This document shows positions 1 through 35,540 of a DNA stretch of 35,540 nt, piece by piece. Below the pieces are notes generated by a model that was not told where the DNA came from, made no database searches, and saw only the letters and a program-made list of their open reading frames with translations. The stretch spans positions 1 to 35,540 of the forward strand of contig WFQU01000011.1 in NCBI GenBank assembly GCA_015486845.1, given 5' to 3'. How positions within the stretch are numbered: position 1 is the stretch's first letter; the number at the start of each line of letters is the position of its first letter. Origin of the DNA: Anaerolineae bacterium (GTDB lineage Bacteria > Chloroflexota > Anaerolineae > JAADDB01). Position numbers and translations under genes: made by a program.

Positions 1-47
1 GCCAAGAGGCTGCTCAACACCAGCCCCCTGAAAGGGGGCTTCTTGGC
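1..47. other. nested stem-loop at left edge
   Basis: GCCAAGA (1-7) pairs with TCTTGGC (41-47), and inside it AGCCCCC (22-28) pairs with GGGGGCT (34-40) around a 5-nt loop. No T-tract follows on either strand, so it is not a standard terminator unless it belongs to a gene outside the window. No coding sequence is evident from 1 to 232. Confidence 0.5.
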
Positions 48-100
48 GACGTAGCACGGGGATTTGACCCCCGCGCGCTCGGGCGGAGAACGCTGTCGAT

Positions 101-117
101 TAGAAGTTCAACTTCTA
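101..117. repeat. short perfect inverted repeat
   Basis: TAGAAGT, TCA, ACTTCTA forms a perfect 7-bp dyad with a 3-nt centre. It could be an operator or a small hairpin ahead of the membrane-protein gene. No promoter could be tied to it. Confidence 0.35.
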
Positions 118-173
118 AAAGGGACTGTGGTCGTGACGCCGTAATGAAACAAGTTTTTTTGATCTGGTTTTTT

Positions 174-208
174 ATCTGCGTGCGCAGCCTGCGTTGATCT
201 GCGTCCCA
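174..208 (+). repeat. degenerate ATCTGYGT dispersed repeat, copy 1
   Basis: The 35-nt segment matches 34198-34232 at 28 of 35 positions, and five of the seven differences are transitions. The unit ATCTGYGT occurs at both ends with a CTGYGT unit between. Only one arm of the fold-back seen at the other site is present here. Confidence 0.6.
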
Positions 209-232
209 TTTTTATTTTCAGAGGAGTATGAA

Positions 233-418
233 ATGTTCTATGACCGATTACCTCACATCGTACAATACACCATCATACTGATATTAGTCGTGTTCACAGT
301 GCTGGCTTTTACCAACAAATTGCAGGCCATCGGCAATACTATCTTCGATGTATTGCTCTTCCTGCTTTTCATTGACATCGTCATTTTGAAGCGCTTGCAG
401 AAAAAGAAAGAGGAATAA
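233..418 (+). CDS. small membrane protein, 61 aa
   Basis: An unrecognised 61-residue protein. The ATG at 233 is chosen because GAGGAG (221-226) sits 6 nt upstream; the same frame opens at a TTG at 194 that has no ribosome-binding site. Two hydrophobic stretches, about residues 10-27 (IVQYTIILILVVFTVLAF) and 34-52 (NTIFDVLLFLLFIDIVIL), are joined by a short polar NKLQ turn, and the C-terminus is a basic tail (KRLQKKKEE). This predicts a two-pass inner-membrane hairpin protein with the charged tail in the cytoplasm. No catalytic motif is visible. It appears to stand alone, since the next gene is on the other strand. Confidence 0.6.
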   Translation: MFYDRLPHIVQYTIILILVVFTVLAFTNKLQAIGNTIFDVLLFLLFIDIVILKRLQKKKEE

Positions 419-543
419 CAACTCTCCAAAAATGCATTTTAAGCACATCAGACAAAAATAAAACTACGTGTGAATTTGTATAGCGCTGCTACGTAAGCAA
501 AAGTGTAGGGTTTAACCGCCTTGGTTAATCTCACGCTTCTATT

Positions 544-861
544 TTACTTATGATGAGGTGAGGACGCATCCTTTGTAACGGCCGACGTTTTACCAGCGGA
601 AGATTCCTCCTTAGCCGGCGTCGAAGAGCCATCGCTGTGCGCGCTTTCCTGTGATCTGGCCGTGTGACCGTTACCCCGCTGCTTCGGTTTATGGTCTGTA
701 ATGTACCATCCACTTCCTTTGAACACAATACTGGGCGGTGTCAAAACGCGCACAACATTGGCATGGCCGTTTGGACAGAGCGGCTTTGTCGTATCAGAAA
801 AAGATTGGCGCACTTCAAAGTCCACGCCGCAAACCTGGCAATGATACTGATAAATTGGCAT
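544..861 (-). CDS. FmdB-type zinc ribbon protein, 105 aa
   Basis: The N-terminus MPIYQYHCQVCG is the hallmark of the FmdB/CxxC_CxxC_SSSS family: Cys8 and Cys11 form the first knuckle and Cys29, in PLCPNGH, with the following His are candidates for the second. In place of a CxxC the second knuckle reads CPNGH, so metal binding may use a histidine. The last 50 residues or so (TARSQESAHSDGSS...) are a low-complexity Ser/Ala/Lys tail of probably disordered character. The family was described as a possible regulator of formamide/amide genes, but its molecular role is unknown. Translation starts after GAGGAG. A promoter lies at 921-948. Confidence 0.8.
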   Translation of the reverse strand: MPIYQYHCQVCGVDFEVRQSFSDTTKPLCPNGHANVVRVLTPPSIVFKGSGWYITDHKPKQRGNGHTARSQESAHSDGSSTPAKEESSAGKTSAVTKDASSPHHK

Positions 862-920
862 TCTTTTTACTCCTCAGCGCATGGCAGAGCATTACGCTAT
901 AAAGTATGTACAGGATCCCT

Positions 921-948
921 GTTATACCACAGGCCACAATAACTACAA
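921..948 (-). promoter_or_regulatory. sigma-70-like promoter for the FmdB gene
   Basis: On the minus strand TTGTAG (943-948), a 16-nt spacer and TATAAC (921-926), with a TGn extended -10. It lies about 60 nt upstream of the FmdB start. Confidence 0.5.
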
Positions 949-985
949 AAATTAACCGTTCCCAATCCTCTATCGTATAAGGAAA

Positions 986-1010
986 CGCCCAGCCTAATTA
1001 CGGCTGGGCG
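986..1010 (-). terminator. intrinsic terminator of hsp20
   Basis: CGCCCAGCC (986-994) pairs perfectly with GGCTGGGCG (1002-1010) around a 7-nt loop, 27 nt past the hsp20 stop. The minus-strand tail is only TTTCC, so it may be leaky. Confidence 0.6.
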
Positions 1011-1036
1011 CCTTCACCCTCCTGATACCTATTGCG

Positions 1037-1495
1037 TTATTTCTTTTTCGCCTGTACCGTTAGTTTCTTCGGTTTGACCTCTTCTGCCTTAGGCAAAGTC
1101 AATGTTAACACACCATCCTCGAAAGTAGCTTCCGCTTTGTCCAGGTTCACGGCCACCGGCAACTGAATGTCCCGCCGAAAAGCACCAAAGCGACGTTCTT
1201 GGCGAATATAGTTAACCTCTTCCGTCTTTTTCTCTTCTTTTGTTTCACCTTTGATAGTCAACACATCGCCGCTAACAGAGATATCCAGATCATCCGGACT
1301 TACACCCGGCACCGTAGCCTTAATGACGACATCATCTTTCGTCTCATACATATCTACTGCTAACACACTGGACAAATCACCACCAAACCAGCTAGTTCGC
1401 AAAGTTGGCACGAAGCTTTCTTCCACCAACCGATCCATCGCATCCCGCAAAGACATCAGTTCACGAAATGGTTCCCATCGTACTAAGTCTGTCAT
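1037..1495 (-). CDS. Hsp20/alpha-crystallin small heat-shock protein, 152 aa
   Basis: An ATP-independent holdase that binds unfolding proteins as an oligomer in the cytoplasm. The N-terminal region (residues 1-45, MTDLVRWEPFRELMSLRDAM) has the WxPF start common in class A bacterial Hsp20s. The alpha-crystallin domain spans about 46-140 and contains the beta-strand signature IKATVPGVSPDDLDISV and the A-x-x-x-x-GVLTLTLPK motif near 125-135 that closes the fold. The tail is basic (KPKKLTVQAKKK). The length is normal for the family. AAGGGGG lies 7-8 nt before the ATG. A dyad at 1552-1566 lies in its upstream region. No CIRCE element was seen. Confidence 0.95.
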   Translation of the reverse strand: MTDLVRWEPFRELMSLRDAMDRLVEESFVPTLRTSWFGGDLSSVLAVDMYETKDDVVIKATVPGVSPDDLDISVSGDVLTIKGETKEEKKTEEVNYIRQERRFGAFRRDIQLPVAVNLDKAEATFEDGVLTLTLPKAEEVKPKKLTVQAKKK

Positions 1496-1551
1496 GTGAT
1501 TTACCCCCTTTATCTCATCATTTCTATACTGACTTGCCTTTTCTCAGGCAC

Positions 1552-1566
1552 TATCTATGATAGATA
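1552..1566. promoter_or_regulatory. dyad upstream of hsp20 (possible operator)
   Basis: TATCTA TGA TAGATA is a perfect 6-bp inverted repeat 57 nt upstream of the hsp20 start. It does not match the HrcA (CIRCE) or HspR (HAIR) consensus. No confident -35/-10 pair could be assigned around it. Confidence 0.3.
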
Positions 1567-1665
1567 TGGCTCGTTAGAACAGTGTAAGTCCAATGTCAGA
1601 CCTCCGTTAGAAAACTATGACCCTTTTTGCTAAGCAGATAGCGTTTGCGATGGACGTCAATCGTT

Positions 1666-1694
1666 TTGTCCCTACGGGTGAGTTGTGGTATGAT
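1666..1694 (+). promoter_or_regulatory. extended -10 promoter upstream of RNase J
   Basis: TTGTCC (1666-1671), a 17-nt spacer and TATGAT (1689-1694) preceded by TGn. Transcription would start near 1701. An intrinsic terminator begins only about 27 nt later. Confidence 0.55.
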
Positions 1695-1727
1695 AGCAAT
1701 AAGATTGTAAAAAAGGTCTCGCTCTCG

Positions 1728-1757
1728 CCGTTGGGGAAAGCTCCCGGCGGTTTTTTT
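1728..1757 (+). terminator. promoter-proximal intrinsic terminator/attenuator
   Basis: CCGTTGGGG (1728-1736) pairs with CTCCCGGCGG (1741-1750) using three G-U pairs, and is followed directly by seven T (1751-1757). With the promoter at 1666-1694 this would give an RNA of only about 55 nt, or attenuate transcription into rnj 350 nt downstream. Confidence 0.6.
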
Positions 1758-1811
1758 GTGGTTGCAGGTCACAGACTTACCCGAGCTACTATTAGAGAGG
1801 ATTATTGGCAA

Positions 1812-1880
1812 AGAAGTCGGCATGAGCCTGCGGCCTGTCTGTGCGGGCATGCAGACAAGCGCACCGCAGCGGCTAAAAAT
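1812..1880 (+). repeat. dispersed hairpin repeat, copy 1
   Basis: Related to 10179-10247 in the same orientation, starting with the shared AGAAGTCGGCATGAGCCTGC. Stem TGTCTG(TG) at 1836-1843 pairs with (TG)CAGACA at 1850-1857 around loop CGGGCA. An outer stem joins CTGCGG (1828-1833) to CCGCAG (1864-1869). Differences from copy 2 keep the stem paired. Confidence 0.65.
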
Positions 1881-1906
1881 AAGATCAATGCGCATCAGCG
1901 TTCAAT

Positions 1907-2037
1907 TTTTCGGAGGAGACCTCTCCCCCAAGCTGCGCTACGCTTAGCTTCCCCCCCCCCGTGTCGGGGAGGGGGAGGCTGACCGCCCAAAAGGGCGGTC
2001 GGTCAGATAAGAGGGGAGGCCTTATTTTCGGAGGAGA
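1907..2037. repeat. C-tract/hairpin segment between 13-bp direct repeats
   Basis: TTTTCGGAGGAGA occurs at 1907-1919 and again at 2025-2037. Between them are a run of ten C (1951-1960) facing a G-rich stretch (1966-1977), and a perfect hairpin, GACCGCCC AAAA GGGCGGTC (1981-2000). The layout resembles a small insertion with duplicated ends, but 13 bp is also close to a ribosome-binding-site word, so chance is possible. Confidence 0.45.
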
Positions 2038-2039
2038 GG

Positions 2040-2066
2040 GTGGCCGAGGACGTTGCCCTCGGCCAC
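2040..2066 (+). promoter_or_regulatory. strong hairpin in the rnj 5' leader
   Basis: GTGGCCGAGG (2040-2049) pairs perfectly with CCTCGGCCAC (2057-2066) around a 7-nt loop, ending 39 nt before the rnj ATG and 20 nt before its ribosome-binding site. Without a T-tract it is more likely an mRNA-stability or processing element than a terminator. Confidence 0.55.
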
Positions 2067-2105
2067 TCTTCAGAGAAGTTCATTTTCAAAGGAGTTTTAA
2101 CACAG

Positions 2106-3791
2106 ATGGTTAAAAAAAGAAGTAAGCAAGAAGACAGCAAACCTATTCGCATCACGCCATTGGGCGGTTGCGGCGAAATAGGACGCAATATGATGACTAT
2201 CGAGGACAACCAAACCATGATAGTCATCGATGCCGGCGTCATGTTTCCAGAACATGACATGCTTGGTATTGACCTGGTCATTCCCGATTTTAGTTACGTT
2301 CGCGAACACCGCGAAAAGATCAAAGCTATTTTCATCACTCATGGCCACGAAGATCACATAGGTGCCTTGCCCTTTCTCCTGAGAGAGATTCAAGTACCCA
2401 TTTATGCCACCAAATTAGCCGAATCGTTGATCATGCACAAGCTCGAAGAATATAAAATGCAGGATATGGCCCAGATACAGATTGTCAGCGATGGAGAACG
2501 CGTACAAGTGGGACATTTCGAAGTGGAATTCATAGCGGCCAACCATTCTATTCCTGATGATGTCGCGATGGCCATCCGTACACCATTAGGCACCATTATC
2601 CATTCTAGTGACTTCAAATTTGATTACACGCCTGTCGGCAAGCAAGGAAGCCATTTAAGCCGGTTAGCGCAAATCGGAGCGGAAGATGTGCTCCTTCTTA
2701 TGGCAGATTCCACCGGTGCGGCACGCCCTGGCAGCACCCCCAGCGAGTCCATCGTGCAAGACGCGTTCGAGGATATTTTCCGTGCCGCGCCGGGACGTGT
2801 GATCATTACCACTTTCGCATCGTTGTTAGCTCGCATTCAACAAGCTATCAACGTAGCAGCTGAACTACATCGAGTGGTCACCATCACCGGCTATTCCATG
2901 AAACAGTACGTAGGTATAGCCCAGGAACTTAACTACCTGGACATTCCAAAGGACGTTTTAGTGGATGTCAGAGAGATCAATCGCTATCCGGATAACCAGG
3001 TTGTCATCATCACCACCGGCAGTCAAGGACAACCAGAAGCAGCCTTGGAGCGCATGGCCGATGAGCGACACCGCGACATTCAGATCAAGCCCAACGACAC
3101 GGTCGTTTTCTCGGCCACGCCGATCCCCGGCAACGAAGAGGATGTCAGCCGAGTGATCAATAAGCTTATTAAGTTAGGTGCCGAAGTGATCTATCCGCCC
3201 TTAGCACCGGTTCATGTTTCAGGGCATGCCAGTCAGGAAGAGATCAAACTCTTGCTGACATTAGTACGCCCGCAGAACTATTTGCCCATTCACGGAGAAT
3301 TACGGCATTTACACGCGAACGCCAATATCGCCCAGGAATTAGGTTTATCCGCAGACCATATTTTCCAGATTGAAAACGGAGATACGTTGCTTATTCACAG
3401 TAACGGGAAAATGGAAATACAGCCACAATCGACAAAAGGAGAGTATATTTTCGTAGATGGCAGCGGCGTTGGGGACATTGGTCCGGCCGTTATCCATGAC
3501 CGAGAAATCCTCAGCCGAGATGGCTTTATAATTATTGGCGTTCAGTGGGATCAGGCGGCTGGTACAATCATTCCGCCTATCGATCTTGTCTCGCGTGGTT
3601 TTGTGTATCTCAGAGAGTCTGCCCCTCTCATGCAAAACGCTCGCAACCAGTTAACCGCTACATTGGAGCAATTCGGCCCAGGAACCAGCAAACGCAAATT
3701 ATCCGAAGCACTTCGCAAAGACTTGCAACGCTATCTTTTCAAAGAAACCCGTCGCCGACCGATGATCATTCCCATGATTACTTATATCTGA
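2106..3791 (+). CDS. rnj: ribonuclease J, 561 aa
   Basis: A beta-CASP metallo-beta-lactamase nuclease with 5'-3' exo- and endoribonuclease activity in mRNA decay and rRNA maturation. The metal-binding motif HGHEDH is at residues 79-84, and the N-terminal fold opens with PLGGCGEIGRNM. The beta-CASP part carries TGSQGQPEAAL, and the later part HVSGHASQEE and PIHGELRHL supplies further metal ligands and the substrate pocket. The C-terminal domain includes VSRGFVYLRES. The start is placed at ATG 2106 because AAAGGAG lies at 2087-2093; the frame stays open to a GTG at 2040, but that falls in a hairpin. The length is typical. It is monocistronic: a terminator follows, and upstream lie the short-RNA promoter/terminator pair and the 2040 hairpin, which could serve autoregulation. 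Confidence 0.97.
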   Translation: MVKKRSKQEDSKPIRITPLGGCGEIGRNMMTIEDNQTMIVIDAGVMFPEHDMLGIDLVIPDFSYVREHREKIKAIFITHGHEDHIGALPFLLREIQVPIYATKLAESLIMHKLEEYKMQDMAQIQIVSDGERVQVGHFEVEFIAANHSIPDDVAMAIRTPLGTIIHSSDFKFDYTPVGKQGSHLSRLAQIGAEDVLLLMADSTGAARPGSTPSESIVQDAFEDIFRAAPGRVIITTFASLLARIQQAINVAAELHRVVTITGYSMKQYVGIAQELNYLDIPKDVLVDVREINRYPDNQVVIITTGSQGQPEAALERMADERHRDIQIKPNDTVVFSATPIPGNEEDVSRVINKLIKLGAEVIYPPLAPVHVSGHASQEEIKLLLTLVRPQNYLPIHGELRHLHANANIAQELGLSADHIFQIENGDTLLIHSNGKMEIQPQSTKGEYIFVDGSGVGDIGPAVIHDREILSRDGFIIIGVQWDQAAGTIIPPIDLVSRGFVYLRESAPLMQNARNQLTATLEQFGPGTSKRKLSEALRKDLQRYLFKETRRRPMIIPMITYI

Positions 3792-3831
3792 GCCATAACA
3801 GCAACAAGCATCACCAATCATTCCTCCGCAC

Positions 3832-3865
3832 GCGCAAAACGGCCCCGATTGGGACCGTTTTGCGC
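3832..3865. terminator. terminator between convergent rnj and 3897 gene
   Basis: GCGCAAAACGG (3832-3842) pairs with CCGTTTTGCGC (3855-3865), with an inner CCC/GGG pair and a GATT loop. It is placed 40 nt after rnj and 30 nt after the opposing gene, so it probably serves both strands, although T-tracts are weak. Confidence 0.65.
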
Positions 3866-3896
3866 ACGTACATGGCTAACCACAGTAAGTACAGGA

Positions 3897-4175
3897 TCAA
3901 ACAACAATATTCAACAGAATCATCAAGACGAATAACCCCACAGCCAACGCTACCATTTTCTTCAGATCGTAATAAACGTAGGCATATTCATGGATGAAGT
4001 CGACTTTCGCCGCAGCGCGCTCACGACGAGACGGTCTTACCTTTGCCGCCGGAAAACCAGAACGTTGCCCCTTCGTAGATGCCAAAGGCGGCGTACTACT
4101 CGCCGTTACTGCTGATTTATTCGTTTTTGTCGTCGTCTGTCGCCTTGCCGGTCGTCTCTTTTTCTTTTTAGCCAT
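3897..4175 (-). CDS. basic tail-anchored membrane protein, 92 aa
   Basis: Function unknown. Residues 1-58 are extremely basic and Ser/Thr/Ala-rich (MAKKKKRRPARRQTTTK...), then a conserved-looking block FIHEYAYVYYDLKKM (about 59-73) leads into a single C-terminal hydrophobic helix, MVALAVGLFVLMILLNIVV (about 73-92). This predicts a C-tail anchor with a cationic cytoplasmic arm that could touch nucleic acid or acidic phospholipid. GGAGAG precedes the ATG by a normal distance. It lies 88 nt downstream of the DUF5666-like gene on the same strand and could be co-transcribed with it. Confidence 0.7.
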   Translation of the reverse strand: MAKKKKRRPARRQTTTKTNKSAVTASSTPPLASTKGQRSGFPAAKVRPSRRERAAAKVDFIHEYAYVYYDLKKMVALAVGLFVLMILLNIVV

Positions 4176-4263
4176 TATCTTCTCTCCGAACTAAGGATCA
4201 CACACCTGTCCTTAATTATATAGCGCTCTTGGCAAGCGGTCAATTTCAGGAAATGCTGCGCGG

Positions 4264-5469
4264 TCATTCTTGACCGGCATGTACCATCATATCGACGATA
4301 ATGTGTCTATCAGCAGCCCAACGACCGTGAATCGAAACGAGATCTCCCGGACGGAAAGGCCGTTCTCCGATAATCATACTACTCTTGTTCACTTCCACAA
4401 TCAGATCAGCAACACGCCAGTAGCCTAAATAACTTTCCGCCGGCATTTTCTGGATAATGCCGGTGAAATATGTCGCCGGCTTTTTCTCCACACGTACCAC
4501 CCGTGCGTGGAGAGCATCATCAGTCGCTGGCAGCGCCTTTATGTCCACCCACGCGCCCACTTTCGCCACACCATGCTGCTCATCGATAGCGCTGCTTGTA
4601 TCCACCACGGTATCAACAAGGTTATTGATTAACCCCTGGTTATCGGCTTCCGCAATTTGCCAAACTTGCTGCTCTGGATAATTGCGAATGCTGTTAATCC
4701 AACCTGCCACGCGAACCATTTGTTGTCGATCCGGCGCCAGTGCTACTTTTTGAGCCATAATTCGACCATCATTGGCGCGCAGCGCCTGAATATCAATTTG
4801 CCGCCCCACTTGCAAGTGATCCGGCAATACGGTTGCCGACGAAAGGTGGATCTGATGACCATCTACTACAACAACATCGCCGTTAATTTTCTGTAACGTG
4901 CCACTAAACGCCACCTCACAGGCCAATTCACGCTTGTCCAGTACCACAATACGCCGTGCGACTAAACCTTGCACCGTTTCTTCCGCCTCCACTTGGGCAA
5001 CTTTACCCGGCGCGGGCACTCCAATAATGTGCGTGCCTTCTCGCACCGCAATTTTAGTGTTACCCACGAGCCAGTCACCATCGCCGATGGACTGAATGAC
5101 TTGACGGAAATCTATTTTGCGGCGCTGGCTGGTCGGCGGCGTAAGCACACGAATAGCGTATGGCTGTACCTTCCCCTGTGTGCAGGTAGCAGCCACGCTA
5201 ACCCAAGCACCGACGACAGCCGCACCGACCCCTTCATCAAACTGGCAACGCTTATCTACAATAACGGGAATATCATTGATCCGCCAAGCGCCTAATGTAC
5301 TGCTGGCTGGTCGTTCCATAACCAGGCCAACGAAAGCACAATGTGGCGTCACGACAACATCATCGACAGCGCCAGCTAAATGCACTTTGAGCCCCAAAAA
5401 AGCAACATAGAGAACAAGCATGATGGAAAAGAGAACTTCCAACCAGGAAGAACGATGCAGTTGATTCAC
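4264..5469 (-). CDS. membrane-anchored DUF5666-like repeat protein, 401 aa
   Basis: An N-terminal hydrophobic segment (about residues 10-33, LEVLFSIMLVLYVAFLGLKV) serves as signal-anchor, and the rest should be extracytoplasmic. The remainder reads as about five beta-rich units (roughly 43-110, 118-178, 186-247, 250-327, 333-400), each with the pattern FxGxIxx...V.DGxxIxL...LxVGxxVdIxA...DGrIxAxxV that marks DUF5666-type OB/SH3-like modules. Unit 3 (FSGTLQKINGDVVVVDGHQI) is the clearest. Cysteines at the start of unit 1 could form a disulfide. No enzyme motif is present, so a ligand- or polymer-binding surface role is plausible. A good promoter lies at 5627-5655, leaving a leader of about 150 nt. 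Confidence 0.7.
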   Translation of the reverse strand: MNQLHRSSWLEVLFSIMLVLYVAFLGLKVHLAGAVDDVVVTPHCAFVGLVMERPASSTLGAWRINDIPVIVDKRCQFDEGVGAAVVGAWVSVAATCTQGKVQPYAIRVLTPPTSQRRKIDFRQVIQSIGDGDWLVGNTKIAVREGTHIIGVPAPGKVAQVEAEETVQGLVARRIVVLDKRELACEVAFSGTLQKINGDVVVVDGHQIHLSSATVLPDHLQVGRQIDIQALRANDGRIMAQKVALAPDRQQMVRVAGWINSIRNYPEQQVWQIAEADNQGLINNLVDTVVDTSSAIDEQHGVAKVGAWVDIKALPATDDALHARVVRVEKKPATYFTGIIQKMPAESYLGYWRVADLIVEVNKSSMIIGERPFRPGDLVSIHGRWAADRHIIVDMMVHAGQE

Positions 5470-5626
5470 GTTTTCTCTCCCCGTACCCTACAAAATGTCC
5501 CTAAAGACACGTTACTTAGGATCAAACAATCACATATTCCCAGTTCCTAGCAAACTTGGAATGCGTTACGACAGCTTTGACTATTACGCTGAATCATATC
5601 GTCATTACCGACACACCATTACTTAA

Positions 5627-5655
5627 ATTATAACACATAGCACAACAAGCCGCAA
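5627..5655 (-). promoter_or_regulatory. extended -10 promoter for the DUF5666-like gene
   Basis: On the minus strand TTGCGG (5650-5655), 17 nt, TATAAT (5627-5632) with TGn before the -10. Transcription should start near 5620. Confidence 0.6.
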
Positions 5656-5691
5656 CGGTGGCAAGGGAAAGTGGAGAATGGAGAAGATTGT

Positions 5692-5820
5692 ATTCTATAG
5701 CGGCTCAGCCCAGCGAGTATACGCCTGCAAGATCACCTTGCGGCGATTGGCACGCAACCTGCGCAGGTTGCGCCACCGTGGCAGCGCTTTCCAATCGCTG
5801 GGCAAGGTAGGCTGAGTCGT
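5692..5820. repeat. nested palindromic segment
   Basis: A perfect 20-bp palindrome, CGCAACCTGCGCAGGTTGCG, sits at 5753-5772. Around it GCGATTGG (about 5743-5750) pairs with CCAATCGC (about 5790-5797), and CTCAGCC near 5704 has a partner GGCTGAG near 5811. The minus strand is open from 5907 to 5695 (70 codons) but has no ribosome-binding site and its Arg-rich peptide is simply the palindrome translated. I read the segment as a structured or decayed repeat rather than a gene. Confidence 0.45.
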
Positions 5821-5920
5821 TACTGCATTTTTTGTATCTTGGCAGTTCCCGTGTTGGGAATATCTCCCTTCAATATCGAGAAAACGTACCAAGCTATGCA
5901 CCGACAAGATCCGCGCGACA

Positions 5921-5959
5921 AGAAAAGAGGGCAGACCGCTAAACGAACGGTCTGCCCTC
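5921..5959 (-). terminator. intrinsic terminator of the sugar ABC operon
   Basis: GAGGGCAGACCG (5927-5938) pairs perfectly with CGGTCTGCCCTC (5948-5959) around a 9-nt loop and is followed on the minus strand by TTTTCT. It lies 37 nt past the binding-protein stop. Confidence 0.85.
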
Positions 5960-5995
5960 GAAAAACGAAAAGCTCAACAAACAGCCAACATTATA

Positions 5996-7393
5996 CTACG
6001 GTTGTGCTTCTTTCAGAGCGGCATTCGCTTTTTGGTTCAAGTCATCCAATGTTGTTTTCACATCGGCACCATCCATAATTGCGGACATCGCTTTGCCAAC
6101 GTAGTTGCGTACCACGTCGTAGCCGGCCACCGGCGGCTCTGTCTTGCCATATTGCAGCAAATCGAAAGCCGTTTTGTAAGGCGGCAAGCTGGTGAAAAGA
6201 TCACCCAATTCGGCAGCCGCGGATTTGCGCACCGGGAAGTAATTGCTGATACGTGCCCATTGCGCCTGCTGTTTTGGTTCTGTGAACCACTTCAGGAAAA
6301 GCCAGGAAGCTAACTGTTTTTCCGGCGTGCTCTTGACAATGCTAATGCTGGCGCCGTAGACATTGACAACAGGGTCTTTTGTCGTGTGTGGCAAAGCCGC
6401 TAAACTCCAGTTGAATTTGGCGCCCTTATCCACTGCTTTCTGGTAATATGGCAAGCCAGAAGAAGAGCCGATGGTAAAGAGCAATTTGCCAACACCAAAG
6501 TCCGTCTGATCACCGTACCGCTCGGTAACGACGCTGATGCACCCTTTCTTCGCCAAGTCTTGCAGAAGTTGCATGGCGGCAATGGCCTGCGGCGTGTTGT
6601 ACGTATAAGCTGACTGATCGGGTTTCATCAGATCACCACCGCGGCTGAAGACCATGGACGCAAAACGAGACGCGTCGATGGAAAGCTCATAGCCCATCGG
6701 TTTGGCGTCTTTTGGCCCTTTGGAGAACGGCGTTTTGGCGGCCTGGCAGACCACTTTCGCCCAATCATCCCAATTGGAAGGCGGCTTGTCATAGCCCAAT
6801 TCTTTCAGCCAGTCCGCATTGTAGTACATAATTTCCACGGAGCGGTTGGGCGGGAAGCCTAAGCGCATGCCCCCAAATTGCTGGCTAATATCTTGGTTGA
6901 TGAAAGCTGGGAAATAATCCGCTAATACATCTTTCGTTAAACCATACTTCTGGCTTTTCATGTACGGGGTCACATCGACCAACGCACCGGAAAGCTGGTA
7001 AGAAGCAGATTGGTTCTGGTAGGCAACAACCAGATTTGGCATCTCGCCGGCGGCGATGGCAGCCAACATTTTCTTGTAAATATCGCCATAGCCACCTTCA
7101 TACTCGCCTTTTACCGTGATATGCCATTGATTATTATCGTTGAAATCTTTGATCATGGCCTGAAGGCCCTTTTCACGGTCCCGAGAATGCTGGTACCAAT
7201 AAGTGATCGTTTGGTTAGACGGATCTACTTTGCTAATAGCATCCACAGACGCTTTCGTAGCCACAGGAGCCTTCGTGGGTGCTTTCGTCGGCGCAGGCGC
7301 CTGGGTCGGCGTCGCCTTGGGGCCACAAGCAGCTAAAACCATGGCCGCGACCAACAAAAGTGCCACCATCACAAAAAGTTTACGGTTCTTCAT
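5996..7393 (-). CDS. CUT1 sugar ABC transporter binding lipoprotein, 465 aa
   Basis: The extracellular solute-binding protein (family 1) of a carbohydrate importer. A lipoprotein signal peptide (MKNRKLFVMVALLLVAAM...) ends in lipobox L20-A21-A22-C23, so Cys23 should be lipidated and the mature protein membrane-tethered. A Thr/Pro/Ala linker with repeats of APTKAP covers about 28-45. The family pattern is clear: TYWYQHSRDREK near the mature start, GEMPNLVVAYQN, VEIMYYNADWLKELGYDKPPSNWDDW (cited here as a region near 190-215) and the C-terminal FLKWFTEPKQQAQWA. It is most like UgpB/MalE-type proteins; the sugar cannot be told. GGAGGAG precedes the ATG. It is the last gene of the operon, behind both permeases, with a stem-loop just upstream that could raise its mRNA level. 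Confidence 0.93.
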   Translation of the reverse strand: MKNRKLFVMVALLLVAAMVLAACGPKATPTQAPAPTKAPTKAPVATKASVDAISKVDPSNQTITYWYQHSRDREKGLQAMIKDFNDNNQWHITVKGEYEGGYGDIYKKMLAAIAAGEMPNLVVAYQNQSASYQLSGALVDVTPYMKSQKYGLTKDVLADYFPAFINQDISQQFGGMRLGFPPNRSVEIMYYNADWLKELGYDKPPSNWDDWAKVVCQAAKTPFSKGPKDAKPMGYELSIDASRFASMVFSRGGDLMKPDQSAYTYNTPQAIAAMQLLQDLAKKGCISVVTERYGDQTDFGVGKLLFTIGSSSGLPYYQKAVDKGAKFNWSLAALPHTTKDPVVNVYGASISIVKSTPEKQLASWLFLKWFTEPKQQAQWARISNYFPVRKSAAAELGDLFTSLPPYKTAFDLLQYGKTEPPVAGYDVVRNYVGKAMSAIMDGADVKTTLDDLNQKANAALKEAQP

Positions 7394-7411
7394 CTTAAAT
7401 CTCCTCCATTT

Positions 7412-7441
7412 GTCATGTACGCGTTACAACGCCTACATGAC
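7412..7441 (-). promoter_or_regulatory. intercistronic stem-loop before the binding-protein gene
   Basis: GTCATGTACGCGT (7412-7424) pairs with ACGCCTACATGAC (7429-7441), 12 of 13 positions, with a TACA loop. It lies 19 nt upstream of the start codon on the mRNA and has no T-tract. A 5' stabilising or processing role, as in malE-type operons, is the simplest reading. Confidence 0.6.
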
Positions 7442-7545
7442 GTTTCTTGACGTTAACCAATGCATACTTTAGACTGCACACACGATCTTACAATGGTTAC
7501 CTGCGAAAACACCACCTCCCTTCCATCGAACGACATCTCAAAATA

Positions 7546-8403
7546 TCATCCTTTAAGCCCCGAAGTCGCGATGCCTTCTGTAAACTGTTTCTGGACAAAG
7601 AAGTAAATGATAAGCACCGGCACCAGAGCAATCGCTGCCCCAGCCATCATAAGTTGTAATTCGGGGCCAGCTTCCGAAATAAACGAATATAAACCTACGG
7701 CAATAGGACGCCATGTATTTTTATAAGTAACAATTAATGGCCATTGTAGCGCATTCCATGATCCTAAGAAAGTAAAGATGGTTACTGTTAGTAGCGCTGC
7801 TTTGGATAGCGGCAGGACAATGGTTCGCAAAAAGAGAAAATGGCCGGCACCGTCAATGAGTGCTGCGTCGTAAAGTTCATCCGGGATTTGGGCAAAAAAT
7901 TGTCGGAGTAAGAAAATATTGAAGGCACTGGCCATGAAAGGCACCGTCAAAGCGGGTAGCTTATCGATCCACCCCAAAGCGCGCACAGTCAAAAAGTTTG
8001 GGATCAACGTAACCGATTCCGGAATCATGAGTGTGGAAAGTACTAAAGTGAAGAAAACAGATTTTCCGAAAAATTTCATGCGAGCGAAGGCATAAGCGGC
8101 CAAAGTAGAAAAAACTAATTGCCCGGCCACAGTCACTGTTGACATGATGATGCTGTTACGGAAGTAGAGAGAGAAATTAGCATTAGTCCACGCTTCGATA
8201 TAATTGGAAAAATCAATATGGCTCGGAAGAACATGCCGCAACATCATTTCGCCCACGCTCATGAAGGAAAGGGAGAACATCCACAAAAACGGCAGCAAAG
8301 AAACGATACCACCAAGGATCAAAATTAGATACATGGTCGGGTACGTCACGTTCAAGCGAAATGACCGTTTTGGCCGTGGTGCTGAAGTCGGCGTTGTTGT
8401 CAT
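7546..8403 (-). CDS. CUT1 sugar ABC transporter permease (MalG type), 285 aa
   Basis: Inner-membrane subunit of the importer. Six hydrophobic segments are visible, starting with YLILILGGIVSLLPFLWMFSL, and the EAA cytoplasmic loop that docks the ATPase reads DELYDAALIDGAGHFLFLR. The C-terminus VQKQFTEGIATSGLKG is the standard MalG/LacG ending. ATG 8403 is chosen over 8451 because AAAAGGA is correctly spaced and this start lies 16 nt after the upstream permease stop; the longer frame would overlap it. No ATPase gene is in the window, so an MsmK/UgpC-like shared ATPase is expected elsewhere. Confidence 0.92.
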   Translation of the reverse strand: MTTTPTSAPRPKRSFRLNVTYPTMYLILILGGIVSLLPFLWMFSLSFMSVGEMMLRHVLPSHIDFSNYIEAWTNANFSLYFRNSIIMSTVTVAGQLVFSTLAAYAFARMKFFGKSVFFTLVLSTLMIPESVTLIPNFLTVRALGWIDKLPALTVPFMASAFNIFLLRQFFAQIPDELYDAALIDGAGHFLFLRTIVLPLSKAALLTVTIFTFLGSWNALQWPLIVTYKNTWRPIAVGLYSFISEAGPELQLMMAGAAIALVPVLIIYFFVQKQFTEGIATSGLKG

Positions 8404-8419
8404 AACAAATCCTTTTCCC

Positions 8420-9865
8420 TCAACCGTAGAAAACTTTGCGGCCGAAAACATGGTTTTGTAGCACGGTCAAGAACAGAATAACGGCAAACAAAACAAAAGC
8501 AATAGCCGAAGCATAACCGTAGCGGGTCGCGTTGAAAAATTGATCGAAAATGACGATGCTGACTGTATCTACCGTGCCTAAAGCGGATGGAACGCGCATC
8601 ACATAAATATGCGTGAATGCTTTGAATGTGCCGATAACACCGATCATGGAAAGGAAAAAGGTTGTCGGCGAAAGGAGCGGAATCGTAATTCTGCGGAAAA
8701 GGGTCCACTGATTAGCGCCGTCTAATCTGGCCGCCTCGTATAGAACTTCAGGGATATTGCCTAATCCGGCTAAGAAAATCACGGTGTAATAGCCAAAGAA
8801 AACCCACGTGTTGTACAAAATAATGGAGACCATGGCCATACTTGGGCCCCCGACCCACACGGGCAAGTGAATACCCACCAATTTGGCAATCACGACATTG
8901 ATAGGCGATGCTTCAAACAACCATTTTTGTGCCGGGATGCCGAAAAAACCAATTAAACGATTAACTAACCCCTCAGGGCGAGGAGTAAAAAGCGTGGTAA
9001 AAACAGCTGCCGTGGCCACCGAAGGCGCAATGTAGGGCATAAAGAAGAGCATCCTGAACAATTCCTGCCCTTTTAGCCCTTGGAAAAGCACGTAAGCCAA
9101 AACCAGAGACACCGCCAGTTGTAACGGAATCGTGCCTATGGAATAATAAATTGTATTAAGAAAGCTGTTAAATACCTGATCGTCGCCTGTGTGTATCATA
9201 CCCAACAAGCCGTAAACGGCAATCCAAAGACCAGCTAAGATCAATAACCAACGCCCGATATGCCAAACGATACTCGGGGTGTGTTTTAATTTGGACGAGC
9301 CGCCGCGCTGCACATAAGTTCCCCAAAGTAACCAAGTCGCCAGTATAAGCACCACACCAACCACAAAAATCAGAACTGAAGTGGGCTTACCAAGCGCTTC
9401 TATGTAATTAGAAAATTTTATGTAACGACCAGGGATCACCCGCCAGCGATGCAAGCTAATATAAAAAGCATAAACAACAGGGAGAATGCCAAACGTGAGC
9501 AAAATAAAAAACGCCGGCGCTAAAAATAAATAGGCCTGAAATGTCTCTGACCAGTGCTTACGGCGTCGTCCCTTACTGAATATGACAAAAAGATAAGAAG
9601 CCGAAGGCATTACAACGATAAAACCAACAATCCAAAAGAATAAAGCGGCACCCAACCCGCTCATTTTGCGCAAGGGTCCTGATTCACCACCTAAGAAGCC
9701 ATGTGCTCCCCCAATGACACCGTTCCAGGCTAAAATAGCCAAAATAATACCAACAAGAAAGCTCAGTAAAATGACAGTGAGGCCTTGCCAAAGAGGGACG
9801 CCTTCCTCAACGGTTACATGTTTTAGCCGTTGCTGCAAGCGATTTGGGGTGGAAGGCATAAACAA
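8420..9865 (-). CDS. CUT1 sugar ABC transporter permease (MalF type) with extra segments, 481 aa
   Basis: First gene of the operon, with strong ribosome-binding site AAAGGAGG. The EAA loop is EVLYEAARLDGANQWTLFRR, and the core MalF-type helices run from about residue 235 (YYSIGTIPLQLAVSLVLAYV) to the end. The protein is about 180 residues longer than usual. An N-terminal pair of helices occupies about 28-88 (VILLSFLVGIILAILAW; GLGAALFFWIVGFIVVM), and two further helices, about 165-182 (VLIFVVGVVLILATWLLW) and 210-227 (LLILAGLWIAVYGLLGM), are inserted between the first core helix pair, where MalF carries its periplasmic P2 loop. The insertion is in frame with no sign of sequence error. Function of the added helices is unknown. 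Confidence 0.9.
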   Translation of the reverse strand: MFMPSTPNRLQQRLKHVTVEEGVPLWQGLTVILLSFLVGIILAILAWNGVIGGAHGFLGGESGPLRKMSGLGAALFFWIVGFIVVMPSASYLFVIFSKGRRRKHWSETFQAYLFLAPAFFILLTFGILPVVYAFYISLHRWRVIPGRYIKFSNYIEALGKPTSVLIFVVGVVLILATWLLWGTYVQRGGSSKLKHTPSIVWHIGRWLLILAGLWIAVYGLLGMIHTGDDQVFNSFLNTIYYSIGTIPLQLAVSLVLAYVLFQGLKGQELFRMLFFMPYIAPSVATAAVFTTLFTPRPEGLVNRLIGFFGIPAQKWLFEASPINVVIAKLVGIHLPVWVGGPSMAMVSIILYNTWVFFGYYTVIFLAGLGNIPEVLYEAARLDGANQWTLFRRITIPLLSPTTFFLSMIGVIGTFKAFTHIYVMRVPSALGTVDTVSIVIFDQFFNATRYGYASAIAFVLFAVILFLTVLQNHVFGRKVFYG

Positions 9866-9905
9866 CCTCCTTTCTGGTCAAATACAATCACGGGACCAAC
9901 CCATT

Positions 9906-9930
9906 AGTTCAAACGACACAGAAATGAACT
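9906..9930. promoter_or_regulatory. possible operator at the ABC operon start site
   Basis: AGTTCA (9906-9911) and TGAACT (9925-9930) form a dyad centred just downstream of the -10 at 9939-9944, the usual place for a repressor site. A second dyad, TGGTC/GACCA, lies between it and the gene. No matching regulator gene is present in the window. Confidence 0.35.
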
Positions 9931-9938
9931 ACAAGCTT

Positions 9939-9967
9939 ATTGTATTCGTCACTGCGCTCTTGAGCAA
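9939..9967 (-). promoter_or_regulatory. sigma-70-like promoter of the ABC operon
   Basis: On the minus strand TTGCTC (9962-9967), a 17-nt spacer and TACAAT (9939-9944), about 70 nt upstream of the first permease gene. Confidence 0.55.
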
Positions 9968-10178
9968 ATCAAAACAGGGACATTCGGAGACATTAATAAG
10001 ATAATGCCGTAAAAACCGCGTTAACACTCTGCAAGCATCGCATTAGCAGCGACGATTTGTGACGCACAGGAAACAATTTTTCGCCAACGTATTTCAGACA
10101 GGTCGCACGGGGTGCGCAATAGTTCCCCGACCGTGCGCTCGAGAGCAGCCTCTTCGAAAGAGAAAAACTTATTCTCAG

Positions 10179-10247
10179 AGAAGTCGGCATGAGCCTGCGG
10201 TCTGCCTGCGCGGGCACGCAGGCAGATACACCACAGCAGATGAAAAA
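10179..10247 (+). repeat. dispersed hairpin repeat, copy 2
   Basis: Counterpart of 1812-1880. CTGCCTGCG (10202-10210) pairs perfectly with CGCAGGCAG (10217-10225) around the same loop CGGGCA (10211-10216). The outer stem CTGCGG (10195-10200) and CCACAG (10231-10236) has one mismatch. Between 9866 and 10619 I see only this repeat, the two promoters and the operator candidate. Confidence 0.65.
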
Positions 10248-10405
10248 ACTACCGCTCAAGCTGCATCCGTGATGCGGCGAGTATTACCTTGACAACGGCA
10301 GAGCGCGGATCTGCCCGGCACACAAAAGAAAGTCTATTTTCAGATGATCCTTAGATTAATAGTAAGATTATTACCATTGACGTTAAAGGTGATTGCCTGA
10401 CAAAT

Positions 10406-10434
10406 TTGCTGCTATTCGGAAAGTGCGCTATAGT
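10406..10434 (+). promoter_or_regulatory. sigma-70-like promoter for metF
   Basis: TTGCTG (10406-10411), 17 nt, TATAGT (10429-10434). It would give a leader of about 180 nt before metF. The leader contains two GGCAACC words but not the rest of a SAM riboswitch. Confidence 0.5.
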
Positions 10435-10619
10435 ATCGGCCAACAAAAAAAGCACCAACTGCGTAGGCTTTTCTCGATGGCAACCATAAGCTGCATAATA
10501 AACAGCACTGGCCAAAGGCGGCAACCAACATTAAAGTAACCCGCCTATTTTCATTGGTTCCCCGTGGCGCTGTGGAAGACCAACGTGGTAACGATAGAAC
10601 ATGAGGAAGACAATTCATC

Positions 10620-11489
10620 ATGAAATTCGATCAAATGTATCAATCCGATGAGCTAGTTCTCTCTGTAGAGATCTTTCCGCCCAAAACCGAAAAGGGCGTT
10701 CGCCTTTTATTCGAGGAATTAGAGCACATAAAACGTCATCAACCTGCCTTCATTTCCGTTACTTACGGGGCTGGCGGCTCAACACGTCAACGCACATTAG
10801 ACTTAGTTAAAGCCGTGCGTCATCGCATTGACATCGAGACTGTGCCGCATTTAACTTGTGTTGGCGCATCCCAGTCAGATTTAAGCACTTTTTTGGACGA
10901 TGCCGAGGCACAAGGTGCAGAAAATATCGTCGCACTGCGCGGCGATCCTCCCAAAGGAGAAACAGTTTTCCGTCCGGCGGCCGATGGATTCGGCCACGCC
11001 AACGAGCTGGTGGCATTCATTCGCCAACGCACCGATTTTGGCATCGCAGTGGCCGGCTACCCCGAAGGACATCAAGAGTGTAAAGACTGGCAAAAAGACA
11101 TCGCCTACCTTAAGCAAAAAGTAGACGCCGGGGCCGATTTAGTCCTGACACAGCTATTTTACGACAACACAGCTTTCTTCCGCTTTCGTGAAGCAGCCGT
11201 CCAGGCCGGCATCCATGTCCCCATTGTGCCGGGCATTTTACCTATTGTAAAGTTCAAGCAAGTGCAACGCATCACAGCGCTATGCGGTGCGACGATACCG
11301 GATCAGCTCACAACACGATTGATCGCCTATCCCGATGATTCTCACGACCAAAAAGAAGCAGGCTTGGCTTATGCTGTAGAACAATGCCAGGAACTTTTGG
11401 ATGATGATGTTCCCGGGTTGCATATCTTTTCGCTTAACAATGGCCACATCACGTCCCGTTTAGTCAATGCCCTTTCCGACTATTTTTGA
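10620..11489 (+). CDS. metF: 5,10-methylenetetrahydrofolate reductase, 289 aa
   Basis: Flavoenzyme that reduces 5,10-methylene-THF to 5-methyl-THF for methionine synthesis; cytoplasmic TIM barrel. Family blocks occur in order: SVEIFPPKTEKG (about 15-26, containing the catalytic-type Glu), SVTYGAGGSTRQRTL (about 47-61), PHLTCVGAS, NIVALRGDPP (FAD contact), VAGYPEGHQE, DAGADLVLTQLFYD and PIVPGILPI. The C-terminus GLHIFSLNNGHIT is typical. The length matches E. coli MetF. AGGAAG lies about 11 nt before the ATG. It is monocistronic, and no methionine synthase or serine hydroxymethyltransferase lies nearby. Confidence 0.96.
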   Translation: MKFDQMYQSDELVLSVEIFPPKTEKGVRLLFEELEHIKRHQPAFISVTYGAGGSTRQRTLDLVKAVRHRIDIETVPHLTCVGASQSDLSTFLDDAEAQGAENIVALRGDPPKGETVFRPAADGFGHANELVAFIRQRTDFGIAVAGYPEGHQECKDWQKDIAYLKQKVDAGADLVLTQLFYDNTAFFRFREAAVQAGIHVPIVPGILPIVKFKQVQRITALCGATIPDQLTTRLIAYPDDSHDQKEAGLAYAVEQCQELLDDDVPGLHIFSLNNGHITSRLVNALSDYF

Positions 11490-11557
11490 GCGATCGTTTA
11501 TCACTGGCCCTCTCAAAATTAGAAAGCTGACGCACGCTAATTTCCGATGTAATACGC

Positions 11558-11696
11558 CGGCAATACGAGGACACCTGCTATCAGACCCGGTTCATACTAC
11601 TATCCAGCGCATACCAACGAACGCTGACAACACGATATAAGCGCTCATTGCCAACAGGATGACGACAGTTTACAACGACACGGTAGCAAGTAATAG
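11558..11696. repeat. dispersed 140-160-bp repeat, copy A
   Basis: Clearly related along its whole length to 19167-19324, mostly by transitions. On the minus strand both copies can be read as the same hydrophobic peptide, TVV(I/V)LLA(M/I)SAYIVL, here interrupted by an upstream stop and closed soon after VGMRWIVV. I see a decayed gene or element end, not an active gene. Confidence 0.7.
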
Positions 11697-11724
11697 CTCC
11701 AAAGAAACCATTCAAAAGACAGCC

Positions 11725-11756
11725 AAAACCCAATGCAAGGTCGCGAAGGGTTTTTT
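11725..11756 (+). terminator. weak terminator-like hairpin after metF
   Basis: AAAACCC (11725-11731) pairs with GGGTTTT (11748-11754) and the run of six T extends to 11756. The 16-nt loop and A/T-rich stem make it weak, and it is 235 nt past the metF stop. Confidence 0.35.
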
Positions 11757-11776
11757 CTTTGTGTTCTTACATCCAT

Positions 11777-11798
11777 GGCGTCTTTGCGTTAAGTTTTT
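11777..11798 (+). repeat. TCTTTGCG-type dispersed repeat, short copy
   Basis: GGCGTCTTTGCGTTAAGTTT matches the end of the octamer array at 27259-27310 and, inverted, 34090-34108. It is non-coding. Confidence 0.5.
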
Positions 11799-12033
11799 GC
11801 TCAGTATACAAGAAATTCACTGGCAAGATACTATCAACCGGAACATTCCTACCTTTGCCGAACTGTCATCCGGCAGCCCAAAATAGTCCCATCCGACGGA
11901 TAATGGCGACCTGAAGTCACTCAGCGTCAGCGTGAGAGTCTTCCCCCCTTTCCACGCCACTACAAGAGCACAAGAACTTAGTCAGGGCTATTAGATCGAT
12001 ACACTTAGAATGGCCACAACGAACAAAGTACTA

Positions 12034-12062
12034 TTGACAGAATCTATTATATCAAGTATACT
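12034..12062 (+). promoter_or_regulatory. near-consensus sigma-70 promoter
   Basis: TTGACA (12034-12039), exactly 17 nt, TATACT (12057-12062). Only one base departs from the full consensus. No gene starts within 490 nt downstream; the next is the kinase at 12561. Confidence 0.75.
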
Positions 12063-12068
12063 CTTATT

Positions 12069-12343
12069 CATGCGATAGTCGTGCAGATTTGAATATCTTA
12101 ACAACATGTTTATTTGAACTATATGTCATTGTAACCTTAAGCTTCACTGATCAAGGCAATGCACACTCAGAAAGGGCTGCAAGTAGCTGTTGATATTTTT
12201 GCCGGTATGACGTATTCAATCCGGGCAGCGCTTAACATTCACGATGCGGAAAGAAATATCCATTTTCCGTTATGTCTACTGCCGCGACCTGAATCGATCT
12301 ACCCGCAACAAAAAATGACAAGACACAAATGTCATCATTTTTT
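12069..12343 (+). ncRNA. candidate 275-nt RNA or kinase leader
   Basis: Bounded by the promoter at 12034-12062 and the terminator-like hairpin at 12310-12343. The stretch has no convincing coding sequence: the 87-codon frame at 12159-12422 lacks a good ribosome-binding site and runs through the terminator. It could be a stand-alone small RNA, or a leader whose termination controls the kinase. No known riboswitch core was recognised. Confidence 0.4.
12310..12343 (+). terminator. intrinsic terminator or attenuator before the kinase gene
   Basis: AAAAAATGA (12310-12318) can pair perfectly with TCATTTTTT (12335-12343), or TGACA (12316-12320) with TGTCA (12330-12334). Both end in the T-run 12338-12343. 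The two mutually exclusive pairings are a feature in themselves. Confidence 0.5.
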
Positions 12344-12505
12344 GATCTTATCCACAAGTAAAGCTCATAGGATTGTTCTACCGGACGTGTTTGGCAATTA
12401 CGGAAAAAATAGCCTAGTTTAGCACGGCCGATAAACACTGAAGACAACATCATAATTATCGCCCACAGGACGGAGTGGTCTTACGCTCCAAGTGGAGACA
12501 ATAGA

Positions 12506-12541
12506 CATCAACATTTTTCGGTCGCTCCGAAAATATTGATG
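12506..12541 (+). promoter_or_regulatory. long stem-loop just before the kinase ribosome-binding site
   Basis: CATCAA (12506-12511) pairs with TTGATG (12536-12541), continued inward by TTTTCGG (12515-12521) with CCGAAAA (12527-12533) and a 5-nt loop. It ends 5 nt before AAAGGGAGG, so it may gate translation or mark an RNA processing site. Confidence 0.55.
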
Positions 12542-12560
12542 CTTACAAAGGGAGGTATCG

Positions 12561-15500
12561 TTGTTAGAGGAAACATTCTCTTCTAGACCCGTTTCAGAAA
12601 AAGACCCAGCAATACTTCGTCTGGATGCGCTGGTGGATGTGAAACAACTGCAGCGACTCCAAGACCAATTCGCTCAATTGTTCGGCGTTGCATCATTAAT
12701 TTTCAATCTAGATGGCACGCCGATAACCCAACATAGCAATTTCTCGCCACTTTGCCGGCTAATCCGGGCTACCAAAAAAGGTGCAGAGAACTGTCGTCGC
12801 TCCGATCAACACCTCAACCAACGTGTGCGTGAAACTCAAAAACCGGTTTTCTCCGTTTGCGAGAGTGCGGGCCAAATGTGGAATGCCATTGTGCCCATTA
12901 TCGTCGACGATCAACATATCGCCAGTTGGGGCTTCGGCCAAGTACTCATCAATGAACCAGATGAAGTCAGCATCAGGGCTTATGCACGTGAGGTCGGCGC
13001 TGACGAAGAGGAAATAATTGCTGCTTTCCGTCAAATTCCCCGGATGTCAGCCGAGAAAGTGCGACAAATAACGCAGTTCCTTTCCGAATTAGCGCATCAA
13101 GTTACACTTATTGGATTCCAAGCGCTACAGCGCAATAACACCCTTCATCTTTTAGCCCAGGCTAAACAACAACTAGTTGCTGAAAGGGATCGATTCAAAT
13201 TACTTTTTGAAGAAATCCCTATCGGTGTATTCATCCAACAGAATGACCAAATCATAGAATCGAACACGGCCTTTGTCCGTCTGATGGGAGGGCAACATGA
13301 AGACGAATTTTTAGGGCAATCACAGCTCGATTTTGTAGATGAACGGGATATCGATTCTGTGACCAAGCACGCAGCAATAATGGCCACGCAACACAAGCCA
13401 GCACCGCCCATAATTATCCGATTGCGCCGTGTGGACGGGAAACAAATATGGGCAGAGATTCAGGGAATGTCATTCACCTGGCGCGGCCGGACTGCTTTCT
13501 TAGAGACGGTCATAGATGTTACACAACGCGAAGAATCGAACATGCACCTGGCCACCTCAGAAGAAAAATACCGGTCCTTAGTAGAACATTCGCCGGATAT
13601 TATCGTCTTGACTGATGCTAATGGCCAAATATTATTTACCAACAACCAATTTCGGGATATTTTTGGCCAGTTGCGGGATCAGCAACCATCCTTATCGCTT
13701 TTCGATATCGTGTGGCAAGATGATATCACTACATTCCAAAAGGCATGGCAAAAAGCATGTGGACAAGGAGTCCCTTTACATGATGTAGTTTGCCGTTTTC
13801 AGGACAAAATGGGTAAAATACGGGACTTTGCCATGGCAGGAAGTCCTATTTCCCCTTTGCGTGGGGATATTGCGTGTTACCAATTTGTCCTGCGCGATGT
13901 AACAGAACAGCGACGCATACAACAGGAATTAAGGGAAACCAGCGATCAATTGCAAGGGCTAATTAATGCTATGCCGGATATCGTTGTTTTCAAAGATGGT
14001 ACAGGACACTGGTTGTTAGCCAATGATTTTACTCTCAAGTTATTCGAATTGAAAGGTGTCCCCTACCAAGGAAAAACAGAATTTGAACTCGCCGATTATA
14101 CAGCGTTCTATGCGGATGCATTCCGCCAATGTGATAATTCAGATGCGTTAGCCTGGGAGCAGGGAAGAACAGTAATCGTTGAGGAAAGTTTCCCGCGCTC
14201 GAATGGTGGAACTTTCATCTCTGAAACCATCAAAGTGCCGCTTTATTATCCTGACGGGCAGCGCAAAGGATTGTTGGTCTTAGGACGAGATATCACCGAG
14301 CGTAAAGCAATCACCGAAGCGCTTCGTCAGTCAGAACAGAACTTCCGCGCTCTAATCGAGAACTCTAACGACGCGATTTATGTCCTTTTTGCGGGTCACC
14401 ATTTCGTTTTTGTCAATCCCAAATTCGAAACACTATTCCACTACTCAGCTGATGAGTTACTATCAGAAGATTTCGACATCGATACCCTTATTGCGCCAGA
14501 AAGCCACCACTTATTCCAGGAACGGGCAGAGAAACAGGAAAAAGGTAAACCAATAGCCCGTGCTTATGAATTCAAAGGGATTACTAAAGAAGGTGTCATC
14601 TTGGACTTGGACGTGAACACGTCACCCGTGGAATGGCACGGGAAACCGGCCGTATTGGGCATCCTACGCGACATTACCGAGCGCAGGATATTAGAAGCCC
14701 AGTTGCAACAGGCGCAAAAGATGGAAGCGGTTGGCCAGTTAGCCGGCGGCATCGCGCATGATTTCAACAACATGCTGGGTGCCCTCAAATTACATCTCTC
14801 TCTTTTAGAGCGAAATCTGTCATTGGAAGGCAACAACGCGCGTTCCATGCGGATCATTGAAGAGACTGTGGACAAAGCTGCCGATATGACCGGTAGTATT
14901 CTAACTTTCTCACGGCACCAAATATCACGGTCCGAACTCGTCGACATGAATGAAGCAGTTCGTAATGTGTTACGCATCCTGGAAAAAACTTTCGACGAGA
15001 ATGTGGTAATTCATACGGCACTCCAGGGCCAGTTACCCCTCATCAAAGGCAACCGGACAGAGACAGAGCAGATCATTCTGAATTTGAGTATCAATGCTCG
15101 CGATGCCATGCCGACAGGCGGAGAACTTTTCGTCGAGACAGGAACGCAGACTTTCACCAACCATGTGCCAGAGCGGGAAAATGCTAAAAAGGGCACTTAT
15201 GTCGTGCTAACGGTTGCTGATAGCGGCTGTGGAATGCCATCCGAGGTTCAGGATCGTATCTTCGAGCCGTTTTTCACCAATAAGGAAAACGGTACCGGCT
15301 TAGGCCTTTTTACAGTGTATAGCATTATGAAAAATCACGGTGGTTGGATCAACGTAGAAAGTCGGGTAGGAAAAGGCACTACGTTTCGGCTATATTTCCC
15401 TGCCACGACTTCCATGCAGAAAGAGCAAGAAATGGATATAGCCAGCAACACGACGATAGAAATGGGGCAAGCCACAATTCTCATTGCTGAGGATAATGCT

Positions 15501-15851
15501 GCCATGCGGGAAGGATTGCAAGATACTTTGGAATTTTTGGGATATGGCACCATTGTGACCAGGAATGGCATCGAAGCTGTCAATGCCTTTGAAGAACATC
15601 AACAGAAAATCGACGCCGCCATTCTCGACCTCTCTATGCCTAAAATGAATGGATCGGAAGCATTCCAAAGGATACGAACACTTAGCAAAAGCTTGCCAGT
15701 GCTCATTTCTTCCGGCTACACGGAGGATCGGGCTGTAGTAGGCATTTTAGAGGATGAGCGGGTCGCTTTCATTCAGAAGCCATACAATATCGATCAAATA
15801 GGTGCTCAATTACACCAAATGTTGAATGGCCACTTTATGCATAGTAAATAA
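12561..15851 (+). CDS. PocR-PAS hybrid sensor histidine kinase with receiver, 1096 aa
   Basis: A soluble sensor kinase without signal peptide or membrane helix. Order of domains: PocR ligand-binding domain (about 25-190, with CRLIRATKKGAENCRRSDQ, CESAGQMWN and the IVPIIVDDQHIASWGFGQVL block), then four PAS domains (about 213-325, 333-450, 460-587, 590-710). The NtrB-like kinase core has phosphoacceptor His733 (IAHDFNN), N-box Asn845 (LNLSINARDAM), G1 Asp887 (DSGCGM), FEPFFT and GTGLGLFTV. The C-terminal receiver has phosphoacceptor Asp1023 (LDLSMPKMNG), Thr/Ser switch SSGYT and Lys in FIQKPY. All catalytic residues are present. The start is TTG at 12561, dictated by AAAGGGAGG at 12547-12555; no ATG is near. 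It has no DNA-binding output and no adjacent regulator, so a distant phosphorelay partner is implied. Confidence 0.93.
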   Translation: MLEETFSSRPVSEKDPAILRLDALVDVKQLQRLQDQFAQLFGVASLIFNLDGTPITQHSNFSPLCRLIRATKKGAENCRRSDQHLNQRVRETQKPVFSVCESAGQMWNAIVPIIVDDQHIASWGFGQVLINEPDEVSIRAYAREVGADEEEIIAAFRQIPRMSAEKVRQITQFLSELAHQVTLIGFQALQRNNTLHLLAQAKQQLVAERDRFKLLFEEIPIGVFIQQNDQIIESNTAFVRLMGGQHEDEFLGQSQLDFVDERDIDSVTKHAAIMATQHKPAPPIIIRLRRVDGKQIWAEIQGMSFTWRGRTAFLETVIDVTQREESNMHLATSEEKYRSLVEHSPDIIVLTDANGQILFTNNQFRDIFGQLRDQQPSLSLFDIVWQDDITTFQKAWQKACGQGVPLHDVVCRFQDKMGKIRDFAMAGSPISPLRGDIACYQFVLRDVTEQRRIQQELRETSDQLQGLINAMPDIVVFKDGTGHWLLANDFTLKLFELKGVPYQGKTEFELADYTAFYADAFRQCDNSDALAWEQGRTVIVEESFPRSNGGTFISETIKVPLYYPDGQRKGLLVLGRDITERKAITEALRQSEQNFRALIENSNDAIYVLFAGHHFVFVNPKFETLFHYSADELLSEDFDIDTLIAPESHHLFQERAEKQEKGKPIARAYEFKGITKEGVILDLDVNTSPVEWHGKPAVLGILRDITERRILEAQLQQAQKMEAVGQLAGGIAHDFNNMLGALKLHLSLLERNLSLEGNNARSMRIIEETVDKAADMTGSILTFSRHQISRSELVDMNEAVRNVLRILEKTFDENVVIHTALQGQLPLIKGNRTETEQIILNLSINARDAMPTGGELFVETGTQTFTNHVPERENAKKGTYVVLTVADSGCGMPSEVQDRIFEPFFTNKENGTGLGLFTVYSIMKNHGGWINVESRVGKGTTFRLYFPATTSMQKEQEMDIASNTTIEMGQATILIAEDNAAMREGLQDTLEFLGYGTIVTRNGIEAVNAFEEHQQKIDAAILDLSMPKMNGSEAFQRIRTLSKSLPVLISSGYTEDRAVVGILEDERVAFIQKPYNIDQIGAQLHQMLNGHFMHSK

Positions 15852-15880
15852 GCGTCATTTTTTCGTGACATCGGCCTGGA

Positions 15881-15899
15881 CAACGCTTTGGTAGCGTTG
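15881..15899. other. short hairpin after the kinase gene
   Basis: CAACGCT (15881-15887) pairs with AGCGTTG (15893-15899). There is no T-tract. It may delimit the kinase transcript. Confidence 0.3.
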
Positions 15900-15970
15900 A
15901 TACGAAACGATGAAAGAAGACCCGGGTTTTACGTTCACCGTCAACAATTCGGAAACGACAGCAGAGAAAC

Positions 15971-15999
15971 TTGCTCAACCACCCAATTCTGCCTATAAT
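15971..15999 (+). promoter_or_regulatory. tRNA promoter
   Basis: TTGCTC (15971-15976), 17 nt, and a perfect TATAAT (15994-15999), 14 nt before the tRNA 5' end. Confidence 0.75.
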
Positions 16000-16012
16000 A
16001 GCCCTGTTGTTC

Positions 16013-16088
<76 letters not shown>

Positions 16089-16159
16089 CCTTCAATCCGT
16101 AACGTGGAAATACAACGTAGCAGCACGTTACCAGCAACGGAACACGTCACGGGGATAAA

Positions 16160-16447
16160 TCACTGCGTCCGCACGCCACACAAAAGAAATGTAACGAAAA
16201 TACCGCCGCCCAAGAGCACTAATGACAAAAGAAACCCTTGCCAACCGGACATGTCTAAAGCTGCGTGGGCAAAATCATTTGCAGCGGCAATAAGGATAGC
16301 CACGAAAAATGCAACGAGCACGCTGCCCTTTTTTTGCCTATCCACTTTCTTGACACACAAGGCAACCAGTGAACAAGCAATCATTAATATTAGTACGGTT
16401 AATAACATGCTATGCTGCAAGACAAATGCAGGTGTTTGTACTCCCAT
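16160..16447 (-). CDS. small multi-pass membrane protein, 95 aa
   Basis: Not recognised. Three hydrophobic stretches (about residues 13-32 HSMLLTVLILMIACSLVALC; 43-58 VLVAFFVAILIAAAND; 68-90 GWQGFLLSLVLLGGGIFVTFLL) separated by a basic loop KKVDRQKKG suggest a three-pass protein. ATG 16447 is preferred because GAAAGG lies 6 nt upstream; a longer frame starts at GTG 16495. It is transcribed toward the tRNA and lies downstream of the hppA terminator, so it needs its own promoter, which I could not place. The opposite strand is also open here, which lowers certainty. Confidence 0.5.
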   Translation of the reverse strand: MGVQTPAFVLQHSMLLTVLILMIACSLVALCVKKVDRQKKGSVLVAFFVAILIAAANDFAHAALDMSGWQGFLLSLVLLGGGIFVTFLLCGVRTQ

Positions 16448-16566
16448 CCGCGACCTTTCATCAGCAAGAAATAGTTTGTTTGCAACTTCACACACTCACC
16501 CCCAGGTTTTGCGCTGGGCGACTGTGAAGAGAATAAAAATTTCATTTCAATCGCCACGGTCATAGC

Positions 16567-16602
16567 AAAAACCGTGTTGGCCTATTTAGCTGACCAACAC
16601 GG
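16567..16602 (-). terminator. intrinsic terminator of hppA
   Basis: CCGTGTTGG (16572-16580) pairs perfectly with CCAACACGG (16594-16602), followed on the minus strand by TTTTT, 24 nt after the hppA stop. Confidence 0.85.
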
Positions 16603-16625
16603 CTTATTATCCATTCGTCTGTTTC

Positions 16626-18929
16626 TTATTGCTTGCCAGCCGCGGTAATGGCTTGCGATACTTCGACTTCCTTGTAAAGGTCTGTTCCACGCTTGCTGAC
16701 CGCGACAGCCCAAACTATGAGTGCTAAGAGAACTAACATGAATATCCATGTCACAACCCCATTGTGGGGATGCGCCACGATAATTGGCGCGATGATCAAC
16801 GAAACAAGGTTCATCACTTTGATCATCGGGTTCAAGGCCGGCCCGGCTGTGTCTTTCAATGGGTCGCCGACAGTATCACCGACGACACTGGCCTTGTGCG
16901 GCTCACTGTGTTTACCGCCGTATAGCCCATCCTCGATCGTCTTTTTAGCATTATCCCATGCCCCACCGGCGTTGGCCATATACACGGCTAACAACTGGCC
17001 AGAAAGGATGACACCGCCCAAGAAGCCGCCCAACGCCTCAGCCTTCAACGAGAACCCAATGAGGATAGGCGCTAAAATAGCGATGGTCGCCAACGGCAAT
17101 AGTTCCTTTTGTGATGCGACGGTAGAAATATGCACCGCCCGCGCATAATCCGGTGTTTTGCGTCTTTCCCAGATATCTTTGTCACGAAATTGACGTCGTA
17201 CTTCGCTAATAATCAAGCTGGCAGCTCGGTTGACTGCTCGAATCATCAACGAGCCAAAAAGTATTGGCAAAGACCCGCCGATAAGCAAGCCGATGAAGAC
17301 CATGGGATTAGCTAAATTAATGCCGAGAGTGCTCAATAATTGTTCTTTAGGTACACCCAATTGGACCTGCACGTAAGACGAGTCGGTGATGAACGAGCCG
17401 AAAAGGGAAACAGCAGCAATAACAGCCGATGCGATGGCCACCCCTTTTGTGATCGCCTTGGTCGTATTGCCAACAGAATCTAAGTCCGCCATAATTTGGC
17501 GAGCGCTGTCTTCCATGCCAACCACTTCGCCGATGCCGTTAGCGTTGTCGACAATGGGACCAAAGCTATCCATGGAGACATTGTTGCCCGTTAAGGTCAA
17601 CATACCAATACCAGTCATGGCAATTCCGTAAAGAATAAATGTGGCGGAGTGGCCAGCATAAATCAATACGGAAGCCAACATAGCCAACGCAATGATTAAA
17701 ACCCCCCAAGCACTGGACTCATAACCGGACGCCATTCCGCTTAAGATCGTTGTGGCCGGGCCAAATTGCGTCGAACGAGCAATTTCTTTGACCGGCGCGT
17801 AATGGGTATCAGTAAAATATTTAGTGACTTCGTCAATCAGCAAAGCTAAGATAATACCGGTAAGGGTCGTCAAGAAGGGGGCCCAATCAATATTGTGGGT
17901 ACCCGGCGTGCGCATGTAAGCCACAGTGACTGTCAAAAAGCCCAAAATAGAGACCCCGGCCGATGTGTAAAAGCCACGGTTAATGGCCACCATAGCATCG
18001 GTGTCCCCTTCTCCCAAAGAGCGGACAAAATAAGTGCCGATGATGGAGCTGAAAACGCCAATAGCCCGTACCATCAACGGGAAAACAATCCATTGCAACT
18101 GGCCGGTGGCCCGCACTAACGCTAACCCTAAGATCAACGCGGAAACAATAGTCACTTCGTACGATTCGAAAATATCGGCAGCCATGCCAGCGCAATCGCC
18201 GACATTGTCGCCGACCAGATCGGCGATAACAGCAGCATTGCGGGGATCATCCTCCTCCAAGCCGGCTTCCACTTTACCCACTAAATCGGCCCCGACATCG
18301 GCCGCTTTAGTGAATATTCCACCGCCGACACGCATGAAGAGCGCTAACAACGTGCCGCCAAAACCGAAGCCTAACAAAGCGTCCGGAGCAGCCAAGCCGA
18401 AAATCATGAAAATAGCTGTGCCACCGAACAGGCCTAAGCCGTCCGTCAACATGCCAGTAATAGTGCCTGAGCGGTAACCGATGCGTAACGCCTCACCGAA
18501 GCTGCGACGAGAAGCGGATGCCACACGCACGTTGCCTTCGACGGCCATATTCATGCCGATGAAGCCAACCGACGCAGAAAAAGTCGCGCCTAAGAGAAAC
18601 GCCCCCGCCCGGCCAAAGGCGACCCACATCCGTGCCGCTTTGCCGAACATTTCTGTGGCCTCCGGGCTTGGCTGTACAATCCAAACGCTGGCAAATAGCG
18701 CGGCAATAAGAACGATAAGAAAAAGAGCAATCGTGCGCAATTGCTGTCGCAAGTAGGTATTAGCGCCTAATTTGATGTGCCCCCAGACCTCTTGCATCTC
18801 TTTGGTGCCTTTGTCTTCCCCGCTAATCTGGCGCATCAGAAAAACGGCATATAACAAGCCTAAGACGGCAATACCCAAGACAGACCAAATGGCAATAACC
18901 TCGAACGGTGTAAGCTTCATGTGAACCAT
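16626..18929 (-). CDS. hppA: membrane-bound pyrophosphatase, K+-independent H+ pump, 767 aa
   Basis: Hydrolyses pyrophosphate to drive ion export; about 16 membrane helices. The substrate and Mg-binding region around 205-260 contains GGGIFTKAADVGADLVGK and DNVGDCAGMAADIFESYE, and the C-terminal site has GGKHSEPHKASVVGDTVGDP and LKDTAGPALNPMIKV. The diagnostic GNTTKAITKG has Lys491 where K+-dependent enzymes carry Ala, so this should be the K+-independent class, which pumps protons. The length is at the upper end of the family. GAGGAGG precedes ATG 18929; an in-frame ATG at 18920 is an alternative. It is monocistronic. It may salvage energy from the PPi made by tRNA charging and biosynthesis. 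Confidence 0.97.
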   Translation of the reverse strand: MVHMKLTPFEVIAIWSVLGIAVLGLLYAVFLMRQISGEDKGTKEMQEVWGHIKLGANTYLRQQLRTIALFLIVLIAALFASVWIVQPSPEATEMFGKAARMWVAFGRAGAFLLGATFSASVGFIGMNMAVEGNVRVASASRRSFGEALRIGYRSGTITGMLTDGLGLFGGTAIFMIFGLAAPDALLGFGFGGTLLALFMRVGGGIFTKAADVGADLVGKVEAGLEEDDPRNAAVIADLVGDNVGDCAGMAADIFESYEVTIVSALILGLALVRATGQLQWIVFPLMVRAIGVFSSIIGTYFVRSLGEGDTDAMVAINRGFYTSAGVSILGFLTVTVAYMRTPGTHNIDWAPFLTTLTGIILALLIDEVTKYFTDTHYAPVKEIARSTQFGPATTILSGMASGYESSAWGVLIIALAMLASVLIYAGHSATFILYGIAMTGIGMLTLTGNNVSMDSFGPIVDNANGIGEVVGMEDSARQIMADLDSVGNTTKAITKGVAIASAVIAAVSLFGSFITDSSYVQVQLGVPKEQLLSTLGINLANPMVFIGLLIGGSLPILFGSLMIRAVNRAASLIISEVRRQFRDKDIWERRKTPDYARAVHISTVASQKELLPLATIAILAPILIGFSLKAEALGGFLGGVILSGQLLAVYMANAGGAWDNAKKTIEDGLYGGKHSEPHKASVVGDTVGDPLKDTAGPALNPMIKVMNLVSLIIAPIIVAHPHNGVVTWIFMLVLLALIVWAVAVSKRGTDLYKEVEVSQAITAAGKQ

Positions 18930-18962
18930 ACGGAAAGAACCTCCTCTTTGACGAAATTATGT

Positions 18963-18985
18963 GCTTGTTCCCGTTTTAAACAAGC
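18963..18985. repeat. dyad upstream of hppA
   Basis: GCTTGTT (18963-18969) and AACAAGC (18979-18985) form a 7-bp inverted repeat 34 nt upstream of the hppA start. It is a possible operator or leader hairpin. The rest of 18930-19419 holds only the repeat and hairpin listed next. Confidence 0.3.
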
Positions 18986-19166
18986 TAAGCCTTTTTGCCG
19001 GTGGATCGGCTTCAGTGGCGGATTGTACAAAAAGGGACAGATGATGTCAAATCAAGTCCCGGACGTTGAACTTTTGTCGTATAGCATTGCAAAAGTTCGC
19101 ACAGTGCATTATTGGTCGGCGGTTGCCCCCGCTGGAAATAGTACGCTGATCTCAAATAGATTATTC

Positions 19167-19324
19167 CGGCAGTACGAAGATACCTGTTATCAGATCTGGT
19201 TTATACTACTGGCTACTATCCAATGCATACCGACACACGGCGCCAACACGGCGCCAACACGATGTAAGCGCTTATTGCTAACAGGACGACGACAGTTTGC
19301 AACCAGGTGGTAGCCAAGTGATAG
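19167..19324. repeat. dispersed 140-160-bp repeat, copy B
   Basis: Counterpart of 11558-11696. It is longer mainly because of an 11-bp tandem duplication ACGGCGCCAAC x2 (19237-19258) and a 7-nt insert near 19211. On the minus strand it reads YHLATTWLQTVVVLLAISAY then IVLA. The duplication shifts the frame, and removing one unit restores VGMHWIVASSINQI and a stop. Confidence 0.7.
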
Positions 19325-19346
19325 ACTACAAGAAACCGGGCAAGGC

Positions 19347-19381
19347 GAAGGCCAGCCCTCCCGAAAAGAGAGCTGGCCTTC
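19347..19381. other. perfect hairpin downstream of ileS
   Basis: GAAGGCCAGC (19347-19356) pairs with GCTGGCCTTC (19372-19381) with a 15-nt loop. It is in terminator position 39 nt after ileS, but on the ileS strand the T-run precedes rather than follows the stem. It could be a 3'-end stabiliser or Rho-dependent end. Confidence 0.5.
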
Positions 19382-19419
19382 AAAAAAGAAAACTACATCA
19401 ATGCTATAATAGGATTTGT

Positions 19420-22400
19420 TTAGCCAGCCACCGGCCGCTGTTCGATCGCGAATTGGACTTCACCTTCCGGTAATTTGAACTGGGCCGCCGGCAAATCCGC
19501 CGGCAGAGCGCCTACTTGCAAATCAAGGGTCAGCGTTTCACTTTGCACATAATCGCCAAACGAAGCCAATGCCTGTTGCAGCGCCGGCGGGCCCTGTACG
19601 TACAAATTAATGCGATCGGTCACGGCAAAGCCGGCTTCTTTACGCAGGTTTTGCACATAACGCACCAGCTCTCGGGCGATGCCCTCGCGCCGCAAAGCGT
19701 CATCCAACGCCACATTAAGAGCCACCACGTAACCGGCTTCTTCCACCATAACAAACCCGGGCAGCGGTTGCAACAACACATCCACTTCGTCGGCGTTGAT
19801 GGTCACAGTTTGGCCATCCAGCGTCAGGGGAATGCTTTCCCCGGCCTGGAACGCCACCGCCATCGCCATCACATCACCGCTGTTCAACGCTTTGCGGATA
19901 CTACCCAAGAGCCGACCGTACTTCGGCCCTAATAGCTGCGGCTTGGCATTAATACGCGCGGTGACAATACCGGACAACTGGTCAACGACTTGCCATTGTT
20001 TGACGTTAAGCTCCGCCAATAATTGTGCTGCCAAATGCGGTAATTGTTCTCGTTCCATCTCATCGGGCAAGAATAACCGAATCTCGGCCAAAGGCTGACG
20101 CACTTTGATATTGGCTTTCTGCCGGGCGGCGTGCCCCATGCGTACCAAACGTTGTACCAACGCCACATCGCTCCGCAAAGCCTCATCAATGAGCGCTTCG
20201 TCCGCCTCCGGCCAATCGCTCAAATGTACGCTTTCAGCACCGGACGCATCCACAGCACCAACTAAATTTTGCCAGAGCATCTCGGCAGTGAACGGCATGA
20301 ACGGGGCCAAAAGCTGACTCAGTGTGCGCAAAGTCGTATACAACGTCTGCAGTGCTGCCGGTTCTCCTTCCCAGAAACGCCGCCGGCTTTGCCGCACATA
20401 CCAATTGCTCAGCGCATCAACAAAAGACTCGATCCTCCGGGCCGAGTATGTGGGATCATACTGACGCATGCGCTCCGTCACATCCCGGATCAGCGCGTGC
20501 AATTCGGCCAGCAGCCAGCGATCCAGCAACTGATCACTGGGCGCCGCTTGGGCAGCAGGCGTCCACGCCGCAATATTGGCATAAGTGATGAAAAAGCTGT
20601 AACTGTTCCACAACGTGTTCATAAAACCTTTGACCACCTCTTGCACTAAACGGCTGCTGAAACGGCGCGTTTGCCCGGCCGGCGAGGCGGTATACATGTA
20701 CCAGCGCACGGCATCCGCCCCGTGGGCATTTACCACTTGCCACGGATCGACCACATTCCCTTTGCTCTTGCTCATCTTGGAACCATCCTCGGCCATGATG
20801 AGTCCCAGGCTGAGAACATTCTTGAAACTGGGTTGGTCGAACAGCATTGTGGAAACAGCATGCAGTGTGTAAAACCAACCGCGCGTCTGATCCACTGCTT
20901 CGCAAATGAAGTCAGCCGGATACTGTTCTTGGAACATCTCCTGGTTCTCGAAAGGATAGTGCCATTGTGCCACCGGCATGGAACCGGAGTCGAACCAGAC
21001 ATCCACCAGTTCCGGCACGCGGTGCATCGTGCCGCCGCATTTAGGGCAGGTAAGAACGATCTCATCGACGTCAGGACGATGCAAGTCTAACGGGGTAGCG
21101 TCCGCAGGGACCGATTCGTTGGGATCGTCCGGCTGGAGCACAAACTTTTTGCCGGCGCGCTGCGCCAGCTCCGCCACAGAACCAAAGGCCTCCATGTGAT
21201 CGCAAGCCGGATCGTCGCAGCGCCAAACTGGGAGCGGCGTTCCCCAATAACGATTACGTCCCAGCGCCCAATCCACATTGTTTTCCAGCCAATTGCCAAA
21301 ACGCCCGTGTTGCAAATGTTGGGGATACCAGTTGATCTTCTCGTTGTTTTCCAGCAGCTCATCTTTTTTCTTCGTGGTCGCCACATACCAGGTCGAGCGG
21401 GCGTAGTAGAGCAACGGTGTGCCACAGCGCCAGCAAAAAGGATAGGTATGCTCGTAAATTCCTTTTTGGTACATCAAACCGCGTTGTTCCAACTCCTCTT
21501 CGATCAACGGGTCGGCGTCTTTCACGAAAATACCTTTCCACGGCGTAATTGCGTTGATGAACTTGCCTTCGGCATCCACTGTCATCAGCAACGGCAGATC
21601 ATATGCTTTGCCCACCTCCATGTCATCGGCACCAAACGCAGGCGCCATGTGCACGATGCCAGTGCCCTCTTCGATGCTCACGAAGTCGGCCGTCACCACA
21701 TAGGCGTAATCTTTGCTCACCGGCAGGAATGTGTAGAGCGGCTCGTACCGTTTGCCGGCCAATGCTTTACCCTTCATTTCGGCCAGTAACTCATAATCAT
21801 CTCGCATAACGCTGTCCAACAACGCTTTAGCCAAGTAATAGCGTTCACCCCCTTGTTGCACCAAAACATAGTCGATATCCTCACCGACAGCTAAAGCAAC
21901 ATTAGCCGGCAAAGTCCATGGCGTAGTCGTCCAGACCAAGAAATAAGTATTCGGCTCCCCCTTGACGGCGAATTTTATCGTGACCGAAGGGTCTTTCGTG
22001 CCTTCTCGATAGCCCAAAGAAAGCTCGTGACTACTCAGCGGTGTGCCACAACGGGGACAATATGGCACCACTTTGTATCCTTCGTAAAGCAGTCCTTGGT
22101 CCCAAAATTGTTTCAAAATCCACCACAGCGATTCCACATATTTATTGTGCAGCGTGACATATGGATCTTCCATGTCCACCCAAAAAGCGATGCGGTCGGT
22201 AATGCGCTTCCACTCATCGACATAAGTAAAGACCGACTCCCGACACAGATCGTTGAATGCTTTAATGCCATAATCCTCGATTTGCTTCTTGTTGGTGAAA
22301 CCGAGCTTCTTTTCTACTTCGATTTCCACCGGCAGGCCGTGTGTATCCCAGCCTCCTTTGCGTAACACGTAATAGCCGCGCATGACCCAATAGCGCAAAA

Positions 22401-22602
22401 TGACATCCTTGAATGACCGGGCCAGCACGTGGTGGATACCCGGTCGGCCATTGGCTGTCGGAGGGCCTTCATAAAACACGAAACGGGGCGCGTCCGGTCG
22501 CTCCGCAGTTGTCTTGGCGAAAATATCATTTTCCTTCCAGAAGGCAAGGATTTTCTCTTCTTCCTGGGCAAAATTCACCCGAGATGATACAGGTTGAAAC
22601 AT
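19420..22602 (-). CDS. ileS: isoleucyl-tRNA synthetase, long (IleS2) type, 1060 aa
   Basis: Class Ia synthetase that charges tRNA-Ile. The HIGH-type signature is PGIHH at 54-58 within GPPTANGRPGIHHVLAR, and KMSKS is at 609-613. The editing domain lies between, with the TTTPWTLPAN block. Four cysteine pairs (CPRCGTPLSSHE; CWRCGTPL; CDDPACDH; CPKCGGTMHRV) are scattered through the CP1/CP2 insertions. N-terminus MFQPVSSRVNF, length near 1050 and the long C-terminal domain place it with the eukaryote-like IleS2 group, whose members are often mupirocin-tolerant. ATG 22602 is chosen because GAGGAG is 6 nt upstream. No convincing promoter or T-box lies in the 250 nt directly before it; the only T-box is 2.4 kb away at 24971-25250, on the same strand. 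Confidence 0.97.
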   Translation of the reverse strand: MFQPVSSRVNFAQEEEKILAFWKENDIFAKTTAERPDAPRFVFYEGPPTANGRPGIHHVLARSFKDVILRYWVMRGYYVLRKGGWDTHGLPVEIEVEKKLGFTNKKQIEDYGIKAFNDLCRESVFTYVDEWKRITDRIAFWVDMEDPYVTLHNKYVESLWWILKQFWDQGLLYEGYKVVPYCPRCGTPLSSHELSLGYREGTKDPSVTIKFAVKGEPNTYFLVWTTTPWTLPANVALAVGEDIDYVLVQQGGERYYLAKALLDSVMRDDYELLAEMKGKALAGKRYEPLYTFLPVSKDYAYVVTADFVSIEEGTGIVHMAPAFGADDMEVGKAYDLPLLMTVDAEGKFINAITPWKGIFVKDADPLIEEELEQRGLMYQKGIYEHTYPFCWRCGTPLLYYARSTWYVATTKKKDELLENNEKINWYPQHLQHGRFGNWLENNVDWALGRNRYWGTPLPVWRCDDPACDHMEAFGSVAELAQRAGKKFVLQPDDPNESVPADATPLDLHRPDVDEIVLTCPKCGGTMHRVPELVDVWFDSGSMPVAQWHYPFENQEMFQEQYPADFICEAVDQTRGWFYTLHAVSTMLFDQPSFKNVLSLGLIMAEDGSKMSKSKGNVVDPWQVVNAHGADAVRWYMYTASPAGQTRRFSSRLVQEVVKGFMNTLWNSYSFFITYANIAAWTPAAQAAPSDQLLDRWLLAELHALIRDVTERMRQYDPTYSARRIESFVDALSNWYVRQSRRRFWEGEPAALQTLYTTLRTLSQLLAPFMPFTAEMLWQNLVGAVDASGAESVHLSDWPEADEALIDEALRSDVALVQRLVRMGHAARQKANIKVRQPLAEIRLFLPDEMEREQLPHLAAQLLAELNVKQWQVVDQLSGIVTARINAKPQLLGPKYGRLLGSIRKALNSGDVMAMAVAFQAGESIPLTLDGQTVTINADEVDVLLQPLPGFVMVEEAGYVVALNVALDDALRREGIARELVRYVQNLRKEAGFAVTDRINLYVQGPPALQQALASFGDYVQSETLTLDLQVGALPADLPAAQFKLPEGEVQFAIEQRPVAG

Positions 22603-22857
22603 GATGATCTCCTCTATATAGAATCTATGACTGTTTTCAACATCTGCTCTTGATAAGACTAAAAGCCTATTGTTTCTTCCTGCTCTGTCCATAGAATGTA
22701 CAAGTAGGAAGAGCGGGATATTCCTTCAGCAATCGATTCCCGTTTACGGATTGCTCTGTAAAACCAAGCCCACAAAAATGGGCAAGCGAGAGCTCAAATG
22801 GTTGACTAACACTTAGCCTTGGGCCGGCAATGCAAACAAGGACAAGACAAAGCTAAA

Positions 22858-23256
22858 ATGTTCAAAAGTGAAAAAGGACAAGCCATCGCCGAATTAGCCA
22901 TCGTGGGCGCGCTGCTGGCGCTGTTGCTCTTGGCGGTCGCAGATTTCGGCCGGCTTTTCTCCGCTTATGTCATCATTACCAATGCTGCCAACAGCGGCGC
23001 CGTTTACGGTTCCGCCAGTATGAACGCCGCACAGGATAGTGCTGGCATCGCCGCGGCAGCGCGCAATGAGACCTCGACACTTATCCAAGATCCCAACGAT
23101 CAGTTGACCATTAGCTCAGCAGTCCAGGAGGATAGTTTCGGGCAACATAATGTACGCGTAACCGTGACTTTCCGACCGAATTTCCAATTTCCCATTCCCG
23201 GCGTTCTGAACCACGTCACGCTGCAACGCAGTGTGGTCAGGATGGTGCAAGAATGA
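22858..23256 (+). CDS. TadE-like pseudopilin-type protein, 132 aa
   Basis: N-terminal basic stretch KSEKGQAIAE followed by one hydrophobic helix (LAIVGALLALLLLAVADFGRLF) is the TadE pattern: a type IV pilin-like segment with Glu just inside the membrane and an exported C-terminal part. The remainder (TLIQDPNDQLTISS..., VRVTVTFRPNFQFPIPGV) is the usual TadE beta-rich tail. ATG 22858 fits the family start; the TTG at 22819 in the same frame has no better signal. It overlaps the next gene by 4 nt. No TadA/TadB/TadC or prepilin peptidase gene lies near, so the secretion machinery must be elsewhere. Confidence 0.85.
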   Translation: MFKSEKGQAIAELAIVGALLALLLLAVADFGRLFSAYVIITNAANSGAVYGSASMNAAQDSAGIAAAARNETSTLIQDPNDQLTISSAVQEDSFGQHNVRVTVTFRPNFQFPIPGVLNHVTLQRSVVRMVQE

Positions 23257-23678
23257 CAAAACTTCGCCAGGCTCTATCGCGCCAGATTGGACAATCTACC
23301 GTCGAGTTCGCCCTGACCAGTCTCATCATCATCCCCATGCTCTTCGCCATGATAGATGTCGGCGTCTATTTCTGGATCGATACCACTTTGGCTAATGCCG
23401 TCCGCGAAGGCACGCATTACGCTTCGGTGCACGGCTCTCAGTCCAGTGCCCCATCAGGGCCGGGGAACGATAGCGCCATCATCAGCGATGTGAATAGCCA
23501 CATTGCCGGGCTGCCTAATCCAGCTAACTTGACGGTACAAGCGACTTGGTCACCCAACAACAGCCCTGGCAGCACAGTAACTGTGCAAGCCACCTATCAA
23601 TGGCACCCTTTTTCCGCCATACTTTGGAACGGCACACTAACTATCCAAGAAGACTCGACCATGACCATTGAACATTGA
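23253..23678 (+). CDS. TadE-like protein, second copy, 141 aa
   Basis: Starts in ATGA overlap with the preceding stop, so the two are translationally coupled. QIGQSTVEFALTSLIIIPML plus FAMIDVGVYFWID is a TadE/TadF N-terminus: Glu at about position 18 followed by a single membrane helix, then ANAVREGTHYASVHG typical of the family. The exported part carries TVQATYQWHPFSAILW. It is paralogous to the previous gene rather than a duplicate. It likely forms a minor pseudopilin complex with the other two genes. Confidence 0.87.
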   Translation: MTKLRQALSRQIGQSTVEFALTSLIIIPMLFAMIDVGVYFWIDTTLANAVREGTHYASVHGSQSSAPSGPGNDSAIISDVNSHIAGLPNPANLTVQATWSPNNSPGSTVTVQATYQWHPFSAILWNGTLTIQEDSTMTIEH

Positions 23679-23690
23679 ATTGAGGTAGCC

Positions 23691-24944
23691 ATGAGAAAAA
23701 GATTGTTCACCCACGTACAATCCGAAAAAGCGCAGACATTGACCTTGTTTGCCTTGCTAGTACCCTTATTAGCCGTCATTTTAGGACTGGTTGTCGACGT
23801 AGGTAACGCATTCAGCCAACAAAGACAAGCCGAAAATGCCGCCGACGCCGCTGCGCTGGCCGCCGTGCGCGTGCTTGTGAGCCAGGGCGAAACAGCTGCA
23901 GTGAACGCCGGCCAGTATTACAGTAGCCAGAACGGGTTCAGCGCCACTGTGCATACTCCGCCGACGGACGGACCGCGTGCCGGCAATCCCAACTATGTCC
24001 AGGTGAATGTATCACGTAATGTTAGCCCCATTTTTCTACGTTTGTTTTGGGATGGCAATTTCCACATTCAAGCTCGCGCTGTTGCCGGCTACCTTTACCA
24101 AACTGGCGGTGGTGGCATCATCACGCTCAACAAAAGCTGGCCCTCTTTTACTTTGAACGGCAATATCCATTTTAATGTGCTGGACGACGGTGTGGTCCAC
24201 GTGAATTCGTCAAGCCAGCAAGCCATGATTTTGAATGGGCATGTACAGTTCAATTACCATGTCTCGCCTACCATCGTCGGCAATTATAGTTGCAACGGCG
24301 CAGTTACTGTCAATGGGCAACAATGCAGTTCATGGGGAGGCGGAAGTAGCCCGTTCATCACCGGTGCGCCGGTCGAGCCGGATCCGTTAGCCCATGTCCC
24401 CCAACCCACTTTCACGCAATGTGACCACACCTGGTATTCCGTCAACGGTCACGGCACCTATTATCTCGATCCCGGCGTTTACTGCGGCGGCATCACGCTG
24501 AACGGCAACATCAAAGCTATTTTCCGGCCCGGCGTCTACATCTTGGCCGGCGGCGGCTTGACCGTTAACGGCAATTACGATGTTGAGGGCTCCCGGGTAA
24601 TGTTTTTCGTCACCAGTTGGAACGGCATTCCCGGCACATTTACTTTGAACGGCACCGGTTACACCCATTTCACGCCACCGAATAGCGGCCCGTGGCAAGA
24701 CATTGTCTTTTTCCAAGATCGGTCTAATCCTTATCCTGTTACCATCAACGGCAATGCTAATCTCAGCGGTTTCGAGGGCATTATTTACGCCGCCTCCGGG
24801 GCGCTCATTGTCAACGGTAACGCCACAGTTCATGCCAGCTACGTCGTCAACAAGTTCACCGCCAATGGTAATGCAACGATCAACGTCAACAGCTATTTTA
24901 GTTCCCAAATTCAGGGCACGCCACAAATTTTCTTGGGTGAATAA
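23691..24944 (+). CDS. TadG-like protein with NGN-repeat exoplasmic domain, 417 aa
   Basis: The first 55 residues or so match the TadG N-terminus (EKAQTLTLFALLVPLLAVIL, VVDVGNAFSQQRQAENAADAAALAA), a single membrane anchor plus the conserved helix. The rest has no VWA domain. Instead it carries about ten copies of a short motif (L/V/I)NG(N/H/T/Q), at about 153, 177, 203, 249, 266, 288, 316, 345, 367 and 382, spaced 15-40 residues within beta-rich sequence (YLDPGVYCGGITLNGN, FRPGVYILAGGGLTVNGN). This suggests a beta-solenoid or adhesin-like surface domain. Few cysteines. GAGG precedes the ATG, 12 nt after the previous gene. The T-box transcript from the other strand would cover the whole gene. 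Confidence 0.82.
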   Translation: MRKRLFTHVQSEKAQTLTLFALLVPLLAVILGLVVDVGNAFSQQRQAENAADAAALAAVRVLVSQGETAAVNAGQYYSSQNGFSATVHTPPTDGPRAGNPNYVQVNVSRNVSPIFLRLFWDGNFHIQARAVAGYLYQTGGGGIITLNKSWPSFTLNGNIHFNVLDDGVVHVNSSSQQAMILNGHVQFNYHVSPTIVGNYSCNGAVTVNGQQCSSWGGGSSPFITGAPVEPDPLAHVPQPTFTQCDHTWYSVNGHGTYYLDPGVYCGGITLNGNIKAIFRPGVYILAGGGLTVNGNYDVEGSRVMFFVTSWNGIPGTFTLNGTGYTHFTPPNSGPWQDIVFFQDRSNPYPVTINGNANLSGFEGIIYAASGALIVNGNATVHASYVVNKFTANGNATINVNSYFSSQIQGTPQIFLGE

Positions 24945-24970
24945 TATCTCCTTCCCGAGAATGTGCCAAT

Positions 24971-25009
24971 AAAAAAGCGCTCCCGTCCTCTTTTTGAGGA
25001 CGAGAACGC
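24971..25009 (-). terminator. T-box terminator hairpin
   Basis: On the minus strand GCGTTCTCGTCCTC (25009-24996) pairs with GAGGACGGGAGCGC (24990-24977) over 14 bp including G-U pairs, loop AAAAA, followed by six T (24976-24971). It lies 26 nt past the convergent tadG stop. Confidence 0.92.
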
Positions 25010-25250
25010 TATCATTCCCGCGGTACCACCTCTTTTGGCGCTAAGCGCCCACTTCGTGAAAGGCTAACACCTTCCCGCTTTGTTAACGGGGCGCAACCCC
25101 GACCCGGCCTACTTGATCGATGCGTTCAGCTGGCAGCTCCGGGAGGATTTTCGACAAAGCTTTGCGTCCGGCTCCCACCGCCCCGGGCTCGCTGCGCCAA
25201 AATTCCTTGTTTACTCGTTCCCATCACAGCTTTTGCTTCGTTGATCTGCT
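24971..25250 (-). ncRNA. T-box riboswitch, probable tRNA-Ile (AUC) specificity
   Basis: A tRNA-sensing leader reading toward ileS. On the minus strand the T-box core AGAGGTGGTACCGCGG is at 25033-25018, directly before the terminator, with which its antiterminator competes. Stem I shows GGGA, the AGUA loop motif (25215-25212), helix ACAAGG/CUUUGU, and a distal part of the AGCGAGCCCGGGGCGGTGGG type. The specifier side reads GAAAAUCC before UCCC; AUC (25148-25146) in the usual position indicates isoleucine, with Lys AAA or Asn AAU as less likely registers. It has its own promoter. The next gene on this strand is ileS, 2.37 kb away beyond three opposite-strand genes. Confidence 0.9.
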
Positions 25251-25253
25251 AAA

Positions 25254-25282
25254 AGTCTAACATATTCTCAGCCAGGTGTCAA
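25254..25282 (-). promoter_or_regulatory. T-box promoter
   Basis: On the minus strand a perfect TTGACA (25277-25282), 17 nt, TAGACT (25254-25259). It is divergent from the heme operon promoter about 94 bp away. Confidence 0.8.
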
Positions 25283-25375
25283 AGTGCGTGAATCTTTAAT
25301 ACGTCCAGGAGACTTCTCTTCCAAGCTACACAAGCCATCGTTCGGCCGAAGGCGGCACAACAAACTACATAGAAT

Positions 25376-25404
25376 TTGACACAATCAAAGCAGTCCCATA
25401 TAAT
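25376..25404 (+). promoter_or_regulatory. perfect consensus sigma-70 promoter of the heme operon
   Basis: TTGACA (25376-25381), 17 nt, TATAAT (25399-25404). Transcription should start near 25411, giving a leader of about 44 nt before hemC. It predicts strong, mainly constitutive expression; no operator is evident. Confidence 0.85.
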
Positions 25405-25454
25405 TTTGCCTATATTTCTATAGTTTCACTCATATTTTCGAAGGCGGTTTGTTC

Positions 25455-27131
25455 ATGACATCTTTGCTGCGTATCGGCACCCGGGGCAGTGCCTTAGCCC
25501 GCTGGCAGGCCAATTATATTCGCACGCAATTGCTGCAACATTGGCCGGACTTGAGGGTCGAAATCGTTATGTTTGTCACCCGGGGTGACAAAGAACTGGC
25601 TAAGCCATTAACTGAGATAGGCGGCAAAGGTCTCTTTACAGTCGAGCTGGAAGCAGCACTTTTGGCCAGCGATATCGACCTGGCGGTGCATTCTTTGAAG
25701 GACTTGCCCACCGATATGCCCGCCGGCATGACCATCGGCGCGGTGTCCCGGCGCGAGGATCCCCACGACGTGCTCATCTCCCGTTTTGGTGTCCCGTTGG
25801 CCTCACTGCCTCCCCGGCCGAAAATCGGCACCAGCAGCAACCGCCGGGCAGCCCAGATTCGCCTGGCCCGGCCGGACGTGGTCATCGTGCCATTGCGCGG
25901 CAACGTGGATACCAGGGTGCGCAAAGCGTTGGCGTCCGGTGGTCGTTATGATGCTGTCGTGCTGGCTCGCGCCGGTGTAGTCCGCCTAGGTCTGGCGGCG
26001 CACATTACCCAGGTTCTTCCGTTCGACATCATGTTGCCGGCGCCGGGGCAAGGTGCGCTGGCGGTGCAGTGCCGGGCCAACGACGACCGGGTGCTGACTT
26101 ATTTGCAGCCGCTTGACGATCCAGCCACGCGGGCGGAAGTCGATGCCGAACGGGCGTTTTTGGCCGGCTTAGGGGGCGGCTGTGCGCTGCCCCTGGCCGC
26201 GTTGGCACAAGCGCAGGATGGCGCACTGCAACTGCGCGGCCTGTTCGTAACGGAACAAGGCGAACCGTTGCGCGCCGCGGGGAGCAGCACCCCGGCACAA
26301 GCGGCCGCGTTGGGCGCACAATTGGCCGCTGAAGTGGTCCACACCCGACACGACCGGGTTCTGGCGGCGACCTCGTATCCCTTGCACGGCTGGCGCATTT
26401 TAGTCACCCGGGCCGAAGCGCAAGCCGTATCACTCTTAGGAACATTGCGCTATTTAGGTGCTGAACCGCTACCCTACCCCACCATCCGCATCGCTCCGCC
26501 GGCGCAACACGACGAGATGGACGTAGCCTTGCACCGGTTAGCCGCAGCCGGTTACGACTGGCTAATTCTCACTTCGGTGAACGGCGTGCGCTTCCTGTGG
26601 AAACGGCTGGCGGCTCTGGATTTGGACGAACGTCTGCCGGAACAGGTGCAAGTAGCGGCCATCGGGCCGGCCACGGCCGCGGCGCTGCGAGAGCGCGGCG
26701 TGGAGCCGGCTTTGGTCCCGGAGACTTTCGTGGCAGAAGGGTTGTTGGCGGCGCTCACCGACGTCGACGGCCAGCGCTTCTTGTTGGCCCGGGCGGATCG
26801 GGCGCGGCCGTTGTTGCGGGAAGGCTTGCGCCGCCGCGGCGCCCGGGTGGACGAAATCGTCGCTTATCGCACTTTGGTGACGCCGCCAGCCGCGCCCCCG
26901 CCGCCGGCTGACGTGGTTCTCTTCACCAGTCCGTCCACCGTGCAAGGCTTTGTGGCGGCGCTGAGGGGGGAACGTTTGCCGGCTGCCGTTGTGGTGGCTT
27001 GCATCGGCCCGATCACTGCCGCAGCGGCTCGAACTGCCGGCCTGCCAGTGCATGTCGTGGCCGAGGAATATACCGTCGCCGGCCTGGTGGACGCGCTGTT
27101 GGCCTACCGGCGGCAGGTGATGGAATGCTGA
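25455..27131 (+). CDS. hemC-hemD: fused porphobilinogen deaminase / uroporphyrinogen-III synthase, 558 aa
   Basis: Two consecutive steps of tetrapyrrole synthesis in one chain: four porphobilinogens to hydroxymethylbilane, then ring closure to uroporphyrinogen III. The HemC part (about 1-305) has IGTRGSALARWQA, GGKGLFTVELE, DLAVHSLKDLPT, GTSSNRRAAQI, LRGNVDTRVRK, LPAPGQGALAVQ and Cys243 in GLGGGCALPLAA for the dipyrromethane cofactor. The HemD part (about 315-558) starts at GWRILVTRAEAQAV and shows LILTSVNGVRFLW, AAIGPATAAAL, LARADRARPLL and VLFTSPSTVQGF. The frame is continuous with no stop or restart at the junction, so it is a real fusion. ATG 25455 has AAGGCGG 7 nt upstream. Confidence 0.96.
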   Translation: MTSLLRIGTRGSALARWQANYIRTQLLQHWPDLRVEIVMFVTRGDKELAKPLTEIGGKGLFTVELEAALLASDIDLAVHSLKDLPTDMPAGMTIGAVSRREDPHDVLISRFGVPLASLPPRPKIGTSSNRRAAQIRLARPDVVIVPLRGNVDTRVRKALASGGRYDAVVLARAGVVRLGLAAHITQVLPFDIMLPAPGQGALAVQCRANDDRVLTYLQPLDDPATRAEVDAERAFLAGLGGGCALPLAALAQAQDGALQLRGLFVTEQGEPLRAAGSSTPAQAAALGAQLAAEVVHTRHDRVLAATSYPLHGWRILVTRAEAQAVSLLGTLRYLGAEPLPYPTIRIAPPAQHDEMDVALHRLAAAGYDWLILTSVNGVRFLWKRLAALDLDERLPEQVQVAAIGPATAAALRERGVEPALVPETFVAEGLLAALTDVDGQRFLLARADRARPLLREGLRRRGARVDEIVAYRTLVTPPAAPPPPADVVLFTSPSTVQGFVAALRGERLPAAVVVACIGPITAAAARTAGLPVHVVAEEYTVAGLVDALLAYRRQVMEC

Positions 27132-27258
27132 TGAACGCTGTTTTGCGCTGACATTATGATTTCCAGCGTGCTTCTGGAAGAAGCGAAACGGAAAGAAATA
27201 AGGTCTGCAACGACGGCGAGGTGAAATGGAAAAATGTGCAACGGAAAGGCTCAAAGAA

Positions 27259-27310
27259 TCTTTGCGTCTTTGCGTCTTTGACTCTTGGCGCCTTGGCGTT
27301 AAGTTTTTTG
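27259..27310 (+). repeat. TCTTTGCG octamer array in the hemD-hemB gap
   Basis: Five 8-bp units in a row: TCTTTGCG, TCTTTGCG, TCTTTGAC, TCTTGGCG, CCTTGGCG, then TTAAGTTTTTTG. The last units match copies at 11777-11798 and, inverted, 34090-34108. It lies in the transcribed 213-nt spacer of the heme operon. Confidence 0.6.
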
Positions 27311-27344
27311 TTCCGATTTGTTCAGGTTAGAAAGGTGCGTAAAA

Positions 27345-28364
27345 ATGACTGAGATTGAAGAAACATCCAAGGCAGCTGAGACGGGCTTTCCCACAGTGCG
27401 CATGCGCCGTTTGCGGCGCACCCCGGCACTGCGACGCATGGTGCGCGAGACAAAGCTCTCGGTGGATGACTTCATCTACCCGCTTTTTGTCGTGCACGGA
27501 CAAGACATCCGACAGGAAATCTCATCCATGCCCGGGGTGTACCACTTATCGCTGGATCAATTGCCCCGCGAAGTGAATGAAATCAGCGCTTTGGACATCC
27601 CGGCTGTGATCCTTTTTGGCATCCCGGCCCACAAAGATCCCATTGGGCTGGAGAACTTTGCCGAGCACGGCATCATTCAGGAAGCGGTGCGCACCATCAA
27701 ACGGGCGAATCCGGATTTGACGGTGATCACCGACGTTTGCATGTGTGAATACACCGACCACGGTCACTGCGGCGTGGTCCGCGATCACCAGGTGCTTAAT
27801 GACGAAACTTTAACGATTTACGGCCGCGTGGCCGTTTCACATGCAGAGGCCGGCGCGGACATGGTGGCCCCCAGCGGTATGATGGACGGCCAGGTGGGCG
27901 CTGTTCGTCACGCTTTGGATGGCGCCGGCTTTGCGCAATTGCCGATCCTGGCCTACGCGGCCAAATACGCCAGCAATTTCTACGGGCCGTTTCGCGATGC
28001 AGCGCAAAGCCCACCCCAGTTTGGCGACCGGCGCAGTTATCAGATGGATCCGGCCAACGCTCGCATGGCTCTGCGCGAGATTGCCCTGGATATCCAGGAG
28101 GGGGCGGACATCGTCATGGTCAAACCGGCGTTGCCCTATTTGGATATCATTCGCCAGGTGCGGGACCGTTTTCCTTTACCTTTAGCTGCCTATAATGTCA
28201 GCGGCGAATATGCCATGATCAAAGCTGCCGCCCGCAACGGCTGGCTGAACGAGCAAGGCACTGCTTTAGAGATGCTTACCGGCATCAAACGCGCCGGCGC
28301 CGACCTCATTCTCACTTATTTTGCCAAAGACGCGGCCCGTTGGTTATCTGAACAGCACGGCTAA
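27345..28364 (+). CDS. hemB: delta-aminolevulinic acid dehydratase (porphobilinogen synthase), 339 aa
   Basis: Condenses two 5-aminolevulinates to porphobilinogen. Schiff-base lysines are Lys207 ([12 protein letters not shown]) and Lys260 ([12 protein letters not shown]). The zinc-type active site is intact: Cys132, Cys134 and Cys142 in [14 protein letters not shown], so this is a Zn-dependent rather than Mg-only enzyme. The N-terminal arm has [18 protein letters not shown] and the family block [12 protein letters not shown]. The start is ATG 27345, with AAAGG about 9 nt upstream; an upstream in-frame TTG at 27318 lies in the repeat tail. The 213-nt gap to hemD contains the octamer array but no terminator, so co-transcription is likely. 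Confidence 0.97.
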
Positions 28365-28391
28365 AAACTATTTCAAATTTGGAGGCATTTT

Positions 28392-29495
28392 ATGACGAAT
28401 AACGGCCATAAACAGCAGCATGAACACAACAGGTTCACCCAGGCACCCATGTTAGTGTACTGGGAAGTCACCCGAGCCTGCGATCTGGCTTGTCGACATT
28501 GCCGCGCCGAAGCGCAGCCCCATCATCACCCACTGGAATTATCCACGGCAGAAGGTTTACACATGTTGGATCAACTGCGCGCTTTCGGGGATCCACCACC
28601 ACACATCGTTTTCACCGGCGGTGATCCCCTAAAACGCGACGATCTTTTCATCTGGATCGAACGGGCGGTGGAATTGGGCTTCCTGATCGCCATCACCCCC
28701 AGTGGCACCCCTTTGCTCACGCAGGATATCGTGCAGCGGTTCAAAGACGCCGGCGCCTGGATGATGTCCATGAGCTTAGATGGTTCCACCGTGGAAAAGC
28801 ACGACGCCATTCGCCAAGTGCCGGGCACTTATGACCGCACGATCCAAGGCATTCGCTGGGCCAAAGCAGCCGGCTTACCGCTGCAAATCAACACGCTGGT
28901 GTGCGCCGAGACTTACGATGATGTTCCCGCCGTCGGGCGTGTGTTGGCTGATTTAGGTGTCGAACGGTGGAGTCTTTTCTTCTTAGTGCAAACGGGCCGG
29001 GGCGCTGTGTTGGGTGACATCACGCCACAGCAAAGCGAAGAAATGTTAAACTGGCTTTACGATTATAGCAAAGTGGCGCCTTTCGTCATCAAGACCACCG
29101 AGGCCCATCACTATCGCCGGATTGCGGTGGAACGAGCTCGGGAGGAAGGAGATAAGAGCAAATTGAGCAGCCTAAGCCGTGGTTTCGGCGTGCGCGATGG
29201 CTCGGGCGTCATGTTCATCTCCCACATCGGCGAAATCTATCCCGCCGGATTCCTTCCCATTGCCGTGGACAACGTGCGCAAAGCAAATCCGGTGGACGTT
29301 TATCGGAATAACCCGCTTTTCCGCTCCTTGCGCGATGCCGACCAGTACAAAGGAAAATGTGGTGTGTGCGAATACCGACACATTTGCGGCGGTTCACGGG
29401 CACGGGCTTACGCTGCTACCGGCGATCCGCTGGAAAGTGACCCGCTTTGCCTGTACCAACCACGCTTCGTTGCCGCACAAAATAGTGGAAGGTAG
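28392..29495 (+). CDS. AhbD-like radical SAM/SPASM protein in the heme operon, 367 aa
   Basis: A radical SAM enzyme with two predicted [4Fe-4S] clusters. Cys30, Cys34 and Cys37 in WEVTRACDLACRHCRAEA bind the SAM cluster, and FTGGDPLKRDDLF supplies the GGDP SAM motif. The C-terminal SPASM-type segment KCGVCEYRHICGGSRARAYA plus a final Cys near 355 would bind the auxiliary cluster. This combination and the WEVTRACDLAC signature are those of the AhbD/NirJ group: AhbD makes heme by oxidative decarboxylation of iron-coproporphyrin III. It lacks the HemN signature. GGAGG lies 7 nt before the ATG; 27 nt follow hemB and 5 nt precede hemA, so it is firmly inside the operon. A role as coproheme decarboxylase is my inference from family and neighbours. 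Confidence 0.88.
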   Translation: MTNNGHKQQHEHNRFTQAPMLVYWEVTRACDLACRHCRAEAQPHHHPLELSTAEGLHMLDQLRAFGDPPPHIVFTGGDPLKRDDLFIWIERAVELGFLIAITPSGTPLLTQDIVQRFKDAGAWMMSMSLDGSTVEKHDAIRQVPGTYDRTIQGIRWAKAAGLPLQINTLVCAETYDDVPAVGRVLADLGVERWSLFFLVQTGRGAVLGDITPQQSEEMLNWLYDYSKVAPFVIKTTEAHHYRRIAVERAREEGDKSKLSSLSRGFGVRDGSGVMFISHIGEIYPAGFLPIAVDNVRKANPVDVYRNNPLFRSLRDADQYKGKCGVCEYRHICGGSRARAYAATGDPLESDPLCLYQPRFVAAQNSGR

Positions 29496-29500
29496 TCGTA

Positions 29501-30778
29501 ATGATGCACGTCGTTGTTGTAGGTATGAACCACCAAACAGCACCGGTCGCCTTGCGAGAGCGCTTGGCCGTTGACGAAGTACAATTACGCGCGTTCTTAG
29601 CCGATCTGCCAAAACGCCAGCCTCCCATGGCGGAAACGGTTATCCTTTCAACTTGTAATCGCTTCGAGGCGTACCTACTTCTCGACGACACGGCAAATGC
29701 ATTATCCGCTTTCCGACAATTAAGCCGCATCGTGGCCAAAAGTACGGTTGTCGATTGGACAGATCATTTGTACGTTCGGTCCAACGAAGAAGCGGTCAGA
29801 CATCTGTTCCGCGTGGCCGCCGGCTTAGATTCCATGATTCTAGGGGAACCGCAGATTTTGGGCCAGGTAAATCAGGCTTATGCCCTGGCCCACGAGGCCG
29901 GCGCGGCCGGGCCGATTCTCTCGCGTCTCTTCCAGCGAGCCACCCGGGTGGGCAAACGGGTGCGTACCGAAACCGCTATTAGCCGGGCCTCTTCCTCGGT
30001 GGGATCGGCTGCCGTGCGCCTTTTGCAGCAAGAATTCCCAGACCTGCCACAGCGCCGGGCACTGGTGGTGGGCGCCGGGCAAATGGGGCTGACCGTGGCA
30101 CGCTATTTAGCTTCCCAGGGCGTACATGATATTGCCATCGTCAACCGTACACTGGACCGAGCCGAACATGTAGCTGCCGAGGTAAAGGGGAGCGCTTACG
30201 CCTGGCAAGCTTTGTTACCGCTGCTTACCTGGGCGGACGTAGCAATTTTCGCCACTGGTGCCACGACGCATCTCCTTTCGGCCTACCAGATGCGTCTTTC
30301 AGTATCACGCAGTAAAAGTCGCCCTTTGACGCTGGTGGATATCAGCGTGCCGCGCAATGTGCACCCGGACGTAGCCAACGTGCCGCACGTGCGCCTTTTC
30401 GATATTGACGACTTACATGATATTATCGAGGCGGGTATGGATGTGCGACGGCAGGCGGTGCCACAAGTGGAAGCGATCATCGCCGGCGCTGTAGACGCGT
30501 TTGGCAAATGGCAACGATCCCGAGACGTTGCCCGAACGATCTCCGCACTGTACGAACAGGCAGAATTAATTCGCCAGAACGCGTTACGCCAAACATTGCG
30601 CCATCATGCCGACGGGAAATTAACACCGGAAGTGCTGGACATGGTGACGCGCAGCCTGATGGATAAACTCTTACAGACCCCGGCGCAGCGGTTACAAGAG
30701 CTGGCCATCGAAGGGCAAGCGCATCCTTTCGAGCTGGCGCTGCAAGAGATGTTCAATTTACCACATTTAGAGGAGTAA
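29501..30778 (+). CDS. hemA: glutamyl-tRNA reductase, 425 aa
   Basis: First committed step of the C5 pathway: NADPH-dependent reduction of glutamyl-tRNA-Glu to glutamate-1-semialdehyde. The nucleophile is Cys52 in [11 protein letters not shown]; the usual Thr after Asn-Arg is Phe here (CNRFE rather than CNRTE). The substrate domain has [16 protein letters not shown], the NADPH domain [15 protein letters not shown], and the C-terminal dimerisation helix ends [11 protein letters not shown]. The length is normal. GGAAGG precedes the ATG; a second ATG follows at once, so the true first Met is uncertain by one residue. It starts 5 nt after the radical SAM gene and ends 2 nt before hemL. Confidence 0.96.
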
Positions 30779-30780
30779 CC

Positions 30781-32103
30781 ATGACTAAAATATCTATTGA
30801 ATCCTTGCTGACAACAGACCGCTCCCGGGCGCTCTTCGCCGATGCCCGCAAGGTCATTCCCGGCGGGGTCAATTCGCCGGTGCGCGCGTTTCGCGGTGTG
30901 GGTGGCACGCCGCTTTTCATTGAACGGGGCCAAGGGCCGTATCTCTGGGACGCGGACGGCAACCGCTACATCGACTACGTTCTTTCCTGGGGACCGCTCA
31001 TCCTTGGCCATGCCCACCCGGCGGTAGTGAACGCCATCAAACAGGCGGCGGAACGCGGCACTTCTTTCGGTGCGCCCACCGCACTGGAAACGGCGTTGGC
31101 CGAGGAAGTGGTAAAGCTGGTGCCCTCGGTAGAAATGGTGCGCTTCGTTAATTCCGGCACCGAAGCAACCATGAGCGCCCTGCGTTTGGCCCGGGCGGTC
31201 ACCGGCCGGGAAAAAATCATCAAATTCGAAGGATGCTACCACGGTCACGGCGACGCGCTGCTGGTGCAAGCGGGTTCCGGCGTGGCCACGCTGGGCTTGC
31301 CCGATTCCCCCGGCGTGACCCGGGGCACGGCGCAGGACACGCTGGTAGCCCGTTACAACGATTTGGCGTCGGTGGAAGCGCTTTTCGACCGCTATCCCGG
31401 CGAAATTGCGGCCATCATCGTGGAGCCCGTCGGCGGGAACATGGGGGTTGTGCCGCCGGTGCCCGGCTTCCTGCCCGGACTGCGGGCGCTTTGCGATCGC
31501 CACGGCGCGCTGCTTGTTTTCGACGAAGTGATGACCGGCTTCCGCGTGCACCTCGGTGGAGCGCAAACGCAGTACGACGTGCGGCCGGACATCACCACGC
31601 TGGGCAAAGTCATCGGCGGCGGCTTACCGGTGGGGGCGTACGCCGGGCCGCGAACGATCATGGAGGAAGTCGCGCCGGTGGGCAAGATGTACCAGGCTGG
31701 CACACTTTCCGGCAATCCACTGGCCATGGCCGCGGGGCTGGCTACCCTGAACGTGTTGCAACAGCCGGGCGTTTGGCCGGCGCTGACGGAACGCGCTCGG
31801 CGTTTGACCGACGGCATTGGCGCCGCTGCCCGGGCCGCCGGCGTGTCCATTGCCCAGACCCGCGTCGGCACGATGTTCAGCCTCTTTTTCAACGATGGTG
31901 AAACGCCCCGTTGCTGGGATGACGTGAAGCAAGCAGACACGAAACAGTATGCCCGCTGGTTCTGGGAGATGGCTGCCCGGGGCGTGTACCTGGCGCCTTC
32001 GCAGTTCGAGGCCGGTTTCATTTCCACCGTCCATGACGATGAGGTCGTCGATGCGACCATCGACGCGGCTTACGAAGCGTTCCGGGCGGTGCGTTCGTCA
32101 TGA
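30781..32103 (+). CDS. hemL: glutamate-1-semialdehyde 2,1-aminomutase, 440 aa
   Basis: PLP enzyme that converts glutamate-1-semialdehyde to 5-aminolevulinate; partner of hemA. PLP lysine is Lys276 in [16 protein letters not shown]. Other family blocks: [19 protein letters not shown] near the N-terminus, [52 protein letters not shown] and [17 protein letters not shown]. The length is slightly above the usual 430. The ribosome-binding site GAGGAG lies in the end of hemA, and its stop overlaps the hemE start in ATGA, so the two are translationally coupled. Confidence 0.97.
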
Positions 32104-33152
32104 TGTCTGCCACAGAACGTTTCCTGGCGGCTTGCCGGAGGCAGCCGGTGGACGCCACGCCGGTCTGGTTCATGCGCCAGGCCGGCCGTTTCCTGCCGGA
32201 ATACCGGCAACTGCGCGAGCGCTATGCCATGCTGGAACTGGTGCAAACGCCGGAATTGGCGGCCGAGGTGACATTGCTGCCGATGCGATTGGGCGTGGAC
32301 GCGGCCATCCTGTTCGCCGACATTTTACTGCCGCTGCAGGCCATGGGGATGGATTTGGCGTTCGTTTCCGGGCAAGGGCCGGTTCTCGGCCATCCTGTGC
32401 AGGACGCCGAGGATGTGGCACGGCTGCGCCCGGTCGACGTAGAGACGGAATTGGGCTACGTGCTGGAAACGGTGCACACTGCCCGGCAGATGTTAGCCGG
32501 GACGGCACCGCTCATCGGCTTTGCCGGCGCGCCGTTCACGTTGGCTTCTTACGCCATCGAAGGGGGCGGGTCACGCCACTATCTGCGCACGAAACAGCTC
32601 ATGCACGGCCGGCCGGAAATTTGGCAGGCGCTGCTGGACCGTTTGACCGACGTGACGCTGGCTTATCTGCGGGCGCAAGTGCAAGCCGGGGCCCAGGCAG
32701 TGCAGCTTTTCGACAGTTGGGCTGGCACGCTCAGCCCGGCGGACTACCGCCAGTTCGCGCTGCCCTATTCCCGCCGCGTGCTTTCGGGGCTATCCGACCT
32801 CGGCGTGCCGCGCATCCATTTTGCCACCGGCACGGCCGGTATGTTGCCCCTCCTGCGAGAAGCGGGCGGCGACGTAATCAGCGTAGATTGGCGGGTGGAC
32901 TTACGCCGCGCCTGGGATCAGATCGGCCACGATGTAGCAATCCAGGGCAATTTGGACCCGGCGCTGCTTTTCGTTCCCCAAAACGCGCTGGCCCAAGGGG
33001 TGCGCCACGTGTTGGCGCAAGCTGACGGCCGCCCCGGCCACATTTTCAACCTGGGTCACGGCATCCTGCCGGAGACGCCGGTGGGAAACGTGCAGTTCGT
33101 GGTGGACCTGGTGCACCGGGAAAGCGCCAAAGCGAAAGGAGAGCAACTTTGA
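32100..33152 (+). CDS. hemE: uroporphyrinogen decarboxylase, 350 aa
   Basis: Decarboxylates the four acetates of uroporphyrinogen III to give coproporphyrinogen III. The signature [17 protein letters not shown] is near residues 20-36, with the Arg residues that bind propionates, and Asp in [14 protein letters not shown] is the catalytic acid. [17 protein letters not shown] and [19 protein letters not shown] [15 protein letters not shown] follow. It overlaps hemL by 4 nt and hemH by 4 nt. Two adjacent ATGs (32100, 32103) are possible starts. The product is the branch point between the protoporphyrin and coproporphyrin routes. Confidence 0.97.
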
Positions 33153-34096
33153 CAGAGAAACCGGTGGGCGTTTTGCTCATGGCGTACGGCGGGCCGCTCT
33201 CGTTGGACGATGTGGCACCTTATTTGGCGAATGTGCGCGGCGGACGCCCCACGCCGCCGGAATTGGTGCAAAAGGTAAAAGCCCGCTACGCCCGCATCGG
33301 CGGCGGTTCGCCGCTGTTAGCTTACACGTTGGCGCAAGCCATGGCATTGGAAAAACGGCTCAACGAGGGAAGCGAGACACATTTCCGCACTTTCGTCGGC
33401 ATGCGGCACTGGCATCCTTATATCCGCGACGCGGTGGCCGGCATGGTCGCGGCCGGGGTCGAGAAACTAGTCGCCATTCCGATGGCGCCCCACTATTCCC
33501 GGCTGAGCGTCGGTGCCTACCATCGGCCGTTGGCGGAAGCGTTGGACGGGCTGGAGGCAGCGCCGCCCCGCGTGACTTTCGTCGAGCGGTACGGATCGCA
33601 CCCCCGCTTCGTTGCGGCTGTGGCGGGGAATGTGCGCCAGGCGCTGGAGCACTTTCCTGCGGAGAGTCGCGAGCAGGTGACAGTCATTTTCACCGCGCAC
33701 AGCATCCCGCAGCGCGCCGCTGTTGGTGATCCTTACGCCGGGGAACTACAGGAGAGTGCGCGGTTGGTGGCCGACGCGGCGGGCGTGACGAGCTGGCAGT
33801 TTGCTTATCAGAGCGCCGGCGCTCGCGCCGGGGCATGGCTTGGCCCGGATGTCGGCGATCTGTTAGCGCAATTGGCGGATAGAGGCGTTCGGAACGTGCT
33901 GGTGGTGCCCATCGGCTTCGTGTGCGACCACGTGGAAATCCTTTACGACATTGACGTCGAGTTAGCCGAGAAAGCAAAAGCGTTGGGCGTGCGGATGGAG
34001 CGCAGCCCGTCCCTCAACGCGTCCCCGGCTTTTATCGACGCGTTGGCTGCACTGGTGAGGGAATCATGGGATGCGGATAACGCGGCAAGAACTTAA
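33149..34096 (+). CDS. hemH: ferrochelatase (proto- or coproporphyrin type), 315 aa
   Basis: Inserts Fe2+ into a porphyrin. VLLMAYGGPLSLDDV opens the protein, the catalytic His is in VIFTAHSIPQR, and the metal-side Glu is in IGFVCDHVEILYDIDVE. At 315 residues, without a C-terminal membrane or cysteine-cluster extension, it has the soluble form seen in Gram-positive coproporphyrin ferrochelatases (CpfC). Its position between hemE and hemY is also the Bacillus order. The start is TTG 33149, overlapping the hemE stop, with GAAAGGAGAG just upstream. Coproporphyrin III as substrate is inferred from context only. Confidence 0.94.
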   Translation: MTEKPVGVLLMAYGGPLSLDDVAPYLANVRGGRPTPPELVQKVKARYARIGGGSPLLAYTLAQAMALEKRLNEGSETHFRTFVGMRHWHPYIRDAVAGMVAAGVEKLVAIPMAPHYSRLSVGAYHRPLAEALDGLEAAPPRVTFVERYGSHPRFVAAVAGNVRQALEHFPAESREQVTVIFTAHSIPQRAAVGDPYAGELQESARLVADAAGVTSWQFAYQSAGARAGAWLGPDVGDLLAQLADRGVRNVLVVPIGFVCDHVEILYDIDVELAEKAKALGVRMERSPSLNASPAFIDALAALVRESWDADNAART

Positions 34097-34108
34097 CGCG
34101 AAGACGCC
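34090..34108 (-). repeat. TCTTTGCG-type repeat, inverted copy
   Basis: AACTTAACGCGAAGACGCC is the reverse complement of the TTAAGTT end of the octamer repeats at 11777 and 27259. It overlaps the last hemH codons. Confidence 0.4.
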
Positions 34109-34126
34109 CTCGCGTTAGATTTTTAG

Positions 34127-34258
34127 GTTCTGGCACGACCAGGTCATGTTTTGAACACAGATGCACACAGAAAAACACAGATAAAGGATTTTGAGAAATC
34201 TGTGTACGCAGTCTGTGTAAATCTGTGTCCCAATGGTTTAGTTCTGGCACGACCAGGT
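34127..34258. repeat. fold-back element with 18-bp direct repeats between hemH and hemY
   Basis: GTTCTGGCACGACCAGGT stands at 34127-34144 and again at 34241-34258. Between them lie two imperfectly complementary arms, 34155-34182 (ACACAGAT at both ends) and 34198-34228 (ATCTGTGT at both ends), with a 15-nt loop. The size, inverted arms and flanking direct repeats are MITE-like. There is no open reading frame. One arm is related to 174-208. Confidence 0.6.
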
Positions 34259-34267
34259 TAGGAGCTT

Positions 34268-35540
34268 ATGGAGAATCAACGACAGATCGTCATCATTGGC
34301 GGCGGCATCAGCGGCCTGGCCACTGCCTACTATCTACAAAAAGCGGCGCGTGACCGACAAGAACGGCTACAAATCCATCTCGTGGAAAAGAACACCCAAG
34401 CCGGCGGCGTCATCAGCACCGTGCGCGATGACGGCTTCATCGTGGAAGGCGGGCCGGACTCGATGCTCTCCTACAAGCCGGCCGGCTTGCGCTTGTTGCA
34501 CGAATTGGACTTAGACGATGAAATCGTGGGTACGTCAAGAGAGCAGAAAGGTTCTTTCGTTTACTCACGGGGCGAGCTGCATCCGTTGCCGGAGGGGTTG
34601 ACGCTGATGATACCCAGCAAGTTAGGCCCGCTTTTCCGTACCCGGCTCATCAGTTGGCCGGGCAAGCTGCGCGCCGGCGCGGATCTCTTTTGGTCAAAGA
34701 GAACAAACGGGGAAGATGTTTCCGTAGCCGATTTCATCGAGATGCATTTGGGACGGGAAGTTTTCGAGCGCATCGTGGAGCCGCTGTTCGCCGGGATCTA
34801 CGCGGGAGACGCACGGCAACTCAGTTTGCCGGCCACGTACCCGCAACTGATAGCGTTAGAAAAGAAATACGGCAGTTTGTTGCGCGGCTTGCTGGTCATG
34901 CGCCGGCAACGGCACCGGGGAAATGGCACCCCGCCCCGCTGGACGCCGTTCATCACCTTGCGCACCGGCCTGGCGCGGCTGGTGGAAGCGTTGACGGCAT
35001 CGTTGACCGACACGACGTTCCATTTCGGGTCGGCTGTGACGGCATTGGAACGCGACGCACACGACGGTGCTGTACACAAGTGGACGGTACACCTACAAAG
35101 CGGAGAGCGTTGGCCGGCGGATGCCGTTGTGCTCGCCGCGCCGGCCGATGTTGTGGCCGGCCTCCTTCGTCCGCTGGATGGTGCGTTGGCCGGCGCGTTG
35201 GCGGCCACGCCGTATGTGTCCAGCGCAACCGTTTCCCTGGCTTTTCGTCGGGAAGAAGTGAACCATCCGCTGCGCGGCTTTGGCTTCGTCGTGCCCCGCG
35301 TGGAGGATCGACCGTTGCTGGCCTGCACGTGGACGTCGAACAAGTTCCCGCACCGTGCCCGCCGAGGCTACGCACTTTTCCGTTGTTTCTTGGGACGTGC
35401 CGGCCGGGAAGCTGTGGCGGACTTGCCCAAGGCCGAGCTGATCGCGCTGACCCGCCGCGAGATCGAAGCGACCATGGGGGTGGACGCTGTGCCGACGCAC
35501 GCCTGGACCTTCCGCTGGCAGCACGCTTTGCCGCAGTACA
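34268..35540 (+). CDS. hemY: HemY-type coproporphyrinogen/protoporphyrinogen oxidase, partial (424+ aa)
   Basis: FAD-dependent oxygen-using oxidase that aromatises the porphyrinogen ring; the window ends before the stop, so about 30-50 residues are missing. It begins MENQRQIVIIGGGISGLATA, a Rossmann dinucleotide-binding motif, followed by VEKNTQAGGVISTVRDDGF and VEGGPDSML typical of HemY. EPLFAGIYAGDARQLS and TPFITLRTGLARLVEAL are further family blocks. Residues in the middle (LLVMRRQRHRGNG) match the variable loop. GGAG precedes the ATG by 4-5 nt. The fold-back element separates it from hemH by 171 nt, but no terminator is seen. Whether it acts on coproporphyrinogen (CgoX) or protoporphyrinogen (PgoX) cannot be read from sequence. 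Confidence 0.93.
   Translation, partial: MENQRQIVIIGGGISGLATAYYLQKAARDRQERLQIHLVEKNTQAGGVISTVRDDGFIVEGGPDSMLSYKPAGLRLLHELDLDDEIVGTSREQKGSFVYSRGELHPLPEGLTLMIPSKLGPLFRTRLISWPGKLRAGADLFWSKRTNGEDVSVADFIEMHLGREVFERIVEPLFAGIYAGDARQLSLPATYPQLIALEKKYGSLLRGLLVMRRQRHRGNGTPPRWTPFITLRTGLARLVEALTASLTDTTFHFGSAVTALERDAHDGAVHKWTVHLQSGERWPADAVVLAAPADVVAGLLRPLDGALAGALAATPYVSSATVSLAFRREEVNHPLRGFGFVVPRVEDRPLLACTWTSNKFPHRARRGYALFRCFLGRAGREAVADLPKAELIALTRREIEATMGVDAVPTHAWTFRWQHALPQY

Follow-up and report, generated by a model that had tools for sequence, protein, structure and literature searches.

The window analysed here, the whole 35,540-nt stretch of DNA, is contig C11 of a 3.28-Mb genome assembly (G000; 98% complete, 182 contigs). 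Judged by sequence, its source is an Anaerolineae-like Chloroflexota MAG, the IleS of which groups with those of Caldilineaceae and other Anaerolineae MAGs. Six genomes of the window's family were present in the comparison set, and one of these, G003, represents a sister genus of G000. The features of the locus are as follows.

19420-22602, minus strand: ileS, the only full-length isoleucyl-tRNA synthetase gene found in the genome
22603-22857, no strand: divergent ileS/tadE intergenic region, with no ileS-ward promoter-like site above shuffled sequence and unconserved in G003
22609-22614, minus strand: ileS ribosome-binding site GAGGAG, read directly in the sequence
22858-23256, plus strand: tadE-like gene 1 (PF07811, E = 9.1e-9), ATG at 22858, ORF extending to a TTG at 22819
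23253-23678, plus strand: tadE-like gene 2 (PF07811, E = 5.4e-12)
23691-24944, plus strand: tadG-like gene (Tad, Tad_C, DUF7305), convergent with the T-box
24283-24313, minus strand: promoter-like TTGACA-19-TATAAT inside tadG, in antisense, with a poor spacer and not conserved in G003
24976-25010, minus strand: T-box intrinsic terminator, a 15-bp stem followed by TTTTTT
24993-25236, minus strand: T-box leader (RF00230; Stem I, Stem III and antiterminator region)
25146-25148, minus strand: specifier codon AUC (Ile) in GAA-A-AUC, from covariance alignments
25254-25282, minus strand: T-box promoter TTGACA-17-TAGACT, score 14.7 (median 14.3 for 67 ileS T-box upstream regions)
25376-25404, plus strand: hemCD promoter-like TTGACA-17-TATAAT, divergent from the T-box

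A gap of 2390 nt (~2.4 kb) separates the T-box from ileS, the next co-oriented gene, and is occupied by three genes on the opposite strand. A preliminary description of this DNA had reported the same layout, and it holds: the plus strand encodes two TadE proteins and a Tad/TadG-like protein, and the minus strand encodes IleS, starting at 22602. The tadG stop lies on the other strand, ~30 nt beyond the T-box terminator. Upstream of the T-box is a divergent gene, a 560-aa ORF that fuses hemC to hemD (25449-27131, plus strand), followed by a haem synthesis cluster comprising hemB, a radical SAM gene, a glutamyl-tRNA reductase gene and a class-III aminotransferase gene that by position is probably hemL. 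Elsewhere in the window, positions 12561-15851 (plus strand) encode a hybrid histidine kinase of 1096 aa that combines a PocR sensory domain and a receiver domain with several PAS domains. The tad trio accounts for three of the four TadE-family hits in the genome. Apart from the trio, a second locus (L191; G000:C121, 2999-7819) carries genes for a cpaB/RcpC-like protein, a ParA-like ATPase and a prepilin peptidase, together with two T2SSF (TadB/TadC-like) genes.

In a covariance-model search, the minus-strand leader matches RF00230 at 24993-25236 with 100.5 bits, relative to a gathering score of 93 (E = 3e-21). It resembles an ileS T-box of the transcription-termination type in its Stem I with AGUA and GAA motifs, AUC specifier, T-box core (GGUGGUACCGCGG), antiterminator with an alternative 15-bp terminator and U-tract, and strong sigma-70-like promoter. 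The full T-box unit reported earlier, from promoter (25282-25254) to terminator (25010-24976), is thereby borne out. Single-sequence folding of the leader is modestly better than that of shuffled sequence (z = -1.9) and was not used as evidence. Unlike the usual ileS T-box, the element is removed from its gene by 2.4 kb and three opposite-strand genes; a co-oriented target directly downstream is absent, which is a trait of position and not of the RNA as such.

In the covariance alignments, the specifier position falls directly after GAA-A. Calibration within the same genome places UCC there in the T-box before serS and ACC in that before thrS, and AUC is found in the window T-box, in that of G003 and in nine further ileS T-boxes displayed. 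This position-calibrated specifier argues that the displaced T-box is, by its sequence, Ile-specific, as had been claimed.

Several other targets and remnants were considered and rejected. A second ileS or another nearby target gene finds no place, with a single full-length IleS in the genome and the other five T-boxes preceding homologues of serS, trpE, thrS, pheS and trpS (named from translated sequence, without a family search). The alaX gene is absent from both G000 and G003, where the sole hits lie in a ~910-aa frame that is presumably alaS. A hidden co-oriented gene in the gap was represented by a 179-aa minus-strand ORF (24387-24926), which has no counterpart beyond 56 codons in G003; comparison of the two genomes revealed no ORF conserved as coding on the ileS strand of the gap. 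Finally, the sequence GGAAGGAG after the G000 terminator was rejected as a leftover ileS ribosome-binding site, being absent from G003.

Comparison of the ileS-to-T-box spacing in related genomes, as the preliminary description had proposed, showed the same T-box/tad/ileS block in G003, with a gap of 2398 nt and a tadG orthologue that is 68% identical and on the same relative strand. The G003 T-box scores 106.1 bits against RF00230 and is preceded by the promoter TTGACA-17-TAGAAT. On the far side of the T-box the two genomes differ: G000 has hemCD, and G003 has another divergent gene, which looks like glpX by its N-terminal sequence. That a chimeric MAG contig has joined unrelated pieces at this locus is exceedingly improbable; both assemblies are fragmented (182 and ~530 contigs), but identical order and orientation recur in two assemblies of different genera, with IleS 81% and TadG 68% identical.

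Within the family, the T-box directly precedes ileS in G002 and G005, T-box-alaX-ileS is seen in G001, and the opposite-strand tad block is confined to G000 and G003. As these two form a 100/100 clade in the IleS tree, the tad block would most simply have entered once, in their common ancestor. No further T-box/tad/ileS locus was found among 80 loci returned by a genome-contig scan (the G000 and G003 records were not among them).

The preliminary description had taken it as established that T-boxes normally sit directly upstream of the genes they control, and a survey of 887 T-boxes placed all of them within 480 nt of a gene start (PMC2494555). This rule fails in the class to which the window belongs. 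A T-box lies up to 6 kb upstream of ileS in the same direction at 67 of 127 distinct loci, directly upstream in 24, with only same-strand genes (or unresolved sequence) between in 35, and with opposite-strand genes between in eight; these counts are approximate, since they come from a regular expression that matches the T-box core, combined with a simple score for coding frames. T-box operons that keep to one strand over as much as ~5 kb, with ileS as the last gene, are common in the class, and the usual same-strand partner between T-box and ileS encodes an AlaX-like tRNA-editing protein. This gene is a regular member of Anaerolineae Ile T-box-ileS operons (L044, L049-L052, L059, L063-L069, L101-L107 and others), and would represent an alanyl-tRNA editing factor under apparent isoleucine-tRNA control.

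Has the displaced T-box been maintained? Between G000 and G003, protein identity is 81% for IleS and 67.5% for TadG, and four-fold degenerate sites are near saturation (40% identical in ileS, 36% in tadG). The displaced T-box is 77% identical, relative to 77%, 78% and 64% for the orthologous thrS, pheS and serS T-boxes that adjoin their genes; identity in the ileS/tadE intergenic region is 49% if aligned columns alone are counted, and 32% if all are. Among the 47 base pairs of the T-box model, 31 are identical, nine retain pairing through single-sided (five) or double-sided (four) changes, four are broken in one genome and three are gapped. The G003 terminator keeps 15/15 pairs, with one double-sided and two single-sided changes, and its T-box promoter scores 16.6. 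Taken together, the 77% identity relative to 36-40% at four-fold sites, the compensatory changes and the strong promoters argue that the T-box is under purifying selection at its displaced position, as read from this two-genome alignment.

The same comparison bears on the idea that the locus is a relic, in which ileS, severed from its T-box by the insertion, has acquired a different promoter and left the T-box to decay. Transposase insertions between riboswitch and target have been explained in this way, as chance events, in a survey of antisense-acting riboswitches (PMC9943018), and a single genome taken alone would look identical. However, an unselected 244-nt element would not remain 77% identical where four-fold sites have fallen to 36-40%. 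In both genomes the specifier, core and terminator are intact and the promoter is strong, which, together with the compensatory changes, likewise speaks against decay, and the 68% TadG identity speaks against a recent transfer of the whole block into G003. We consider the relic explanation very unlikely.

If the T-box still functions, it is pertinent to ask whether its read-through RNA reaches ileS. The preliminary description had found no convincing promoter just before this gene, and that observation stands: the best promoter-like score in the 245 bp before ileS falls below shuffled sequence (6.8 and 6.2). As an argument for read-through it carries little weight, because a consensus promoter is likewise missing before most Anaerolineae ileS genes for which no T-box was detected; across 61 such loci, the median upstream score within 250 bp is also 6.8, and only 8% reach the range of T-box promoters. 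On the ileS strand, the T-box promoter is the only strong one besides the poorly spaced, unconserved TTGACA-19-TATAAT site inside tadG, which is a possible candidate for an alternative ileS promoter. In both G000 and G003, the sites that resemble terminators on the ileS strand of the gap are weak, and chance alone would give about as many. The G000 genome does encode Rho, and 2.3 kb of untranslated RNA would be a plausible Rho target. The most economical reading is probably that antiterminated RNA reaches ileS, because ileS is the next co-oriented gene, because it is the T-box target in relatives, and because no conserved ORF was found between the two and the terminator-like sites there are weak. 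The long T-box operons that end in ileS elsewhere in the class point the same way.

Whatever lies at its far end, any antiterminated RNA would have to be antisense to tadG if the T-box functions by antitermination, because antisense tadG begins ~30 nt past the terminator. The T-box might then have been kept for this purpose alone, with ileS transcribed from its own promoter and the read-through RNA repressing tad in isoleucine starvation. The RNA meets tadG first, in antisense, and regulation of tad could by itself account for the constraint on the T-box. Antisense-acting riboswitches have also been predicted in number (292 cases in a 2023 survey, including 107 of 15,851 T-boxes; PMC9943018), and the trio holds 3/4 of the genomic TadE hits, with cpaB, prepilin peptidase and tadB/tadC homologues elsewhere. 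On the other hand, this alternative requires that the T-box has taken on a new target and that ileS has an unseen promoter. The T-box target in relatives is ileS, and the ileS-proximal region is unconserved and holds no promoter signal above shuffled sequence. Control of tad alone therefore seems unlikely.

Our preferred reading, to which we assign a probability of roughly 0.62, is that of a working T-box separated from ileS by the tad insertion, with read-through making ileS a distal cistron and tad an antisense target. An opposite-strand tadE-tadE-tadG block would have inserted between T-box and ileS in the ancestor of the two genera. During isoleucine starvation, uncharged tRNA-Ile would prevent termination at 25010-24976, and RNA polymerase would then cross 2.3 kb antisense to tadG and both tadE genes. 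The distal cistron, ileS, would be translated via its own ribosome-binding site, such that one molecule would serve, in the style of a noncontiguous operon, as both ileS mRNA and tad antisense RNA, and the tad mRNA would reciprocally be antisense to the ileS leader. The read-through RNA, we infer, reaches ileS and is the Ile-responsive source of IleS; that it lowers tad expression enough to matter is speculative. The earlier proposal had set a tad insertion and a long read-through RNA side by side as alternatives. Both are favoured here, and they are not mutually exclusive.

The geometry of the locus is, by sequence, that of a noncontiguous operon or excludon. In G000, no intrinsic terminator was found on the plus strand between tadG and the hemCD promoter-like site, and none was found on the tad strand of G003 after tadG and before the T-box. 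Because no intrinsic terminator lies between tadG and the T-box in either genome, the tad mRNA may cover the T-box leader and may thus also run antisense to it. A physiological output could follow, with the starvation transcript shutting off pilus/secretion genes, as the preliminary description had proposed, and high tad transcription lowering ileS; this overlaps our preferred reading, and the two are not mutually exclusive. The architecture (full overlap, and the missing terminators just noted) is compatible with such an output, and noncontiguous operons of S. aureus do regulate reciprocally (PMC7154746). Against this, similar opposite-strand inserts are mostly toxin-antitoxin genes, which suggests tolerated insertion over selected logic, and the physiological output appears possible albeit doubtful. 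Equally tentative is the fullest version of the proposal, namely that a starvation-only RNA encodes IleS while silencing the genome's sole tadE-tadE-tadG set, and that this arrangement has been selected across two genera as one of several independent interruptions.

Precedents exist for each half of the arrangement. In S. aureus, the noncontiguous operon menE-menC-MW1733-ytkD-MW1731 (PMC7154746) contains opposite-strand gene(s) inside one unit with fully overlapping mRNAs, as is predicted for the window. It differs in that the window's first element is a tRNA-sensing leader, not a coding gene, and the inverted block comprises three genes. Known antisense-acting riboswitches include the S-box/T-box of ubiG (Andre 2008, as cited in PMC7154746) and Listeria aspocR. 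As in these, the riboswitch and a neighbouring gene converge, with the terminator opposite the 3' end of that gene, so that read-through would yield antisense RNA. In contrast, the antisense RNA of the window would most likely continue into the ancestral target, ileS, and two genera share the arrangement, with the constraint measured between them. A limited literature search found no paper on a T-box joined to a noncontiguous operon. The displaced Ile T-box is genuine and conserved, and it adds a variant to two kinds of arrangement that were already known, antisense riboswitches and noncontiguous operons.

Constraint equal to that on gene-adjoining T-boxes argues that the displaced T-box still acts at a distance. 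The locus thus offers a natural, evolutionarily dated case in which to ask whether a riboswitch can control a gene from kilobases away, past genes on the opposite strand and in spite of Rho and an untranslated RNA. If the RNA does reach ileS, the distance and strand rules for assigning riboswitch targets would need relaxing, and surveys that scan only a few hundred bases downstream would mis-assign such leaders.

Toxin-antitoxin genes lie on the opposite strand between an Ile T-box and a co-directional ileS in about five other lineages, and these interruptions could serve as repeat tests. The inserts encode PIN and AF2212-like proteins in L049, ParE-like/RelB-like proteins in L066, PemK in L069, and TumE in L095, L101 and L103. 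These loci, typically Anaerolineae T-box-alaX-ileS operons, differ from the window in the identity of their inserts, and most have a co-oriented gene (e.g., alaX) directly after the T-box. The exception is L066, where opposite-strand genes directly follow the T-box, as in the window. The pattern suggests that a long T-box operon has repeatedly taken up insertions that are tolerated, and it lowers the likelihood that the tad case is a circuit built for a purpose. The T-box-ileS interval in these six loci is a possible insertion hotspot. Finally, the family member G004 (L047) has a gene that was named PemK/MazF-like from its sequence only; it is co-oriented with alaX and ileS and lies between the two, ~50-440 nt before ileS.
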